This document shows, piece after piece, positions 1 to 64,000 of a DNA stretch of 64,000 bases. The stretch is taken from NCBI RefSeq assembly GCF_933509905.1, contig NZ_OW150024.1, positions 124,001 through 188,000 of the forward strand, given 5' to 3'. The notes below the pieces were generated by a model, which saw only the letters and a program-made list of their open reading frames with translations, searched no databases and had not been told where the DNA came from. The translations under genes and the position numbers were made by a program. The first letter of the stretch is position 1, and the number at the start of each line of letters is the position of its first letter. This DNA is from Trichlorobacter ammonificans (lineage in GTDB: Bacteria > Desulfobacterota > Desulfuromonadia > Geobacterales > Pseudopelobacteraceae).

Positions 1-177
1 GAAGGTGCCGATGCAGCCCCGCAACTGTTTCCTGCGCTTGATGGTGACGAAGCAGCCCGATCTGATGCACAGGGGGGGTGAGGGATTTTCGACGACCGGC
101 AGGAGGGAGCCGCCGACACGGGCAACGATGGTTTCCCGGGCCAGGCGGAGCAACTGCTGCTGTTCCGATGGGGTCAT
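1..177 (-). CDS. AMMECR1-domain protein (AmmeMemoRadiSam system protein A), 3' end cut by window
   Basis: The first 59 codons of a gene that runs off the left edge. The protein starts MTPSEQQQLLRLARETI and reaches LRGCIGTF, matching the start of AMMECR1-domain proteins, whose best-conserved motif is LRGCIG. The family has no settled biochemical role; in bacteria it often travels with a Memo-like protein and a radical SAM protein (the AmmeMemoRadiSam group), which I cannot see here. The start is the ATG at 177, preceded by GGGAGGAGC. It lies 16 bases after def and in the same direction, so it is probably the third gene of the ACT-def operon. The family assignment is good; the missing C-terminus prevents any check of completeness. 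Confidence 0.85.
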   Translation of the reverse strand, partial: MTPSEQQQLLRLARETIVARVGGSLLPVVENPSPPLCIRSGCFVTIKRRKQLRGCIGTF

Positions 178-193
178 GGTGCTCCTCCCGTGT

Positions 194-703
194 TCAGCGG
201 TAGTTTTTGCGTCTGAACAGGCCGGTGGCCACATTGATCACCCGGTCCAGAAACAGCACCCCGTCCAGGTGATCCATCTCATGCTGGATCGCCACCGCCT
301 CGAACCCGGTGGCCCGCACCTCCCGCGGCTCGCCGGTGAGGCCGTCCAGGAAGCGGACGGTGATCTCCGTTGCCCGTTCCACGTCGCCGGTATAGTCCGG
401 CACGCTCATGCACCCCTCCCGCATGACGGCGGAGCCGGCGTGTTCGATGATCTCCGGATTGACCATCAGCAGTCTGCCGTGATTGTTGTCCCTGCCGTGG
501 CGGCTTTGGGAAACATCCACGACGCAGACCCGCAAGCCCACGCCGATCTGCGGCGCAGCAACCCCCACGGAGCCGGGGCCGGCCTCCATGGTATCCACCA
601 GATCCTGCACCAGGGTTCTGATCTCGTCGTCCAGGCGGGGCACCGGATGGGCCAGCTTTTTCAGCAGCGGATGGGGGTATTTCAGAATGCTCTGGACTGC
701 CAT
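194..703 (-). CDS. def: Peptide deformylase
   Basis: Removes the N-terminal formyl group from nascent proteins in the cytoplasm, a metal-dependent hydrolysis. The 169-residue product has all three family motifs: GVAAPQIG (residues 47-54, motif 1), EGCMS (96-100, motif 2, metal ligand Cys98) and QHEMDH (140-145, motif 3, metal ligands His141 and His145, catalytic Glu142). Length is normal for a type I deformylase. The ATG directly follows the TAG stop of the upstream ACT gene (TAGATG), which suggests translational coupling. The usual partner fmt is not next to it in this window. Function is assigned with high confidence. Confidence 0.97.
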   Translation of the reverse strand: MAVQSILKYPHPLLKKLAHPVPRLDDEIRTLVQDLVDTMEAGPGSVGVAAPQIGVGLRVCVVDVSQSRHGRDNNHGRLLMVNPEIIEHAGSAVMREGCMSVPDYTGDVERATEITVRFLDGLTGEPREVRATGFEAVAIQHEMDHLDGVLFLDRVINVATGLFRRKNYR

Positions 704-1261
704 CTACAGCTCCACCGGCGTGATCACCCGCACGCCGATCTCCACCTTGAGTTCCGTTTTCAGTCCGGCGAGCAGCCCTTCCACCTCCGCAGGGGCGAGG
801 TCGTCGGGCAGGGCCGCTTCCAGCAGCATGATGTAGACCGGTTCCGTCTCGGTTCCGGCCAGCTTGGTCTGCAGGTCCATGATGTTGACCTTGCGGGCTG
901 CCAATGCGCTGGTGACCCGGTAGACGATGCCCGGTTGATCGGCGCCGTAGACCGTGATCTGACAGATTTCCCCCGGTGCTTCAGTGCGCCGCTCCTCGCC
1001 TGTCGTGAGGTGACGTACCGACAGAGTCATACCCAACCGGTCGCAGGCCGGTTTCAGCTCGTCCACCAGGCGGCTCTTGGTGAACGGTCGAGGGTGGGAG
1101 ACGATCAGGATCATGGCGAATTCGCCGGCCAGCATGGCGCAACTGGAGTCGGCGATATTGCAGCCCAGGCGATAGAAGACCTCGGTAACACCGGCAACGA
1201 TACCGGTACGGTCGGCGCCGACCACGGATACGGCGAAATAGGTCGATTCGTTCGAATGCAT
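704..1261 (-). CDS. Double-ACT-domain protein, GcvR-like
   Basis: A 185-residue protein made almost wholly of two ACT domains. The first starts near residue 8 (YFAVSVVGADRTGIVAGVTE) and the second near residue 95 (QITVYGADQPGIVYRVTSAL). Both carry the D-x-x-G-I-V turn that in ACT domains often shapes an amino-acid site. This layout is that of the glycine cleavage repressor GcvR and similar regulators. No enzyme or DNA-binding domain is present, so it probably acts by ligand-dependent protein contact. The start at 1261 was chosen because GGAG stands 7 bases upstream (AAGGAGCGGATC) and because the conserved fold begins directly after it; longer in-frame starts have no such support. First gene of the operon with def. 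Confidence 0.8.
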   Translation of the reverse strand: MHSNESTYFAVSVVGADRTGIVAGVTEVFYRLGCNIADSSCAMLAGEFAMILIVSHPRPFTKSRLVDELKPACDRLGMTLSVRHLTTGEERRTEAPGEICQITVYGADQPGIVYRVTSALAARKVNIMDLQTKLAGTETEPVYIMLLEAALPDDLAPAEVEGLLAGLKTELKVEIGVRVITPVEL

Positions 1262-1338
1262 GATCCGCTCCTTGTCGAAGGTTCTGAAACTGTTCGTTGG
1301 TATCACTAACCGGCCGGCCGTCGCAACGGTTTTGACGA

Positions 1339-1367
1339 TTGACAAAGCAACAGTCCCCTCTTTAGAC
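1339..1367 (+). promoter_or_regulatory. Candidate sigma-70 promoter for DUF2062-radC
   Basis: A perfect TTGACA at 1339-1344 is followed after 16-17 bases by a weak -10 (TTTAGA or TTAGAC, 1361-1367). Transcription would begin about 1373, only some 6 bases before the ATG at 1379, and no ribosome-binding site is visible, so the message may be nearly leaderless. The weak -10 limits confidence. Confidence 0.4.
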
Positions 1368-1378
1368 TGGCGTCGCCC

Positions 1379-1891
1379 ATGACACGAGATCAACTTAAAC
1401 AGCGCTTTACCGCCATTCTTGCCCTGGACAGCCATCCCGGCCATATCGCCGCCGGTTTCGCCGTGGGGGTCTTCATCAGCATTACCCCTTTCTTCGGTCT
1501 GCACACCGCCATGGCCGTGGCTGCCGCCTTCCTGTTCCGACTCAACAAGCTGACCACCATCACCGGTGCCTGGATCAATACGCCGCTGACCGTGCCGCCG
1601 GTGCTGATCGCCTGCTACAAGCTGGGGGCCTGGCTGCTGGGGGAAACGGCCCGTCCCTTCAGCGTCACCACCCTGGAATGGGACTATCTCAAAGGGTACG
1701 CCGAGGCCCTCATGCTGGGCAGCGCCGTGATCGGCCTGGCTGCTGCGGCGGCGGGGTACGGACTCTGCTACTGGCTGGTGGTGCGCTTCCGGCGCAAGGA
1801 TCCCGCCCTGGCCGAGCTGACCCGTGAAACGCTTTTGACCGGTGAAGACCTGGAGCAGGTGCTGGAACAGCCGGACAGGAACCGACCATGA
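1379..1891 (+). CDS. DUF2062 membrane protein
   Basis: A 170-residue protein of the DUF2062 family, whose function is unknown. The family signature covers residues 20-65: GHIAAGFAVGVFISITPFFG, then a helix, then ITGAWINTPLTVPP. Hydrophobic segments lie near residues 22-50, 66-88 and 118-140, with a charged C-terminal tail, so it is an inner-membrane protein. Its last four bases (ATGA) overlap the start of radC, so the two are probably translated together; no functional link to RadC is known to me. The start has no clear Shine-Dalgarno sequence and lies just downstream of the candidate promoter at 1339-1367. Family call firm, role unknown. Confidence 0.85.
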   Translation: MTRDQLKQRFTAILALDSHPGHIAAGFAVGVFISITPFFGLHTAMAVAAAFLFRLNKLTTITGAWINTPLTVPPVLIACYKLGAWLLGETARPFSVTTLEWDYLKGYAEALMLGSAVIGLAAAAAGYGLCYWLVVRFRRKDPALAELTRETLLTGEDLEQVLEQPDRNRP

Positions 1892-2580
1892 GTGGCGGCG
1901 GAATTAATCAGTGGCCCGAGGAGGAGCGGCCCCGCGAGAAACTGCTCAAGCGGGGCAGTGCGGCCCTCTCCGATGCCGAATTGCTGGCGCTGGTACTGCG
2001 CAGCGGTGATGCGGCAACGGGCCGTTCCGCCATCGATCTGGGGCGCACCCTGCTGGCCCGGTTCGAGGGCAGCCTGCGTGCCCTTGCCCGGGCTGAACTG
2101 AACGAACTGCAACAGGTGAAGGGGCTGGGGTTGGCCAAGGCGGCTTCGTTGAAGGCTGCCTTTGTCCTGGCTTCCCGCTTCCAGGCGCGCCCCCTCGTTG
2201 CGCTGGAGCGCTTCACCGCTCCGGCACAGGTTTTCGACTACTTTCACCATGAGTTGCGCGACGCGGTGAAGGAACAGTTCCTGGTACTGCTGCTGGACGG
2301 CAGGAACCGGATTACCCGCAAGGTAGCGGTGTCCGAGGGGTCCCTCAACCAGAGCATCGTCCATCCCCGGGAGGTCTTTGTCCCGGCGGTGCGGGAGTCA
2401 GCGGCGGCAGTCATCTTCGTGCATAACCATCCCTCTGGCGATCCGGCCCCCAGTCGGGAGGACCGGGAGCTCACCCGCCGCCTGAAGGAGGCGGGTGAGC
2501 TGCTGGGGATTCGGGTGCTGGATCACGTCATCATCGGTGACGGCAGCTACTTCAGTTTTACGGAGTCGGGACTGTTGTAA
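1888..2580 (+). CDS. radC: RadC/JAB-domain protein
   Basis: A 230-residue RadC family member. The N-terminal half has a helix-hairpin-helix-like stretch (LNELQQVKGLGLAKAASLKA) and the C-terminal half is a JAB/MPN domain with the metal motif HNHPSGDPAPSREDR (HxHP...D). JAMM domains bind zinc and in other families cleave isopeptide bonds. Despite the name, a role of RadC in DNA repair has not held up, and the biochemical activity is uncertain. Full length, and coupled to the upstream DUF2062 gene through an ATGA overlap. The next gene lies on the opposite strand, so this is the end of a two-gene unit; no clear terminator follows. Confidence 0.92.
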   Translation: MSGGGINQWPEEERPREKLLKRGSAALSDAELLALVLRSGDAATGRSAIDLGRTLLARFEGSLRALARAELNELQQVKGLGLAKAASLKAAFVLASRFQARPLVALERFTAPAQVFDYFHHELRDAVKEQFLVLLLDGRNRITRKVAVSEGSLNQSIVHPREVFVPAVRESAAAVIFVHNHPSGDPAPSREDRELTRRLKEAGELLGIRVLDHVIIGDGSYFSFTESGLL

Positions 2581-2705
2581 AAAACGTGCTGCCGGCGGCC
2601 GGCGGCGCTGGTGCGAAGGCCGCAGCTCCCGGTGGCCGGCCTTGAGCTCACGCTCCATGAGCCGCGGTATCCGGTCTTCCCCATGACGTTGTTCAGTTCC
2701 GGCCT

Positions 2706-2957
2706 TTATGCAAGATCATCCATCAGGTCCAGCACAAAATTCTTGGCCCGTCCGGCCGGGGCGATCACCCCGTAGGCCATCGCCTCCTTCAGTTCGGCGC
2801 TCCCGGCGCCGGCAGCCTTTGCCAAGGCTGCGTGTTTCTTCAGTCAGGTGGGACACCCGACGGCCACGGCGCATCCCACCCGGATCAGCTCACGGGTTTT
2901 CGTGTCCAGCACCTCTTCGTACTCGAAATCGGCAAACAGTTTCTTGCGGATTTTCAC
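2706..2957 (-). CDS. AhpD-like (carboxymuconolactone decarboxylase family) selenoprotein, CxxU, UGA read through
   Basis: A gene that standard callers would split or miss, because codon 38 is TGA (2846-2844). Read through, it gives an 83-residue protein with a continuous small AhpD-like fold: an N-terminal helix with TRELIRVGCAVAVGCPT, residue 38, then LKKHAALAKAAGAG and a GVIAPAGRAKNF helix, ending in TAA. The TGA occupies exactly the second cysteine of the family's redox CxxC, giving Cys35-Pro-Thr-Sec38. Twelve bases after the TGA comes a perfect 8-bp hairpin with a GGCA loop, the form of a bacterial SECIS. The GTG start has AAGGAGG 8 bases upstream. CxxU AhpD-like proteins are a known selenoprotein type. 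The expected activity is thiol/selenol redox chemistry, with an unknown partner. The alternative is a pseudogene with one nonsense mutation, which the hairpin and the intact frame argue against. Confidence 0.85.
2812..2831 (-). promoter_or_regulatory. Predicted bacterial SECIS hairpin
   Basis: Within the coding strand of the AhpD-like gene, GCAGCCTT (2831-2824), loop GGCA (2823-2820) and AAGGCTGC (2819-2812) form a perfect 8-bp stem. It begins 12 bases after the TGA, so the loop lies about 20 bases downstream. That spacing, and a G-rich apical loop, fit what SelB recognises in bacterial SECIS elements. Confidence 0.8.
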
Positions 2958-3072
2958 GCATCATCCCTCCTTCCGTTGTGTGATTGCCTGGTTGATATTG
3001 CCAGCCCATGATAGCGGCGCTGCAGTACTTCGGCAAGTCTCCGGTTGCTGCCGGTGCCGCCGGAGAGAACTT

Positions 3073-3101
3073 TTGACATTCCAGGGGGGTTACGGCATAG
3101 T
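3073..3101 (+). promoter_or_regulatory. Sigma-70-type promoter for the yggT-DivIVA-DUF167 operon
   Basis: TTGACA at 3073-3078, a 17-base spacer, and CATAGT at 3096-3101 (4 of 6 matches to TATAAT). It lies 34 bases before the YggT start, with CGGAGG at about 3117-3122 serving as ribosome-binding site. Confidence 0.6.
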
Positions 3102-3134
3102 ATCGAGCTACGTTCACCGGAGGTTGCAGCTCTC

Positions 3135-3461
3135 ATGATCCTTTTCGCCAACATCCTGTATGCGCTGGCCAAGATCGTCGAACTGGCCGATGGCCTGCTG
3201 ACGATCTACAAGTATATCCTGATCGCCACGGTGCTGCTTTCCTGGGTCAACCCCGATCCCTACAACCCGATCGTCAACTTTCTCTACCGGGTGACCGAGC
3301 CGGTGTTGAGCAGAATCCGCCGCCACCTCCCGGCCTTCGGGCCGATGGACCTGTCGCCGCTGGTGGCCTTTGCCGCCATCTACGTGCTGCAGATCGTGCT
3401 GCTGGATACCCTGTATCAATACCTGATCAACTACAGCATGCTTCTCAAGCTGAAGGGATAA
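3135..3461 (+). CDS. YggT family membrane protein
   Basis: A 108-residue inner-membrane protein with the YGGT signature: a first hydrophobic helix (residues 1-20), a second (about 28-45) ending in LLSWVNPDPYNPIVNFLYRV, the loop TEPVLSRIRRHLP, and a last helix (about 70-95). These proteins are linked to cell-division loci and osmotic stress, but the mechanism is unknown. The start at 3135 is preceded by a GGAGG 12 bases upstream and puts the first helix at the N-terminus as in homologues; an in-frame longer version would add a soluble N-terminus typical of no family member. It is followed 3 bases later by the DivIVA gene, the common yggT-DivIVA pairing. Confidence 0.85.
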   Translation: MILFANILYALAKIVELADGLLTIYKYILIATVLLSWVNPDPYNPIVNFLYRVTEPVLSRIRRHLPAFGPMDLSPLVAFAAIYVLQIVLLDTLYQYLINYSMLLKLKG

Positions 3462-3464
3462 GTG

Positions 3465-3920
3465 ATGAAGATTACCCCCCTCGACATTCAGCAGCAGCAG
3501 TTCAAGGGCAAGATGCTGGGCGGGCTCGACCCCGAGGATGTGGATGCCTTTCTGCAGGCGGTGGCCCAGGAGATGGAAGGGCTGGTCCGCGAGAACGGCG
3601 ACCTGAAGGAGCAGGCGACCCGTCAGTCGCGTGAGCTGGAAGACCTGGTGAGCAAGGAAAAGGATCTGCGGGAAACCATGTTGGCGGCCCAGCGGATCAC
3701 GGAAGAAATGAAGGCCAATGCCCAGAAGGAGGCCGAGCTGCTGGTGGCCGAGGCCCGTCTGGAGGCCCGTCGGCTGGTGGACGAGGCCGAGCGGCAGGTG
3801 GCTGAGCTGCAGGCGCGGGTTCAGGATGTCCGTCGTCAGCGGCTCCAGTTCGAGACCGATCTGAAGGCACTGCTGGACACCTACGCCCGGATGCTCGGCA
3901 GCAGCCATGGGCAGCAATGA
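3465..3920 (+). CDS. DivIVA-domain protein
   Basis: A 151-residue coiled-coil protein. The first 35 residues hold the DivIVA N-terminal signature (MKITPLDIQQQQF, then GLDPEDVDAFLQAVAQEME), which in DivIVA binds curved membrane. Residues 35-140 are heptad-rich and highly charged, as expected for a long parallel coiled coil. It probably marks poles or septa and recruits division or envelope proteins. I chose the ATG at 3465; a GTG three bases earlier is also in frame, but the AAGGG ribosome-binding site at 3453 spaces better with the ATG. It overlaps the DUF167 gene by 14 bases. Confidence 0.85.
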   Translation: MKITPLDIQQQQFKGKMLGGLDPEDVDAFLQAVAQEMEGLVRENGDLKEQATRQSRELEDLVSKEKDLRETMLAAQRITEEMKANAQKEAELLVAEARLEARRLVDEAERQVAELQARVQDVRRQRLQFETDLKALLDTYARMLGSSHGQQ

Positions 3921-4212
3921 GCAGACCTCCTGGTATCGTCAGGAGGGGGAGGCGCTGCTGGTGCACCTCTACGTGCAGCCCAGGGCTTCCCGCAGCCGGA
4001 TCTGCGGCATCCACGAGGGTGAGCTGAAGCTGCAGCTCGCGGCGCCGCCGGTGGACGGAGCGGCCAACGATGCATGCCGTTCCTTTTTTGCCCGGCTTTG
4101 CAAGGTACCCCGTTCGGCGGTGACCATACTTGCCGGTGAGACCTCACGGCACAAGCGGCTGCGGATCGCAGGAGGATCGGTTGCACCGATTATGGCGGTG
4201 CTTGGGGAGTAG
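3907..4212 (+). CDS. DUF167/YggU family protein
   Basis: A small cytoplasmic protein of 101 residues and unknown function. Family hallmarks: LLVHLYVQPRASRSRICGIH near the N-terminus, LKLQLAAPPVDGAANDA in the middle (the typical PPVDGKAN motif) and VTILAGETSRHKRLRI near the end. Full length. It overlaps the 3' end of the DivIVA gene by 14 bases and lies 73 bases before the FKBP gene. YggT, DivIVA and YggU genes are often adjacent in bacteria, which fits one transcription unit from the promoter at 3073. Confidence 0.88.
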   Translation: MGSNEQTSWYRQEGEALLVHLYVQPRASRSRICGIHEGELKLQLAAPPVDGAANDACRSFFARLCKVPRSAVTILAGETSRHKRLRIAGGSVAPIMAVLGE

Positions 4213-4285
4213 CAGAACAGCAGCATTTTTTAATCCCCGGGCCCGTATGGCTGCCGGGGGCATTTTGTCGCGAAAGGATACCAGC

Positions 4286-4777
4286 ATGGCACAGGCACAA
4301 CAGGGTAATACGGTTCGGGTTCACTATACCGGTACCCTTGAAGACGGAACGGTTTTCGATTCATCCGAAACAGTTGAGGAAGGGAGCGGCTGCTGTTCCA
4401 GCGGCTGCAGCCCGGCATCCGGTTGCGGCGGGGCGGAGCCGCTGGAGTTTGCCATCGGCCAGGGGAGCGTTATCCCCGGTTTTGAAAAGGCGGTAATCGG
4501 GCTGAGCGTGGGCGAACGGGTCACGGTGACCATTCCCGCCGATGAGGCCTACGGCCCCCACCACAGTCAGATGGTGGCGGTGGTCAACCGCGCCGAGATG
4601 AGCAACGAGATTGAACCGATCGAGGGTCAGCAGCTGGAAGTGGTACTGCAGGACGGCTCCACCATGCCGGTGCTGATCACCGAGGTGACCGAGACCACGG
4701 TGACCCTGGACGCCAACCATCCGCTGGCCGGCCGGGATCTGACCTTCGATATCAAGCTGGTGGAGATCGTTTCCTGA
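4286..4777 (+). CDS. FKBP-type peptidyl-prolyl isomerase, SlyD-like, with a cysteine-rich insert
   Basis: A 163-residue cis-trans prolyl isomerase and chaperone. The FKBP half includes VRVHYTGTLEDGTVFDSS and EFAIGQGSVIPGFEKAVIGL, then the flap-type insertion seen in SlyD (about residues 85-140) and a closing strand LTFDIKLVEIVS. What is unusual is residues 29-50: between FDSSE and EPLEF, where ordinary members have a short loop, there is a 20-residue insert with Cys36, Cys37, Cys41 and Cys47. This is probably a metal-binding or redox site. SlyD proteins bind nickel, but through a C-terminal His/Cys tail that is absent here. Start ATG at 4286 with AAAGGA upstream. No signal peptide, so cytoplasmic. 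Confidence 0.88.
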   Translation: MAQAQQGNTVRVHYTGTLEDGTVFDSSETVEEGSGCCSSGCSPASGCGGAEPLEFAIGQGSVIPGFEKAVIGLSVGERVTVTIPADEAYGPHHSQMVAVVNRAEMSNEIEPIEGQQLEVVLQDGSTMPVLITEVTETTVTLDANHPLAGRDLTFDIKLVEIVS

Positions 4778-4805
4778 GGCTTTGGAGCGCAATCGCACGA
4801 AACGT

Positions 4806-4840
4806 AAAAGGGCTGTCCCGTGTGGGGACAGCCCTTTTTT
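4806..4840. terminator. Bidirectional rho-independent terminator
   Basis: A perfect 10-bp stem GGGCTGTCCC (4810-4819) / GGGACAGCCC (4825-4834) with a 5-base loop, flanked by AAAA on the left and TTTTTT on the right. It lies between the convergent FKBP and DUF3426 genes and can end transcription from both sides. Confidence 0.92.
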
Positions 4841-4877
4841 CATGTGTATGCTCGGCAGATTGCTGAAAGTCTGTGGG

Positions 4878-6344
4878 CTACTTGCTGGCAGCCACCGTTG
4901 ATCCTGCCGCTTCCACGGCAAAGTCCCGTCCCTCCTTGGGAGGGTTGACAACGACGATGGTGAAGGGGATCGCCTTGCCCGGTTGAACCTCCAGATTGAC
5001 CAGCGAGTCGCCGAACTGGTTGTTCATGGTGGTCTCGATCTTGTCCGCCGGCATGGTGAGTAGTTGTTCGCGGGTCAGTTGGTTGCCGGCATAGGCGGTC
5101 TTGCTGGTCAGTACGCTGCCGTCGCCGGCGTAGAGCGTTGCCTTCACCTGCAGGGAAGCGCGGGGCTTGCTGAACTGGTTGACTGCTTCACCGGTGATCA
5201 CCAGCAGCTCGCCGGCCGTGGTCTGCTCCAGGAAAAAGGCGCCGGTTTTCTGGATCGTGATTCTGCCCTCCTCGGCCGGCACGCGCGACTTTTCGAACAG
5301 TTTGAGAGCGCCGGGACCGTCGGAGAGGTGATGGTAGGACAGGTAGCCCAAGGCGCCGACCACCAGTACGGTGACCACCGCAATCAGGGAAGAAAGCAGC
5401 GGGCTTTGGCGCCGTCGCGAGCTGATGGCCAGCGGAGGTACTTCCTCGGACTGGGGCTGCTCGGGAACCGCAAAGGTGATGGCCGGGGATGTCGGAGCAG
5501 GGGGGGCTTCCACCACAGCGGGACGGCCTGCAGTGGTTTCGTTCTCGAACGTCAGGTCGCCCAGGCCGAAGGAGTCCTCAGCGGCCGCCGCGGCGTCCGG
5601 CGTCGGCGCGGGGGAAAACATGAATGCTGCCGGCGTCCCCGTCGGTGCCGGAGTGTCGCCGGGGGGAAGGGGGGGCGGCAGCTCAGCGGCCATGGCTGGG
5701 GAGGAAACCGTGGGTTCGTCAAAGGGGTTCTCGATCCCGATTGCCGGCTCCGGTGGCGGGAACGGGGCGGCGGATTCTGCCGGCTGCTGCGGGGGAGCCA
5801 TAACCATGGTCATGTCGCCGAAGGTCTCCTGACCCGTCGCGGCCGGCTCGCTGCCGAAGGAAAGATCGCTGAAGTCGACGCTGCCCGCTGCCGCGTCGGT
5901 CTGGGCCAAGTCGAACTCGCTTGCCGCCGGGCCGAAGGATGGGGGGGGCGATGTTGCAAGGGAGATATCCCCGAAAGTGGTATCCACGGCTGCGGCCGTG
6001 TCCGTTGCAGCAGGAGACGCTTCCAGCGGCGTGTCGCCGAAATCGAAGACAGGCGACGGTTCCGGCTCAAACCCGGCCACCTCCGGCTCGGCCGGTGGGG
6101 CTGCGGCCATGCGGACCGTTGCGTCGGCGGTTTCCAGGGCAGGAGCCCAGAGATCCTCCGCAACCGGTGACGGGGGCGCTGCCGCTGCTGCGCCGAGCGG
6201 TGGTGCCGTCTCCGGTGCGTTCTCTTCCCGCTGCACCGTGAAGACGTGACGGCACTTCGCGCAACGGACCTTGACGCCCCGCTCGGAGACCTTTTCGTCG
6301 TCAAGCCTGAATTTTGTCCGGCACTGTTCGCATTGAACGATCAT
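4878..6344 (-). CDS. Zinc-ribbon / DUF3426 single-pass membrane protein
   Basis: A 488-residue protein in three parts. Residues 1-35 are an MJ0042-type zinc ribbon with Cys5, Cys8, Cys28 and Cys31. Residues 36-305 are a low-complexity, Ala/Pro-rich acidic linker with recurring phrases such as FGDxT and SFGLGDLTF. A helix at about 318-337 crosses the membrane, and the remaining 150 residues are a DUF3426 domain, predicted on the far side. This arrangement, a cytoplasmic zinc finger tied to an extracytoplasmic domain, is frequent in delta-proteobacteria; its role is unknown. I start it at 6344, directly before the zinc ribbon, with GGGGAG upstream. It lies 58 bases after the TIGR02757 gene. Confidence 0.82.
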   Translation of the reverse strand: MIVQCEQCRTKFRLDDEKVSERGVKVRCAKCRHVFTVQREENAPETAPPLGAAAAAPPSPVAEDLWAPALETADATVRMAAAPPAEPEVAGFEPEPSPVFDFGDTPLEASPAATDTAAAVDTTFGDISLATSPPPSFGPAASEFDLAQTDAAAGSVDFSDLSFGSEPAATGQETFGDMTMVMAPPQQPAESAAPFPPPEPAIGIENPFDEPTVSSPAMAAELPPPLPPGDTPAPTGTPAAFMFSPAPTPDAAAAAEDSFGLGDLTFENETTAGRPAVVEAPPAPTSPAITFAVPEQPQSEEVPPLAISSRRRQSPLLSSLIAVVTVLVVGALGYLSYHHLSDGPGALKLFEKSRVPAEEGRITIQKTGAFFLEQTTAGELLVITGEAVNQFSKPRASLQVKATLYAGDGSVLTSKTAYAGNQLTREQLLTMPADKIETTMNNQFGDSLVNLEVQPGKAIPFTIVVVNPPKEGRDFAVEAAGSTVAASK

Positions 6345-6402
6345 CGTCGTCTCCCCTTCCGGGCATAATCCGGGAAATCCCTGCAAAATCTGCGATTTTG
6401 TA

Positions 6403-7290
6403 TCAGAAGCGCGCTACCCTGTCAATTCGCTTGTCCGCGGCGCACAGCCCCCGCACCATACAGCGGATGCAGGATGCGCCGGGGGAACCGGTGCACCCTT
6501 CCGAGATACCCAGATGACAGAGGGAGAAATCGTACTTGACCGGATCGTCGGGATCGAGGCGGCGCAGGTTGTCGGTGATCTGGCAGGCCATGCGCCAGTC
6601 CGGGGTGCGGCGATCGCTCAGTCCCAGCAGTTGGCCGATCCGTTCGATATGCCGGTCCACCGGGATGATCAGTTGACGGGGGTGCACGCCGTGCCAGAGC
6701 CCCAGGTCGATGCCGTCTGCCGGGCGTACCAGCCAGCGCAGCAGCATGCAGAGCCGTTTGCAGGCGCTGCCGGAGGCCGGCGAGGGGAACAGGAAGCGAT
6801 AGGAGGCCCGTTGCGGCAGCCCCTGTTCCCCGAACACCGGGCTGTAGTCGAGGGCCAGGACGGCGTCGGCGAAGCCGATCAGCCCCGCCTCCACCGTGGG
6901 AGCCTGCCGGTCGTGAAATCGCAGGAAAAAGGCTTCGATGGTGCCTGCCTGGTGCCGTATTTGCCGGATGGCCCAGAGCAGGGCCGCCAAGTCGCGGCCG
7001 TCGTTGAAGCGGTGCTTGAAACCGGCAAAGGTTTCGGCCGCCAGTCGTGGATCGAGCCGCTCCAGGTAACGCCGGGGGGAAGGCCCCAGCTCGCCGAAGA
7101 TCCGCTCCAGGCTGCCGCGGATCACCCCGACCGCGCCGTAGGCGAAGCAGGAAGCGAGTAGCGCGGCAATCTCCCGGTCCTCGCGGTGCTGGTAGCGATG
7201 GCAGAAGGCGAGGGGGTCGTTGGCCAGGTGCTGCTGCGAGCGGCTTCGGTACAACGTCTCCAGAGCCGCTTTGAGATGGGCCGGTGTCAC
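6403..7290 (-). CDS. TIGR02757 family protein with a C-terminal Cys cluster like the EndoIII iron-sulfur loop
   Basis: A 295-residue protein matching family TIGR02757, of unproven function, with an N-terminal helical domain (YRSRSQQHLANDPLAFCHRY; REIAALLASCFAYGAVGVI). The C-terminus holds C-x7-C-x2-C-x5-C (GCTGSPGASCIRCMVRGLC), very close to the C-x6-C-x2-C-x5-C loop that holds a 4Fe-4S cluster in endonuclease III. The preceding segment WRMACQITDNLRRLDPDDPV also resembles the helical end of HhH DNA glycosylases. A DNA-base enzyme is possible but is my inference. It starts at a GTG overlapping the galT stop (GTGA), with GGAGG 10 bases upstream, so it is coupled to galT. Confidence 0.8.
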   Translation of the reverse strand: MTPAHLKAALETLYRSRSQQHLANDPLAFCHRYQHREDREIAALLASCFAYGAVGVIRGSLERIFGELGPSPRRYLERLDPRLAAETFAGFKHRFNDGRDLAALLWAIRQIRHQAGTIEAFFLRFHDRQAPTVEAGLIGFADAVLALDYSPVFGEQGLPQRASYRFLFPSPASGSACKRLCMLLRWLVRPADGIDLGLWHGVHPRQLIIPVDRHIERIGQLLGLSDRRTPDWRMACQITDNLRRLDPDDPVKYDFSLCHLGISEGCTGSPGASCIRCMVRGLCAADKRIDRVARF

Positions 7291-8315
7291 GGAATTTCCA
7301 CCTCCCGCAGAAAGCGGGCAGCATCCTCCGGCGAGGTGGGGTTGATGTAGAAGCCGGTGCCCCACTCGAAACCGGCGATGGAGGTGAGCCGCGGCACCAG
7401 TTCGATATGCCAGTGGTAGTCGTACTCCAGGGAGGACCAGAGCGACGGCTTGCCGGGACGGCGGTGCATGGGGGGCGAGGTGTGCAGGATGAAGTTGTAG
7501 GGGGCGTCTTTCAGCACGATCTTGATGCGCAGCAGCATATCCCGGAGCGCCACCGCCAGTTCGGCCAGTTGGGCGTCGTTCATCAGGGCAAAGTCGTGGG
7601 CGTGTCGCTTGGGGTAGAGGCGCAGCTCAAAGGGGAAGCTGGCCGCATAGGGGGCCAGGGTGACGAAGTTGGCGAACTCCCGTACCACCCTGCTCCCCTC
7701 CTTCAGTTCAAAGGCGATCACGTCGCAGAACAGGCAGCGCTCCTTGGCGGCGTAGTGATTGCGGCAGACCTTCAGTTCCGTGGCCGCAACCGGCGGCAGG
7801 AGCGGCACCGCGATCAACTGGCTGTGGGAGTGGGCGAGCGTAGCCCCGGCCCGGGCGCCGTGGTTCTTGAACAGAATCATGTAGCGGAAGCGAAAATCGC
7901 GGCGCAGGTCAAGGATGCGGGTGCGCCAGGCGATCAGCACGTCGGTGATCTCGTTGGGGGAGAGGTCGGCCAGGGATTTGTCGTGGTCCGGGGTCTCGAT
8001 GATCACTTCGTGGGCACCGATGCCGTTCATCAGGTCATAGGGACCGTAACCGCGATTCTCCAGTTCCCCCTCGATCCGCAATGCCGGATATTTGTTGGGG
8101 ATTACCCGCACCTTCCAGTTGGCGGCGTTGGGCAGCCCGCTCCCCCGGATGGCAAAGATCTCCGGCGGCGTCTTGTCCTCGTTGCCGTAGCAGAACGGGC
8201 AGGCGGTCACCGGTAACGGCACCGGTTCGGCGTGGAAATCACGGGGACGGCGTCCCCGCTCGGTGGCGATGATGACCCAGCAGAGCTTCAAGGGGTCCCA
8301 GCGTAGTTCTGACAT
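7287..8315 (-). CDS. galT: Galactose-1-phosphate uridylyltransferase
   Basis: Exchanges galactose-1-phosphate with UDP-glucose in the Leloir pathway. The 342-residue product has the zinc pair Cys39/Cys42 (CPFC), a nucleotide loop (VIPNKYPAL) and the HIT-superfamily active site AHSHSQ at 161-166, with His164 as the expected uridylylated nucleophile; E. coli GalT has HPHGQ, so this is a slight variant. Start ATG at 8315 with GGGAG upstream. It stands next to a GH57 gene and in the same direction as galE 12 kb upstream. It may serve storage-glucan metabolism or supply of UDP-galactose for the glycan island. GalT-like nucleotidyltransferases with other sugar-phosphate preferences exist, so exact substrate is not proven. 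Confidence 0.88.
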   Translation of the reverse strand: MSELRWDPLKLCWVIIATERGRRPRDFHAEPVPLPVTACPFCYGNEDKTPPEIFAIRGSGLPNAANWKVRVIPNKYPALRIEGELENRGYGPYDLMNGIGAHEVIIETPDHDKSLADLSPNEITDVLIAWRTRILDLRRDFRFRYMILFKNHGARAGATLAHSHSQLIAVPLLPPVAATELKVCRNHYAAKERCLFCDVIAFELKEGSRVVREFANFVTLAPYAASFPFELRLYPKRHAHDFALMNDAQLAELAVALRDMLLRIKIVLKDAPYNFILHTSPPMHRRPGKPSLWSSLEYDYHWHIELVPRLTSIAGFEWGTGFYINPTSPEDAARFLREVEIP

Positions 8316-8336
8316 ACCGTTCACTCCCGTCTGGCA

Positions 8337-8458
8337 GGTTGCCGAAAACCAGCCGTCTCGCCGCCGCCCTCGAACGTCCCCCTTTGTGCGGCGTAGCACT
8401 GCTCGGCCGCCGCGGGGCTCGTCTCACGGGTGCGACGATCTGGCTATTGTTGAGCAAC
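8337..8458 (+). repeat. Dispersed intergenic repeat, copy A (degenerate)
   Basis: About 120 bases between galT and the GH57 gene that align almost end to end with 59657-59776. Shared blocks include GGTTGC at the left edge, CTCGCCGCCG, TGTGCGGCGTAGC, GGGTGCGACGATCTGGCT and TTGAGCAAC at the right edge. The central palindrome is damaged on its right arm (GCTCGGCCGCCGCGGGG), so this copy is older than copy B. No open reading frame of substance. Confidence 0.85.
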
Positions 8459-8491
8459 TGCGGTTTTTTAACAACCGGCACAAGACCGCTT

Positions 8492-10681
8492 CTAGATCAG
8501 CCAGTCGTCGGCTTCCAGCTCCGGCCCCACGTACTCCAGCATCAACGGTGCGTCGCTGGGCCAGCGGCCGATCTCCTCGTTGTCCCTGGTCAGGGTGATG
8601 CTGACGAACAGCTTGGCGCCGGGGATCAGGTTGAGGCCGGCCAGGGGAAGCGCCACCTCGGCGGTACGCCGGATGGCCCAGCGGCAGCAGGTGTTGGTGG
8701 GCACCCAGCTGCCTGCCTCCTTGGTAAGCAGCATCCCCTCGCGACAGTCCCGCTGCATCGGCAGGCGGTATTCCCGGTCGGAGATCAGGTGCAGGGCCAG
8801 GATATCCATCTCCTTGAGCAACCGGGCCAGATCCTGGATGCCGTCGATCCGGCAGAAGAGGTGCTCCCGGTTGTAGCCCCAGTAAAAGCCCTGCAGCATC
8901 CGGTCCGAAGAGTGCATGGCCGACCCCTGGCGGGTCAGATCGAACAGCCCGGCGGCCAGCCACTCGAAATAATCCCCCACCAGTCCGTTGACCTCCGGTT
9001 CGATGAAGGCCGCCGGCTCCCGCACCAGGCCGGCGGGACTCTTCTTCTTGATCGGCTCCAGCAGTTCCCGGGGAGGGTCGAGTTCCAGGGAGCGGTACAG
9101 GTTGGTGAGGTGCCGCCGGAACAGGTAGTCGAAGCGGTCGCTGTGGGGGGAGAAGTGATCGTCGCCGAACCACCAGAACCAGTCGCTCCCCTCGGCGGCG
9201 TAGAGGGAGGTGCAGAGCAGCCGGGCCTGGGGGTCGCCGTTCTCCCCGGCGTGGGCCAGCAACTCCGCCGCCCGGGGATGGTGCTGCTCAAGGGCCAGGC
9301 GGGCACGGGCCAGCTGGTCCCAGGCCAGATTTTCCTCCGGATGGCCGATCCAGATGCCGTAGGTGGCGTTGATCCAGGAGCCGGGATGGATATGGTGCAG
9401 CCGCGCCGCGGGGCGGACCAGCGACAGTGCCTCGCTGCAGGTGGTGAGCTGCAGGTCTCCGGCTTCGGCAATACCGGTATAGAGCGTGGAGAGGAATTCG
9501 TAGCCATTGTCGGGATAAAATTCCCAGGCGTTCTCGCCATCCAGGATGATCGGCACCACGCCGTCGTCCCCTCCCAGGTGACGGTGTATCTGGCGCAGGC
9601 GCCCGGTGAAATCGGCCGCGGCCCGCCGAGCGTCCCACTGGCTGTAGGTGAAGCCGATCAGGTCGGAAAGCTGGTGATCGCGGAAAAAGATGCCCAGCTC
9701 TCCCTGCGGTGCGGCAAAGGTCCAGGGGCGGTACAGCTTTTCCTTGTGGTTGCCCAGGCCGCCGTCCAGGGAGCGGGCCAGCACCTCTTCGTCGGTGGCT
9801 GCCCAGGAGAGACCGCACTCGGCGATGATCGCCAGCGCCTCGTCGCTGACCGAGCCTTCCGAGGGCCACATCCCGTGCGGCTCAATGCCGAGGACGTCCT
9901 TGAAGTAGCGCACGCCCCGCCTGATCTGGGCCCGGGCATCCTCGGGGTGGCGGAACCGTTCCTGGGGGAGCGTGACGCGAGGCATGGCCTCCTGGGCGAT
10001 GCGGTTGTCGCAGAGTAGGGGGAGGATCGGGTGATAGTAGGGGGTGACGGACAGTTCCACCTGTCCGGAGCGGTGCAGTGCCTGGTACAGCGGGATGATC
10101 CGGTTCAGCACCTCCCGCTGGGTGGCGAACAGCAGGTCCCGGTCGCGGGCGGTATAGCCGCTCCCCTTGGCCAGCAACTCCCTGAATTCGGGAAAGCGGC
10201 GGCGGGCTGCCTCGCCGGTCCAGGCCAGGAAAAAGCAGACCTGCAGGTCCAGCAGGTCCTGGTTGCTGAAGTGTCGTACCCGCTCCCGGGCGCTGCCCGG
10301 CTTCCCCTCACCGGCCATGTAGAGCAGTTCAAGGTAGCGGCGGTGGGGTTCGATCATCCGCTGCCGGTTGGCGGAGAAGAAGTTTTCCAGCAGAAAAACC
10401 CGGTCCTCCTCGGTCATGTCCGCCGGGTTCATGGCCCCCTTGATCAGGAACGGGTCCACCGCCTGTCCCGTGGCGTAGTCGAGGAGCTGCTCCAGCAGTG
10501 ACGGCACCAGGTTGAACACCGCCCGCGCACCCGGCGTATCCTCCACGATGGCCGGCATGTCGAAGTAGTCCTTGACGCCGTGGAGGTAGGTCCAGGGCAG
10601 GACGTACTCGTTCTTCACCGGGTCCTTGTAGTAGGGCTGGTGCATGTGCCAGAGAAAGATGACGTTCAGGGGCGCGGACAT
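8492..10681 (-). CDS. Glycoside hydrolase family 57 protein
   Basis: A 729-residue alpha-glucan enzyme. The GH57 catalytic barrel begins directly at the N-terminus (VIFLWHMHQPYY, family motif 1 with the HxHQP sequence). The nucleophile is Glu275 in GMWPSEGSVS, the acid/base Asp381 in ILDGENAWEFYP, and DWFWWFGDDH near residue 475 is another typical motif. A C-terminal domain of about 200 residues follows. GH57 includes amylases, amylopullulanases, 4-alpha-glucanotransferases and branching enzymes, and I cannot choose among them. No signal peptide, so probably intracellular glycogen turnover. TGAGG precedes the ATG by 5 bases. It lies 86 bases downstream of the large glycosyltransferase gene. 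Confidence 0.9.
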   Translation of the reverse strand: MSAPLNVIFLWHMHQPYYKDPVKNEYVLPWTYLHGVKDYFDMPAIVEDTPGARAVFNLVPSLLEQLLDYATGQAVDPFLIKGAMNPADMTEEDRVFLLENFFSANRQRMIEPHRRYLELLYMAGEGKPGSARERVRHFSNQDLLDLQVCFFLAWTGEAARRRFPEFRELLAKGSGYTARDRDLLFATQREVLNRIIPLYQALHRSGQVELSVTPYYHPILPLLCDNRIAQEAMPRVTLPQERFRHPEDARAQIRRGVRYFKDVLGIEPHGMWPSEGSVSDEALAIIAECGLSWAATDEEVLARSLDGGLGNHKEKLYRPWTFAAPQGELGIFFRDHQLSDLIGFTYSQWDARRAAADFTGRLRQIHRHLGGDDGVVPIILDGENAWEFYPDNGYEFLSTLYTGIAEAGDLQLTTCSEALSLVRPAARLHHIHPGSWINATYGIWIGHPEENLAWDQLARARLALEQHHPRAAELLAHAGENGDPQARLLCTSLYAAEGSDWFWWFGDDHFSPHSDRFDYLFRRHLTNLYRSLELDPPRELLEPIKKKSPAGLVREPAAFIEPEVNGLVGDYFEWLAAGLFDLTRQGSAMHSSDRMLQGFYWGYNREHLFCRIDGIQDLARLLKEMDILALHLISDREYRLPMQRDCREGMLLTKEAGSWVPTNTCCRWAIRRTAEVALPLAGLNLIPGAKLFVSITLTRDNEEIGRWPSDAPLMLEYVGPELEADDWLI

Positions 10682-10767
10682 GGATGCCTCACAGCGGTGG
10701 CGGTATCGTCGGCAAGTGTACCACGATCCCGCGGATTTTTCTGTGCCTGAATCGGCGGCTCACCGGT

Positions 10768-13700
10768 TCATCCCGACTGCCGTTGCAGGAAGGCGAGAGT
10801 CTCCTGGCTGCAGAAGCCGCCCTGCGCCGTGGTTTCCACCAGCCGGCGGGCAGCCTCCCGCTGTCCCCCCTGCATCAGTTTGACCGCCACTTCATGGATG
10901 AAGCCGCTGAATTCGATGGCGTTGTTGCGCAGGGCCGTCAACTGGTGCCGCGCCGCCTCCCCTTCGCCGTCGGCGGCCAGCAGCAACGCCTCCAGCAGCG
11001 GCAGAGTGGGATAGTCGGGGTTGGCCGGCAGGAAGTCGGCGACCAGCTGCCGCGCCGCCGCGAAATCACCCAGCGCCGCTTCGCAGATGGCGGTGTTGAC
11101 CGCCGCCTCCCGGTAGTTGGGACGCAGGGCCATGGCCCGGCGGCCGGCGTCCCGTCCCTCGCGGAACAGTCCTTTCTGCAGGCAGGCATGACCCAGGTTG
11201 AACCAGGCCAGGTAGGAGCCGGGATCGAGCTGCAGCGCCCGCTGCCACAGCTCGATCGCTTCGTCGTAGCGCCCTACCCCGCCGGCTTGGATGGCCAGTT
11301 CCACCAGGGCGTGGGGCGCACCGCCGCTCTCCGCGAACTTCCGCTTGCCCAGCTCGTAGTAATACTCCTTCTTGCGCTGCTGGCGGCTGTCGTCCAGGTA
11401 GCCGTAGTGGTGTACCACGACAGGGCAGTCCGGCATGGCGATTCCCAGCCGCTCAAGGCTGGGTTCCACCATTTCGTGGATCGGGTTCTCGAAGCGGATC
11501 TGCGGGTGGCGGGGGAAGAGGCGTACCTTGTCGCTGGGCATCCAGCCCCGTCCCGCCTCCTCCTGCGGGTATTCGCCCCGGTTGGCCTGCCAGTTCTCCA
11601 CATCGACCCGGTTGGTGTAGTTGCGGGTGGTGATGGTGTAGGCCACCGGCTTCCCGGCTGAAGCGGTGATCAGATCGCGGAACGGGGCATAGTCCAGGGG
11701 AGAGATCACCTCGTCGGCATCCAGCGAGAGAATCCAGGAGCTGGCCACCGGTTCCAGGGCGTGGTTACGGGCGGCGGCATAGTCGCCGCTCCAGGGCAGC
11801 TCCAGCACCCGGGCGCCGAACAGGGCGGCGATAGCGCGGGTGCGGTCGGTGGAGCCGGTGTCCACCACGACGATCTCGTCAACCAGCGGCGTGACGCTGG
11901 CCAGGCAGCGGGCGAGACTTTTTTCCTCGTCCTTGACGATCATGCAGAGGGCCACGCTGGTTCCCTGCTGCAGCCGCTCCGGGGAAGGGTGCCGCAGTCC
12001 CAGGCGGGAACGGACCGCCAAGGCCGCCTCCAGGAAACCGTCCGGCTGGGGGCCGGCGGCGATCAGCCCCTCAATGGCGGCCATGGCTTCGTTGTCCCGC
12101 TCCAACCGCAGCAGCAGATCGATATGCAGGCTGGTGAGTGAGGCCAGGTCGGGATAGCAGTGACGCAGTTCGCGGAAGATCCGTTCGCCGCGCTGCAGCT
12201 CTTCGGGTGTCTGCAGCAGGGCGTGGTAGCGGCTCAAGGCCCCCTGTTCGCCACCGCTGCAGACCGCGGCCTGTTCCCGGAGCCGCAGGGCCCTCTGCCG
12301 GTCCTCGTCCCGCAGCGCCAGCCCGGCCAGCCCCTCCAGGGCACCGGAACAGGTCGGGGAGCGGTCAAGGGCCTGGCGGAAGGCAAGGGCTGCTTCTTCC
12401 CGGTTTTCCAGGGAGGCGAGCAGCAGACCGCGCACCATCTGCCGTTCCGTCGCATCGACGCCTTCGGTCCGCTCAAATTCCGCAGCCGCCTCGGGCAGCC
12501 GTTCCAGCCCCAGCAGTGCCCGGACCAGCAGGAGCGACGTCCGGTCGCCCGGGGGAGCTTCCCGCAGCACATCCAGCGCCTCCTGCGGCATGGCGGCATC
12601 CAGGAAGATTTCAGCCAGGGTATGGTAAAAGCGAGGCTCTTCCGGCAGTTGACCGATCCCTTCCTGCAGCAGCAGTTCAACGGCCTGGTTGGTCTCTCCC
12701 TTGCGGCAGAGTTCGCCAGACTTTTCCAGTGTTTTCAGGCAGATGATCCGGGCCGCCTCCTCCCGCTCCACCACCGGCTGGCTCCATTTGCGCGTGAAGA
12801 TCGCCTGGTTCTTCAGCATCGCCTCCCGGTAGTCCAGCCGGTTGCCGGCAAAGGTGGCGCTCCCTTCGTGGTGGATGAAGACGTCGCCGACAATCAGATT
12901 ACGATAGCCGGCCAGGGCGGCCCGCAGGCAGAAATCGTCGTCTTCGAAATTGCCGGAGCCGAACTGCTCGTCCAGAAGGCCGATACGATCCACGAGTGAG
13001 CGGTGGAAGAGCATGCAGAACCCGACGACCCGGCGGGACGGAATCCACCAGTGGCGATGTGCTTCCCGAAAGCGCAGGGCAAAGGCGTCGAGGCTCTCCT
13101 GGTCGCGGTAGTCGCACCACGGCCACTGCTGGATACCGCTGGCACTGTTGGTCATGGGGCCCACAATACCGACCGTCGGGTCGGCAAGCGGTTCAAGCAG
13201 TCCTGCCAGCCAGCCGGGGGTGACCACGACATCGTTATTCAGGAGCAGCAGGCAGTCGCCCCGGGCCGCCTGCATTCCCTGGTTGCAACCGGCGGCAAAG
13301 CCACGGTTCTGTGCGTTCTCGATCAGCCGGATGGTGGGCTGTTGCTGCAGACGTTCGCGCAGCCACTCGCGGCTGCCGTCGCCGGAGCCGTTGTCCACCA
13401 CGATGATCTCGTGGGGCTCGGGGGTGTGGCGACGGATGCTTTCCAGGCAGGCCTGGGTCACGTCCAGGCGGTTGTAGGTCAGGATGATGATGGAAACCAG
13501 CGGCATAGCTCCTCCTTGTCGTCCCGCTCGCAGCACGGCCGCGATCGTTTCGCGGGACACCTGCTCGCCCAGAGCGTCGGGGGGGGAGACACCATCGATG
13601 GCGGTATGGTCGAGCAGGTCAGCCTTTGGTACGCCCCCCCATTTAGCGAAAAAACGGTCGCGGTTGCACCGGAACTTGTCGCGCAACCGGAGCAGTTCCT

Positions 13701-14529
13701 GCTCCATGGCGTCGAAAATCCCCCTGGTATCCCGGGCAAGGGCCAGGTCCTCCGGGGTGACGGTGCCGCGGACGAACGCCTCGTCCAGACGCGCGAGGCG
13801 GTTTTTATCCGGCAGATGCTGCTCAAGCTCACGCATCCGCTCGTTCAGGGTCTGGTTCTGGTGGTGAATCAGGCAGCTTTCGGCACAGTAACGGATACGC
13901 CGGCCCAGACGGCGGTAGGCGTAGCAGAGGTCGTCATCCTCCCAGCCGTTCTCAAAGCTTTCGTCGAAGCCGCCCAGGTGACGGAATTCGGCGGCCCGCA
14001 CCAGGATGCAGGCGCCGGTCACGGTCTGGAAGTCGCGGCTTCTCAATACCGCCGGATGGTCGTGGGGAAAGCGGTAGTAGAGGTGGTAGGGCTGGGCGTC
14101 GGGAGCGGTCACGTCGGCCCAGACCTTGCCGCAGTGTTGCACGGTGCGGTCCGGAAAGAGCAGGCGGGGGGCCACGAGGCCGATGGCCGGATCGCCGGCA
14201 ATGGCCCGGTAGAGCGGTTCCCACCAGCCGGGAAGTGCCTCGGTATCGTTGTTCAACAGCAACAGCAGCTCACCGCGGGCTTCGGCAGCACCGCGGTTAC
14301 AGGCCCGCGCAAAGCGGTGCGGCGGCGGGTTCTCCACCAGCCTGACCGGCAACGATCCCTCAAAAGCAGCCACCACTGCCGGGGTGTCGTCAGTGGAGCC
14401 GTCATCGACAACGATGATTTCAAAGGGAACGGACGGAGGATGCTGCCGCAGCGATTCCAGGCAGGCGCGGGTGCAGCCGGACTGGTTGTGGACGGGAATG
14501 ACGATGGAAAGCAGCGGGGACTGGTTCAT
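10768..14529 (-). CDS. Three-domain family 2 glycosyltransferase with TPR repeats
   Basis: A 1253-residue cytoplasmic protein. Glycosyltransferase (GT-A, GT2) domain 1 spans about residues 7-240 (LLSIVIPVHNQ, DDGSTDDT, NNDTEALPG). Domain 2 begins at 342 (MPLVSIIILTYNRLDVTQA, NNDVVVTPG). TPR repeats follow from about 600 to 830. Domain 3 begins near 855 and is of the CMIVKDEE type, with SLDADEVISP as its metal motif. TPRs return at about 1090-1200. Three active sites in one chain suggest that it adds several sugars in series, or makes a repeating unit. Start ATG at 14529, since upstream in-frame sequence overlaps a terminator hairpin and the GT fold begins at residue 7. The acceptor and donor sugars cannot be read from sequence. 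Confidence 0.88.
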   Translation of the reverse strand: MNQSPLLSIVIPVHNQSGCTRACLESLRQHPPSVPFEIIVVDDGSTDDTPAVVAAFEGSLPVRLVENPPPHRFARACNRGAAEARGELLLLLNNDTEALPGWWEPLYRAIAGDPAIGLVAPRLLFPDRTVQHCGKVWADVTAPDAQPYHLYYRFPHDHPAVLRSRDFQTVTGACILVRAAEFRHLGGFDESFENGWEDDDLCYAYRRLGRRIRYCAESCLIHHQNQTLNERMRELEQHLPDKNRLARLDEAFVRGTVTPEDLALARDTRGIFDAMEQELLRLRDKFRCNRDRFFAKWGGVPKADLLDHTAIDGVSPPDALGEQVSRETIAAVLRAGRQGGAMPLVSIIILTYNRLDVTQACLESIRRHTPEPHEIIVVDNGSGDGSREWLRERLQQQPTIRLIENAQNRGFAAGCNQGMQAARGDCLLLLNNDVVVTPGWLAGLLEPLADPTVGIVGPMTNSASGIQQWPWCDYRDQESLDAFALRFREAHRHWWIPSRRVVGFCMLFHRSLVDRIGLLDEQFGSGNFEDDDFCLRAALAGYRNLIVGDVFIHHEGSATFAGNRLDYREAMLKNQAIFTRKWSQPVVEREEAARIICLKTLEKSGELCRKGETNQAVELLLQEGIGQLPEEPRFYHTLAEIFLDAAMPQEALDVLREAPPGDRTSLLLVRALLGLERLPEAAAEFERTEGVDATERQMVRGLLLASLENREEAALAFRQALDRSPTCSGALEGLAGLALRDEDRQRALRLREQAAVCSGGEQGALSRYHALLQTPEELQRGERIFRELRHCYPDLASLTSLHIDLLLRLERDNEAMAAIEGLIAAGPQPDGFLEAALAVRSRLGLRHPSPERLQQGTSVALCMIVKDEEKSLARCLASVTPLVDEIVVVDTGSTDRTRAIAALFGARVLELPWSGDYAAARNHALEPVASSWILSLDADEVISPLDYAPFRDLITASAGKPVAYTITTRNYTNRVDVENWQANRGEYPQEEAGRGWMPSDKVRLFPRHPQIRFENPIHEMVEPSLERLGIAMPDCPVVVHHYGYLDDSRQQRKKEYYYELGKRKFAESGGAPHALVELAIQAGGVGRYDEAIELWQRALQLDPGSYLAWFNLGHACLQKGLFREGRDAGRRAMALRPNYREAAVNTAICEAALGDFAAARQLVADFLPANPDYPTLPLLEALLLAADGEGEAARHQLTALRNNAIEFSGFIHEVAVKLMQGGQREAARRLVETTAQGGFCSQETLAFLQRQSG

Positions 14530-14538
14530 GGATACCTG

Positions 14539-14564
14539 AAAAAGGGGAGGAGGGACTCCTCCCC
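14539..14564 (-). terminator. Rho-independent terminator or attenuator before the large glycosyltransferase
   Basis: On the minus strand GGGGAGGAG (14564-14556), loop TCC, CTCCTCCCC (14552-14544), then TTTTT (14543-14539). It follows the TPR gene by 15 bases and ends only 9 bases before the ATG of the next gene. It could therefore either end the upstream operon or reduce expression of the gene below it. Confidence 0.8.
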
Positions 14565-14579
14565 CTGCTTGGGGAAGAA

Positions 14580-15734
14580 TTACAGCTCCGCCAGGAACTG
14601 GCGGGCGTCCGCGTTCCAAGGCTCGAAGTCAAGGACCCGGCTGATGAAGACCCGGGCCTGCTCTTTCAGGTTGTTGTTGTTGGAGATGATCGCCAGGGCG
14701 GTCAACACCTCCACGTCGGTGGGGTACTCCTTCACCAGCCGGGTGTAAATGGCGATCGCCTCATCGGTCCTGCCGCAGAGGCTGTAGTAGAGGGCGGCCA
14801 GGTTTTTGGCGAACAGCGGGTTGTCCGGGGCTTGGCGCACCGCCAGCTCATGGTGGTTCACGGCCAGGTCCAGCCTGCCGGCGTTGGTGTAGAGGATTCC
14901 CAGGTCGTTGTGGGCCAGGGGGGAGACCGGCGTCTCGGCTACCAGTTGTTCCAGCAGGGTGACGGCCCGGTCGGCATCGCCGTTTGCCACGGCGGTCTGG
15001 GCCTCGCGGTAGCGCTGTTCAGCACTCATGCCCGCTGTCGGTTGTGCCGGAGAAGCCGGCCGCACTACCGCCTCTGCTGTGGCGATGGTGGAGCGGAGGC
15101 GGGCCAGGATGTCGTCCAGCGGCGAGCCGGCCGGTGCCGCCGTTGCGGCAGGGGGAGCCACCGGCTGAACCGGTGCCGCCTGTACGGGAGGCGGTACCGG
15201 TGGGGCGGCCGGACGTACCGGCTGGGCTGAGAATTCAGCCGCCGGAATGGCGCCTTCCAGCTGGCGCAGGGCCACTGATGCGTCGCGATTGCCCGGCTCC
15301 AGTTCCAGTACCCGGCGGAAGAAGGTGCGGGCTTCCTGCTCGCGGCCGATCTTCCCGCTGATGGTGCCCAGCAGGGCCAGCAGATCGGTATCGTCCGGAT
15401 GGCTCTTCAGCAGCTCGGTCAGCATCAGGATGGCGTCGTCGGTCCAGCCCAGCTCCACGAAGTAGAATTCGGCCAGATTCTTGACGATGACCGGCGTGGC
15501 CGGCTGCAGGCGGTTGGCTTTCTCATAGCAGGCCAGGGCCAGCAGTTTCTCGCCGGTCTGCGCATAGAGCACTCCCAGATCGTTGCAGGCCAGGGCCAGG
15601 TCCGGGTACATTTTGAGGAAGGTGCGAATCTCCAGAATCGCCATGCGGGGATCGTCCTTCTCCATGGTGAGCTGCAGGCGACGATAGGCATTCTGGGCTT
15701 CGTAGCTGGCTGCGGGCACGACAAACGAATTCAT
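14580..15734 (-). CDS. TPR-repeat protein
   Basis: A 384-residue soluble protein with two blocks of tetratricopeptide repeats, about residues 10-160 and 235-384, joined by a Pro/Ala linker at about 168-215 (QPVRPAAPPVPPPVQAAPVQ). The repeats are of the type NDLGxLYxxxGxxxLAxxxxE (ACNDLGVLYAQTGEKLLAL and AHNDLGILYTNAGRLDLAV). No enzymatic domain and no signal peptide. TPR proteins hold complexes together; here it sits between glycosyltransferase genes that carry TPRs themselves, so a scaffold for the glycan enzymes is a reasonable inference. The ATG has GGAGG 6 bases upstream. A terminator follows. Confidence 0.8.
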   Translation of the reverse strand: MNSFVVPAASYEAQNAYRRLQLTMEKDDPRMAILEIRTFLKMYPDLALACNDLGVLYAQTGEKLLALACYEKANRLQPATPVIVKNLAEFYFVELGWTDDAILMLTELLKSHPDDTDLLALLGTISGKIGREQEARTFFRRVLELEPGNRDASVALRQLEGAIPAAEFSAQPVRPAAPPVPPPVQAAPVQPVAPPAATAAPAGSPLDDILARLRSTIATAEAVVRPASPAQPTAGMSAEQRYREAQTAVANGDADRAVTLLEQLVAETPVSPLAHNDLGILYTNAGRLDLAVNHHELAVRQAPDNPLFAKNLAALYYSLCGRTDEAIAIYTRLVKEYPTDVEVLTALAIISNNNNLKEQARVFISRVLDFEPWNADARQFLAEL

Positions 15735-15827
15735 GGCATCCTCCGGGGAGCTGATAGGTAGTGACAGTTCTTATGCCTTACATGCGGACCATACTGTATA
15801 CTGGCAGTGGCCTTGGAGCAACGACAA

Positions 15828-17720
15828 TTATGCGAGCCATCCCCAGACGTCACGAAGCCTGCCGGCGGCTGTTTCAGAGGTCTGCCAGACCATGCGGGCC
15901 TCATCGGGACGACCAAGCAGCAGCAGGGTCGCCAGCAGGCGATGCACCAGTATCTGGTTGCCGGAATTTTTGAGATAGCTGTCAATGAGGGTCGTCAGTT
16001 CCGTGGTGTCAGCAGAAATGCCCGGCGATGGACGGGCAAAGAGATCGAGTGCCAGGCTGCAGCGATCCCCGCGGTGTACGAGCGCCTTCCGTACCTGTTC
16101 CTGATACGGTGTGTCCGTAGCAGCCGGCAGGGGGAGGAGGGAGGCCAGGCGCTCCCGCCGCACCAAGCAGCATCCCGGAGCCGCATATTCCATCGGCGCA
16201 TCCCGTCCCATCAGTGTTGACAGTAACAGTTCGGAAACATGTTCAACCGGAATCTCCTGCAGCTCGGGGTAGACCAAGCGCAGCAGCATGCGGTAGTCGT
16301 CACGGGGGGTCAGGGTGCGCGTCATGGCGATACCGTCATCCCACCGAAAGTAATTGGCCAGGAAGTGGAGTGCGCGCTCCGGCAGCTGCAGTCCGGACTC
16401 CAGCAGAGCCAGCACAGGGGCTGCGCTTGAGGTGACGGTGTTCTGCAGTGCGGTCGATGCGTCCGCTGTCGCCGGTATCCACCCCTTAACCATGGGAATA
16501 TCCGGTGTGGGTGGGGACATGCCCCATATCACCAGATCAAGGTGGGTGTCCGGGTGAGCGAGGAGCAGGTTGCCCAGATCGTACAGAAGGTGGGCGAGAG
16601 AGCAGGGAGGAGCTACCCGCAGCAGGATGGCGATGTGAGGATTGTGCGCTCTGTCTTCCGGAGCACCGGCCGCCAGGGCCAGAACGGCCTCCGCCACCCG
16701 CTGCGCGGAACGGCCGTCACGGCCGTAGCAGAGCTCGTCGGCGTAGTGCCGTCGCAACGGGGAAAGGATATGGGGGTGTTTGACGGCGGTCTCAACGGCA
16801 GGGAGCAGCTCCTCAATGGTGCCGACTTGCTGACAGGCGTCACGGACCAGGTATTCGATGTCATCGGCCCGGTATCCTTCGTACTCATGCTGGCGGGGGT
16901 TGTTGACCGCAATAACCGGCCGGTCCAGCCCCATGAACTCAACCACTACCGAGGATACGTCACTGATCAGGATGTCGGCGGCGGCCATGGCAGGCGTCAC
17001 GTCGATCTCTTCCACAAACCTGATACGGGGGTGATTGGCCGCCAGCCGGCGGTGCATCTCCGCGAGCACGACATCGGTCATGGTATGCAGCTTGATGACC
17101 AGATAGCGGTCCGGCTCGCAGACCTGGACAATCTGTTCTCCGAGGCACGGTATGGCGCTCAATTCGTCGTTGAAGGTGGGGGCGTAGAGAATGATCGTCG
17201 CATCAACAGGAATGGCGTACTGTCGGCAAAAGTCCGCCCGCGTGCAGGCCACTGGCCCGAACAGCCGGTCCGACTTGATGAAGCCCGTGACGACAAGGGG
17301 AGAGAAAACATTTTTCTGCAGAATCCGTTTGTGCCACGGTCCCGGCACGCAGATCAGATCCGCCAGATTCTCGCGACGCACCAGAGGGCTTTCGGTATAG
17401 AATCCCCCCTTGCTGATGATGCCGTGCCCCACAAAGACACGCTTGCCGCAGTTGAAGACGTTCGTGCAGGCATCGGCGAATATGGTGATGTCCGGCTGAA
17501 ACTCCTCGACGGTGCGGACAAAGCGTGCCTTGCCCTTCAGCCGCTCGACCTCATGTTCTTCAAGCCCCCAGCCGGGCAAGCCGTTCTGCGGCGCAATAAA
17601 CGGCGGGGCGCAGAAGGCGGTTTCCGCCTCAGGGCAGAGACGGACCAGGTGTTCCTGGACCGGCTCCAGAAAGGGAACGTGCAGGTTGCGCTGGATATAG
17701 AACAAGATCTTGACTGACAT
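15828..17720 (-). CDS. CDP-glycerol glycerophosphotransferase-like protein with C-terminal extension
   Basis: A 630-residue protein. Residues about 85-345 match the TagB/TagF family (Glyphos_transf, PF04464): VGHGIISKGGFYTE, VVTGFIKSDRLFGP, ILYAPTFNDELSAIP and ISDVSSVVVEFMGLDRPVI. These enzymes move glycerol-phosphate, or another polyol-phosphate, from a CDP carrier onto a glycan, as in teichoic acid synthesis. Residues about 360-560 look like a degenerate glycosyltransferase-like region, and the last 60 are helical (TPR-like). In Gram-negative bacteria, such proteins act in capsule or LPS decoration. The next two genes upstream, a nucleotidyltransferase and gpsA, can supply an activated donor. 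Polyol identity is not determined. Confidence 0.82.
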   Translation of the reverse strand: MSVKILFYIQRNLHVPFLEPVQEHLVRLCPEAETAFCAPPFIAPQNGLPGWGLEEHEVERLKGKARFVRTVEEFQPDITIFADACTNVFNCGKRVFVGHGIISKGGFYTESPLVRRENLADLICVPGPWHKRILQKNVFSPLVVTGFIKSDRLFGPVACTRADFCRQYAIPVDATIILYAPTFNDELSAIPCLGEQIVQVCEPDRYLVIKLHTMTDVVLAEMHRRLAANHPRIRFVEEIDVTPAMAAADILISDVSSVVVEFMGLDRPVIAVNNPRQHEYEGYRADDIEYLVRDACQQVGTIEELLPAVETAVKHPHILSPLRRHYADELCYGRDGRSAQRVAEAVLALAAGAPEDRAHNPHIAILLRVAPPCSLAHLLYDLGNLLLAHPDTHLDLVIWGMSPPTPDIPMVKGWIPATADASTALQNTVTSSAAPVLALLESGLQLPERALHFLANYFRWDDGIAMTRTLTPRDDYRMLLRLVYPELQEIPVEHVSELLLSTLMGRDAPMEYAAPGCCLVRRERLASLLPLPAATDTPYQEQVRKALVHRGDRCSLALDLFARPSPGISADTTELTTLIDSYLKNSGNQILVHRLLATLLLLGRPDEARMVWQTSETAAGRLRDVWGWLA

Positions 17721-17732
17721 GACAAAGCTAGC

Positions 17733-18452
17733 TCAACGGAGTGACGGTAGGATGACGGTTTCCGCCCGTTCCAGGTCTTCGGGAAAATCGATCTCGATAC
17801 AGGGGAGGTCGGAGATGTCCAGGGCGGTGAACGGCGCCTTGTCCAGCATCCGGTCCACGGCGGTCTCAAAGTAATTCTTCAGCAGACGGTCCCGTTCCAC
17901 CACCCCGGCCAGAGTGGCGCCGAACAGCGGACCGATGGCACCGGCAAAACGAGCCACGCCGATGAACTCGCCGTAGGCCTCCGCCGGCGGAATCTCCTTG
18001 CCGATGGCGGTGATGCGGGTGCCGGCGAGCAGTACTTTTACCTCTTCCTCGCCGCAGCGCTTGCGTTCCACCGCCAGCGGGCTGGCGGCCGGGGCCGCCA
18101 GCAGCCGCCGGATCAGCTCCGGATGAAACAGGACATCGCCGTTTAAGTAGAGAAAGTCCTCGGTCATCTCGTGGCGGGCCAGCCAGAGGGAGTAGGCGGT
18201 ATTGGTATCGGCGTAGTCGGGGTTGTCAATCCAGGTAACGGTAAATTCCGGATACCGCTGCAGATAGTCCCTGATCATGGCATCGCGATAGCCCACTACC
18301 AGTACCAGCTCACGCACGCCACCCAGGCGCAGGGCATCGAGCTGAAAATCGAGGATCGGGCGACCACCCACCTCCACCAGGCACTTGGGCCGGTCATCGG
18401 TCAGCGAACCCAGGCGTCCTCCCTTGCCGGCATTGAGAATGATTGCTTTCAT
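17733..18452 (-). CDS. Nucleotidyltransferase, LicC/sugar-phosphate type
   Basis: A 239-residue cytoplasmic enzyme of the GT-A-like NTP transferase family. The nucleotide-binding motif is AIILNAGKGGRLGSLTDDRP (residues 3-22), followed by KCLVEVGGRPIL, and YLNGDVLFHPEL (near 98-110) provides the metal-binding Asp. The LNAG start instead of LAAG, and the EIDFPEDLERAE ending, resemble choline-phosphate cytidylyltransferase LicC-like and similar proteins more than glucose-1-phosphate thymidylyltransferases. It lies between gpsA and the CDP-glycerol-phosphotransferase-like gene, only 12 bases from the latter. I infer that it makes the activated donor, perhaps CDP-glycerol, although classical TagD enzymes have a different fold. 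Substrate unproven. Confidence 0.78.
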   Translation of the reverse strand: MKAIILNAGKGGRLGSLTDDRPKCLVEVGGRPILDFQLDALRLGGVRELVLVVGYRDAMIRDYLQRYPEFTVTWIDNPDYADTNTAYSLWLARHEMTEDFLYLNGDVLFHPELIRRLLAAPAASPLAVERKRCGEEEVKVLLAGTRITAIGKEIPPAEAYGEFIGVARFAGAIGPLFGATLAGVVERDRLLKNYFETAVDRMLDKAPFTALDISDLPCIEIDFPEDLERAETVILPSLR

Positions 18453-18496
18453 GGCACTCCTTGCGGGGTAATCTGTAATGGTGTCCCGGTGAGCGG

Positions 18497-19471
18497 TTAG
18501 CCCCGGTAGTGCATCAGGCAGGCTGTGAACTCGTCCCGTAGCGACCGGTTATCTTCGAAAATCGCCCGTGCGATGGTTGTGAAGAGCGGGATAGTGATGT
18601 TGAGATCCCCCATCTCCACGATGGTGCGGGCCATCTGTACCCCTTCCACCACCATGCCGACCCGGGCCAGGGCCTCGTCGGTTGCTACTCCCTCGCCCAG
18701 CAGGCGGCCGAAACGGCGATTGCGGCTGTTGGGGCTGATACAGGTGGTGATCAGGTCTCCCAGGCCGGCGATGCCGTAGATGGTCTTGTGGCGAATCTCC
18801 AGAAACTCGGCGATTTCCACGAATTCCCGCAGGCCGTAGGTCATCAGCAGGGCGGTCATGTTGTCTCCGAGCTGCAGGCCGTCGGCGATACCGACTCCAA
18901 CGGCAATGACCCCTTTCAGGGCAGCACAGAGCTCCACCCCGTCCAGATCGCGGGACAGTTCGAAAACCAGGGTGTCGTTGCGCAGTATCCTGGCGACCCG
19001 GGTCAGGGCGGTCAGATTGTGGGAGGCCAGTACCGCCTTGCTGGGCAGACCGCCGGCCAGCTCGCGGGCGATGTTGGGGCCGGAGAGCACGATCAGCGGC
19101 GACTCCGGAATGGTTTCCCGCACCAGTTGCCCCATGGTCTTGAAGGTAGCGTGCTGAAATCCCTTGGTGGCACAGACCAGGGGGGTGCCGTTTACGCGGT
19201 GGCGCAACTCCTGAAGCAGCTCCGGCAACGCCCGGGAGGGGACCGCCAGCACCACCACGTCGTCGGCATCGAAACCGCAGGCGGCAAGCGGTCTTGCCGT
19301 CAGTCGTTCAGGCAGCGGGATACCGGGCAGGTAACGCCGATTCTCGCGGAGCGTAGTAATCTCATCGGCATGTTCGGCAGAATGTGTACCAAGAACCACA
19401 TCGCTGGACTCCGCAAACAGTTTTGCCAGAGTGGTCCCCCAGTTGCCGGCACCGATGACCGTTACCTTCAT
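18497..19471 (-). CDS. gpsA: Glycerol-3-phosphate dehydrogenase [NAD(P)+]
   Basis: Reduces dihydroxyacetone phosphate to sn-glycerol-3-phosphate, the entry to phospholipids and glycerol-phosphate polymers. The 324-residue product has the Rossmann motif VIGAGNWGTTLAKLF (residues 4-18), the substrate-site GPNIARELAGGLPSKAV and the C-terminal domain signature GIAGLGDLITTCISPNSRNR. Full length for GpsA. The ATG overlaps the stop of glf (ATGA), so the two are coupled. GpsA normally serves lipid synthesis, but its place beside a nucleotidyltransferase and a CDP-glycerol-phosphotransferase-like gene suggests that this copy feeds surface-glycan decoration. A second gpsA elsewhere would support that. 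Confidence 0.95.
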   Translation of the reverse strand: MKVTVIGAGNWGTTLAKLFAESSDVVLGTHSAEHADEITTLRENRRYLPGIPLPERLTARPLAACGFDADDVVVLAVPSRALPELLQELRHRVNGTPLVCATKGFQHATFKTMGQLVRETIPESPLIVLSGPNIARELAGGLPSKAVLASHNLTALTRVARILRNDTLVFELSRDLDGVELCAALKGVIAVGVGIADGLQLGDNMTALLMTYGLREFVEIAEFLEIRHKTIYGIAGLGDLITTCISPNSRNRRFGRLLGEGVATDEALARVGMVVEGVQMARTIVEMGDLNITIPLFTTIARAIFEDNRSLRDEFTACLMHYRG

Positions 19472-20613
19472 AGGCGTGCCTTTACCCTGTTTTCATAAAG
19501 TTCCAGCGCCTGTTCGATGACCTTATCCATGTCCAGATAGCGGTAGGTTCCCAGGCGGGCTCCGAACAGCACGTTGGGCAGCAACTCCCCGTCCCGACGG
19601 TACAGCTCATACTTTTCCCGGTCTTGTGCCGTGTTGATCGGATAATACGGGTCATCCTCCCGGCCGCAGGAGAGGGAATACTCACGATAGATAACAGATC
19701 GGTCCGTTGGATACCCGGTCCGTTCCGGGTGGTAGTGGCGGAATTCATGAATGCGGGTATAGGGTGTTTCGGAATCGGCATAGTTTACCACCGTGGTGCC
19801 CTGGAAATCTCCGGTTTGCACCACCTCCAGCTCAAAACGCAGGGTACGCCAGCCCAGAACCCCGTAGCGGTAGTCAAAGAAGCGGTCAATGGGACCGGTG
19901 TAGATCACTTTGCAGGCTTCCGGTACTTGGTCACGGATGGCGAAGTAATCGGTCTGCAGCCGTACTTCTATCAGGGGATGCGTGACCATTCGTTCAAACA
20001 GTGCTCCGTAGCCGTCCCAGGGAATCCCCTGCCAGCGGTCGTCGAAATAATCGTAGTGGTGGCCGCACCGTACCGGCAGACGGGTGATGATCGACTCCGG
20101 CAGGTCGCGGGGATCGGTCTGCCACTGCTTAATGGTATAGCCCCTGATGAATGCCTCGTACAACGGTCTGCCGATGAGCGAGATCGCCTTTTCCTCAAGA
20201 TTGGCCGGGGCGGCGATCCCTTCGCGAGCCGCCTCCTCCTTGATGAAGCGGGCCGCTTCTTCAGGAGAGAGGTCAAGGTTGTAGAGGGAGTTGATGGTGG
20301 AAAGGTTGATCGGCATGATGAAAGTGCGCCCCTGGTAACGGGTCAGCACCTTGTGGCGGTAGCTGTTGAAGCCAGTAAAATGGGAGATATACTCCCAGAC
20401 GTTTCGGTTTGAGGTATGGAAGATATGGGAGCCGTAGCAGTGGCATTCGATGCCGGTCATCGGATCCAACGCGGAATAGCTGTTGCCGCCGATGTGGTCG
20501 CGTTTATCAATGACCAGGACCCGCTGGCCCAGGTCATTGGCGATGCGCTCGGCCATGACCGCGCCGAAGAACCCCGCACCGACAATCAGATACGGTAAAC
20601 CGTTGAGATTCAT
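19468..20613 (-). CDS. glf: UDP-galactopyranose mutase
   Basis: Converts UDP-galactopyranose to UDP-galactofuranose using reduced FAD. The 381-residue product begins with the FAD motif LIVGAGFFGAVMAERIA and has IDKRDHIGGNSY, CYGSHIFHTSN and IKQWQTDP (residues about 35-75 and 165), then the family core IYTGPIDRFFDYRYGVLGWR and the end GARLGTYRYLDMDKVI. Start ATG at 20613 with GGAG upstream inside the galE end; longer in-frame starts lie inside galE. It is 1 base from galE and overlaps gpsA by 4, so the three form a tightly coupled unit. Its presence means that the island probably makes a galactofuranose-containing glycan. Confidence 0.96.
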   Translation of the reverse strand: MNLNGLPYLIVGAGFFGAVMAERIANDLGQRVLVIDKRDHIGGNSYSALDPMTGIECHCYGSHIFHTSNRNVWEYISHFTGFNSYRHKVLTRYQGRTFIMPINLSTINSLYNLDLSPEEAARFIKEEAAREGIAAPANLEEKAISLIGRPLYEAFIRGYTIKQWQTDPRDLPESIITRLPVRCGHHYDYFDDRWQGIPWDGYGALFERMVTHPLIEVRLQTDYFAIRDQVPEACKVIYTGPIDRFFDYRYGVLGWRTLRFELEVVQTGDFQGTTVVNYADSETPYTRIHEFRHYHPERTGYPTDRSVIYREYSLSCGREDDPYYPINTAQDREKYELYRRDGELLPNVLFGARLGTYRYLDMDKVIEQALELYENRVKARL

Positions 20614-20614
20614 T

Positions 20615-21607
20615 TCAGATACTCCTGAAAAGAGAGTTTTCTTTAGGTCGGTGCCACGCCCAGGCGGTTTCCACGATGGAGGCAAGATCGGGGTACTGAG
20701 GCTTCCAGCCCAGTAGCCGCACTGCCGTCTGGGCGGAAGCAACCAGATATGCCGGATCGCCCGCACGACGCGGGGCAATGGTAACAGGTATCGGATGTCC
20801 CGTCACGGCGCGGCAGACGTCGATCACCTCACGAATCGAGTAGCCCTTGCCGTTACCAAGGTTACAGGTCAGCGAGTCACCACCGTCAAGCAAATACCGC
20901 AGTGCCAGCGTATGGGCGGCAGCAAGATCGCATACATGGATATAGTCACGGATGCAGGTACCATCGGGTGTGGGATAATCGTCACCATTTATGCTGACAG
21001 AGTCACGCATGCCAAGAGCGGTCTGCAGAACAATCGGTATAAGGTGTGATTCGGGGTGGTGAGCCTCACCGATCCCGGCGGTCGGGTGGGCACCGGCAGC
21101 GTTGAAATAGCGCAAGCATGCCGATCTGAGACCCCAGGCATGGGCACAGTCGGCGAGAATCTGCTCAACCATCAGTTTTGAGCGTCCATAGGGATTTTCT
21201 GGGCGCAATTCGGCAGATTCCGTCAGCGGAATTTCGGATGGCGTGCCATACACGGCGGCGGTTGATGAGAATACGAATCTCGTTACCCCTGCTTCCTGCA
21301 TGGCGGAGAGCAGGTTCAGTGTGTTGGCTACGTTGTTGTGATAGTACTTAAGGGGGGCGCCAACGGACTCACCTACCTGGATGAACGATGCAAAATGCAG
21401 CACAGCGGAAACCTGATAGGTTGAGAAAAGGTGCGCCAACAGGGCCCGGTCACCTAAATCACCGTGAACGAGCCGTTCCCCCGGCACCGCCCAGCGGTGT
21501 CCGCTTGAAAGATTATCAAGAATAACCGGATCGTACCCGTTATCCAGTAGCTCTCGCACCATATGGGAGCCGATATACCCGGCTCCACCAACGACAAGAA
21601 TCTTCAT
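20615..21607 (-). CDS. galE: UDP-glucose 4-epimerase
   Basis: Interconverts UDP-glucose and UDP-galactose with bound NAD. A 330-residue extended SDR with VVGGAGYIGSHMVRELLDNG (residues 5-24), the DNLSSGH motif, FSSTAAVYG and the catalytic YGRSK, then LRYFNAAGAHPTAGIGE and the RDYIHVCDLAAAH motif typical of GalE. Start ATG at 21607 with AAGGACC upstream. It supplies UDP-galactose for the neighbouring glf, and together with galT at 7287 completes a Leloir-type link. It lies 28 bases after the glycosyltransferase gene. Activity on N-acetylated sugars is also possible for this family. Confidence 0.95.
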   Translation of the reverse strand: MKILVVGGAGYIGSHMVRELLDNGYDPVILDNLSSGHRWAVPGERLVHGDLGDRALLAHLFSTYQVSAVLHFASFIQVGESVGAPLKYYHNNVANTLNLLSAMQEAGVTRFVFSSTAAVYGTPSEIPLTESAELRPENPYGRSKLMVEQILADCAHAWGLRSACLRYFNAAGAHPTAGIGEAHHPESHLIPIVLQTALGMRDSVSINGDDYPTPDGTCIRDYIHVCDLAAAHTLALRYLLDGGDSLTCNLGNGKGYSIREVIDVCRAVTGHPIPVTIAPRRAGDPAYLVASAQTAVRLLGWKPQYPDLASIVETAWAWHRPKENSLFRSI

Positions 21608-21635
21608 TGCAGGTCCTTCCCCAGCCGTAATAGTG

Positions 21636-22475
21636 TCAGCCTCGTATCCAGGGATGCTTTTCCACAAAATCAAGCAGCGCCCCCTGGCGGAAGATTTTTT
21701 CCGCCGACGCCGTATCGTACTTTTTTTCCAGCTTGAATCGATTGGCCAGATGATTGGCATTGGCGGCCCCGCCGGAGTTGCGCATATGCCGTACCTCCAC
21801 CAGACCGTTGAACAGCACCTGCCAGCTTTGCAGCCGCATGCGCAGGTGATGATCAACATCGTCAAACTGGGTGGGAGCAAACTGGATATCGAACAGCCCC
21901 ACCTCATCCATGGCGCTTCTGCGGTACAGATTGGCGCAGCCCATCACGTAATCACGTTCACTCACATTGTCGAACTGTCCCTGGTCCGGGCAATTGGTGA
22001 AGAGGATGATGTGGTTAATCCAGTCTGTTCCCCGGGTCAGGATGCCGCCGGAGTGTTGCACAGTCTTCGGTCCGGCAGCGTTAATGATCTTGGCTCCCAC
22101 CACACCGGCGCGGGGGTGCTGCTCCAGTGTTGCCAACAGGCGGCTGAGCCAATCCGGCTGCACTTCAATGTCATCGTCAAAGTAGGCGACATAGTCGGCC
22201 TGGCCGGTTTCCGGGTCAGCATAGAGCCAGTTGCGTGCCGCCGGAGCACCGATGTTCACCGGCAGGGTTATCACCTTGAACTCTCTGAACAGTTGTTGGG
22301 GGAGCGTGGCAAGCAGTTCCGCCGTGCCGTCGCTGCTGCCGTTGTTCAGGATGAACACTTTGTAGTTGGGGTAATCAGTCCGGGCCAAAGAACGTAGAGT
22401 CACCTCAAGCTCGGCGGCCTTGTTCCAGGAGTAGATAAAGATATGGATGCGAGAAGTGCAATCAGATGATACCAA
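21636..22475 (-). CDS. Family 2 glycosyltransferase
   Basis: A 279-residue single-domain GT2 enzyme: IHIFIYSWNKAAELEVTLR (start of the fold), LNNGSSDGTAELL, NIGAPAARNWL and the metal motif YFDDDIEVQPDWL. It closely resembles the C-terminal domain of the preceding gene product (LIYCWNKRD, NVGAPAARNWL, YLDDDVDVPPDWLGRLLATL), so the two are duplicates. I start it at TTG 22475, which has a near-perfect AAGGAGG 6 bases upstream and overlaps the upstream gene by 14 bases; an ATG at 22496 would be in frame but lies upstream of that ribosome-binding site. The C-terminus KHPWIRG has no membrane segment. Substrates unknown. Confidence 0.82.
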   Translation of the reverse strand: MVSSDCTSRIHIFIYSWNKAAELEVTLRSLARTDYPNYKVFILNNGSSDGTAELLATLPQQLFREFKVITLPVNIGAPAARNWLYADPETGQADYVAYFDDDIEVQPDWLSRLLATLEQHPRAGVVGAKIINAAGPKTVQHSGGILTRGTDWINHIILFTNCPDQGQFDNVSERDYVMGCANLYRRSAMDEVGLFDIQFAPTQFDDVDHHLRMRLQSWQVLFNGLVEVRHMRNSGGAANANHLANRFKLEKKYDTASAEKIFRQGALLDFVEKHPWIRG

Positions 22476-25452
22476 ATGGTACCTCCTTAACACCATCCAA
22501 TAGACCGGTTTCACGAAGCTCTCTAATTTTTTGGCACAGATACCGACGGTCCCGTTCTTCCGATTCAAGCTTAATCCGCCGCATTTCGTCAGCCGGGTGC
22601 TTGGTAATCATCTTATGCACATTGCCATCCACATTCCCTTTCGCAGCGCGGTTAAGAATTGACTGCTTGCCGGTCTTCTGGTGGTGTACCACTTGGTTAT
22701 GACCGTTATAGATAACTTCGTACCCCTTCAGCACCGTACGGATATCGTGCTCAATGTCATCAACTTGGCTGGGGGAGAAGCGCACATCAAACTCACCAAC
22801 ATCATAGAGTGCCTCGTTCCGAAAGAGATGGCAACAACCCATGACTGATACGCAGGAACGGATGTAATTCAACTGGCCGTAATCCGGTTCGTTGCCGTGT
22901 TTGCAGGTTACCCGCAGACTGTTCTCCTCGGCAACATCCAGAAACACCCCGCCGTATTGCAGGGTAGGTAGGTGGAGCGGATCCACAATTCTGCTGCCAA
23001 CAACACCGGCCGTGGGGAATGCCTTTAGCGTAGCCAGCAGGCGTCCCAACCAGTCCGGCGGTACATCCACATCATCATCTAGGTAGGCGATGTAATCGGC
23101 CTGGCGGGCTTCCGGTTGTGCCATCAGCCAGTTGCGGGCCGCAGGAGCCCCCACATTGGTGGGCAGATGGATCACTCGGCAGCTGTTGCGGGGAAAGAGC
23201 GCCGTCGCCTGCTCCATCAAATCACCGGTGCCGTCCGTGCTGTTGTTATCCAACATGAGAATGGCGGCTGTGCCCAGGTTAGAAGCGGCAAGGCCCTTGA
23301 GGGTTGCCTCCAGAACATCGCGCTTGTTCCAGCAGTAGATGAGCACGCAGATATTTTCGCCGGCAAGATCGTGTTGCACCATACGATCAAAGCCGGTCAT
23401 ACAGTCGTGCATCTTCAGATAGAGATGCATCTGGAGAGGGTCGTAACGGAGGGATTCTCGCCAGAACCGCATGGCACCTTGCTTGTCGCCCAGAATATAC
23501 AGGCATTCCGCGAGCAGGTTGATGCAATGGGAGTTGGTTCGCAGCTCCAGCGATCTTTCCAAGGGGTGCAGCGCAGCCGGATAATCTCCGCAACGGAAAT
23601 GGGAAGCTCCCATGGTCCAATGCCACCACCACTCAAAAGCCGTACCGGCAAATACTATCTCCCGTTGCTGCAGGAACCGCTTCCAGTCGCTACCGGTGGC
23701 AATCAAGCGGGTTGTCTGTTCCCAAAGCAGCTCCGGATCGCCGGGATACTGTTCCGCCAATGGGCGTAGAAGCTGGTCTGCCTGTTCATGTTCAAAAGCG
23801 GTTAACAGCTCCTGCAACCGGTTTTTTTGCTGACGAAGCGGACGGAACTGCTCCAGCCAGCCAAGCATTTCCACCAAGCCAGGATCAGGTCCCTTGACTG
23901 TTTGTGAAAGGCTCCGGATATAATCGCTGACATCCTCAAGATACGGCTTTTCTTCAAATATACGCAGTAGACAGTAATACCCGATGCCAAGCAGCTCAGG
24001 CGGTGCCTGACCTTGCGACGTGTCGAAGGCAACATTGGCGATTTCCAGGTAACGTGACGTAATCAGATTGCCATCCTGAATGCGGAGCTGAAAATACCGT
24101 TGGAAATACGTGAACCGATCTGACAGGTTTCCGGCTGTGACGCACGTTGTTGGAAAGGGAATACGATCAAGCAGACAGGTCGTTGCCGACCATGTTGGTA
24201 CGGTGGGGATGCGATGAATGGCTGCCGCCTGCCACGTTTGCCGGTCGGCAGGTTCAATCGCTGAAATAAGGTATGATGCTCCTTCTTGCGCTTCAGCGCC
24301 GTGCCGGCCAGCTTTTCTGTCAAGCTCCATCAGTGCTGGTAAATGCTCCGAGGTAACGATCCCCACCGTATCGTAATACCATTTGATAAAGTTCAGTACC
24401 GGATACAACTGCATTGCAGTCTCCTCAAGGCTACGAGAAGAACTCTGAAGGAGCCGTTGGTACAGACCTGCAGCATGGCTAGATAACGCCGTCAGGGTAG
24501 TATCAAGCTTTTCATCCGAATATTGCCAGAGGTACATGAAGCCAAAGTTGTGTTCCTGCTCCAGGATCGGTGGCATGCTGGTGACGGTGGCTTGGTAGGT
24601 CAATGCTTCAATCTTGTGCACCCATTCGCCCAACTGCGTTACCAACGATTCAAGCCGTCGATGACTGCTGCGAAAACGCAAGGCATCTGCGGGTGTCATG
24701 CGTGCGTAATGATGAGGGAGGTGATTATGTCTGCTGAAGATCAATACTCCACCCTTGCCGCGAAAAACAAACATCCTGCCAAGCCCTTGAGGGGCAAGAT
24801 GGTGGGCGTGCAGGGCGCGACAATCGGGACGATAGTAGATGACACAGCCCAACTGCGCCAGCCTATAACCCAATTCGATATCTTCTGCCCCCATTCTGAT
24901 GAATGCCGGGTCGAAAAAATCTGTCGTACGTATGAAGTCTCGCTGCAGGCTGATGTTGCAAGTATAGAATTTATCGTAACTATAGGGGGTGTCCGGCTGC
25001 ATAGTGCAGTATTCGAAGATCAGGTCTGAGTGGTCCAGGCAGTAGCCAACCGGTTTAGCTGTGTCGGTATAATCGGGATGCATAGTGAAGAGGCCCAGTA
25101 CGGCAGCCTTTGGATTCTTGATTCGACGATGTTCTTTCAGATGGATTTCCAGTGCCCATGGGTCAAGCAGTGCATCATCGTTGAGAAACAGGACATAGGT
25201 ACCTGATGCGTTTGCAATTCCCATATTGCGGGCTGAAGCAGGGCCATTATTGTCTTGTCGGAGATAGGCCAGTGAATAGGGCGCACGATAAGAGGTAACC
25301 AGCTCTCTCGTCTGATCGGTTGAGCCGTCATCGCAGACAATGACTTCGAAACATTCAGAAGAAAGTGTCTGCTTGGCAAGGTGGCCGAGACAGAGCTTCA
25401 AAATATCACAGCGGTTGAATGTTGGAATTATAATAGACAGCATTGTATTCAT
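22462..25452 (-). CDS. Bifunctional GT2-TPR-GT2 glycosyltransferase
   Basis: A 996-residue protein. The N-terminal GT2 domain (residues about 4-230) has LSIIIPTFNRCDILKLC, CDDGSTDQTRE, ASARNMGIANASG and FLNDDALLDPW. A long helical middle part follows, with TPR-like repeats at about 550-680 (WHWTMGASHFRCGDYPAAL). The C-terminal GT2 domain (about 690-930) has LIYCWNKRD, DNNSTDGTGDL, NVGAPAARNWL and YLDDDVDVPPDW and is the paralogue of the next gene. Start ATG 25452 overlaps the upstream stop as ATGA; a GTG at 25464 is the alternative. Two active sites with a spacer suggest processive or stepwise addition of sugars. Base composition becomes AT-richer in this gene than in galE and glf. Confidence 0.85.
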   Translation of the reverse strand: MNTMLSIIIPTFNRCDILKLCLGHLAKQTLSSECFEVIVCDDGSTDQTRELVTSYRAPYSLAYLRQDNNGPASARNMGIANASGTYVLFLNDDALLDPWALEIHLKEHRRIKNPKAAVLGLFTMHPDYTDTAKPVGYCLDHSDLIFEYCTMQPDTPYSYDKFYTCNISLQRDFIRTTDFFDPAFIRMGAEDIELGYRLAQLGCVIYYRPDCRALHAHHLAPQGLGRMFVFRGKGGVLIFSRHNHLPHHYARMTPADALRFRSSHRRLESLVTQLGEWVHKIEALTYQATVTSMPPILEQEHNFGFMYLWQYSDEKLDTTLTALSSHAAGLYQRLLQSSSRSLEETAMQLYPVLNFIKWYYDTVGIVTSEHLPALMELDRKAGRHGAEAQEGASYLISAIEPADRQTWQAAAIHRIPTVPTWSATTCLLDRIPFPTTCVTAGNLSDRFTYFQRYFQLRIQDGNLITSRYLEIANVAFDTSQGQAPPELLGIGYYCLLRIFEEKPYLEDVSDYIRSLSQTVKGPDPGLVEMLGWLEQFRPLRQQKNRLQELLTAFEHEQADQLLRPLAEQYPGDPELLWEQTTRLIATGSDWKRFLQQREIVFAGTAFEWWWHWTMGASHFRCGDYPAALHPLERSLELRTNSHCINLLAECLYILGDKQGAMRFWRESLRYDPLQMHLYLKMHDCMTGFDRMVQHDLAGENICVLIYCWNKRDVLEATLKGLAASNLGTAAILMLDNNSTDGTGDLMEQATALFPRNSCRVIHLPTNVGAPAARNWLMAQPEARQADYIAYLDDDVDVPPDWLGRLLATLKAFPTAGVVGSRIVDPLHLPTLQYGGVFLDVAEENSLRVTCKHGNEPDYGQLNYIRSCVSVMGCCHLFRNEALYDVGEFDVRFSPSQVDDIEHDIRTVLKGYEVIYNGHNQVVHHQKTGKQSILNRAAKGNVDGNVHKMITKHPADEMRRIKLESEERDRRYLCQKIRELRETGLLDGVKEVPFGII

Positions 25453-28400
25453 AGTGATTGACACGCTCTTAAAACAAGCTCAGCATCGCTGTGGTAGCCA
25501 AGCGACCTAAGAAGTCCAGTGAGGCGCTTGCCGACTGCTTTTGATGGACATTCGGAAAATAGAGTAGCTAAAGTCGAAAGCTGCAATTGTGGTGAATCAG
25601 AAAAGTAATCTTTGTAATCAACTTTCGGGAAAATAGTCAGCTTACCGTCTAGGGTCGCATCAACAATAATTCTACCGGACGATTCATATGCATTTTTAGC
25701 CAAGTTGTAGGAGCGTTCCGATCGCTCCAAGTCCGGCAGGTGCCAACGCATCCCTTTGCCGAAGTAATCAGGATGGAAATGGTTTGGATCGTCTCCCTGT
25801 GAGATAACTTCTTTGTTGGGATCACCGGGAGTCACGAAATGATGGTCAACGCCAATGAGGACCACTTCAGAAAAGCCCATGAAGTAAGCTAGTTGCATAG
25901 CAACATAGGTGACGGTCCAGCCCTCATGCAGGCCGGCATAGGGCGTTGTAGAAAACTCCCATTGGGGGTGCTCGGCAATGAACATGATGTCACGGGGATC
26001 TTTAACGAAGTTTATACCCTTATGGCTCAAAAATTTTGGCATGGGCAGCGCAAGAATGTCATCGGCGCTTTGTTCTATGACCAGTGGATTAACTGAAACA
26101 TAATAAGTTGGGCGGAACTTCCATTTGTCGAAAATCAGATAGATACGATTCATACCGAAACAGATCTCCTGCTCCAGGAATGACAGGTCCATTTTGTTGA
26201 GGCTCGGTCCGTTGCCAATAATGACACAACGTTGCCCTGCGTGAATATCCTGATATTGTTTCATACGCATGGCAGAACGCTGCAAAATGAGCACTTTGCG
26301 ATCAGGTTGCGGGGGCGGTACCACCGGTTGTTGTTGGGCGTGCAGTAGCTCAGTCGACTCTCTGCATCCATGCAAACCTGTCTCAGCCACCGTTATCAAA
26401 TGCTGCAAATCAGGTGGACAATCCCGTCCTGCCTGCAAATATTTAGCCCGAAGCCTGTCAAGCAATTCAATTGCCTTGCCAAACATCGGGACGGCATCTT
26501 CGAGTTTGTTGAGTATGCCCAGTGCTTGGCCGCGCACGAGATAGGGAACAGGCTCGTTTGGAACAAGCCGCATTGCTGCAGTAGCAAAATCATCTGCTTT
26601 GACGGGATCGCAGCTAAGGCAGAACACTGCATTGTCGCTAAGCCAGGCCGGATCCTCCCATTTTTGATTGCTCGGCATCATTCTCCACATAAAGCCAATG
26701 TAGTCTTCCAATCCAGGAGATTTCTTCTGAAGAGCTTTTCTCATTGCCTTCAATCTTAGGACTGTTTCCGTAAGGCGCTCAGGTTTTTCGGGGAAATCGT
26801 GGTATATAAGTACATCAGGATAATATTTGATGCAGTCTATGCGCTTGCCGTAGTTGCAAAAGAGCCGGTAGGAGAGCTCAGCCCCTTCAAAACCGAACAG
26901 CAACTCATCATATCCACCAACCGTAATAAACGCATCCCTTTTAAAAGCGGTATTCATTTCAAGTCCTACGGTTGAAGCAATCGATACATCTCCCAAATCA
27001 TAATTAAGTGGAATATGTTTTTTCCCTTCGTTTGTTTTCAATAGAACTTTTCCACGCAAAGCAATGATATTTTCTTCATCAAAGTGCCTAGTGATATTTA
27101 AGATCCAGTCTTTATCTGCGATAGCATCGTCATCAAGAATCGCAACTATTTCACCAGCTGATAACTGTACTCCTAAATTTCTGGCGTATGAGGGACCATA
27201 ATTGCAGCTTGATTCTATATAACAGTAGTTGTAAAGCAGTTTTAATATACCATTTTTCAAAACGTCTACTGACTCTCCATTGTTAACGATTATCACTTCG
27301 AAATTTACAAAAGACTGGACATTAAGTAGATTAAGGTTTTCAAGTAACTCATTCTGACGATTAAATGTAGTTATAATGACACTTACTTTCGGGGATAGCC
27401 TTGGAGTACGCCAGTCGAAGACCTGTTCTTGGTTTTCATGGGCAGCAGAGTTGATTTTCATCAAGGTATTTCGACGCAGCATATGTATTTCAGGCCAGCG
27501 TGAAAAGACCGGGTGCCCGCCCAATCCTTCGGGGCCGACCGACAGGCTATAGAGAGAGGCATACTCATAACACTTCTGCAGAAAAGCCGTTTCAAGCCAT
27601 GAAAGAAAAGAGTTTCCAGCATATTCGAGACTGTCATTGCGAATCAATCGCACTCCCAGAACTTCCTTGAGATGGTAAAACCTATACTTCTGGGCAATGC
27701 GAAGCCAATACTCATAATCGCCCGCAGTGTAGAAAATTTCATCAAAATATCCAAATTCGTCATGGACGCAAGCGCGCCACATCGGCTGTGAGCTGGCAAA
27801 ACATTCATCAAGCAACCGGTTCCAAGAAAATGGGCCCCTGTCACAGTCAAACCAGAACTCCTTCTTGCCGCCCTCTAGCTCGCGATAGTACTTCTGATTT
27901 ACATACACGAGGCCAATATCTTGGTTCGCGTCCAGCACCGCTGCCATTTTTTCGTACGCATCAAGGGCATGTGCATCGTCTGTGTTTGCATTGGTGATAT
28001 ATTTACCCCGAGCAAGGCGTATTCCTCGGTTCCATGCCTTATAAATGCTCTCTCTGGTAGCCGTCTTCACATAAACGATATTGGGATGGCGGGCCATGTA
28101 TTCATAGACAATTGCTTCTTCGTTTTGTTGAGAGCAACTGTTAATGACGATTATTTCCAAGCGGTCGGCAATGGTCTGGCGCAGCAAATCATCCAGGCAT
28201 TCGCGCATATAGCGTTCCGAATTATACGTGGATACAATTGCCGAAACGATATATTCGTGCTGAATGCCACTTACAGATAACTTATCATCGTTTTCAGAGC
28301 GGTAAAAGTTTCCTGCTGCCGGTACAGTATGAGGGTTACAAAAAATATCCGCAAATTCGATTTTGGGGAAAACGGTCAATTTTCCGCCGAAGGTTGCATC

Positions 28401-28967
28401 AATAATGATTCTACCTTCCCACTCACAAATACCTTTTGCCAATTGAAATGAATCTTCAATCGTCGTATCCGGTATATCGTGGTCGAATCCTACAAGAAAA
28501 ATCTGGCTGAACCCCATATGGAAGGCCAACTGCATGACAACAAAGGCTGTAGAAGCACCGGGATTATATCCTTTGCGCAAATCAGTGAAAAATTTTTCAC
28601 CTGAAAGATTCTTTTCAAGAAAAATGGTGGTGGGCGAAATTGAGTTTGGATTGAACTGACTGATGTCGTGAAATTTGGTGCTGGGAATTTTAACGATATC
28701 GGCATGGAGTAGTTGCATCAGGGCATGGTCGATGCAGACATAAAAAGTAGGAAAAAAACCTATAGTAGAAAACGTAAGATAAATCTCGTCCATCCCGAAC
28801 GTAATTTCATCCTTCAATTTCGACAAGTCGATCTTGTTCAAGCTCGGGCCATTACCAAGTATGAAACAGCGCTTGCCGCGATAGCGATTCCTTAACGCTT
28901 CCAGTCTTCCGGTGTCTATTTCAGGGCAAATATGTTGCATCCGCTTGACCTGCTGATTATTTTTCAT
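25449..28967 (-). CDS. DUF115-GT2-GT2-TPR-DUF115 multi-domain glycan enzyme
   Basis: A 1172-residue protein with mirror-like architecture. Residues 31-205 are a DUF115/MptE-like domain (CFILGNGPSLNKIDLSKL), 238-430 a GT2 domain (YIVSAIVSTYNSERYMREC), 527-720 a second GT2 domain (VSVIITTFNRQNELLENL, ILDDDAIADKDW), about 795-845 a TPR, and 911-1115 a second DUF115 domain (CVIIGNGPSLNKMDLSFL). DUF115 is the core of Maf proteins, which transfer pseudaminic or related acids onto flagellin, and of MptE. Two DUF115 ends around two GT2 domains is an arrangement I do not recognise. It could build and attach a glycan in one complex. ATG 28967 has GAGGGG upstream. AT-rich compared with flanking core genes. 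Confidence 0.85.
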   Translation of the reverse strand: MKNNQQVKRMQHICPEIDTGRLEALRNRYRGKRCFILGNGPSLNKIDLSKLKDEITFGMDEIYLTFSTIGFFPTFYVCIDHALMQLLHADIVKIPSTKFHDISQFNPNSISPTTIFLEKNLSGEKFFTDLRKGYNPGASTAFVVMQLAFHMGFSQIFLVGFDHDIPDTTIEDSFQLAKGICEWEGRIIIDATFGGKLTVFPKIEFADIFCNPHTVPAAGNFYRSENDDKLSVSGIQHEYIVSAIVSTYNSERYMRECLDDLLRQTIADRLEIIVINSCSQQNEEAIVYEYMARHPNIVYVKTATRESIYKAWNRGIRLARGKYITNANTDDAHALDAYEKMAAVLDANQDIGLVYVNQKYYRELEGGKKEFWFDCDRGPFSWNRLLDECFASSQPMWRACVHDEFGYFDEIFYTAGDYEYWLRIAQKYRFYHLKEVLGVRLIRNDSLEYAGNSFLSWLETAFLQKCYEYASLYSLSVGPEGLGGHPVFSRWPEIHMLRRNTLMKINSAAHENQEQVFDWRTPRLSPKVSVIITTFNRQNELLENLNLLNVQSFVNFEVIIVNNGESVDVLKNGILKLLYNYCYIESSCNYGPSYARNLGVQLSAGEIVAILDDDAIADKDWILNITRHFDEENIIALRGKVLLKTNEGKKHIPLNYDLGDVSIASTVGLEMNTAFKRDAFITVGGYDELLFGFEGAELSYRLFCNYGKRIDCIKYYPDVLIYHDFPEKPERLTETVLRLKAMRKALQKKSPGLEDYIGFMWRMMPSNQKWEDPAWLSDNAVFCLSCDPVKADDFATAAMRLVPNEPVPYLVRGQALGILNKLEDAVPMFGKAIELLDRLRAKYLQAGRDCPPDLQHLITVAETGLHGCRESTELLHAQQQPVVPPPQPDRKVLILQRSAMRMKQYQDIHAGQRCVIIGNGPSLNKMDLSFLEQEICFGMNRIYLIFDKWKFRPTYYVSVNPLVIEQSADDILALPMPKFLSHKGINFVKDPRDIMFIAEHPQWEFSTTPYAGLHEGWTVTYVAMQLAYFMGFSEVVLIGVDHHFVTPGDPNKEVISQGDDPNHFHPDYFGKGMRWHLPDLERSERSYNLAKNAYESSGRIIVDATLDGKLTIFPKVDYKDYFSDSPQLQLSTLATLFSECPSKAVGKRLTGLLRSLGYHSDAELVLRACQSL

Positions 28968-28987
28968 GAAAAGCCCCTCAAAAACTG

Positions 28988-29914
28988 TTAGTGGCACTTC
29001 ACCATCCAGAAACTGCCGCCGCCCATGCCAATTCCATAGTTTGGAAAAAGTTTCAGCAGCTCTTGTTTGTACTTTCTTCCCATATATCCGACAGCATATT
29101 TTACACGATATTGAGTGTTACCTATGAGAAAAGCTTGTAGAATATATTGTTCGCTCCAAAAAAAGTGTTTTTCTTTAATCCACATTTCAGGATAGTCATA
29201 TGGAAAAAAAATATCATGAATATGAACTAAAACCCCTGGTTTAAGCCGAGGTAACACTTCAAAAAATAAGTACAACACATCACTGCCAATCTTTGCCACA
29301 TGAGTTGAATCGATAAAAAGGATATCGTTTTCCTGTAACTCAAGAAAAATATTTAAGTCTATTTCCTGTACCGGACATTGATACAGTCGGCTTACGCCTG
29401 GAACCCCTTCGCGGATGAAATCTCTGGGATATGGCTCTATGCAGAGTATCTCTCCGGTGCCATTTAGTTTGACTGCATTTGCAGTCACCAATGTCGAGTA
29501 ACCACTGCCCACCTCAATAATTTTCTGGGGTCTGTACTTTCTAATAAAGCAGTGTAAGATGGCGGGGTCAAGACCCACAAACTGGTCGTTCTCATAGCTG
29601 TATTGAAATTTGTCGCCTGTAAACTTTAGAGGATATTGACTGTATTCTGGCTGATAGAAAGAAAGAACGTCTTTTATGAACGAAAGTTGCTCTTGATCAT
29701 TCATCTCAATTCCCGGCATATCTGATGCCTTCTGCCAAGTTTCGGGAGGAATTTTACCTGTATCCGGAATCGGCGAGTAGAACCAAACTGGCATAACATG
29801 AATACCCTGCTGCTCGAGACAAGCAAAAAATTCTCTGTGTACCAGCGGATTCTTTGTGATCAACTTCAATATGTCAATCAATGATCTAAAATCTTCGTTA
29901 CTTAGTGTGGTCAT
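28988..29914 (-). CDS. Class I SAM methyltransferase-like protein
   Basis: A 308-residue protein. The SAM-binding motif is KIIEVGSGYSTLVTANAVK (residues about 134-152), followed by the acidic loop ILCIEPYP and the DILFIDSTHVAKIGSDV motif of the Methyltransf_24 type, then LKPGVLVHIHDIFFPYDYPE. The N-terminal 100 residues are helical with no recognised domain. This subtype includes O-methyltransferases of antibiotic and glycan pathways, and also some hydroxylase-like members. It lies 20 bases before the DUF115 protein gene in a run of similar genes. The likely role is methylation of a sugar in the island's glycan; substrate unknown. Clearly AT-rich. Confidence 0.75.
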   Translation of the reverse strand: MTTLSNEDFRSLIDILKLITKNPLVHREFFACLEQQGIHVMPVWFYSPIPDTGKIPPETWQKASDMPGIEMNDQEQLSFIKDVLSFYQPEYSQYPLKFTGDKFQYSYENDQFVGLDPAILHCFIRKYRPQKIIEVGSGYSTLVTANAVKLNGTGEILCIEPYPRDFIREGVPGVSRLYQCPVQEIDLNIFLELQENDILFIDSTHVAKIGSDVLYLFFEVLPRLKPGVLVHIHDIFFPYDYPEMWIKEKHFFWSEQYILQAFLIGNTQYRVKYAVGYMGRKYKQELLKLFPNYGIGMGGGSFWMVKCH

Positions 29915-29935
29915 GAATTTACCTCGATCTGGTTA

Positions 29936-30652
29936 CTATTTTTTTATAACAGATACCATTATAGAACCAAAATAGTAACGACCTGGATATGGTGATACCG
30001 GATATTCGTTTATGTTTTTTCTATAATAATACTCGTAAACAATTCGCAATGGTTCGAGTAAAACGGGTTCTTGTGCACTGTGGATATCCCATAAGAATTT
30101 TAGAGGCTCTTGGTCAAAGGCAAAACCTGCACCTTCAATCATCATAAGAAGTTCACTAAAATTTGCTGCTGGCGAGTAGGGGTTAACATCAATTGTGTGT
30201 ACCGATTTACCCCCAGGACGTAAAACCCTGTGAATGTCTTTAAATACTGATGAAAGCTTATTAAATGGAGTGTGTTCTAATACCGAAATAGAAAAAACTA
30301 AATCAAAGTAATTTTCAGGGAGCTCGCTAGAAAAATCTCCAAGCAATCCATCAACATATCTTGTATTACGACGCAAGGACATAGCCTCTTTAAAAGCTTC
30401 TTCAGGGTAAAATCCTGAGCTGTCACTTATCCAGTATTCAAATAGTTGCCCAAAATGGGTGTCAAAAAATAGATTCAGGCCTGCTCCTGCCTCTAGCACA
30501 TTTCTAGGCTTTGTCTTTTCTATCTGCTGAATGCAGAAAAGTGTTCCTAATTGCTTCAGTCCCCATGCGAAATCATTATCATTAATATATTTAGTTTTAT
30601 TATAGTGTCCAAGCAAATCTATTAGATCTTTGCAGGTTGCCAATCTTAGCAT
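29936..30652 (-). CDS. SAM-dependent methyltransferase (Methyltransf_11 type)
   Basis: A 238-residue protein with NVLEAGAGLNLFFDTHFG as the SAM loop (about residue 50), the FSISVLEHTPF motif IV region and RVLRPGGKSVHTIDVNPYSP. The last phrase is nearly the same as in the C-terminal domain of the next gene upstream (LKPGGKSIHAIDF), so the two are related by duplication. I place the start at ATG 30652, with TGAGG 6 bases upstream; a TTG four codons earlier has no such support. One of the most AT-rich genes in the window. A role in glycan methylation is inferred from the neighbours only. Confidence 0.75.
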   Translation of the reverse strand: MLRLATCKDLIDLLGHYNKTKYINDNDFAWGLKQLGTLFCIQQIEKTKPRNVLEAGAGLNLFFDTHFGQLFEYWISDSSGFYPEEAFKEAMSLRRNTRYVDGLLGDFSSELPENYFDLVFSISVLEHTPFNKLSSVFKDIHRVLRPGGKSVHTIDVNPYSPAANFSELLMMIEGAGFAFDQEPLKFLWDIHSAQEPVLLEPLRIVYEYYYRKNINEYPVSPYPGRYYFGSIMVSVIKK

Positions 30653-30681
30653 GGAAAACCTCAATATATGATTGATACATA

Positions 30682-32727
30682 TTACTTGTGGGAAATTATA
30701 TTAAATGAAGTTACTTTTCTGAACGGATATTCTTCATATCTCTTTTTAAGAAATTTTCTCCAGTTATAATGACCTTGAGGAGATAGGTAAAAGGTATCAA
30801 TGTCGTTAAGCGCTTCTTGCCCGAGCTCTTCAGCCGTTTTGGTTTGTTCATGCAAAGAAAGAACTGCATTGATAAGTCCATGATTTTTGAGGACAGTTCC
30901 ATCAACTGTAAAGTCAATTGCGTGAATAGATTTGCCACCCGGTTTAAGGCATCTATATATTCTCTCAAAGGTTGGGGCTATGGCAGCAATAGGGTTGTGT
31001 TCTATGACCGAACAGGAGTAGATGGCATCAAAATAATCAGTTGGCAGGGTTTGGTCTTCGTGTATAAATCCTCTGGTGAAATGGATTTGGGGAAAGCGAG
31101 TGCTTACTTCTTCAAACTTGGCAATTCCGCCGCCGAATTCCTCGAATACATCAATAACCCATACTTCATAGCCAAGTTTTTGCAGATAATCCGCCAGCTC
31201 GCACTTGTCAGCGCCAATTTCAAGAATTCTGCCACCGCGCGGTACATGTTTCAGGACACTATCAACTACCCAGGGGCGCTGGAAGTTTTTGAGGTCACCT
31301 GTCAAATTTGCAATTGAGGGATAAGCCTCTAAAAAGAAATTGTACTCTCGCACTGTTGCATAACTCGCTGGTACGTTGATTTGCAAGGGAGTTGTTGAGA
31401 GCCTGTTATGGTTTCGTTGGGTGCCGCTCGAATTTGTCATAAGCATATTTTTGCGACAGTCAACTAGCTCATTTAACGTATTTGCATAATAATCTTTATG
31501 TATATCTGGCTTAGAAAGGGCAGCTGTAAAAAAGTTTATGGCTTCGGCGTACTCTTTCTTCAAAACATGGTGTCGTGCCAAGCCAAGCAATGGGAAAAAC
31601 TTTCTTTTATCGGGAATACCATCAATATTTAAAGCTCGGAGATAATAGTCTGCTGCCAAATCAGCAGCACCTTTATTCCAAGATGAGTTTGCTAGTCGGA
31701 CAAATAAGTCATATTTTTGCTTATCATCGACCTCAGCTATCTGAATACCTAGCATATATAATGTTTCTGCTTGATCTCTCAGGCCGTTGGTGTCAAGAAG
31801 CCAGCCAACCTCAAGAATGCCTTGCACCCTGTCAAACGGTTTGACTGATACGAGTTGCATCGCCCTTTTGACCAAGTCCAGCGCTGACACATAATCTTTT
31901 TCTGCTAGCCAGCATTTTGCAAGCCCGATGAGTGTCGAATAATCGAGTAAAAATTCAGAATTAAGTTTGTGCAGGAGTTCATGATTGAAGACTGGATCTA
32001 CCGAATCAGCAGAAAATCCAATCCCGTCAACCGGCGTTATCACCATGGTGCTGCCAAACTGATGCATATGCCAGGTGTTTTGGGGCTGCTGGCGCAATTC
32101 ATCAATAAATACGGCAATGTCCGGCCATGATGGATCATTGTAGTCATCCATCAGCATTAAGCCGTCTGTTTTCAAAAACTTGCTGTAGGTTTGCCAGTCA
32201 TTCTTGACGCCAGAATATGAATGATCCCCATCAATCATTATCGTAGCAAAGGAGTTAGCGTCCAAGCCGTTGTAGGCATCGGAATGAGTACTTAAACAGC
32301 ACCTCAAATCAACCATGCTGACATCAAACCCGAATTTAGTGATATTTTCATAAAAAATATCCTTGGTGACAGGGATTCCACTTATAGGATCGGTTTTTTC
32401 TCCATAAAAACCTGACATTGGGTCTATACATACAATTTTACCCATGACGCCAAGGTCGCGCATAGCGAACAGTTTCATCAGGCAGCTTCCCCCAAACAGT
32501 GAACCAATTTCAAGTAGTTGCACTGCCGCGGCACCAGTCTTGCGGATGTAGTGCGCTATAGATAGATATTGTACAAGTTTGTCACCAAAATCACCGCAGT
32601 GCCTGCCCGTGATGCCACGTTGGATTTCGCGGCAGGCCTTCATTGAGTTCCCAAGATCTTCGGTTCGGATATGGGGTAATATCTTCGCCAGCTTTTCCCA
32701 AACGCGGGTGATGGGGCACTGAACCAT
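30682..32727 (-). CDS. Methyltransferase-TPR-methyltransferase fusion protein
   Basis: A 681-residue protein with three parts. The N-terminal domain (residues 40-235) is a Methyltransf_24/cephalosporin hydroxylase-like fold: VQLLEIGSLFGGSCLMKLFA, IVCIDPMSGFYGEK and TIMIDGDHSYSGVKNDW. TPR-like helices fill about 265-415. The C-terminal domain (about 495-670) is a second methyltransferase (GGRILEIGADKCELADYL, YSCSVIEHNP, LKPGGKSIHAIDF). Two different methyltransferase domains around a TPR linker parallel the double glycosyltransferases nearby. It could methylate two positions of one glycan. ATG 32727 has TTGGAG 7 bases upstream. No membrane segment. Confidence 0.8.
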   Translation of the reverse strand: MVQCPITRVWEKLAKILPHIRTEDLGNSMKACREIQRGITGRHCGDFGDKLVQYLSIAHYIRKTGAAAVQLLEIGSLFGGSCLMKLFAMRDLGVMGKIVCIDPMSGFYGEKTDPISGIPVTKDIFYENITKFGFDVSMVDLRCCLSTHSDAYNGLDANSFATIMIDGDHSYSGVKNDWQTYSKFLKTDGLMLMDDYNDPSWPDIAVFIDELRQQPQNTWHMHQFGSTMVITPVDGIGFSADSVDPVFNHELLHKLNSEFLLDYSTLIGLAKCWLAEKDYVSALDLVKRAMQLVSVKPFDRVQGILEVGWLLDTNGLRDQAETLYMLGIQIAEVDDKQKYDLFVRLANSSWNKGAADLAADYYLRALNIDGIPDKRKFFPLLGLARHHVLKKEYAEAINFFTAALSKPDIHKDYYANTLNELVDCRKNMLMTNSSGTQRNHNRLSTTPLQINVPASYATVREYNFFLEAYPSIANLTGDLKNFQRPWVVDSVLKHVPRGGRILEIGADKCELADYLQKLGYEVWVIDVFEEFGGGIAKFEEVSTRFPQIHFTRGFIHEDQTLPTDYFDAIYSCSVIEHNPIAAIAPTFERIYRCLKPGGKSIHAIDFTVDGTVLKNHGLINAVLSLHEQTKTAEELGQEALNDIDTFYLSPQGHYNWRKFLKKRYEEYPFRKVTSFNIISHK

Positions 32728-32753
32728 AGCTTTACTCCAAGTGGTATAAGTTG

Positions 32754-33440
32754 TTAATGTGAAATGCGATTATTCTTTTGCCAAATGGCAACGCCGGGAG
32801 TGTACCAAGAGACATGCTCAAAATTGATGAGATTGCCGCCATGGCGTTTGACGATTTCTTGTAATGCTCCATGCACACGGGGATCTTCGTGGGGGTCGGA
32901 GATTTGATAGGTGTTGTCGAATATCACGAGAGCGTTGTCGGCAAGATGCGGCAGCACCATTTCGAACTCTTCCATAACATCATGAAAAAGGTGCGATGCA
33001 TCCAGCAGTGCAACACAAATGTTGGTGTGCCGTGCCGTGATATGCTTTAGGGCTATCCTGCTGTCACAGTTGAAAGCCGTGATGAAGCTGTTTACGTGAG
33101 CATTTCTGAAGTTGTCCAGTGCCCGCATGTAATTCGCCTCTTCCAGCTCAACGGTATAAACATGCCCTGCTGCCTTTACATCTTTCAGGGCCTGGGCAAG
33201 TATGATCGTTGTGCAGCCGATATTGGTGCCTGTTTCGACAATGATGTTATTTTCCTGCGGGTTCAGGTGAGAAAGCAGCAGATAGTAAATAAGGCCCCAG
33301 CCAGGATAGCCTATGGTGAGGCCGGTCTTTTCCTGGGCGTCTTGTATGTTGTTGACTCCCTCTTCAAGCGACGCCAGATAATAGTTCGGCAGTAGCGACT
33401 TCTGATAGTCAAAGGTACGGTAATACTTGGGTGGTTTCAT
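32754..33440 (-). CDS. Class I SAM methyltransferase (Methyltransf_24 type)
   Basis: A 228-residue protein: IIVETGTNIGCTTIILAQAL is the SAM-binding loop (residues about 66-85), HVYTVELEEANYMRALDNF the second strand, and VALLDASHLFHDVMEEFEMV with ALVIFDNTYQISD the metal- or substrate-side motif of the family. It overlaps the upstream radical SAM gene by ATGA and is therefore coupled to it. The pairing suggests that the two act on the same intermediate. Substrate unknown. Confidence 0.78.
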   Translation of the reverse strand: MKPPKYYRTFDYQKSLLPNYYLASLEEGVNNIQDAQEKTGLTIGYPGWGLIYYLLLSHLNPQENNIIVETGTNIGCTTIILAQALKDVKAAGHVYTVELEEANYMRALDNFRNAHVNSFITAFNCDSRIALKHITARHTNICVALLDASHLFHDVMEEFEMVLPHLADNALVIFDNTYQISDPHEDPRVHGALQEIVKRHGGNLINFEHVSWYTPGVAIWQKNNRISH

Positions 33441-34864
33441 GGCATCTCTTCCTTTTTGTCTAAGTTTGACTCTGATTGCGACTGCTCTTGAACGCAGAGC
33501 CCAAGCTCGCGGCAGATGTCGTCCAATGCGCTCTTAATCTCCGTGTCACCGGGGAAGGCCTGGACGAGGCGTTCAAATATTTTCAGCGATTGTGTGTAAT
33601 TGCCAATAGTTCGGTTGTCGATTGCCTGTTTGAGAAGATTGTCTCTGGACTCATTCTGCAACAAGTCAGGCGGAAGTGAGGCGTATGGGGATGGCGATGG
33701 AGAGCGTTTGCTGTGAGAAGTTTCCCCGAACAGCATATTCCAATGCTTACGCAGCTGCTGTTCAATTTTCTTCTGATCAAGCGTGGTCAGCCAATCAAAG
33801 AAACCGTGCTCCTCAAGATTGATATCAGGATAATAGCATCGCTCATTATCCGGAATATTAAGGTCAAATACGGCCGGTTCATGAATGTAAGAAAGTTGCA
33901 TCTGCCTGCCCCTGCAGAGAGTGCATGGTGCTATTGGTCTTCCCATGAATGAAGTAATGACGTTGTCATTGTGGTCCATAAGCTTTGCTAGGGGTATGTT
34001 TTTGATGTTGCCATGCACGCGGGCCAGATTATAGCAACAACTGTAATCGCCATTTACGTCGACCTTAGATATGTATCTTTCCGTAAAAATGCGGCAGGGA
34101 ATAGATCGGTCGTTCCGCTCCCGATGGTAGAGGTCGATTTCTTCTGAGGTCTGTGCGAAGAGAGGTTCAAAGGAAACCTTGACTCCCTGTGAATCTCCAT
34201 ATGCTTTGCATTTACGAAGAATTTTATTTGAAAATACGGGGACGCGGAAGAGTGACTCCCTATTATTCACTTCTAGCCCCTGCCCCATGGCATGGCGGAA
34301 ATAGACTGAACAGCCAAGTTCTCGACAAAAATCGATGATGTTAAAGCAATCAAGCAGATTTCTTTTGAGCAGAGTTACGCTAACCACGATCGTTGGTTTT
34401 TGCATACCTAGGCGAGCATGAACCTGATTGATGTTTCTAATGTTTTTCATCGCTTGCGTTGACAGGCCTGGGGGGCGGATTGCATATGAGATCAGTGGAT
34501 CAACTGCGTCAATCGAAAGAACGTACAGAACTGGATTCTTCAACCCGGCAAGCGGGGCAAGATGCTCTTCATCCAAGAGGGTGGCGTTGGTGACTTGATC
34601 AAACCAGACGTCCGGTTTCTTGTTCATGTAAGCCTTAAAAATTCTTGCACGCTCTATGAATTGGGTGTCGCTCAGGAACTCGCCCAGGTTGGAAAGACCT
34701 ATGTGCTGGAAGAGTGGCATTGCCTGGGCCATGCAATCTTCGAAAAGCTCCATGGACATTTCCCAACCGTCTTCGACAGGTACTCTGTCTTGATTCACAA
34801 AACAGTGTATGCAATTCAGGTTACATCGCCGAGTCGTGCTAATATTAATACGAGTAGGAAACAT
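33437..34864 (-). CDS. Radical SAM/SPASM-like protein with C-terminal TPR
   Basis: A 475-residue protein. The radical SAM cluster motif CNLNCIHC (CxxxCxxC, residues 14-21) follows INISTTRR and binds the 4Fe-4S cluster that cleaves SAM. The barrel continues with IGLSNLGEFL and VLSIDAVDPLISYAIRPP. A SPASM-like region with Cys near 260-325 (CRIFTERYISKVDVNGDYSC and APCTLCRGRQ) probably holds auxiliary clusters. The last 70 residues have a TPR-like pair. Radical SAM/SPASM enzymes modify peptides, sugars or cofactors; in glycan islands they may act as sugar dehydratases or epimerases, and this is a guess here. Coupled by 4 bases to the methyltransferase at 32754. Confidence 0.82.
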   Translation of the reverse strand: MFPTRINISTTRRCNLNCIHCFVNQDRVPVEDGWEMSMELFEDCMAQAMPLFQHIGLSNLGEFLSDTQFIERARIFKAYMNKKPDVWFDQVTNATLLDEEHLAPLAGLKNPVLYVLSIDAVDPLISYAIRPPGLSTQAMKNIRNINQVHARLGMQKPTIVVSVTLLKRNLLDCFNIIDFCRELGCSVYFRHAMGQGLEVNNRESLFRVPVFSNKILRKCKAYGDSQGVKVSFEPLFAQTSEEIDLYHRERNDRSIPCRIFTERYISKVDVNGDYSCCYNLARVHGNIKNIPLAKLMDHNDNVITSFMGRPIAPCTLCRGRQMQLSYIHEPAVFDLNIPDNERCYYPDINLEEHGFFDWLTTLDQKKIEQQLRKHWNMLFGETSHSKRSPSPSPYASLPPDLLQNESRDNLLKQAIDNRTIGNYTQSLKIFERLVQAFPGDTEIKSALDDICRELGLCVQEQSQSESNLDKKEEMP

Positions 34865-34877
34865 TCAATTGTGCTCC

Positions 34878-35741
34878 TTAATGTTTTGCCTGTGGACTCA
34901 AATTTGGCTGATAAGGAAGTCTTGAGAAAAAATTATGAGGGTCAATTTCAAAACTGCCACAGTGTCCTGTGTACTCAATATTTGAAATCCGGCATAGATC
35001 GCTTGCAAGAAGCTTAAAGTTGAGGTAAGGGCCGAGCCCCCTGGTTTCCTGATGTGTCTTAATCATGCGGTCTGTACGGTTTGAAACCTGGGCCGGAAGA
35101 ACTGCTGTCGCAAGTACGGTCGTACGATGTAATGTCTTAATAAGTACGGTTGGCTCGAAACAGCAAAATTTAAGCATTTCCAGCAGGCACGGGATAGTAG
35201 GCTGCCAATAAGTATAAGGTTCGGGATATTCATTATAAGCAGGTGTGAATTTCATGTCTGCAGTGCTGCCGACTGTAGTCTCTGTCTCAAGTATCAGCAG
35301 GCCATTTCGTGCGATTAGTTTTCTGCAGGTGGCAATACCTCCCAAGGGGTCATACAAATGGTAAAGCACCCCTGAAAACGTGATGAGGTCATAAGAGCTA
35401 TTGACGGGTGTCTGTGGCAGATCATTGATGTGTATATCCGGGTAGTATTCAATATCCTGACCGGAAATTTCCCGTGCGATTTCAAAGGTCGGCCTGTTCA
35501 GAACATCTGTTGCAACAACTCGAGATGCGCCCCCGGCTTTCAAAATAAGTGATATCAGACCATCCATCGTGCCAATATCCAGACAGGACATGCCGGGAAG
35601 GGTGATTTGCTCCAGCAGAGCTAAAACCCCATACAGCGTCCAGTTTGGTGGTGTCTTTTCAGTGAACCTGCCGGGTGTTGTTGTGCCATTGCCAAAATCA
35701 ATGGCATGGAACCAGTTGTGATCAGTGATGTCTTTACGCAT
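34878..35741 (-). CDS. SAM methyltransferase, CmoB/DUF1698-like
   Basis: A 287-residue protein. WFHAIDFGNGTTTPGRF near the N-terminus, MSCLDIGTMDGLISLILKAGG (SAM loop), VVATDVLNRPTFEIA, and FSGVLYHLYDPLGGIATCRK are the pattern of CmoB-like (DUF1698) methyltransferases. The tRNA enzyme CmoB itself is longer in its N-terminal part, and the setting in a glycan cluster argues against a tRNA role. The ATG at 35741 has AAGGAG 6 bases upstream; an in-frame GTG eight codons earlier lies before that site. AT-rich. Substrate unknown. Confidence 0.75.
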   Translation of the reverse strand: MRKDITDHNWFHAIDFGNGTTTPGRFTEKTPPNWTLYGVLALLEQITLPGMSCLDIGTMDGLISLILKAGGASRVVATDVLNRPTFEIAREISGQDIEYYPDIHINDLPQTPVNSSYDLITFSGVLYHLYDPLGGIATCRKLIARNGLLILETETTVGSTADMKFTPAYNEYPEPYTYWQPTIPCLLEMLKFCCFEPTVLIKTLHRTTVLATAVLPAQVSNRTDRMIKTHQETRGLGPYLNFKLLASDLCRISNIEYTGHCGSFEIDPHNFFSRLPYQPNLSPQAKH

Positions 35742-35776
35742 TAACTTCTCCTTGTCTACACGCACACGCCGGACAG

Positions 35777-36919
35777 CTATTGCTTGCTTAATTCCAGAAA
35801 AAACCTCTGATGATGCGGGATGTACTTTGAATACAGCCCATTTAAATATTCATGAGATAGGATTTCTTCTTCTTCGAATTCATGGTCGATTTCTATGGCG
35901 TAAATTTTTGCCGATAATGCGAGTTTCGAAAGTAGCCGCTCGAAAAGCATGCCTGCAGAGTATTGCCGAACAAATCTGCTGATATATGCGGTGGAGTAAT
36001 GACAGCATGCGTTATTTTCAACTACTTCTTGCAGCAGTACCTTCTGCATGAATGCATCGTCCGCAAAAGGACCGCTAATGGGGTTTATAACGATCGAATA
36101 CCGAGAATTGTGGTGCAATGGGATAATGACCGCTTTACCACCAGGCTTCAAGATGCGCTCTACTTCCCTAAGGCATTCTAAATCAGCACTCCCCTCAAAG
36201 TGTTCAACCGAACAGTGAAAAGTCACAAAATCTACAGTACTGTCATCGAGTGGTAATGCTGCTGCTGAACCCCCTAATTGAAAGACATTAGCTCCTAATT
36301 CTTTTGCTGCTGCTGGAAAGCATAGGTCTTGTGCAATGACAACTGCCTCTGGATAATTATTCTTGATGATTTTTGCATAAGTATGACCTGCAGCGCCGAT
36401 GTCAAGTATTACCTTGGCATGGTTCAGGCCGATCAGGTATGACGTAATAAAATGTTCAAGGGTTTTCTGGAAGAAATATCCGGCTCCGTGCAGAGCATTG
36501 GCACCAAATCGCTCGGCATAAAATTGAACGTTATCGGCTAGAAATTGACGGTAAGCGGCTAGGCGTGGCCTGAAAACGTCAACTGCAATGGGAATGTCGC
36601 TGTTTCGTATCTGCGTCAGCAGACAATCGTTCTTAGGAGTTGATGCTGGCAGTTTATGAACCGCCAAGTCAATACCGTCGAGGTGTTTCGGAACAAAAGG
36701 GTTGTCCTGATATGTTGCGTTCAAAAAATCTCTAATCCGCTGACTTGCATAATAGGGCCGGATATCGTACTCAAGGTGAGCCCTGATGCACGCAAAGTAG
36801 GCGCTGATAATCTTGTCATGCTTTAAGTATTCAAGTGACTGGGGAGAAAATTTTGTGCGTTCGGCAAGCAACTCTGCAAGTACATCACAGCACGCCTGAA
36901 TATGTTTTGTATTATTCAT
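35777..36919 (-). CDS. SAM methyltransferase with helical N-terminal domain
   Basis: A 380-residue protein. The first 150 residues are helical with no recognised domain. Then come VILDIGAAGHTYAKIIKNNY (SAM loop), VIAQDLCFP, VDFVTFHCSVEHFEGSADLE (motif IV) and RILKPGGKAVIIPLHHNSRY, a Methyltransf_11 fold. GGAGGC precedes the ATG at 36919 closely. It lies 13 bases after the SDR gene, in the same operon. The His-rich loop after motif V (PLHHN) is a little unusual. Function inferred from context only: modification of the sugar made by the neighbouring SDR and cytidylyltransferase. Confidence 0.75.
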   Translation of the reverse strand: MNNTKHIQACCDVLAELLAERTKFSPQSLEYLKHDKIISAYFACIRAHLEYDIRPYYASQRIRDFLNATYQDNPFVPKHLDGIDLAVHKLPASTPKNDCLLTQIRNSDIPIAVDVFRPRLAAYRQFLADNVQFYAERFGANALHGAGYFFQKTLEHFITSYLIGLNHAKVILDIGAAGHTYAKIIKNNYPEAVVIAQDLCFPAAAKELGANVFQLGGSAAALPLDDSTVDFVTFHCSVEHFEGSADLECLREVERILKPGGKAVIIPLHHNSRYSIVINPISGPFADDAFMQKVLLQEVVENNACCHYSTAYISRFVRQYSAGMLFERLLSKLALSAKIYAIEIDHEFEEEEILSHEYLNGLYSKYIPHHQRFFLELSKQ

Positions 36920-36932
36920 TTCTTGCCTCCGA

Positions 36933-37670
36933 TCAGTGCGCCGGATCACTCAGGCAGCTGCTGATGCCTCCATCAACCGCTACTACGACGCCGGTCATGA
37001 ATGCCGACTGCGAACCGGCAACAAAAAGAGCGGATTGTGCAATCTCTTCACAGCGGGCAATCCGTCCGAGGGGGTGATAGCTGTTCAGCTCAGCGAACCC
37101 TTCGGAATTCCCCACAAAACCGGCACGCAGCATTGGGGTGTCAGTTGCTGCAGGAGCGATTGCATTTACTCTGACATCAGGCGCCAGATCCAGAGCCATG
37201 GCCCTGGTCATGGCCTCAAGTGCCCCCTTGCTAGTGGCGTAGGCCACAAACTGCCGTTTGGTAAGTTTTGCATGGATGCTGCCGATGTTCACCACACAGC
37301 CCCTTGCTGCCCTTAGCTCTGGCAGGAATAGTGTAGTCAGCCAGAAAGGGGCCAGCAGATTGGTGTCGAGTGTGGCATGCCAGTCCTCGCGGGTCAGCTC
37401 ATCGCAAGGTTTGACGATCTGCACGGCGGCATTGTTGATCAGTACATCCAGGCGACCGTCCGACAGAGAAAATACTTTGCGGCGGAGTGCATCGGCACTT
37501 TTGTCGGATTGAGCGATTAGCTGGAGGTTAAAGGGAATCACGGTATGGGAAAAGTCTGCGGGAGAATCCTTGTCAATGCCGACAACAGCATAACCGGCTT
37601 CGTGGAAGACCTCACAGAGCGCCCTGCCGATACCGCCGCAGGCTCCGGTGATCAGAACAGCTGGTTTCAT
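36933..37670 (-). CDS. Short-chain dehydrogenase/reductase
   Basis: A 245-residue classical SDR with the cofactor loop LITGACGGIGRALCEVFHEA (residues 6-25), DVLINNAAVQ (NNAA motif), the catalytic Ser in VVNIGSIHAKLT and YATSK, then VRVNAIAPAATDTPM and MTGVVVAVDGGI. The residue after the second strand is Asp (VVGIDKD), which favours NAD over NADP. It starts inside the stop of the dehydrogenase gene (ATGA). SDRs of this type sit beside NeuA-like cytidylyltransferases in clusters for legionaminic acid and related sugars (for example ptmA-ptmB). I infer a sugar oxidoreductase. Confidence 0.85.
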   Translation of the reverse strand: MKPAVLITGACGGIGRALCEVFHEAGYAVVGIDKDSPADFSHTVIPFNLQLIAQSDKSADALRRKVFSLSDGRLDVLINNAAVQIVKPCDELTREDWHATLDTNLLAPFWLTTLFLPELRAARGCVVNIGSIHAKLTKRQFVAYATSKGALEAMTRAMALDLAPDVRVNAIAPAATDTPMLRAGFVGNSEGFAELNSYHPLGRIARCEEIAQSALFVAGSQSAFMTGVVVAVDGGISSCLSDPAH

Positions 37671-38629
37671 GGTAGTTCACCAGGCGCAATTTCCGGAAGT
37701 CCCAATTCGTTGAAAAGATTGTTGAGGGTATTGATGTGCACTCGTTCCCACGCTTCTGGACTGCTGTTGGCGTTATGAGGAGCAAGCAGGGCATTGTGTA
37801 TGGACCTGAGCGGGCTATTAGGCGGAAGGGGCTCAACTTCGAAGACATCTAGGCCAACTCCGCCTATTTTCCCATTTTGCAGGGCTGCAACCAATGCCGG
37901 TTCATCAATGATCGGTCCCCGGGCTGTGTTGATGACCAGAGCGTTCGGTTTCATGGCGCTGAATTGCTCGGTACTCAACAGGTGATGGCTAGTCGGATTT
38001 AGGTCACAGTTTACGCTGATAACATCGGCTGTGGCTAGCAACTCAGACAGCGTGACCATGCGCACCCTATGCTGGGAAATGAAATCTACATCCACCTCGG
38101 TAACATCATTGCCCAGTATTTTCATGCCGAAGCCGACGGCCCGGCGGATGACCGCCTTCCCCACATTTCCGACGCCGATAACGCCCAGGGTCGCTTCCCG
38201 CAAGGCAAATCCAGGGATTTTCTCCCACACCCCCTTGCGCATGGCTTCGTGCATCCAAGGAGTACGCCGGGCAAAACAGAGCATGTAAGCAAACACCGAA
38301 TCCGCAACAGGTTCACTGAATGCGTTCGGGGTATTGCAGAGAGCGATCCCGAGCTCACGGCAGGCTGTTTGGTCGATGGAGTCGATCCCGGTACCCCACT
38401 TTGAAATCACTCTCAGTTTTTTTGCCGACTCAAGAACACGCCGGGTAAAACGGTCGTCCCCGCAGACCACACCATCAATATTCCCGATCAATCCAAGGAG
38501 CTCATTTTCTTCCAAGCGTTCCCGAACCTGCGGTACGACAGGGGTTATGCCCCTTTTCTCCAGAACAGGCAGAAAACGGTCAAGGTAAGGTTGCAGATAG
38601 GGGGCACTTATAAGTACGTTACAGGTCAT
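37667..38629 (-). CDS. D-isomer 2-hydroxyacid dehydrogenase, phosphoglycerate dehydrogenase-like
   Basis: A 320-residue NAD-dependent enzyme. VISKWGTGIDSIDQTACREL contains the substrate loop. TLGVIGVGNVGKAVIRRAVG is the Rossmann GxGxxG with the following helix. VINTARGPIIDEPALVAAL carries the catalytic Arg, VFEVEPLP the Glu, and LLAPHNANSSPEAWER the active-site His in the APH-N form. It lacks the ACT domain of housekeeping SerA. Placed between the NeuA-like gene (11-base overlap) and the SDR gene (4-base overlap). The likely role is oxidation or reduction of an alpha-hydroxy acid, perhaps a precursor of a sugar acid. Substrate not known. Confidence 0.85.
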   Translation of the reverse strand: MTCNVLISAPYLQPYLDRFLPVLEKRGITPVVPQVRERLEENELLGLIGNIDGVVCGDDRFTRRVLESAKKLRVISKWGTGIDSIDQTACRELGIALCNTPNAFSEPVADSVFAYMLCFARRTPWMHEAMRKGVWEKIPGFALREATLGVIGVGNVGKAVIRRAVGFGMKILGNDVTEVDVDFISQHRVRMVTLSELLATADVISVNCDLNPTSHHLLSTEQFSAMKPNALVINTARGPIIDEPALVAALQNGKIGGVGLDVFEVEPLPPNSPLRSIHNALLAPHNANSSPEAWERVHINTLNNLFNELGLPEIAPGELP

Positions 38630-39308
38630 CTGAGATTCCGTCCCGTTTAAGTATGTACAGTTGCTCTGCAAGTCTGAAATCGATTTCTTCGTCAATGTCG
38701 CACGCCTCATATCGGTCAATTTCATGGAGGATTGGGCGCTCACCGATTCGGTTATGACGAGTTTCCAGGGTGGTACGATTGAAAAGATACATGCATGAAT
38801 TTTCCTCATATACCGGTGGCAGGTCCTGCGTGCGTATGAGCATGGCCGGGTTATGGTTGATGGCCCTAGCCAGACCGTCCCACAATCTCGCTTGCATGCG
38901 GGTAACGGTGAAAAGCGAATCGTTGACCGGGTAGGAAGCGAAGAACCGGCTGATAGCCTGGTCAATTGTTGCTGTTGAGAGCAACGGGTTGGTGCTGTGG
39001 GTTTGCAGGTAGAAATCGGCGGAAATCTGGCGGACCGTATTGAGCAGGATGTCATTCATGGGTATGGCACCATCCCGCAGATGAACTGGACGCTCCAGGA
39101 TTGTTATCTGTGGGAAATACTGAGAGGCATCGGACATTATGACAGGACTGTCCGTATCAATGACTATTGTATTGACGTAAGAGGAGTTCAAAAGGTTGTT
39201 AATCACATGGTGATAGAGCGGTTTTCCGGCAAAGAGGCGGTAGTTTTTGCCTGGCACCCGTTCGCTGTCGTGCCGCATCGGCACAATGGCGGCAATGGAA
39301 TACGTCAT
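38619..39308 (-). CDS. Acylneuraminate cytidylyltransferase-like enzyme
   Basis: A 229-residue CMP-sugar synthetase homologue. IAAIVPMRHDSERVPGKNYR (residues 5-24) is the CTP-binding motif, in which NeuA has PARxxSKR-like residues; here it is PMRHDSERVPGKN. LAGKPL-type FAGKPLYHHVI follows, then FYLQTHSTNPLLSTATI, equivalent to the QPTSPLR region, and IDRYEACDIDEEIDFRLAE, with the conserved DIDEEIDF metal end. It should activate a nonulosonic or ulosonic-type acid with CTP. No NeuB-type synthase is in the window, so the sugar acid is made elsewhere or is unusual. ATG at 39308 has AAGGATG upstream and overlaps the cyclase-family gene by 4 bases. Confidence 0.85.
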   Translation of the reverse strand: MTYSIAAIVPMRHDSERVPGKNYRLFAGKPLYHHVINNLLNSSYVNTIVIDTDSPVIMSDASQYFPQITILERPVHLRDGAIPMNDILLNTVRQISADFYLQTHSTNPLLSTATIDQAISRFFASYPVNDSLFTVTRMQARLWDGLARAINHNPAMLIRTQDLPPVYEENSCMYLFNRTTLETRHNRIGERPILHEIDRYEACDIDEEIDFRLAEQLYILKRDGISDDL

Positions 39309-39955
39309 GGCACATCCTTCAGAGTCATCGTAACAGGTTTCAAGACGGCCCGTGCCGGTGCCCCCTCTGCGCCGGCAAGACGTATGGGCAGGCATATCAT
39401 TTCGTACTGTCCTGATGTGACTGAAGACATATTAAGCCCCTCCAGAATGATGACGCCTGATCGTAAAAGAATACTATGTGTGCCGAGGTTTTGACCGAAC
39501 GGTTCTATCGACAGGTAGTCAATACCGACAACTTCTATCTTGCGTCGAACGATCCATTCAGCGGCATCCGCCGTCAATCCGATAAAGTCCTTCGCGAATT
39601 CTTTCCTGTTCCATAGTGAAGAGTTTTGGGTTTTGAACAAAAGACGTTTGGTATCACTTCCGATAACCATACGCTCTAGTGTTGTTGCTGTTATATGGCC
39701 TAGGGCATCATGTTCTACTACGGTTGCCGGACCAATGAGGCTCTCAAGTGAGAGAGCATCCACCGTGGCTCCGTCGGCAAAAATGTGGGCGGGGGCATCC
39801 AGATGAGTGCCTGAGTGTACGTCACAGGAAAGGTAGGAGTCGGTTGTTGCGTCACCTCGCTCAATGGAGCGGACACGAGTTATGGAGACCCCGCTGCTTC
39901 CGGGCCATGCTGGTATGCGGTCACTCAGCTTGACTGAAATGTCGATAAACATCAT
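39305..39955 (-). CDS. Cyclase-family hydrolase (kynurenine formamidase-like fold)
   Basis: A 216-residue protein of the metal-dependent cyclase family (PF04199). The family motif HSGTHLDAPAHIFADG (residues about 47-62) gives the two His and Asp metal ligands, and VEHDALGHIT and VVGIDYLSIEPFG follow the usual order. Known members hydrolyse formyl-kynurenine or cyclise polyketides; none is an established part of glycan synthesis. It is coupled by ATGA to the NeuA-like gene, so it probably acts on the same pathway, for example by removing an N-formyl or ester group, or by opening a lactone. This is inference from gene order. Confidence 0.82.
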   Translation of the reverse strand: MMFIDISVKLSDRIPAWPGSSGVSITRVRSIERGDATTDSYLSCDVHSGTHLDAPAHIFADGATVDALSLESLIGPATVVEHDALGHITATTLERMVIGSDTKRLLFKTQNSSLWNRKEFAKDFIGLTADAAEWIVRRKIEVVGIDYLSIEPFGQNLGTHSILLRSGVIILEGLNMSSVTSGQYEMICLPIRLAGAEGAPARAVLKPVTMTLKDVP

Positions 39956-39967
39956 CTGGAGTCCAAT

Positions 39968-40930
39968 TCAAAGCGAAGAGTAGTCAATTTTGCGCTGTGC
40001 TTCGTCAGCACTAGTGGTAGACGGTATCGGGTTCCACTGATTTGGGTAGTAGAACCGGTCTTTCAAGTGTGCGGAAATCGGGCCGTGCTGGCAATAGCCG
40101 CGATAGGTACCCCAGAATTGTAACAGACGGAATGCAATAATTTCACCGAACTTTTTCAGCAATACCCTGTCGTGAGCAGCATAATAGAGATCGTTTATGC
40201 TGTTGGATACAAATAACGTGATGAAGTCAAGAAAAGAAAACGTCTCGTCCGGAAAAATCGTTTTCATGGCAATGGCTTCCCGCCGGTAACGATTTAAAAT
40301 ACGCGACAGGTTTTCTTCGTGGACATGAATGATTTCGGCTTCCGCCGAATATGCCATCCTGTGCCCCTCTACCAATATTCGTTTTGCCCAGTCTAGGTCT
40401 TCCAGGCCGGTAAGGTTTTCGTCATAACGGCAGCATTCCCAGACAGACCGCCGTATCGCCGCATTGGCATTGTTACAGAAGGGGTGGGATTGGAAACCGG
40501 AGGAAGCATCGGGAAACCATTTTTGAAATATTCTGAGTTCAGAATATTTTGATACCTCATTGCCCCGTTGTTTGCCATAAACTAAGGCAACTTTGGGATC
40601 AAAGAAAAAGGAGGTCAGCTTTTCAAGCCAGTCATTATACACGGGGTAGACGTGGGCGCTGGCTATGACCAGAATCTCTCCTGACGCTGCTTCGCAACCG
40701 ATGTTGAGAGCCCTGCCAAAGGTAAAGTCTGCAGGTCTGATATGGACTACCTTGACGGGATAGCGGGATGCAATAGCCAGCGTCGCGTCTGTAGACCCTG
40801 AGTCTACAATAACGATTTCCACGTCACTGATAGTCTGCTGGCAAATCCCTGCTAAGAGCTTCCCGATGTGCTGTTCTTCATTGCAACAGCGTATAATGAT
40901 TGATGTTGTGGCATTTGCAAGCTTAGGCAT
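39968..40930 (-). CDS. Family 2 glycosyltransferase
   Basis: A 320-residue GT2 enzyme: TSIIIRCCNEEQHIGKLLAG, VDSGSTDATLAIA, FGRALNIGCEAASGEILVIA and SAHVYPVYNDWL (the DxD position reads SAHVYP, as in GT2 subgroups with alanine/histidine there), then NNANAAIRRSVW and GLEDLDWAKRI. The C-terminal 90 residues have hydrophobic helical stretches (FLDFITLFVSNSINDLYY), perhaps for membrane association. It is the first gene of the island in the direction of transcription, 26 bases after the protease gene. Similar enzymes add rhamnose or related sugars; the donor is unknown. Confidence 0.82.
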   Translation of the reverse strand: MPKLANATTSIIIRCCNEEQHIGKLLAGICQQTISDVEIVIVDSGSTDATLAIASRYPVKVVHIRPADFTFGRALNIGCEAASGEILVIASAHVYPVYNDWLEKLTSFFFDPKVALVYGKQRGNEVSKYSELRIFQKWFPDASSGFQSHPFCNNANAAIRRSVWECCRYDENLTGLEDLDWAKRILVEGHRMAYSAEAEIIHVHEENLSRILNRYRREAIAMKTIFPDETFSFLDFITLFVSNSINDLYYAAHDRVLLKKFGEIIAFRLLQFWGTYRGYCQHGPISAHLKDRFYYPNQWNPIPSTTSADEAQRKIDYSSL

Positions 40931-40956
40931 TAAAGATACATAGTCTCCGGAGAAAA

Positions 40957-43353
40957 TTAATTGCTAGTTCCAACTATTTTCCATGGTGCCGCCACTGTTG
41001 TAAGGGCGACACTGCTTGTCCGCGTTGTGCCGTCCATGATCCAGACACTGTTCTGGCCGGTGGAGGGGTTTCTCCAGAGGATATCCGGCTTTCCGTCACC
41101 ATTCAGGTCTGCGACGGCAACTATTGTCCATGGTGCCGCCACTGTTGTAAGGGCGACACTGCTTGTCCGCGTTGTGCCGTCCATGATCCAGACACTGTTC
41201 TGGCCGGTGGAGGGGTTTCTCCAGAGGATGTCAGGCTTTCCGTCACCGTTAAGGCCAGAGACGCTGGCTATTGTCCATGGTGCCGCCACTGTTGTAAGGG
41301 CGACACTGCTTGTCCGCGTTGTGCCGTCCATGATCCAGGCGCTGTTCTGGCCGGTGGAGGGGTTTCTCCAGAGGATGTCAGGCTTTCCGTCGCCGTTAAG
41401 GTCAGAGACGCTGGCTATCGTCCATGGCGATACTACCGTTGTGAGGGCGACAGAGCCTGTCCGCGTTGTACCGTCCATGATCCAGACACTGTTCTGGCCG
41501 GTGGTTGGGTTTCTCCAGAGGATATCAAGCTTTCCGTCACCATTAAAGTCAGAGACGCTGGCTATCGTCCATGGCGATACTACCGTTGTGAGGGCGACAG
41601 AGCCTGTCCGCGTTGTACCGTCCATGATCCAGACACTGTTCTGGCCGGTGGTTGGGTTTCTCCAGAGGATATCCGGCTTTCCGTCACCGTTGAAGTCAGA
41701 GATGCTGGCTATCGCCCATGGTGGTGCTACCGTTGTGAGGGCGGCCGAGGCAAGACGGCTTCCATCGGTATCCATAAACCAGATGGAGTTTTGCCCTGTT
41801 GTGGGATTCCTCCACAAAATATCAGCCTTGCCATCACCAATATACGGTGTGACATCAACAAGCTGACTCACCGCGGTATCCAGCTTGATCCTGGGCTTGG
41901 TAACATTATTTCTGGTGTCCCTGATGCTGACTCCTGTGCCGATCAGGGTATTCAGTACCTCATCCACCGTTGCCGTCGGCTTCTTGGATTTCATGACCGC
42001 CCAGGCACCGGCGACATGGGGAGTGGCCATGGAGGTGCCGCTTTTGTAAGCGTACGTGTTGCCGGGGACCGCGGCGTAGATGGATGAGCCGGGTGCCAGC
42101 AGCTTGATCAGGGAGGAGCTGTTGGAGTAGCTGGCAACGGTATTCTGTTTGCTGGTTGAGCCGACGGCGATTGCGGTGGATACGCAGGCAGGCGAGCTGA
42201 TGCCGGTGGTGAAACCGTCGTTTCCTGATGCGATGACGGTGGCGATGCCGACGGAGCGCAGGTTGTCAACGGCAGCCTTGAAGGCTGCATTGCCGGCATC
42301 GCAGCTGGAAGCGTAGGGACCGCCGCCACCTAGACTCATGTTGACCGAGGCGATATTGTAATCGCTACGCAGTGCGTAAACCCGCTCAAGGGCCGCGATC
42401 TGGTCTGACGACCAGCTGAGAGCCCTACCGCTATGGTTTGAAAAGACCTGGATGGCTATGATTTTGGCGTCTTTCGCCACGCCGGTGGTCCCTGCCGCTA
42501 TGGCCGCCACATGGGTGCCGTGATCGCAACCGGTTATGGCGGTGTTGCAGTTAATGCCGGCACCGCTGCCGGTCTGGGAGTTCTGGCCATTAGGGCAGAC
42601 GGAGGTCGACTGGCCGCTCATGGCCGTGGAATAACAGGCTTCGCTGACGATTTTTCCACTAAAGACCGGATGCCCGGTGGCAACACCGGTGTCAAGAATG
42701 GCGACAGTCTGTCCGCTGCCGCTCTGGCCGGAAAAACTGCCGCCCGAACCGCCGATGAGTGGGACGCTCTCCGTCAGCATTGGGGGTACGGCGATGTCTT
42801 CCTGAATATGGGTGACCTCGGGAGAGGCTAGCAGGGCCTGGAAGTCGGCCGTGTCGACCTCCAAGGCCATATAAGGGATGGAGCTGAACTTCTTTGACTT
42901 TGCTTTGTTCTTGAAGGATACCCGATCCAGAATCCTGTCCTGAATCCGCTGGATAGAGGCACGCTGTGCGGCAATCGCGTTCTGGTTTGCTGCCGGATTC
43001 TTTTTGTAGCCCCCCCCCAGGGTCCCTTCAGCCATGAAACCGTCAGGCAGTTCCGGTGGGGCGTTGAAGCCGACGATCACTCGTACCGCTCCCGTAGTCT
43101 GGGCAATGCCATAGAGTTTTTCGGCGACCTGGGGTGGTACCGGCAGCCCATCAGGAGTCGCGTTCAAGGAAACTGCTGCGTCTTCCGTCGAAATGGCCAT
43201 GGAAGAATCGGCGGTATCGCTGCTTTTCTGGGTAAATGCGGATTCCGCTGCCGAACCGTTCGGGAGCAGTGCCTGCTGTTGGGTGTCGCCGCAGGCGGTC
43301 ATAACAGCAAGAAGAGAAAGAAGCGCCATCGCTTTTCGTATGTTATAGCTCAT
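40957..43353 (-). CDS. Subtilisin-family (S8) protease, lipoprotein-like, with six C-terminal repeats
   Basis: A 798-residue exported protease. Residues 1-20 are a signal with Cys21 in a lipobox-like LAVMTAC. Residues about 85-190 form a pro-domain (inhibitor I9-like). The catalytic triad is Asp221 (AILDTGVATGHP), His278 (GCDHGTHVAAIAAG) and Ser441 (SGTSMATPHVAGAW), with oxyanion Asn378 (ASGNDG). Residues 503-797 are six repeats of 49-50 residues in the form DxNGDGKPDILWRNP...GQNSVWIMDGTT, a VCBS/FG-GAP-like calcium-binding motif. The protease is probably on the cell surface, with the repeats used for binding. Close to the glycan island, but a functional link is not shown. Confidence 0.93.
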   Translation of the reverse strand: MSYNIRKAMALLSLLAVMTACGDTQQQALLPNGSAAESAFTQKSSDTADSSMAISTEDAAVSLNATPDGLPVPPQVAEKLYGIAQTTGAVRVIVGFNAPPELPDGFMAEGTLGGGYKKNPAANQNAIAAQRASIQRIQDRILDRVSFKNKAKSKKFSSIPYMALEVDTADFQALLASPEVTHIQEDIAVPPMLTESVPLIGGSGGSFSGQSGSGQTVAILDTGVATGHPVFSGKIVSEACYSTAMSGQSTSVCPNGQNSQTGSGAGINCNTAITGCDHGTHVAAIAAGTTGVAKDAKIIAIQVFSNHSGRALSWSSDQIAALERVYALRSDYNIASVNMSLGGGGPYASSCDAGNAAFKAAVDNLRSVGIATVIASGNDGFTTGISSPACVSTAIAVGSTSKQNTVASYSNSSSLIKLLAPGSSIYAAVPGNTYAYKSGTSMATPHVAGAWAVMKSKKPTATVDEVLNTLIGTGVSIRDTRNNVTKPRIKLDTAVSQLVDVTPYIGDGKADILWRNPTTGQNSIWFMDTDGSRLASAALTTVAPPWAIASISDFNGDGKPDILWRNPTTGQNSVWIMDGTTRTGSVALTTVVSPWTIASVSDFNGDGKLDILWRNPTTGQNSVWIMDGTTRTGSVALTTVVSPWTIASVSDLNGDGKPDILWRNPSTGQNSAWIMDGTTRTSSVALTTVAAPWTIASVSGLNGDGKPDILWRNPSTGQNSVWIMDGTTRTSSVALTTVAAPWTIVAVADLNGDGKPDILWRNPSTGQNSVWIMDGTTRTSSVALTTVAAPWKIVGTSN
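40963..41847 (-). repeat. Six tandem 147-bp coding repeats
   Basis: The 3' end of the protease gene consists of six head-to-tail units, the first 150 bases and the others 147. The blocks starting at 40981 and 41128 are nearly identical over their full length, while the first unit in the gene (41698-41847) is the most divergent. The bias toward identity at the 3' end suggests recent duplication or gene conversion. Confidence 0.93.
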
Positions 43354-43459
43354 GCAGCCATCTCCCGAACGGGGCTTGAGGGTGTGGATATAGTAATCGG
43401 CAGTTCTAGCAGTAATCTGAATGCTGATGATCAGATAATTGAAATGAAATCAGTTGGCT

Positions 43460-44653
43460 TCACCCTTTCTGGGCAACCTCGCCGGCAACCTTCCGGCCGA
43501 GCTCAACGCACTGCTCCAGTATATCCGCCGTGGGGGTAAAGGTGGTGCGTACCGGCTCGGCCACCAGTTTGAAACCGAGCCCCTTGAGCCGCTCTTCCGC
43601 CATCTTGCAGGCTTCGCCGCTCCAGCCGTAGCTGCCAAATACGGCGGCCATGGTGGTTTTGAGCTTGACGGACGTCAGGGCCGACAGGACATTCCACATG
43701 GGGGCAGGGATGTCGCGGGCAATGGTGGGAATACCGAATATCAACGCATCGGCCTCTTCCAGCAGCGTGCGCAGTTCGTTGGTGTCCATCCCCACGATGT
43801 GGTGGCAGGCCACTTCGATGCCGTCACTAGCAGCCCCCTCGACCACTGCCTTGGCCATCTTTTCAGTGTTGCCGTGGGGAGAAATGTAGAGAAGCACAAT
43901 TTTTTTGCAGAACGAGGTGGGTTTACTCCATGCTTCAAACTGCTGGATCACTTTCCAGGGGTCGGTGCGGATGATCGGCCCATGGCTGGGTAAAATCATA
44001 TCGATGACGTCATGCCGGATTTTTTCCACGGCAGCCAGCACCTTGTCCTTGAAAGGCCGGAAAATGCAATCGAAATAGAAGTGACGGGCCGCGGTAAAGT
44101 CGTCGGTTTCGTCGTTGAAGATATGCGCGGTGTCGCAGTAGTGGGCCCCGAAGGCGTCGCAGGTGAAGAGCAGGTTTTCTTCTTCGAGTCGGGTGAAGAT
44201 CGTGTCGGGCCAGTGCAGGAAGGGAGCCATGATGAAGCGCAGGGTGCGGCCGCCCAGATCAAGCGTGTCCCCCTCCTTGACCACCCGGGAGGCGAAGGGG
44301 CGATGGATCATGTTGCCAACGAAGTTCTTGGCGGCCTGGCTGGATACCACCGTGGCGTTGGGGCACTGCTCCAGCAGGTAGGCAAGAGAGCCGGAGTGGT
44401 CCGGTTCGGCATGGTTGACGATAATGTAGTCAATGGTTGCGGGATCGATCAGAGCTCTGATCTTGTCCATGAACAGGTCGGTGAACTTGCCTTTGACGGT
44501 GTCGATCAGTGCGGTCTTCTCACTCCCCTGAATGAGGTAGCTGTTATAGGTGGTGCCGTGCTCGGTCGGGAAGAGATCGTCGAAGACCCGCAGTTCGGGA
44601 TGCAGTACACCGACCCAGTGGATGCCTTCGCGTATCTGAACAGTGCCTTTCAT
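43460..44653 (-). CDS. Flavodiiron protein (FprA type)
   Basis: Reduces O2 to water, or NO to N2O, with electrons from rubredoxin or a similar carrier, in the cytoplasm of anaerobes. The 397-residue product has an N-terminal metallo-beta-lactamase-like domain with diiron ligands His81-x-Glu83-x-Asp85 (HAEPDH), His147, Asp166 and His223 (LPSHGP). The flavodoxin domain begins at about 252 (IVLLYISPHGNTEKMAKAVV) and has FGSYGWSGEACK. No rubredoxin domain is fused. AAGGAG precedes the ATG by 9 bases, and a good sigma-70 promoter lies upstream. It is the first gene of the long minus-strand series but is probably expressed on its own, as a defence against oxygen. Confidence 0.95.
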   Translation of the reverse strand: MKGTVQIREGIHWVGVLHPELRVFDDLFPTEHGTTYNSYLIQGSEKTALIDTVKGKFTDLFMDKIRALIDPATIDYIIVNHAEPDHSGSLAYLLEQCPNATVVSSQAAKNFVGNMIHRPFASRVVKEGDTLDLGGRTLRFIMAPFLHWPDTIFTRLEEENLLFTCDAFGAHYCDTAHIFNDETDDFTAARHFYFDCIFRPFKDKVLAAVEKIRHDVIDMILPSHGPIIRTDPWKVIQQFEAWSKPTSFCKKIVLLYISPHGNTEKMAKAVVEGAASDGIEVACHHIVGMDTNELRTLLEEADALIFGIPTIARDIPAPMWNVLSALTSVKLKTTMAAVFGSYGWSGEACKMAEERLKGLGFKLVAEPVRTTFTPTADILEQCVELGRKVAGEVAQKG

Positions 44654-44706
44654 AGTGTTTTTCTCCTTTTTCGTCGTTACTACGCTGTCATGAGTGCAAT
44701 TTGGAA

Positions 44707-44735
44707 ACTATAGCAAAGGCAGTCACCTCCGACAA
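44707..44735 (-). promoter_or_regulatory. Sigma-70-type promoter for the flavodiiron gene
   Basis: On the minus strand TTGTCG (44735-44730), 17-base spacer, TATAGT (44712-44707). The -10 matches consensus at five of six positions. Transcription would begin about 44700, some 45 bases before the ATG at 44653. Confidence 0.6.
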
Positions 44736-44805
44736 GACAAATGCCCTCTTCTTTGGGGGATATGCAGTCCGGCTCCCCTGCCGCGACCGTCTCCCGTTGC
44801 GAGAG

Positions 44806-44834
44806 TTGCCGATTGAGCCACCCTTTGCTATTGT
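44806..44834 (+). promoter_or_regulatory. Sigma-70-type promoter for radA
   Basis: TTGCCG (44806-44811), 17-base spacer and TATTGT (44829-44834), four of six matches in each. It lies 42 bases before the GTG start of radA and points away from the flavodiiron promoter. Confidence 0.45.
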
Positions 44835-44876
44835 CCGAAAAGTTTGGACAAGGAAGTCACCCTGAAGGAGTTGTAC

Positions 44877-46226
44877 GTGCGTCAAAAGACGGTGTTCAGT
44901 TGCAGCCAGTGTGGTTGCCAGAGCCCGAAGTGGTTGGGCAAGTGCCCGGACTGCGGGGCCTGGAACAGTATGACGGAAGAACGGCTGACCGCCGTGCCGG
45001 CTCAGGCCGGCCGGACAGCCGGCGAGCGTGCGGCGCCGGTGCCGATCGACGAGGTGCCGCCCCAGGCCGAGGTTCGCCTGCCCTGCGGAATCGGAGAGCT
45101 GGACCGGGTGCTGGGAGGCGGGCTGGTTCCCGGCTCCCTGGTGCTGATCGGCGGCGATCCCGGCATCGGCAAATCAACGCTGTTGCTGCAGGCCATGCAC
45201 CATCTGGCCGTCGCCGGCGATGTTCTCTACGTGTCCGGCGAAGAGTCGGCGGCCCAGACCCGGCTGCGGGGAGAACGCTTGGGGCTTTCCGGCAGGCCGC
45301 TTTTGGTGCTGGCGGAAAACGGGCTTGAGGAGATTGTTTCCCGGATCGAACAGGTGAAGCCGCGGGCGGTGGTGATTGATTCGATCCAGACGGTCTGGAC
45401 CCGCACGCTGGAGTCTGCGCCCGGCAGTGTCAGCCAGGTGCGGGAATCGGCCGGCCGGCTGATGGTCCTGGCCAAGGGAAGCGGCATTCCGATTTTTATC
45501 GTGGGGCATGTCACCAAGGATGGTGCCATTGCCGGCCCCCGGGTGCTGGAGCATATGGTGGATACGGTGCTCTACTTCGAAGGGGACCGGGGGCATCCCT
45601 ACCGTATCCTGCGGGCGGTGAAGAACCGCTTCGGCTCCACCAACGAGATCGGTGTCTTTGAAATGAGAGCAGGGGGGCTGGACGAGGTGACCAACCCCTC
45701 GGAGCTGTTCCTGTCCGAGCGGCCGCTGGATGCCCCCGGTTCGGTGGTGACCGCCTCCCTCGAGGGGAGCCGCCCGCTGCTGGTGGAAATTCAGGCGTTG
45801 GTGACCCCCAGCTCCTACGGGACGCCGCGGCGTACCACCATCGGTGTGGACAGTAATCGGCTGGCGCTGCTGGTGGCGGTGCTGGAGAAGAAGGCGGGGC
45901 TGCATCTGGGGGGGCAGGATATTTTCCTGAATGTCGCCGGCGGCGCCCGGCTTGGCGAGCCGGCCGCCGACTTGGCCATCATGCTGGCGGTGGCGTCCAG
46001 TCACCTCGATCGTCCTCTTCCCCAGCAGATGGTGGTGTTCGGTGAGGTGGGGCTGGCTGGTGAGATACGGGCCATTACCCAGCCGGAGCTCCGGATTGCG
46101 GAGGCAGCCAAGCTGGGGTTCAGGGATTGTCTTCTGCCCGGCGGCAACGTGAGGCGTCTGGATGCCTGCCGCCTGCAGGTGCAGGGAGTTGCAACGGTAC
46201 AGGAGGCGCTACGCTTCCTTGACTAG
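44877..46226 (+). CDS. radA: DNA repair protein RadA
   Basis: A 449-residue RecA-like helicase that extends strand exchange in recombination. The N-terminal zinc finger is CSQCGCQSPKWLGKCPDCG, the Walker A GGDPGIGKST (near residue 98), the RadA-specific KNRFGS motif is in AVKNRFGSTNEIGVF, and the C-terminal Lon-protease-like domain includes LNVAGGARLGEPAADLA. I start at GTG 44877, which has AAGGAG 6 bases upstream and gives the normal family length; a TTG 11 codons earlier is in frame but has no such site. Its own promoter is predicted just upstream. Followed after 91 bases by the DksA-family gene. Confidence 0.95.
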   Translation: MRQKTVFSCSQCGCQSPKWLGKCPDCGAWNSMTEERLTAVPAQAGRTAGERAAPVPIDEVPPQAEVRLPCGIGELDRVLGGGLVPGSLVLIGGDPGIGKSTLLLQAMHHLAVAGDVLYVSGEESAAQTRLRGERLGLSGRPLLVLAENGLEEIVSRIEQVKPRAVVIDSIQTVWTRTLESAPGSVSQVRESAGRLMVLAKGSGIPIFIVGHVTKDGAIAGPRVLEHMVDTVLYFEGDRGHPYRILRAVKNRFGSTNEIGVFEMRAGGLDEVTNPSELFLSERPLDAPGSVVTASLEGSRPLLVEIQALVTPSSYGTPRRTTIGVDSNRLALLVAVLEKKAGLHLGGQDIFLNVAGGARLGEPAADLAIMLAVASSHLDRPLPQQMVVFGEVGLAGEIRAITQPELRIAEAAKLGFRDCLLPGGNVRRLDACRLQVQGVATVQEALRFLD

Positions 46227-46263
46227 CCACTTTTTGCTGGACTTGTAGGGCTCATCTCACTAA

Positions 46264-46294
46264 TATCAGCAAATTATCAGGCATGCCGCTGATA
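46264..46294 (+). promoter_or_regulatory. Inverted repeat before the DksA-family gene
   Basis: TATCAGC (46264-46270) and GCTGATA (46288-46294) are perfect inverted copies with a 17-base spacing and a further TATCAG between them (46275-46280). They lie 24 bases before the ATG. This may be an operator or a 5'-UTR hairpin; no known regulator is suggested. Confidence 0.3.
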
Positions 46295-46317
46295 CTCCAG
46301 CCGATCCGAGGAGACTC

Positions 46318-46674
46318 ATGGACGCAGAAAAACTGGAACAATTCCGGCTGTTGCTGCTGGATGAGATGAAGGCGCTGCTTTCCGAAGCGGACAAGACCGT
46401 CCACGAAATGGCTGATGACGCTGCCCATTTTCCCGATCCCACCGACCGCGCCACCCAGGAGTCAGACCGCACCTTTGAGCTGCGCATACGGGACCGGGAG
46501 CGCAAGTTGCTGGGTAAGATCAAGGAAGCCCTGGGTCGGATCGAGGATGGCACCTATGGTATCTGCGAGGATTGCGGCGCCGAGATCAGTGAGGCGCGTT
46601 TGAAGGCCCGGCCGGTGACGACCCAGTGCATCGACTGCAAGATCGAGGAAGAACAGAAAGAAAAGCGCCCCTGA
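46318..46674 (+). CDS. DksA/TraR family zinc-finger transcription factor
   Basis: A 118-residue protein. The coiled-coil part covers residues 1-70, with the DPTDRATQESDR loop near 40 that corresponds to the tip DxxDxA of DksA, which enters the secondary channel of RNA polymerase. The zinc finger is CEDCGAEISEARLKARPVTT followed by QCIDC (C-x2-C-x18-C-x2-C). Length and tip acidity fit a true DksA that works with ppGpp. GAGGAG lies 5 bases before the ATG. Geobacter-type genomes usually hold several DksA-like genes, so which paralogue this is remains open. Confidence 0.9.
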   Translation: MDAEKLEQFRLLLLDEMKALLSEADKTVHEMADDAAHFPDPTDRATQESDRTFELRIRDRERKLLGKIKEALGRIEDGTYGICEDCGAEISEARLKARPVTTQCIDCKIEEEQKEKRP

Positions 46675-46722
46675 CCTATTCGTGCCGTGCAACAGTTCGT
46701 GGCTGAACCCCGGGACTGGCTC

Positions 46723-48120
46723 ATGACCGATGCTGCCGAATCCATAGCCCCCCTCACTGCTCCCCTGCCGCGGACGCGCGACCTGACCACTTCGTTTCTC
46801 TTCAGCTCGACCCTTCTTTCCACCATCCACCTCAATAAGCTGGTACACCTGATCCTGTCCGCCCTGGTGTACGAGCCGAATCAGCTCTTTTGCCGGGCCA
46901 TGCTGTACCTGCATAACCCCAAAACCCGCACCTTGCAGGGAATGCTGGGCATCTGCCGGGATGATGCCCGCAGCCTGCGGGTGGTCGACATGAGTCCGGA
47001 CAACCTGCTGACCGGCCATTGGGACCTCGATGACCTGGCCATGGAACGGCAGCGGCAGGCGGAATTCTGCTCCATGGTGCGTGCTTCACGGATCAATCTG
47101 GAGGAGGATTGCCCCATTGTTTCCCGGGCGGTGCGGGAGCGCCTTCCCTGCCGCATCAGCCACCGGGACTGCCTGGACTGCCGGGGCTGCGGTTTTGTCC
47201 GGCGGTTTGAGATGAGTACGTTTGCCATTGCTCCCCTGGTTACCCGTGACCGTCTGGTGGGGATCATTGTCGTCGACAACTGCCATGGTGAGCTGGCGAT
47301 TGAGGATGACCAGTTGCGCCTGCTGCAACTCTTTGCCAACCAGTCCAGCATGGCGCTGGAGAACAGCCAGTTGTATCGCAACCTCGAACAGACCCACGCG
47401 GAGCTCCGCGATGCCCGCCAGCGCTTGGTACACGGTGCTCATCTTGCCGCGCTGGGTGAGATGGTCGCCTCCCTCTCCCACGAACTGAAAACGCCATTGG
47501 TCACCATCGGCGGCTTTGCCGCCCGGCTGGGAAAAATTCTGGAGGCTGAAACTCCTCAGCGGCAGTACCTGGATACGATCATCAGCGAAACCCAGCGCCT
47601 GGAGCACCTGCTGGGCGATATTCTTGCCTATTCCCGGAAGCCGACCATCTGCTACAGCTGTTTCGACCTGCGTGAGGTGGTCAAGGAAAGCGTCGACGAC
47701 TATGCCATTGTCTTTGAGGAGCAGGGAATCACGTGCGATCTGCAGTTGCCGAAGGCGCGCTGGCCGGTCCTGGGGGATGCCCACCAGTTGAAACAGGTGT
47801 TTATCAATCTGCTGGTCAACGCCCAGGAGGCGATGCCCCACGGTGGCGTGCTGCGGATGAGCCTGAGCCGGGGCGATACGGAAAAACCCTCTGCGGTCAT
47901 TGTGTTGCGCGACAGTGGTGGCGGCATCCCCGAAGGGTCGCTGACCAGCATCTTCACACCGTTCTTCACCACCAAGCAACGCGGTACCGGCCTGGGGCTG
48001 CCCATTGTCAACCGCATCATTCAGAACCATGGAGGCGTGATCACGGCCTGCAACTATCAGGGGGGTGCGGAGTTCAGGATTGTGCTGCCCCTTGCGGAAT
48101 CGTCGGATGAGCCGGGGTAG
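46723..48120 (+). CDS. GAF-domain sensor histidine kinase with a Cys cluster
   Basis: A 465-residue cytoplasmic kinase without membrane helices. Residues about 25-215 form a GAF domain (ALENSQLYRNLEQ follows it). Inside it is an unusual Cys cluster: Cys130, Cys143, Cys150, Cys153 and Cys156 (C-x6-C-x2-C-x2-C), which could hold a metal or iron-sulfur cluster and sense redox state. HisKA begins with LAALGEMVASLSHELKTP, phospho-accepting His253. ATPase motifs: NLLVNAQEAM (N box), RDSGGGIPEG (G1) and GTGLGLPIVNRII (G2). The ATG at 46723 has only a weak ribosome-binding site; a GTG at 46687 is possible. No response regulator is adjacent, so it is an orphan. Confidence 0.88.
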   Translation: MTDAAESIAPLTAPLPRTRDLTTSFLFSSTLLSTIHLNKLVHLILSALVYEPNQLFCRAMLYLHNPKTRTLQGMLGICRDDARSLRVVDMSPDNLLTGHWDLDDLAMERQRQAEFCSMVRASRINLEEDCPIVSRAVRERLPCRISHRDCLDCRGCGFVRRFEMSTFAIAPLVTRDRLVGIIVVDNCHGELAIEDDQLRLLQLFANQSSMALENSQLYRNLEQTHAELRDARQRLVHGAHLAALGEMVASLSHELKTPLVTIGGFAARLGKILEAETPQRQYLDTIISETQRLEHLLGDILAYSRKPTICYSCFDLREVVKESVDDYAIVFEEQGITCDLQLPKARWPVLGDAHQLKQVFINLLVNAQEAMPHGGVLRMSLSRGDTEKPSAVIVLRDSGGGIPEGSLTSIFTPFFTTKQRGTGLGLPIVNRIIQNHGGVITACNYQGGAEFRIVLPLAESSDEPG

Positions 48121-48199
48121 CTGAGCCGTACAACCGTCGGGCGGCATCGGCTGCCGTGCTGGCCATCCCGCCTTTGGTGCCCTGTGAAAACAATCAACC

Positions 48200-48219
48200 G
48201 GTATCGGTAACTGGATACC
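48200..48219 (+). promoter_or_regulatory. Inverted repeat upstream of the sigma-54 promoter
   Basis: GGTATC (48200-48205) and GATACC (48214-48219), 8 bases apart, about 115 bases before the sigma-54 promoter at 48315. That distance is usual for an enhancer-binding-protein site. No binding protein can be named. Confidence 0.35.
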
Positions 48220-48314
48220 TCATTTCGGGTATTGTGCATTGCGGATTGAAGGGTGTTAAAAGCTCACTGGATGTAAGTTACCGTATTTTTTGAAACTAAT
48301 TTTGTTGCTGCTGT

Positions 48315-48331
48315 TTGGCACAGTCTCTGCT
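48315..48331 (+). promoter_or_regulatory. Sigma-54 promoter for the small secreted Ala/Lys-rich protein
   Basis: TTGGCAC at 48315-48321 with TGC at 48328-48330 gives the -24 GG and -12 GC elements at exactly the required spacing of 10 bases. The only departure from the consensus core is C instead of T at the start of TTGC. Transcription would start about 48342, before the AAGGAGG at 48356. Confidence 0.7.
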
Positions 48332-48370
48332 TTAGGTTAGGCAACACAATTTCCCAAGGAGGATGTACCC

Positions 48371-48598
48371 ATGAAGAAGATGATCGCTACCCTGATCGCC
48401 ACTGTTGCTTTCGCTGGTTTCGCTTTCGCCGCTGAGAAGCCGGCTGCTGCTCCGGCTGCCGACGCTGCTGCTCCGGCTGCTGCTGAGAAGGCTCCCGCCA
48501 AGAAGGCCAAGAAGGCCAAGAAGGCTAAGAAGGAAGCTGCTCCGGCTGCCGACGCTGCTGCTCCGGCTGCTGCTGAGAAGGCTCCCGCTAAGAAGTAA
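48371..48598 (+). CDS. Small secreted Ala/Pro/Lys-rich low-complexity protein (Asr-like)
   Basis: A 75-residue protein with a clean signal peptide (MKKMIATLIATVAFAGFAFA, cut before AEKP). The mature 55 residues consist of only Ala, Pro, Lys, Glu and Asp. Residues 26-45 and 56-75 are identical repeats, with an AKK repeat stretch between them. The composition recalls the periplasmic acid-shock protein Asr of enterobacteria, but no domain can be recognised. A basic, unfolded periplasmic protein might buffer protons, bind polyanions, or coat the envelope. It has a strong AAGGAGG 8 bases before the ATG, a sigma-54 promoter and its own terminator, so it is a single-gene unit probably expressed strongly under some stress or nutrient signal. 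Confidence 0.85.
   Translation: MKKMIATLIATVAFAGFAFAAEKPAAAPAADAAAPAAAEKAPAKKAKKAKKAKKEAAPAADAAAPAAAEKAPAKK
48446..48595 (+). repeat. 60-bp direct repeat inside the small secreted protein gene
   Basis: 48446-48505 and 48536-48595 differ at one base (GCC against GCT at the Ala before the last two Lys codons). They are separated by a 30-base segment rich in AAG codons. Near-identity at silent positions indicates a recent duplication or selection against drift. Confidence 0.9.
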
Positions 48599-48616
48599 TT
48601 CTGGCGACATGGCATG

Positions 48617-48654
48617 GCAAAAAGGCCGCATCGGTATCGATGCGGCCTTTTTGC
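48617..48654 (+). terminator. Rho-independent terminator
   Basis: A perfect stem AAAAAGGCCGCATCG (48619-48633), loop GTAT, CGATGCGGCCTTTTT (48638-48652), ending in five T. It follows the small secreted protein gene by 20 bases and isolates it from ssb. Confidence 0.92.
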
Positions 48655-48696
48655 GTCCGGTTGGCGCTGCCGGTAGCAGCGATGGTAACGGGATAC

Positions 48697-48725
48697 TTGC
48701 TCCCTTCGGGGACGGGTGCTATATA
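48697..48725 (+). promoter_or_regulatory. Sigma-70-type promoter for ssb
   Basis: TTGCTC (48697-48702), 17-base spacer, TATATA (48720-48725). The -10 matches five of six positions. It lies 37 bases before the ssb ATG, which has AAGGAG 7 bases upstream. Confidence 0.55.
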
Positions 48726-48762
48726 GACGGTCCATGTCAATCACGGGGAAGGAGATTCACCA

Positions 48763-49203
48763 ATGGCCAGTCTCAATAAAGTCATGCTGATCGGCAACCT
48801 GGGTAAGGATCCCGAGGTGCGCTATACCACGTCGGGGCAGGCGGTTGCCTCGTTCAACCTTGCCACCAGCGAACGCTACAAGAACAAGCAGAGCGGCGAG
48901 TGGGAGGAAAAGACCGAGTGGCACCGGGTAACGCTCTGGGGAAAGCTTGCCGAAATCGCCGGTGAATACCTTGCCAAGGGGAAGACCGTCTACATTGAAG
49001 GCCGTCTGCAGACCCGCAAATGGACTGATCGCGACGGTAACGACCGTTATACCACGGAAATTGTCGGTGACCGGATGCAGATGCTGGGCGGCAGGAATGA
49101 GGGCTCCGCAGGGGGAGGCCGTCGCGGTGACGCGGGCGGGGTCGCTGATACCGCGGTCAGTTACGATGAGCCGCCGTTCCAGGATGATGATATTCCGTTC
49201 TAG
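48763..49203 (+). CDS. ssb: Single-stranded DNA-binding protein
   Basis: Coats single-stranded DNA in replication, recombination and repair. The 146-residue product has the OB fold from residue 4 ([19 protein letters not shown]) through [21 protein letters not shown] and [18 protein letters not shown] Gly-rich linker follows, and the C-terminal acidic tip is FQDDDIPF, the site bound by partner proteins. Complete and typical in length. It probably starts a two-gene unit with the NlpC/P60 gene 22 bases downstream, an unrelated function. Confidence 0.97.
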
Positions 49204-49225
49204 ATTCGGGAGCGCAGCGGCCGGT

Positions 49226-50041
49226 TTGACGGCATGGCGGGTTGTTGGCGCTATCTGGTGCTGCTGCCTCGTGCTTGTCACCTCGCCGTCGGCAGAAGCT
49301 GCATCTGCCTATGGGGTGGTCCGGCAGGCAGTGCCGGTCTACCGTAGTGCCGCTGCTGCCGGTGGTGCTGTGGTCGCAGACCGGTGCGGCCAGGTCCGGT
49401 CCCTTGAGTTTATCGCACTGCCCGGAACTCCCTTCCGGGTGATGCGGGATCTCGGGCCGACAGTCGAAGTCACCACTCCTGCGTATACCCCTCCTGCGGG
49501 CGTACGCCTGTTTGTCCGTAGTGCCTTCCTTGAGTTCAGTGCATCGGAGTTGCCGCCCCGCCCTGCCCCTCGTCCCGATGCTGCGAAGATAACGGAGACA
49601 CTCCGGAGCGCTGTCGGACTCCCCTATGTCTGGGGTGGCAATCTGCGGCAGGGGGTAGAAGGAAGGTATCGGGGGCTGGACTGTTCCGGCCTGCTGTATG
49701 AAGCCACTAACGGTTTTACGCCGCGCAATACCAGCGATCTGGTGTCATTCGGCGAGCCCGTGGCGGTGGCCGGCCTGACGGCTGAGCAGATTGCCGCTCG
49801 ATTGCGGCCCCTGGACCTGATCGTCTGGAACGGCCACCTGATAGTTGTGCTCGATCGGGATTCGGCCATTGAGAGCATACTGCGCTGCGGTGCGCCGGGC
49901 AACGGCGGCGTGACGATTACTCCGCTCCGGCAGCGGTTGCGGCACCTGCTGAAGCAGCGCTCACCCGCCGATACCTGGCCGCCAGGCGGCGGCACGGCAC
50001 AGCTGTTCGTTGTGCGGCGCTGGTTTGAGGGTCAATACTGA
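49226..50041 (+). CDS. NlpC/P60 family cell-wall hydrolase, exported
   Basis: A 271-residue exported peptidase of family C40. A signal peptide covers residues 1-30 (WCCCLVLVTSPSAEA). The middle has an SH3-like region (residues about 33-115). The C-terminal catalytic domain has VGLPYVWGG, the nucleophile Cys in GLDCSGLLYEATN and the catalytic His in WNGHLIVVLD. Members usually cut the gamma-D-Glu-diamino acid bond of peptidoglycan. No ATG is available after the ssb stop in this frame; TTG 49226 gives a proper signal peptide, with GGGAG 13 bases upstream, so the start is uncertain. The Cys run in the signal does not form a lipobox. Confidence 0.85.
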   Translation: MTAWRVVGAIWCCCLVLVTSPSAEAASAYGVVRQAVPVYRSAAAAGGAVVADRCGQVRSLEFIALPGTPFRVMRDLGPTVEVTTPAYTPPAGVRLFVRSAFLEFSASELPPRPAPRPDAAKITETLRSAVGLPYVWGGNLRQGVEGRYRGLDCSGLLYEATNGFTPRNTSDLVSFGEPVAVAGLTAEQIAARLRPLDLIVWNGHLIVVLDRDSAIESILRCGAPGNGGVTITPLRQRLRHLLKQRSPADTWPPGGGTAQLFVVRRWFEGQY

Positions 50042-50142
50042 GCCCGTTCCCTACGTTGTGCAGCATCCGTTTTTCTGCCAGCCTGCCGGTATCCTGCCTC
50101 ACGATCTTTTTTTGCGGTACTCCCGAAGGTAGCCCTTTATTC

Positions 50143-50904
50143 TTATCTGGTACCGCTCCCGCTCTGCTTCTCCGGAATCGGCAGTCCCAGCAGTTTCAAT
50201 ACCTGCACCATGTCCTCCCAGACCTCCCAGTACCGCTGCTTGTCGGTACGGTTGCGCAGCAGGAAGGAGGGGTGGAAGGTGGGCATCAGCGGGATGCCGT
50301 GGAAATCATGGAAGCGTCCCCGCAGGCGGGAGATCGGCTCCTTGCTGTCCAGCAGGGTCTGGGCGGCAAAGGTGCCCAGCGCCACCAGCGCCTTGGGTCT
50401 GATTACCCGCAGCTGCTCCAGCAGGAAGGGAGCGCAGAGATCGATCTCCGCCTGCTGCGGGTTGCGGTTTCCGGGGGGACGGCATTTCAGCACATTGCAG
50501 ATATAGACATCGTCGCGGGTAAGTCCCATGGCGGTGATGATCCTGGTCAGAATCTGGCCTGCTTCGCCGACAAAGGGCTGCCCCTGGCGGTCCTCGTCCG
50601 CACCGGGAGCTTCGCCGACAAACACCAGTTCTGCCTGGGGATTGCCGCTGCCGAACACCAAGGTGGTGCGGCCGGCGGCCAGACCGCAGCGTTGACAGTC
50701 CCCCAGCTGTTGCCGTACCTCATCCAGGGTGGTGGCCGTCCCAGCGCTTGCCGCAGCAACGGCAGGTTCGCGGTGCGGTGTAGTTTCTGCGGGCTCCTGC
50801 GCCGGAATCCCTTCCACGCCGGTTTCAGCCAGCTCCTGCAGGTATTCCCGCAGTGAAGCATACAGGGCGGACAGGGAAAGGTCGTCCACCGATCCTGTTG
50901 TCAT
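50143..50904 (-). CDS. Uracil-DNA glycosylase, family 4 (iron-sulfur)
   Basis: Removes uracil from DNA. A 253-residue protein whose core starts at about residue 58. Motifs: CQRCGL (two cluster Cys), FVGEAPGADEDRQGQPF (active-site water loop GEAPG), CNVLKCRPPGNRNP (the other two cluster Cys) and TFHPS (motif 2). These identify the 4Fe-4S family 4 UDG (UDGa). The first 57 residues are a Pro/Ala-rich linker, possibly for protein contact as in PCNA-binding UDGs. GGAGGTGACAAC precedes the ATG, and a good promoter lies upstream. Divergent from uup. Confidence 0.93.
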   Translation of the reverse strand: MTTGSVDDLSLSALYASLREYLQELAETGVEGIPAQEPAETTPHREPAVAAASAGTATTLDEVRQQLGDCQRCGLAAGRTTLVFGSGNPQAELVFVGEAPGADEDRQGQPFVGEAGQILTRIITAMGLTRDDVYICNVLKCRPPGNRNPQQAEIDLCAPFLLEQLRVIRPKALVALGTFAAQTLLDSKEPISRLRGRFHDFHGIPLMPTFHPSFLLRNRTDKQRYWEVWEDMVQVLKLLGLPIPEKQSGSGTR

Positions 50905-50925
50905 GTTGTCACCTCCAGTGCCGGT

Positions 50926-50955
50926 ATGGTATGTACATCACCTTCGAGCTGTCAA
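50926..50955 (-). promoter_or_regulatory. Sigma-70-type promoter for the uracil-DNA glycosylase
   Basis: Minus strand TTGACA (50955-50950), 18-base spacer, TACCAT (50931-50926). It puts the transcript start about 15 bases before the ATG, just room for the GGAGG site. Confidence 0.55.
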
Positions 50956-50996
50956 GCGCTCCGAAAACCAACGTATGTGAATGGTGCCGAATACTC

Positions 50997-52778
50997 ATGG
51001 CCTTACTGACGCTGCGCGACATAACGCTTGCTTTTGGCGGTCCGCCGCTCTTCGACGGCATCACCCTGCAGATCGAGGAGGGGGACCGTCTCTGTCTGAT
51101 GGGGCGGAACGGCAGCGGCAAATCGACCCTGCTGAAACTGATCAACGGTGAACTGCCGCTGGAAGGGGGGGAGCTGCTCCGTCGCCAGGGGCTGCGGGTG
51201 GCACTGGTTTCCCAGGAGATACCGCCGGATCTCAGCGGGCGGGTGATCGACCTGCTGCTTGAGTCCTCCGGCGGAGCCGACGGTGAGGCGTGGCAGCGGG
51301 AGCAGGAGGCGGAGCGGGTGCTGAACCGGCTGCACCTCGACGGGGAGTCCCGCTTCGAGTCCCTTTCCGGCGGCACCAAGCGGCGGGTGCTGCTGGCCCG
51401 GGCCCTGGTGAGCAGTCCGGACATCCTGCTCTTGGACGAGCCGACCAACCACCTTGATATCGAGACCATCGTCTGGCTGGAGGAGTTTCTGGTCAAGCAG
51501 ATTCCCACCTGCCTGTTCGTCACCCATGACCGGGCCTTTGCCCGTCGTCTGGCCAACCGGGTGGCGGAACTGGACCGGGGACGGATCTATGCCTTCAATT
51601 GCGGGTACGACCAGTTTGTGGAGCGGCGGGAGGCGTTGCTGGAAGCGGAGATCACCCGTCAGGCCCTGTTCGATAAAAAACTGGCCCGGGAAGAGGCCTG
51701 GATCAGGCAGGGGATCAAGGCCCGCCGCACCCGGAATGAAGGACGGGTCCGGGCGCTGAAGGCGCTGCGGGAGGAACATCGTCGCCGCCGGGAGCGACAG
51801 GGAACCGCCCGGATACAGTTGCAGGAGGCCGAGCGCTCCGGCCGCTTGGTGATCGAGGCGGAGAACGTCGGCTTCAGCTACGGCGGCCGGCCGGTGATCC
51901 GCGACTGCAGCACCGCCATCATGCGGGGGGACAAGGTGGGGATCATCGGCCCCAACGGTTCCGGCAAGACCACCCTGCTGCGGCTGCTGCTGGGGGAGCT
52001 TGCCCCGCAGCAGGGGAGCGTGCGCCAGGGAACCCGGCTGGAAATTCTCTACATGGATCAGTTGCGGGAACAGCTGGACCCGAACAAGAGCGTGGCCGAG
52101 AACGTGGGCGAGGGAAACGATACCCTGGTGATCAACGGCTCATCCCGCCATATCATCGGCTATCTGCAGGACTTCCTCTTCTCGCCGGAGCGGGCCCGCT
52201 CGCCGGTTGCCATCCTTTCCGGCGGCGAGCGTAACCGGCTGCTTTTGGCCAAGCTGTTCACCAGGCCGGGCAACCTGCTGGTGCTGGACGAGCCGACCAA
52301 CGACCTGGATGCGGAGACCCTGGAGCTGCTGGAGGACTTGCTGGTGGCCTACAGCGGAACCCTGCTGCTGGTCAGCCACGACCGGGAGTTCCTGAACAAC
52401 GTGGTCGGCTCCACCCTCTCCATTGAAGCAGACGCTACGGTGCGGGAAACGGTGGGGGGGTACGACGACTGGCTGCGGGAGCGGGAATCGGCAACGGCAG
52501 GTGACGGTCCTGCCAAACCGGCGGCGGAAAAAGCAAAAACACCGAAGGAACGGCCCCGCAAACTCTCCTTCAAGGAGGAGCGGGAGCTGGAGGCGCTGCC
52601 GGACCGGATCGCCGCACTTGAGGAGGAGCAGGAGCGGATTCACGGCATCCTCGCCGACCCGGAGTTCTACCGCAGCGCCGGTGCCGAAGTGGCGGCATTG
52701 AACAGCAGGCTGGCGGAACTGGAAACGGAACTGCTGACGGCCTACGGCCGCTGGGAAGAGCTGGAGGCGCTACGGTAG
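50997..52778 (+). CDS. uup: ABC-F ATPase, Uup-like
   Basis: A 593-residue soluble protein with two ATP-binding cassettes and no membrane domain. Cassette 1: MGRNGSGKST (Walker A), SLSGGTKRR (signature), LLLDEPTNHLDIET (Walker B). Cassette 2: IGPNGSGKTT, LSGGERNR, LVLDEPTNDLDAET. The linker at about 225-300 is Arg-rich, as in ABC-F proteins that bind the ribosomal E site. The last 80 residues form a coiled coil (LPDRIAALEEEQERIHGILA) typical of Uup. Uup helps ribosome function and affects precise transposon excision. Start ATG 50997 follows the family N-terminus. Its stop overlaps the greB stop by 9 bases, tail to tail. Confidence 0.92.
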   Translation: MALLTLRDITLAFGGPPLFDGITLQIEEGDRLCLMGRNGSGKSTLLKLINGELPLEGGELLRRQGLRVALVSQEIPPDLSGRVIDLLLESSGGADGEAWQREQEAERVLNRLHLDGESRFESLSGGTKRRVLLARALVSSPDILLLDEPTNHLDIETIVWLEEFLVKQIPTCLFVTHDRAFARRLANRVAELDRGRIYAFNCGYDQFVERREALLEAEITRQALFDKKLAREEAWIRQGIKARRTRNEGRVRALKALREEHRRRRERQGTARIQLQEAERSGRLVIEAENVGFSYGGRPVIRDCSTAIMRGDKVGIIGPNGSGKTTLLRLLLGELAPQQGSVRQGTRLEILYMDQLREQLDPNKSVAENVGEGNDTLVINGSSRHIIGYLQDFLFSPERARSPVAILSGGERNRLLLAKLFTRPGNLLVLDEPTNDLDAETLELLEDLLVAYSGTLLLVSHDREFLNNVVGSTLSIEADATVRETVGGYDDWLRERESATAGDGPAKPAAEKAKTPKERPRKLSFKEERELEALPDRIAALEEEQERIHGILADPEFYRSAGAEVAALNSRLAELETELLTAYGRWEELEALR

Positions 52779-53246
52779 GGGTCTCCTTGCGGAGATGGCC
52801 GTGATAACCGCCGTGATGGTGCCGGACGGTCTGCGGATCACCACCTCGTCGTCGACCCGCTTGTGCAGCAGCGCCTGTCCCACGGGCGAATCGATACTGA
52901 TTTTGCCGGCGGCCACGTCGAACTCGTCCGCTCCCACCAGCTGGTAGCAACGCTCATTTCCTTCGTCGTCCTCGTAGCAGACCCAGCAGCCGAAGGTCAC
53001 CTGGTGCGGATTGGCCGGTGGGCTGGCAACCTTCAGCACCTTCAGCCGGCTGCCCAGATGTTTCAACTGGCGGTCGATCTCCCGCAGCCGCTTCTTGCCG
53101 TAGATGTACTCGGCGTTTTCCGAGCGGTCCCCCTCGGCGGCGGCGTCGGCCACCCCCTGTACCACCTTGGGACGCTCCACCTTCCAGAGCCGGTCGAACT
53201 CATCCTGCAGCTTCTGCAGTCCTTCCGCTGAAATCAGGTTGGTCAT
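52770..53246 (-). CDS. greB: Transcription elongation factor GreB
   Basis: Rescues backtracked RNA polymerase by stimulating transcript cleavage. The 158-residue protein has an N-terminal coiled coil with the two acidic tip residues in EGDRSENAEYIYGKKRLREI (residues 37-56), and the GreB variant YIYGKKRLREID rather than the GreA pattern. The C-terminal FKBP-like domain ends with SPVGQALLHKRVDDEVVI. Complete. It lies 4 bases after an 85-codon gene in the same direction. Its 3' end crosses that of uup by 9 bases with no terminator between them, so transcripts may overlap. Confidence 0.92.
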   Translation of the reverse strand: MTNLISAEGLQKLQDEFDRLWKVERPKVVQGVADAAAEGDRSENAEYIYGKKRLREIDRQLKHLGSRLKVLKVASPPANPHQVTFGCWVCYEDDEGNERCYQLVGADEFDVAAGKISIDSPVGQALLHKRVDDEVVIRRPSGTITAVITAISARRPLP

Positions 53247-53250
53247 AGGC

Positions 53251-53508
53251 TTACATGAGGAACGAGGCGGCCAGCGCCTGCTCCTCCCCCTTCAGCCGTC
53301 CCACCATCAGATGGCGTTCCGCCGCGGGAATGATGGCTGCCAGGTGCTCCCGGGCATCCTCCGGGCTGCCGGCAATGGCGGTGGCCATCTGCAGCAGGAT
53401 GGTGAGCGGCAGGCCGGAGCGGTAGCCGCTCACCAGCTTGCCGATCTCGTTTCTGCGCTGGTCGTCACTCCAGGTTTTGTAAAGGTCTGAGCCGATCTGT
53501 TCGAGCAT
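53251..53508 (-). CDS. Small helical protein of unknown function
   Basis: An 85-residue protein, MLEQIGSDLYKTWSDDQRRN at the start, with an amphipathic, helical character throughout and no signal peptide or Cys. I do not recognise a family. The AGGTGA site 5 bases before ATG 53508 supports this start; longer in-frame starts run into a hairpin region. Its stop lies 4 bases before greB, so the two are co-transcribed, which suggests a role connected with transcription or simple regulatory convenience. Confidence 0.7.
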   Translation of the reverse strand: MLEQIGSDLYKTWSDDQRRNEIGKLVSGYRSGLPLTILLQMATAIAGSPEDAREHLAAIIPAAERHLMVGRLKGEEQALAASFLM

Positions 53509-53653
53509 GGAAGTCACCTGTAGGCTGAGAGTGGCGGCAGTCGGTGTGTCGAGGTACGCCCCCACCCGACGTGCCGCAGAGACAAACGAAGGGGCTGTCC
53601 GCGTCACGTGGCGCGACAACCCCCTCGTGTGGGTATCCTGGTGGCGGCGAATA

Positions 53654-54835
53654 TCAGTTGATCCGGAAGCGGCTCACCATCTGCTGCAATTCGGAGGAGG
53701 AGGAGGTCAGCTCCATGGAGGCTGCCCTGGTCCGCTCGGCGCCGTCGGCCGCGGCATGGATGACCGTGGAGATGGTGTGCATGTTGTCCGAGATCGCCTG
53801 GGTCGAGGAGGACTGCTGCGCCGTGGCGGCAGCCACCTGGGAGACATGGCTGTGCAGGGTGCTGATTTTGTCGCGGATGGAGTTCATGGCATCGCAGGAG
53901 AGCCGGGCCGCCTCGCCGCCGGCGCGGACGCTGTCGGAGCTCTGTTCCATGGAGGCAACCACGGTGCCCACGTCCCGCTGCAGGGCATCGATAATCGACT
54001 GGATTTCCCGGGTCGCCACGGAGGTCCGCTCCGCCAGGTTGCGCACTTCGTCGGCAACCACCGCAAAACCGCGGCCCTGCTCACCGGCCCGGGCCGCCTC
54101 GATGGCGGCATTCAGGGCCAACAGGTTGGTCTGGTCGGCGATATCGCCGATGGTGGCGATGATGTCGCCGATCCGGGTGGAGGTGGAGCCCAGGGATTTG
54201 ACGGCCGTGGTGGTGCCGGTCATTTCCACTTCGATACTGCTCATGGTCTTGGCCATGCCGGTGATGATCCGTTCCCCTTCGTGGGAGACGGCCTGGGCCT
54301 CTTCGGCCATGGTCGACATGGTATCGCAGCTGTAGGAGATCTCGGAGCTGACCGAGGCCATGTCCGAGGCTGCCTGGCTGGCGGAATCGGTCTGGCTGGC
54401 GGCGTTGCCGGTCCCCTCGGCAATGGAGATGGCGGTCTGGCGCAGGGTGTTGCAGGAGGTGGCAACGATATCCGAGGTCTGGCGGATACCGGAGATGATG
54501 GTCCGCATGGCGGTCTGCAGCGCCTCGATGGAGCGGATGATGGCGCTGATTTCGTTGTTGCGCTTGGCGGAGATGCTCTGGCTCAGGTTGCCGTTGGCCA
54601 TCTCCTTCAGGTATTCCTGGATCCGCTGCAGGGCATTGTTGACCGACCAGAAGAGCAGGGCGGTGAAAAAGCCACCGGCAATGACGAAGAGGGCCGTGCT
54701 GGCGATGACGTAGCTGATCGGCAGCAGGCGTCCGGCAATGACGGCAAAGATGATACAGAAGGTGTAGCAGATACCCAGCAGGTAAATACGCGTGCGGACT
54801 TTCAGTGCCAGGTAGACTTCAAGCAGCATGTTCAT
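53654..54835 (-). CDS. Methyl-accepting chemotaxis protein lacking a periplasmic sensor
   Basis: A 393-residue chemoreceptor. Two hydrophobic helices (residues about 15-35 and 42-64) are joined by a loop of only about 6 residues (RLLPIS), so there is no periplasmic ligand domain. A HAMP-like region follows ([20 protein letters not shown]), then the signalling domain with the hairpin tip [20 protein letters not shown] followed by [18 protein letters not shown], which contacts CheA and CheW. Such receptors may sense membrane state, energy or a partner protein. GGAG lies 8 bases before the ATG. The last residues are RFRIN, without the pentapeptide that tethers CheR. Confidence 0.92.
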
Positions 54836-54880
54836 TGGCGATTCTCCGGCTGGTAAATTAACTGCGGAAAAATTGGGCGC

Positions 54881-54909
54881 AGTATACTTTAAACAAGCCG
54901 TTCTGTCAT
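54881..54909 (-). promoter_or_regulatory. Sigma-70-type promoter for the chemoreceptor gene
   Basis: Minus strand ATGACA (54909-54904), 17-base spacer, TATACT (54886-54881), five of six matches in each element. It overlaps the last codons of the molybdopterin oxidoreductase gene and lies 46 bases before the chemoreceptor ATG. Confidence 0.65.
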
Positions 54910-56949
54910 GTACTTGTTACAACCTGTTGCATCGGATCGGGCGGCGCGTACCTCCACGACGACGTCATACAAAGTACTTCCCTCGCCCCGGTCGGTAAGA
55001 CGTTGGGAAGTCAGGGCATTGACCCCCCGCTCGCCGGGGATGAACTCGCGCCACCAGACCCCTTCGGTCACCACGGTTCCGGGCGGGACCGCCCCGGTCA
55101 CCCGCAGGGTGAAGGAAACCTCGCCCAGGCTGTTGAACGCGACGACCGGCGCACCGTCGGCCAGACGCCGCCCGGCGGCATCCGCAGGATGCATGAGCAA
55201 CGCCATGCAGTCCTGGCGTTCCCGCAGCTGATCCTGTTCGTAAAACCCGGAGTTGAGGGCAAAGGGAGTGACGGCGGGCTGCAGGCGCAACGGATAACCA
55301 TCCCGTTCCGCATGGGTCGGCAGCCGTCGCGGCAGCGGCTCCGGCTCCCGGGGGTTCTTGATTTCGATGGTTCCCGACGGGGTGAGCCAAGGGCCCCGCG
55401 ACGACGAGGGGGGCGTCAGCAGTACCGTTTCGCCGGCCCGCAGCCGGTCGGTGGTCTCCCGGTCCCGCCAGGAATTCTCACCGTCCAGCAACCGGTCGAT
55501 CAGATCATCGGCCGACTGCCGGAAGAACGGTTCATCCCAGCCCATTCCCCGGGCCAGCAGGCAGAAGGTGTCCCAGTTGGAGTGGGCCTCCCCCACCGGG
55601 GAGATCACGGCGGCGCAGCGCTGGGCCTGGTAGCCGCCGTAGCTGCGGTACAGGTCGGAATGTTCCAGGGAGGAGGTGGCCGGCAGCACGATATCGGCAT
55701 AGCGGGCAGTATCGGTCATGAACCGCTCGTGTACGACGGTAAAGAGATCCTCCCGCTCCAGGCCCCTGATGACCGCATTCTGGTCCGGCGTGATGGCGGC
55801 GGGATTGGAGTGGTAGACGTAGAGCGCGCGGATCGGCCGTTCGGCCAGGCCGGTGAGTGCGTTGCCCAACTGGTTCATGTTGATGATCCGCGGTGGAGGA
55901 TCGGGCAGGAAGTCCTCCCGGGTGACCTGCGTCAGCGGGAACGCACCACCGGTAGAGGTGCTGCAGAGCAGCCCCCCGCCCGGCTGCTGCCAGGCGCCTA
56001 CCACGGCCGGCAGGCAGGTGATGCAGCGGACGTTCATGGCGCCGTTGCCGTAGCGGGTAAGCCCGCTTCCCAGGCGGATGAAGGGGGCGCGGGCCCGGGC
56101 GTAGACCAGCGCCAGCCGTTCCACGTGTTCCACCGGAATGCCGCACGCTGCGGCCGTTGCTTCCGGCGTGCACTGGGGCAGGATGGTGGCGGCCAGTTCG
56201 TCGAAGCCGCTGACCTGCTGCGCTATGAACGTCCGGTCCAGCAGTCCCCACGCGGCCATGACATGGATCATTCCCAGAGCCAGTGCTCCATCGCTGCCGG
56301 GGCGGATCAGGATGGCTTCGTCGACGTGATTCGCGGTGGGGGTGCGGTAGGTATCGATGGCCACGAGCCGTGCCCCTCGCTTTTTTGCCTCCCGGGCGTC
56401 CCGCAGGGTGTGGATGCTGGTGGCGGCGGCGTTGATCCCCCAAAGGATCACCAGGTCGCTTTCCAGTATGTCCGACGGATCAAGGCCGGGGGTGTCTCCC
56501 ATGACCGCCTTCCAGCCCGCCTCCTTGGCCGGCGAGCAGATGGTGCGGGCCAGCCGCGACGCCCCCAGCTTGTGGAAGAAGGGGTGGCCGCTGTTGCGCT
56601 GCACCAGCCCCATGGTGCCGGCATAGGAGTACGGCAGGATGCAGTCGGCGCCAAAGGCCGCACTGAGCGCCCGCCAGCGGTTGCAGATGGCCAGGATCGC
56701 CTCCTCCCAGGTGATCGGGGCAAACTGGCCGCTCCCCTTGGGACCGGTGCGCCGCAGCGGCGTGGTCAGGCGTCGGGGGGAATGGACAGTCCGCTCATAC
56801 TGCTGCATCTTGGGGCAGATCAGACCGCGGGTGACCGGATGCTCCGGATCGCCGCAGACCTTCACGGCGCGGCCGTTTTCCACCGTCACCAGCAGACCGC
56901 AGGTGTCGGGGCAATCGTAGGGACAAACGGAACGAAGCTGTGGCGCCAT
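54889..56949 (-). CDS. Molybdopterin oxidoreductase, DMSO-reductase family
   Basis: A 686-residue catalytic subunit. The N-terminal 4Fe-4S motif is CPYDCPDTC (residues 9-17) with the fourth Cys in GLICPK. The molybdopterin region has [20 protein letters not shown] followed by SPAKEAGW; the Cys there may be the metal ligand. Later come [24 protein letters not shown] and the C-terminal cofactor-binding domain ([17 protein letters not shown]). No Tat signal, so it is probably cytoplasmic. It is a single gene without electron-transfer or membrane subunits next to it. The substrate is not predictable; formate or thiosulfate/polysulfide-type enzymes are related. Start ATG 56949 follows GGTAGCGTC. 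Confidence 0.88.
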
Positions 56950-57012
56950 GACGCTACCTCCCTGGCCGGTATGATAGCGCTTCGTTTTTGCGGCCCGCAA
57001 CAGGAAATACGG

Positions 57013-57041
57013 TTGACAGCCCCTGTTTTCTGCCGTACATC
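57013..57041 (+). promoter_or_regulatory. Candidate sigma-70 promoter for cbiMQO
   Basis: TTGACA (57013-57018), 17-base spacer, TACATC (57036-57041). The -35 is perfect and the -10 weak. It lies 45 bases before the ATG, whose ribosome-binding site is GGGAG. No cobalamin riboswitch fits in this 136-base space. Confidence 0.45.
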
Positions 57042-57085
57042 GAGTGTTACCAATTTTTATTTCGTGCCACGCGGGAGTGCTTTCC

Positions 57086-58114
57086 ATGCATATGGCTGAC
57101 GCCCTTATTTCGCCTGCTGTCGGTGGGACCATGTGGGCAGTGTCCGCTGCGATGATTGCCCGGTGTTCGTCGCGGATCAGGACGTCCGGCGACGACCGGA
57201 CCGTGCCGCTGATGGGGGTACTGGGTGCCTTTGTCTTTGCCGCCCAGATGATTAATTTCACCATTCCGCTCACCGGCTCCAGCGGCCACCTGGGGGGAGG
57301 GCTGCTGCTGGCGGTGCTGCTGGGACCGGCGGCGGCCTTCCTGACCATCGCCTCGGTGCTGGTGGTGCAGGCACTCTTCTTCGCCGACGGCGGCCTGCTG
57401 GCCCTGGGGTGCAACATCTTCAACCTGGGATTTTTTCCGGCGTTTGTCGCCTATCCGCTGCTCTACCGTCCCCTGGCCGGAGCGGTACCGTCGCGGATCC
57501 GCCTGACGGGTGCGGCGGTGGTGGCCGCCGTGGCCGGTCTGCAGCTGGGCGCTGGCGCCGTGGTGCTGCAGACCACTCTTTCCGGCATTTCCTCCCTTCC
57601 CTTCGGCCCGTTCCTGCTGTTGATGCAGCCGATCCACCTGGCCATAGGCGTCGTGGAGGGGCTGGTCACCGCTGCCGTGCTGCAGTTCGTCCGTACCGCC
57701 CGGCCGGAATTGTTGGGCAATGCGACGGAGCCGGCCCGTTCCGCCGGATCGTTGAAGCCGCTTTTGATCGCCTTTGTGGTGGCCACCCTGCTGACCGGCG
57801 GCCTGGTTTCCCATTTCGCCTCTGAGCAGCCGGACGGCCTGGAGTGGTCCATCGCCGGGGTGAGCGGCAGCGAGCAACTGCAGGGGCCGGAGCAGGGGCT
57901 CCATGCCCGGCTTGCCGCTCTGCAGGAAAAAATCGCGCCGCTGCCTGACTATGCCTTCAAGAAGGGGGGTGCCGCCGCACTGCCGGAAGCACGTCTCGGC
58001 ACCAGCCTGTCCGGCATCGCCGGGGGAGTGGCGACGCTGCTGCTGGCCATGGGAGCCGGCTTTCTGGTTTCCCGAAGAAAGGTGCCCCTGAAAGAGCCCG
58101 ATGCGCTCCGTTGA
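57086..58114 (+). CDS. cbiM: CbiM/NikM-type metal-transport S component fused to a CbiN/NikN-like domain
   Basis: A 342-residue membrane protein. The N-terminus MHMADALISPAVGG provides His2, the essential metal ligand of CbiM and NikM; therefore the start has to be at 57086. About six helices lie in residues 1-215, including NIFNLGFFPAFVAYPLLYRP. After a short linker, residues about 225-342 form the CbiN/NikN-like part: a helix, the PDGLEWSIAG motif, a soluble loop and a final helix at about 310-330. Fused MN proteins import Co2+ or Ni2+ with CbiQ and CbiO. The metal cannot be settled from sequence. It overlaps cbiQ by 14 bases. Confidence 0.92.
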   Translation: MHMADALISPAVGGTMWAVSAAMIARCSSRIRTSGDDRTVPLMGVLGAFVFAAQMINFTIPLTGSSGHLGGGLLLAVLLGPAAAFLTIASVLVVQALFFADGGLLALGCNIFNLGFFPAFVAYPLLYRPLAGAVPSRIRLTGAAVVAAVAGLQLGAGAVVLQTTLSGISSLPFGPFLLLMQPIHLAIGVVEGLVTAAVLQFVRTARPELLGNATEPARSAGSLKPLLIAFVVATLLTGGLVSHFASEQPDGLEWSIAGVSGSEQLQGPEQGLHARLAALQEKIAPLPDYAFKKGGAAALPEARLGTSLSGIAGGVATLLLAMGAGFLVSRRKVPLKEPDALR

Positions 58115-58913
58115 AGGAACGCTCTTCGACTTTCGGCAGTTGGAACGGCTGGCGGAGGGGAGCAGTCCGCTGCACCGCCTGGATGCCCGGGCGAAAATCG
58201 TCGTGACCCTGCTGTTCATCGTCTGTGTGGTGTCGCTGGGGCGGTATGAGGTGGCGGCACTGTTTCCGTTCTGCATCTTTCCCGCTCTTATGATCGCTGC
58301 TGCCGGGCTGCCGCCGGCACAGCTCATCCCCCGGATACTGCTGGTGCTTCCGGTGGTGCTGGTGGTGGGGATATTCAACCCGCTGCTGGACCGGCAGATA
58401 CTGGCCACGGTCGGTCCGCTGGCCGTCAGCGGCGGCTGGCTTTCCTTCGTTTCCCTGGTACTCCGTTCCCTGCTTACGGTTGCCGCAGCCCTGATCCTGG
58501 TCAGCCTCACCGGGTTTCCGGCTCTCTGCCGGGGACTGGTGCAGTTGGGGATGCCGCGGCTGTTTGCGGCCCAACTGCTCTTCCTCTACCGGTACCTGTT
58601 CGTACTGGCAGACGAGGGGCTACGGTTGCGCCGGGCTCGGGACCAGCGCTCCTTCGGCAGTCGCGGCAGGGGGATCGCCTCCTTTGGGCCGTTGGTGGGG
58701 CACCTGCTGCTGCGCAGTTGGGAGCGGGCCGAGCGGGTTTACCGGGCCATGGCGGCCCGCGGCTTCACCGGGGAGTTTCCGGTGGCGACACCGTCCCGTT
58801 GTACCCGCACGGATCTGCTCTTTTTGGGGGGATGGAGCCTGGTGCTGCTGACGATCCGGTTCGGGGAGCCGGCCCGGTTGCTGGGGGAACTGCTGGTGGG
58901 AGGAGGGCCATGA
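58101..58913 (+). CDS. cbiQ: Energy-coupling factor transmembrane protein CbiQ
   Basis: The 270-residue T component of the metal importer, which links the ATPase to the substrate-binding subunit. It has helices at about residues 33-52, 55-72, 78-98, 105-135 and 240-262. The cytoplasmic coupling motif is RVYRAMAARGF at about residue 212 (the Ala-Arg-Gly signature of ECF-T proteins). LLFLYRYLFVLADEGLRLRR precedes it as usual. It overlaps cbiM by 14 bases and cbiO by 4 (ATGA), so the three proteins are made together. Confidence 0.92.
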   Translation: MRSVEGTLFDFRQLERLAEGSSPLHRLDARAKIVVTLLFIVCVVSLGRYEVAALFPFCIFPALMIAAAGLPPAQLIPRILLVLPVVLVVGIFNPLLDRQILATVGPLAVSGGWLSFVSLVLRSLLTVAAALILVSLTGFPALCRGLVQLGMPRLFAAQLLFLYRYLFVLADEGLRLRRARDQRSFGSRGRGIASFGPLVGHLLLRSWERAERVYRAMAARGFTGEFPVATPSRCTRTDLLFLGGWSLVLLTIRFGEPARLLGELLVGGGP

Positions 58914-59665
58914 GTCATCACCTCGTTGAGGTCCGGCAGTTGCAGCACCGCTACCCGGACGGCAGCTTTGGCATCAACGCCGTCTCCTTCCGGATCGAAC
59001 ATGGCGAGGCGGTGGCAATCATCGGTGCCAACGGTGCCGGCAAGTCCACGCTGCTGCAGCATTTGAACGGCACCCTGGTTGCCACGGCAGGCCAGGTGCG
59101 GATCGGTGACGGCCTTCTTACTCCCGCCACGCTGTCCCAGGTACGGCGCAGCGTGGGGATGGTGTTTCAGAACCCGGACGATCAGCTGTTCATGGCAACG
59201 GTTGGCGAGGACGTGGCCTTCGGCCCGCTGAACCTGGGGCTGTCCGGCGAGGAGCTGGAGGCGCGGGTTGTTGCCGCCCTTGGGCAGGTGGATGCCCGGC
59301 ATCTGCGCCACAAGGCCCCGTACCACCTGTCCGGCGGCGAAAAGAAGCGGGCGGCCATTGCCACGGTGCTGGCCATGATGCCGGACGTCCTGGTGATGGA
59401 CGAGCCCACCGGCGGTCTTGATCCGTTCTCCCGGCGTCAGGTCATGCACCTTCTGGCCGGCTTCAGCCATACCCGGATCGTTGCCAGCCACGACCTGGAC
59501 ATGGTGCTGGAACTTTTTCCCCGAACCATTATACTGTGCAACGGCGAGGTGGCGGCCGACGGTCCCACCCGCGACATCTTCCGCGACCGGGAGCTGCTGG
59601 CCCGCTGCCGGCTGGAGCAGCCGCTGGCCATGCAGGGGTGCCCGGTCTGCCGGGGAGGTTGCTGA
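58910..59665 (+). CDS. cbiO: Metal-importer ATPase CbiO
   Basis: A 251-residue ABC ATPase powering the CbiMQ complex. Walker A is IGANGAGKST (residue about 38), the Q loop VFQNPDDQLFMATVGEDVAF (typical of ECF ATPases), the signature LSGGEKKRAAIA, Walker B VLVMDEPTGGLDP, and the switch His is in ASHDLDMVL. The tail MQGCPVCRGGC is unusual, with three Cys. The last codons and the TGA stop lie in the left end of the 120-bp repeat (GGTTGCTGA), so the element probably changed the original C-terminus when it arrived. Confidence 0.93.
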   Translation: MSHHLVEVRQLQHRYPDGSFGINAVSFRIEHGEAVAIIGANGAGKSTLLQHLNGTLVATAGQVRIGDGLLTPATLSQVRRSVGMVFQNPDDQLFMATVGEDVAFGPLNLGLSGEELEARVVAALGQVDARHLRHKAPYHLSGGEKKRAAIATVLAMMPDVLVMDEPTGGLDPFSRRQVMHLLAGFSHTRIVASHDLDMVLELFPRTIILCNGEVAADGPTRDIFRDRELLARCRLEQPLAMQGCPVCRGGC

Positions 59666-59776
59666 AAAACGGCCCTCTCGCCGCCGTCCTCGAAAACCCC
59701 CTTGTGCGGCGTAGCGCTGCTACGCCGCACAAGGGGGTTTCCGTGGGTGCGACGATCTGGCTGTTTTTGAGCAACC
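59657..59776 (+). repeat. Dispersed 120-bp repeat, copy B, with terminal inverted repeats and a central palindrome
   Basis: Ends are GGTTGCTGAAAAAC (59657-59670) and GTTTTTGAGCAACC (59763-59776), inverted copies with one mismatch in 14. The centre is a perfect 19-bp palindrome (59697-59715 and 59719-59737) with a 3-base loop, built on CCCCCTTGTGCGGCGTAGC. Copy A at 8337-8458 shares the sequence and orientation. No protein is encoded. It looks like a miniature non-autonomous element or a REP-type repeat. The flanks show no clear target duplication. Confidence 0.9.
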
Positions 59777-59812
59777 TCAGGTTTCAACCGTCTGCGAAAA
59801 GGAGAAAAACTC

Positions 59813-60805
59813 ATGATCATCGTTACCGGTGGCGCCGGCCTGATCGGCAGCGCCGTGGTGCACGGTCTGAACCGGCGCGGCTGCGAGAATATCCTGGTGG
59901 TGGACCACCTGGGGATGACGGAGAAGTGGCGCAATCTGGTGCCGCTGAAATTCAGGGATTATCTGGAAAAGGATGCCTTCGAGACGCTGCTGGACAACGG
60001 CGGGCTGCCGGCCCGGCTGGGGGCGCCGCTGGAGGCGGTGATTCACCTGGGGGCCTGCTCCGCCACCACGGAGCGGGACGCCACCTACCTGATCAGGAAC
60101 AACTTCGAGTATTCCCGCAAACTGGCCCTCGTTGCCCGGGAACAGGGGGCCCGCTTCATCTACGCTTCCAGCGCCGCCACCTACGGCAATGGCGAGCTGG
60201 GTTTTTCCGACGATGAGACAAAGCTTGCCTCGCTGCGTCCCATGAACATGTACGGCTACTCAAAGCAGCTGTTCGATCTCTGGCTGCAGCGGGAGGGGAT
60301 GCTGGGCAGTGTGGTGGGCCTGAAGTACTACAATGTCTTCGGTCCCAACGAGCGGCACAAGGGGGAGATGCGCTCCCTGGTGCAGAAGGCGTTCGAGCAG
60401 ATCAGCGCCACCGGCGCCTTGAAGCTGTTCAAGTCCCACCGGCCTGACTACGCCGACGGCGAGCAGGTGCGGGATTTCGTCTACGTGAAGGATGCGGCGG
60501 CCATGACCCTGCATTTCCTGGACAACCGGGAGGCGGGGGGGATCTTCAATGTCGGCGGCGGCTCCGCCGCCAGTTGGAACCGGCTGGGGGCCGCGGTGTT
60601 TGCCGCCATGGAGCTGCCCAGCCGCATCGAGTACATCGACATGCCCCCGGAGATCCGGGATACCTACCAGTACCGTACCTGCGCGGAAACCGGCAAGATC
60701 CGCGCCACCGGCTACACTGCCGACCTCTGGTCCCTGGAGGCTGCGGTGTCGGATTACATCAGGAATTACCTGATTCCGAACCGGCACCTGGGGGATGAGG
60801 GGTAG
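59813..60805 (+). CDS. hldD: ADP-L-glycero-D-manno-heptose-6-epimerase
   Basis: Makes the heptose donor for the LPS inner core. A 330-residue extended SDR with IIVTGGAGLIGSAVVHGL (residues 2-19), VDHLGMTEKWRNL (family-specific), HLGACSATTERDATYL and the catalytic YGYSK. KYYNVFGPNERHKGEMRSLV is the substrate loop typical of HldD (RfaD). AAAGGAG lies 8 bases before the ATG. Directly downstream of the 120-bp repeat, so its promoter may lie in or before the repeat. The other heptose genes (hldE, gmhA, gmhB) are not in this window. Confidence 0.95.
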   Translation: MIIVTGGAGLIGSAVVHGLNRRGCENILVVDHLGMTEKWRNLVPLKFRDYLEKDAFETLLDNGGLPARLGAPLEAVIHLGACSATTERDATYLIRNNFEYSRKLALVAREQGARFIYASSAATYGNGELGFSDDETKLASLRPMNMYGYSKQLFDLWLQREGMLGSVVGLKYYNVFGPNERHKGEMRSLVQKAFEQISATGALKLFKSHRPDYADGEQVRDFVYVKDAAAMTLHFLDNREAGGIFNVGGGSAASWNRLGAAVFAAMELPSRIEYIDMPPEIRDTYQYRTCAETGKIRATGYTADLWSLEAAVSDYIRNYLIPNRHLGDEG

Positions 60806-60808
60806 GGG

Positions 60809-62185
60809 TCAGCGTCCCCGGCGTTCCGGCTTTTCGATGCCGTACTTGTCCAGACGGTACTGCAGGGTCTTGTAGGACAGTCCCAGGATCGGCGCCGCCT
60901 TGCCGATGACCCAGTCGGCCCGCTCCATCGCCTTCATGATCAGCGCCTTTTCCATCTCCTCGAACTTGATCCCCTCCGGCGGCAGCTCAAACGGCACCAT
61001 GCCGCAGTGAGTGGCGGCGGTGATCTCCGCCGGCAGGTCGTCGGGCTGGATGATGTTCCCCTCCGCCATCAGTACGGAACGCTCGATGACCGATTCCAGC
61101 TGGCGGACGTTGCCGGGCCAGGTGTAGTTCATCAAAAGCCGCAGGGCCGGCTTGGCGATTCCTTCCACCGCAATACCGGTGGCCTCCCGGTACTTGGCGA
61201 TGAAGTAGTCGGCCAGGGTGGCGATATCGCTGCCCCGCTCCCGCAGGGGCGGCAGGTTGATCCTGATCACGTTCAGGCGGTAAAACAGGTCCTCCCGGAA
61301 GGTCCCCTTGCGGATCTCCTGCTCCAGGTCGCGGTTGGTGGCGGAGATGATCCGTACATCCAGCGCCAGGTTGACTTTCCCCCCCACCCGGCGGATTTCC
61401 TTCTCCTGAATGGCCCGCAGCAGCTTGGCCTGCATGGCGGTGTTCATTTCGCCGATCTCGTCCAGGAAGACCGTGCCGCCGTTGGCTGCCTCCAGGATGC
61501 CGATTTCGCGGGCATTGGCGCCGGTGAAACTGCCCCGCTCGTGGCCGAACAGCTCGCTTTCGATCAGGGTTTCGGGGATGGCGGCGCAGTTGATCGCCAT
61601 GAACGGCTGTGCCGTTCGCGGCGAGCGGTCGTGGACCGCCCGGGCAACCAGCTCCTTGCCGGTGCCCGACTCGCCGTAGATCAGCACCGTGGAACTGGTG
61701 GCGGCGATCTTGGTGATGATCCGGTAGACCTCTTTCATTTTGGGGTGGTCGCCGATGATGGAGGGAATCCGCTCGATTTCCGCCACCTTCTTCTGCAGTA
61801 CCTTGTTTTCGCGCACCAAGGATATGCGTTCGAAAGCACGCTTGATCGTGAGCAGCAGGTTTTCCCGCTCCAGCGGCTTTTCCAGGTAGTCGAAGGCTCC
61901 CCGTTTCATGGCCCCCACCGCACTGTCCACCGAACCGTGGGCGGTCATCATGATCACGCACTGGCCGGGATCGTCAGCCATGACCTGCTCCAGCAGATCG
62001 AGGCCGCTCATCCCCTGCATCTTCAGGTCGGTCAGAATCAGATCGAAGGCCCGTTTGTCCAGCAGCTTCAGGGCCGCCTGCACGCCGGAGGCGTCGGCGG
62101 TATCGTACCCCTCGGCCCGCAGGATCATGGTCAGGATCTCCCGCTGTCCCTTTTCGTCGTCCACGATCAGGATGCTTCCCTTCAT
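60809..62185 (-). CDS. NtrC-family sigma-54 response regulator
   Basis: A 458-residue enhancer-binding protein. The receiver has ILIVDDEKGQ and phospho-acceptor Asp53 (LILTDLKM). The AAA+ domain has Walker A GESGTGKE, the sigma-54 contact loop ESELFGHERGSFTGA (GSFTGA where the consensus is GAFTGA), GGTVFLDEIGEM (Walker B) and FREDLFYRLNVIRI. The C-terminal Fis-type helix-turn-helix is KAAPILGLSYKTLQYRLDKY. It is coupled by ATGA to the kinase gene. Target genes are unknown. It is the only sigma-54 activator in the window, which also has one sigma-54 promoter (48315), but a link is unproven. Confidence 0.94.
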   Translation of the reverse strand: MKGSILIVDDEKGQREILTMILRAEGYDTADASGVQAALKLLDKRAFDLILTDLKMQGMSGLDLLEQVMADDPGQCVIMMTAHGSVDSAVGAMKRGAFDYLEKPLERENLLLTIKRAFERISLVRENKVLQKKVAEIERIPSIIGDHPKMKEVYRIITKIAATSSTVLIYGESGTGKELVARAVHDRSPRTAQPFMAINCAAIPETLIESELFGHERGSFTGANAREIGILEAANGGTVFLDEIGEMNTAMQAKLLRAIQEKEIRRVGGKVNLALDVRIISATNRDLEQEIRKGTFREDLFYRLNVIRINLPPLRERGSDIATLADYFIAKYREATGIAVEGIAKPALRLLMNYTWPGNVRQLESVIERSVLMAEGNIIQPDDLPAEITAATHCGMVPFELPPEGIKFEEMEKALIMKAMERADWVIGKAAPILGLSYKTLQYRLDKYGIEKPERRGR

Positions 62186-63603
62186 GCGTTCTCCTCTCCG
62201 CAGGGCAGGCGCACGGTGAAGGTGGTTCCCTCGCCGCTGCTGGCTACCGCAATCTCGCCGCCATGTTCCCTGATGATCCGTTCGGTGATGGCCAGTCCCA
62301 GGCCGATCCCCACCTCCTTGGTGGTGAAGTAGGGCTGGAAGATCTTGTCCAGGTCCTCCGGCGGGATGCCGGCCCCCCGGTCGCGGAAGCTGAGCAGTAC
62401 CCAGCCGCTTTTTTCCGGGTCAAGGGTGGCGCCCAGCACGATCTCGCCGCCGTCCGGCATGGCTTGTGCGGCGTTGGTGATGAAGTTGGTGATGGCGTTG
62501 CGCATCAGCTCCGGATCGAGCAGCAGCGGCGGCAGCTTGTCGGCCACCTGCCGGACGATGGATACCCGTTGCTCGGCCAGCCGGTCAGCCAAGGTGGGCA
62601 GCGTGCGTTCCAGCAGTTCTTCGTAGGTGATGATCCCCCGGCGCAGCTTCAGGGGGCGGCCGTAGTTCATGAAGTTGAGCACCATGTAGTTGGCCCGGCG
62701 CACTTCGTCACGGATCTTGTCGGCCAGGTCGCTCACCTGCGCTGCCCGGCCGGGGCACTGCACCAGCAGTTCGTTCTTCAGGTGGTCGATGGCCAGGCTG
62801 ATGTAGTTGAGCGGGTTGCGGATCTCGTGGGCGATGCCGGCGGCCAGTTGTCCCACCCGTGAAAGATGTTCCGCTTCGTAGAGCCGTTTTTCCAGGGCTT
62901 CCCGCTCCCGCAGCTTCTCCACCATTTCGTTGAAGGCCTGGGCCAGTTCGCCGATTTCGTCGCAGCTTTCCACCGGGATGGTCACCGAGAGATCGCCGGC
63001 CGACACCTTCTTGAAATCTTCGGCCAGGCGGTGGATCGGGTCGGTGTAGCGGCGGGCCAGATAGATGGTGAAGGCGATGCCCACGGTAAAGACCATGGCG
63101 GTGGCTGCCAGGCGCTTGATGAAGTTGGCGTGCTGGATGTTGCGGATGTTGTCCAGCAGCATGTTGACCTGCACGTAGCCCAGGTGCTCGTCGCCGACGA
63201 TGACCGGCACCACCACGTCGTAGGGTTTCTGGGAGAGGATCGAGGCCTCCCCCAGGCGGTTCGTCGCTGCCCGTACCCCTTTTTCGAGCTTTTTCAGATC
63301 CTTTTGCTTGCCGATCTTCTCCGGGTTGGTGGAGTCGATGATCTCCCCTTCGCTGTTGATGATGTTGATCTCGTTGATCCCTTTCTGGCGGGCACTGTCA
63401 AGAAATTCGGCGAGACGGGAGGTTTCGGCTTCGGAGGTCAGGTCGGCGATGCTGAGCTGCACCGCCTTGGATATCTCCTGGGAACTGTCCTGGATTTCCT
63501 GCACCAGGTCATTCTGGGCGTACTGGTTGAGGGTGAAGAGGGTAATGATCGCAATCACCAGCAGGGAGAGCATGATCAGAATCAGTTTGGCGTTCAGCTT
63601 CAT
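62182..63603 (-). CDS. Membrane sensor histidine kinase
   Basis: A 473-residue kinase partnered with the sigma-54 regulator. TM1 is at about residues 7-25 and TM2 at 163-183, with an extracytoplasmic sensor of about 135 residues between them (a PAS/CACHE-like domain: INEINIINSEGEIIDSTNPE, VVVPVIVGDEHLGYVQVN). A HAMP domain covers 184-238, then HisKA with phospho-accepting His259 (GIAHEIRNPLNYIS), and the ATPase domain with NFITNAAQAMPDGG, RDRGAGIPPED and GIGLGLAITERII. This is the NtrB/AtoS-like arrangement. ATG 63603 has GGAG 7 bases upstream. The signal sensed is unknown. Confidence 0.93.
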   Translation of the reverse strand: MKLNAKLILIMLSLLVIAIITLFTLNQYAQNDLVQEIQDSSQEISKAVQLSIADLTSEAETSRLAEFLDSARQKGINEINIINSEGEIIDSTNPEKIGKQKDLKKLEKGVRAATNRLGEASILSQKPYDVVVPVIVGDEHLGYVQVNMLLDNIRNIQHANFIKRLAATAMVFTVGIAFTIYLARRYTDPIHRLAEDFKKVSAGDLSVTIPVESCDEIGELAQAFNEMVEKLREREALEKRLYEAEHLSRVGQLAAGIAHEIRNPLNYISLAIDHLKNELLVQCPGRAAQVSDLADKIRDEVRRANYMVLNFMNYGRPLKLRRGIITYEELLERTLPTLADRLAEQRVSIVRQVADKLPPLLLDPELMRNAITNFITNAAQAMPDGGEIVLGATLDPEKSGWVLLSFRDRGAGIPPEDLDKIFQPYFTTKEVGIGLGLAITERIIREHGGEIAVASSGEGTTFTVRLPCGEENA

Positions 63604-63698
63604 GACGGGGCTCCGAACAGCGTCAAAATATCGCCAGAGTAGCAGTAAAGCGGTGGCCGTGCAAGAAATCCGCTCCAGCACGGCAGGGCGTGAAAGCG

Positions 63699-63728
63699 TT
63701 GACAGGGCAGGCGCAAAGCGTGTACAAC
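63699..63728 (+). promoter_or_regulatory. Sigma-70-type promoter for the lipoprotein gene at the right edge
   Basis: TTGACA (63699-63704), 18-base spacer, TACAAC (63723-63728), four of six in the -10. Transcription would start about 63735, so the message begins almost at the ATG (63737); no ribosome-binding site exists. Another possibly leaderless gene. Confidence 0.45.
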
Positions 63729-63736
63729 ACCACCCC

Positions 63737-64000
63737 ATGTTGCGTTCAAAAATCAGATATTTCAGCTTGATTGCCGTAGTGGTACCGTTGTGTCTCGCGC
63801 TTGCCGGCTGCACCTCCCTGGTGCCCCGGGAGCGGCTCCCCCTGATCAGTGGAGAAGCCTGCGGCGAACAGGTGAAGGTGGTCACCGTGCCGTTGCCGGT
63901 GATCGCTTCCTCCCCCAACGAGGGGATCACCGCAGGGGCGCTGGGTGCCTTCCTGATCCACGACCGCAACAACGAGATTTATTCCCTGTTGGCACCCCAG
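63737..64000 (+). CDS. Lipoprotein / outer-membrane surface protein, N-terminal part
   Basis: The first 88 codons of a gene running off the right edge. Residues 1-24 are a signal peptide and Cys25 follows the lipobox LALAGC. The mature region includes SPNEGITAGALGAFLIHDRN and NEIYSLLAPQ, a phrase I associate with the beginning of BamA/TamA-like (Omp85 superfamily) surface antigens of Geobacter relatives. This is a weak match and the C-terminus, where a beta-barrel would be, is outside the window. Divergent from the kinase gene; the 133 bases between them hold the promoter at 63699. Confidence 0.65.
   Translation, partial: MLRSKIRYFSLIAVVVPLCLALAGCTSLVPRERLPLISGEACGEQVKVVTVPLPVIASSPNEGITAGALGAFLIHDRNNEIYSLLAPQ

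Follow-up and report, generated by a model that had tools for sequence, protein, structure and literature searches.

A predicted GSU3128-family selenoprotein gene in a Trichlorobacter-type genome and the RNA hairpins behind its UGA codon

The selenoprotein family and the gene

An AhpD-related selenoprotein has been listed, as a "distant AhpD homolog", for Geobacter sulfurreducens and G. uraniumreducens (Zhang 2006, PMC1794560). Judged from organism and fold it is apparently GSU3128; the article does not contain the locus tag, and its passages on the protein describe neither the genus studied here nor its SECIS. A literature search for "GSU3128" and for selenoproteins of Trichlorobacter found nothing in the papers covered. 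NCBIfam holds a profile for the family, NF041047, named "GSU3128 family (seleno)protein". The stretch of 64,000 nucleotides that was analysed here (the window) carries a gene with the same AhpD relationship and Geobacter-type origin as the protein listed in 2006. In a profile search its product scored 151.9 bits against NF041047 (cut-off 110) in a full-length match (positions 1-82 of 84), and 50.4 bits against the Pfam CMD profile PF02627 (cut-off 23, 2.2e-13). The CxxU motif, with U from an in-frame TGA, is present as CPTU. The window protein is thus like the family in its CPxU motif and its Desulfuromonadia host, and unlike the rest of NF041047 in a genus-wide one-residue insertion near the N-terminus (LFADFEYEE) and in the RNA structure after the UGA, which is altered in its genus. 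The selenoprotein is not novel, but a further member of a named, functionally uncharacterised family, and ordinary for this group. The preliminary description had recognised an AhpD-like CxxU selenoprotein, which agrees with the CMD/AhpD fold and with a Geobacteraceae-type genome that has a complete Sec machinery. It had also called the gene hidden and missed by standard annotation. With an NCBIfam equivalog model at hand, annotation using these models can recognise the gene, and therefore this claim is out of date, all the more so since the Geobacter protein was listed in 2006.

All features of the window described here lie on the minus strand. The coding sequence (2706..2957) runs from a GTG at 2957-2955 to a TAA at 2708-2706 and has 84 codons including the stop, equivalent to 83 residues. 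Its lone internal stop is the TGA of codon 38 (2844..2846), in the context ...VGCPTULKKH.... Upon re-reading, the frame with its single interruption proved to be exactly as first described, and the AAGGAGG reported before the start is present at 2972-2966, 8 nt before the GTG, where it resembles a Shine-Dalgarno sequence. The start codon is ATG in nine of the 11 members of the genus, and this ATG at the same place supports the GTG start of the window gene.

The host genome comprises 3.06 Mb in one contig. The nearest relatives of the gene are Trichlorobacter and Geobacter records; the group of the window was named "Trichlorobacter-type" on the basis of these nearest records and of the N-terminal insertion that is common to the genomes of the genus. 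A look for selA, selB, selC and selD had been proposed, and the absence of selB or selC would have spoken against a selenoprotein. All four are present: selB (368 bits), selA (604 bits) and selD (348 bits) score above their cut-offs, as does the tRNA-Sec gene (73.4 bits; L012, G000:C1:191719-191813), which is located about 3.7 kb past the right end of the window. The selD gene (L010, G000:C1:2340369-2344292) itself contains one in-frame TGA close to the start codon (AAGUAAK). Behind it a hairpin can be read from the sequence, whose GGA loop is 17 nt away from the UGA, and SelD of this host is probably a selenoprotein, too.

It is very probable that the window gene is a member of the GSU3128 family with a selenocysteine at position 38. 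UGA-38 would be decoded by SelB and tRNA-Sec under the direction of an mRNA structure just 3' of it, and the predicted product would be a single helical unit of the CMD/AhpD fold with a Cys35-Pro-Thr-Sec38 redox pair.

Hairpins downstream of the UGA codon

For the sequence comparison, 137 distinct coding sequences were used, 126 from outside the genus of the window and 11 from within it. All 126 genes outside the genus contain CUUCGC[GGUC]GCGAAG or a variant thereof at positions 11-26 after the UGA. All six stem pairs are standard in each of them, and the G at loop position 18 after the UGA is invariant. At two of the pairs both bases have changed in a compensatory manner, in three genes from U-A to C-G and in three from C-G to U-A. 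Three genes (L023, L084, L086) preserve the pairing by exchanging the amino acids of both codons concerned (Leu for Phe, Arg for Lys). The synonymous difference outside the genus is 0.035 in codons +4 to +9, in comparison to 0.47 gene-wide. The same CUUCGC...GCGAAG stem also follows the UGA in more distant Sec-containing relatives from other classes of the phylum, which score below the family cut-off (L032-L036, with CSHU, CAHU and CPTU motifs). The comparison therefore yields strong evidence that the SECIS of the family would sit at codons +4 to +9. A CGUG loop closes the same stem in one gene from outside the genus (L182, G579); it is possible that it represents a step between GGUC and the CCUG loop found within the genus.

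The corresponding site in the window is 2817..2834, and the original stem is not formed there. Instead, two other hairpins follow the UGA. Hairpin A, GCAGCCUU[GGCA]AAGGCUGC (2812..2831), has an 8-bp stem, and its loop lies 20 nt after the UGA; the preliminary description had placed it 12 bases past the TGA, and it begins after exactly 12 nt (2831-2812). Hairpin B, CGGCGC[CGGGA]GCGCCG (2795..2811), was not part of that description; it follows directly after hairpin A, with its loop 38 nt after the UGA. Both are predicted in the window at a mean pairing of 0.99. Hairpin A is present in the minimum free energy fold of 71 nt (-27.2 kcal/mol); because 7 of 200 shuffles were as low, folding energy alone is weak evidence, and it is the comparison that carries the case. 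When the region was scanned against Rfam, there was just one sub-threshold leader match, located elsewhere.

That hairpin A is the working SECIS in this species, with hairpin B being incidental, has close to an even chance of being correct. The published bSECIS criteria are a loop of 3-9 nt with a G in the first two places, a stem of 4-16 bp, a distance of 16-37 nt from the UGA and a minimum free energy of at most -7.5 (PMC13188914). Hairpin A lies within all of these limits, with a 4-nt loop that has G first, an 8-bp stem, a spacing of 20 nt and -13.2 kcal/mol. In addition, the loop of the selD hairpin in the same genome, 17 nt after its UGA, indicates that the SelB of the host accepts near-canonical spacing. 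The GGCA hairpin of the preliminary description is therefore in line with the bSECIS model, but its distribution and the constraint in the genus leave it uncertain that it is the SECIS by itself. The GGUC loop is absent from all 11 genes of the genus. Seven of them have kept the old stem, with the loops CCUG, CUUG or UCUG, and three (L046, L048, L051) have a shorter form of hairpin A, CGCCUU[GGCA]AAGGCG, with the loop likewise 20 nt after the UGA, so that a stable hairpin with a G-first loop is common to only four of 11 members, including the window. Furthermore, synonymous sites are released at codons +4 to +9 within the genus (difference 0.236, 11 genes, gene mean 0.317) and frozen at codons +11 to +18 (0.023), where hairpin B is located.

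This genus-wide constraint speaks for a second possibility, which is hardly less likely than the first, namely, that the SECIS has moved in the genus and that SelB reads hairpin B, perhaps with hairpin A as a folded spacer. pS in the genus is 0.026 in codons +11 to +18, versus 0.38-0.51 in the compared regions up- and downstream, and the constrained stretch is about 21 nt further 3' than in the other genera. The constraint lies elsewhere in the 126 other genes and in two genus-level groups that were used as controls, for which the synonymous differences are 0.128 and 0.000 at +4 to +9, and 0.279 and 0.364 at +11 to +18. The single loop change seen in hairpin B, CGGGA to CGUGA, fits a G[G/U] loop pattern. 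The codon preference of the gene itself was rejected as the cause of the freeze at codons +11 to +18, as it leads to an expected difference of 0.499, compared to the observed 0.023. A column permutation gave P=3e-5 for this region, which was chosen after inspection, and about 0.002 after correction for about 70 windows. Against hairpin B it has to be considered that the genus is represented by only 11 distinct sequences, some of them almost identical, that its spacing of 38 nt is 1 nt over the published limit, and that it has little predicted pairing in four members (L017, L047, L053, L097), in which a longer alternative fold competes. A single RNA structure for all members of the genus was rejected, because the folds differ between members.

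The SECIS-like element of the relatives was observed directly, while which hairpin SelB might bind in the window is an inference. Tentatively, the SECIS may have been relocated by about 21 nt downstream in one genus, the old hairpin having been remodelled as a new hairpin or as a folded spacer. Part of this remodelling would have come about by amino acid changes, of which those of Phe43 and Glu48 to Ala are examples from the window.

Conservation of the UGA codon and of the coding sequence

The family survey covered 277 genomes of the class, of which 136 have a match above the NF041047 cut-off, and every one of these matches contains the TGA. The codon occupies the Sec position in all 137 distinct genes, and Lys at +3 and His at +4 are invariant. 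A Cys form of the family was found in neither the phylum nor the class above the cut-off, and lower-scoring proteins with Cys (e.g., CPYC, L037-L045) were rejected as such forms, because they belong to other CMD groups. Relatives with a codon other than Cys or Sec in place of the TGA had been named in advance as evidence against the proposal, and there are none above the cut-off. Further damage to the frame had been named as well; it is not seen among the family genes generally, and only a second gene copy in one genome (G532) has an extra TAG. This genome contains two near-identical copies (L200, L221), and the one with the TAG lies near a contig end; it could be a duplicate that arose in the assembly, or a copy in decay. 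In the genome of a congener, another CMD/AhpD-like protein, distinct from the family protein, is encoded across a TGA and has a CPDU motif (L108, G395:C1:1234191-1234322); it scores 45.3 bits against the GSU3128 model, under its cut-off.

The pN/pS ratio is 0.24 for codons -35 to -1 and 0.21 for codons +10 to +36. As far as can be judged from these sequences, purifying selection persists beyond the TGA at a similar level. As the terminal stop is also TGA in 43 of the 137 genes, recoding of UGA is local to the inner one. From the conservation of the codon and the coding constraint across it, which were both observed directly, we infer the insertion of Sec.

Two relatives do not fit easily to this interpretation. 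The genomes G611 (96% complete) and G621 (99%) contain an intact UGA gene with the canonical hairpin (L195/L080 and L185, respectively), in G621 on a contig of 290 kb, but selA, selB and tRNA-Sec were not found above the cut-off in either of them. Seven other genomes of the genus to which these two belong, which also have no detectable selB and selA, have no family match above the cut-off. The machinery may have been lost recently, the assemblies may have gaps, or the UGA may have some other fate, and the two intact genes count against the selenoprotein explanation. The view that the gene is a pseudogene, or that the TGA is a plain stop yielding a peptide of 37 residues, could draw on these two genomes and on the mere existence of an in-frame stop codon, but it is highly improbable in light of the pN/pS value after the TGA, the retention of the TGA at the catalytic position in all 137 genes and the restriction of further in-frame stops to the one copy near a contig end.

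Predicted fold, likely function and significance

The AlphaFold2 model of the window protein has a mean pLDDT of 94.7. The closest solved folds are O27018 (3bey) and RclX (7y4r), followed by AhpD-core proteins (best Foldseek E-value 1.5e-3, TM-score about 0.7), and the first two are also the closest solved relatives by sequence. Residues 23-72 of the NF041047 profile align with residues 118-167 of M. tuberculosis AhpD (1gu9/1knc) at equal lengths, and E23, C35, U38 and H42 align with E118, C130, C133 and H137. The codons of the invariant Glu23 and His42 are at 2889..2891 and 2832..2834, respectively, and that of Cys35, the partner in the CPTU redox pair, is at 2853..2855. An alignment with CMD proteins had been suggested in search of a Cys at codon 38, and indeed AhpD (Cys133), RclX and O27018 have Cys where the window protein has Sec. 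The proton relay proposed for AhpD includes E118, C130, H132, C133 and H137, and His132 is not found in every AhpD (PMC3141380). Four of the five relay residues match, one of them with Sec for Cys, whereas His132 is replaced by Thr37; this lowers the case for membership in the AhpD enzymes, yet remains compatible with similar chemistry. The window protein thus shares the helical core and four aligned relay positions with M. tuberculosis AhpD, and differs from it in its length (83 versus 177 residues), in Sec for Cys133 and Thr for His132, and in having no known AhpC partner.

Taken from sequence and model, the protein is most likely a thiol/selenol disulfide oxidoreductase of the CMD/AhpD fold, or a peroxidase partner. 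The redox pair acting on a peroxide or a disulfide would consist of the U38 selenol and the C35 thiol. The neighbouring genes, named from their sequences, are a convergent radC in several members of the genus, a gene for a HemY-like oxidase directly upstream in several, and a glnE-like or MATE-like gene elsewhere. No conserved neighbour that would point to a substrate was found across the lineages compared, and no family match was found on plasmids.

The hairpin that is fixed in 126 genes, together with the shift of the constraint in one genus, represents a natural experiment on SECIS evolution. If the relocation is true, it would be a traced case of the turnover of a bacterial SECIS inside a coding sequence, and it raises the question of how far from the UGA a bacterial SECIS can lie. 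For the family, the apparent all-Sec state in the class, with no Cys form above the cut-off, suggests that selenium is hard to replace here, and GSU3128 is a reasonable target for learning what small CMD selenoproteins do.
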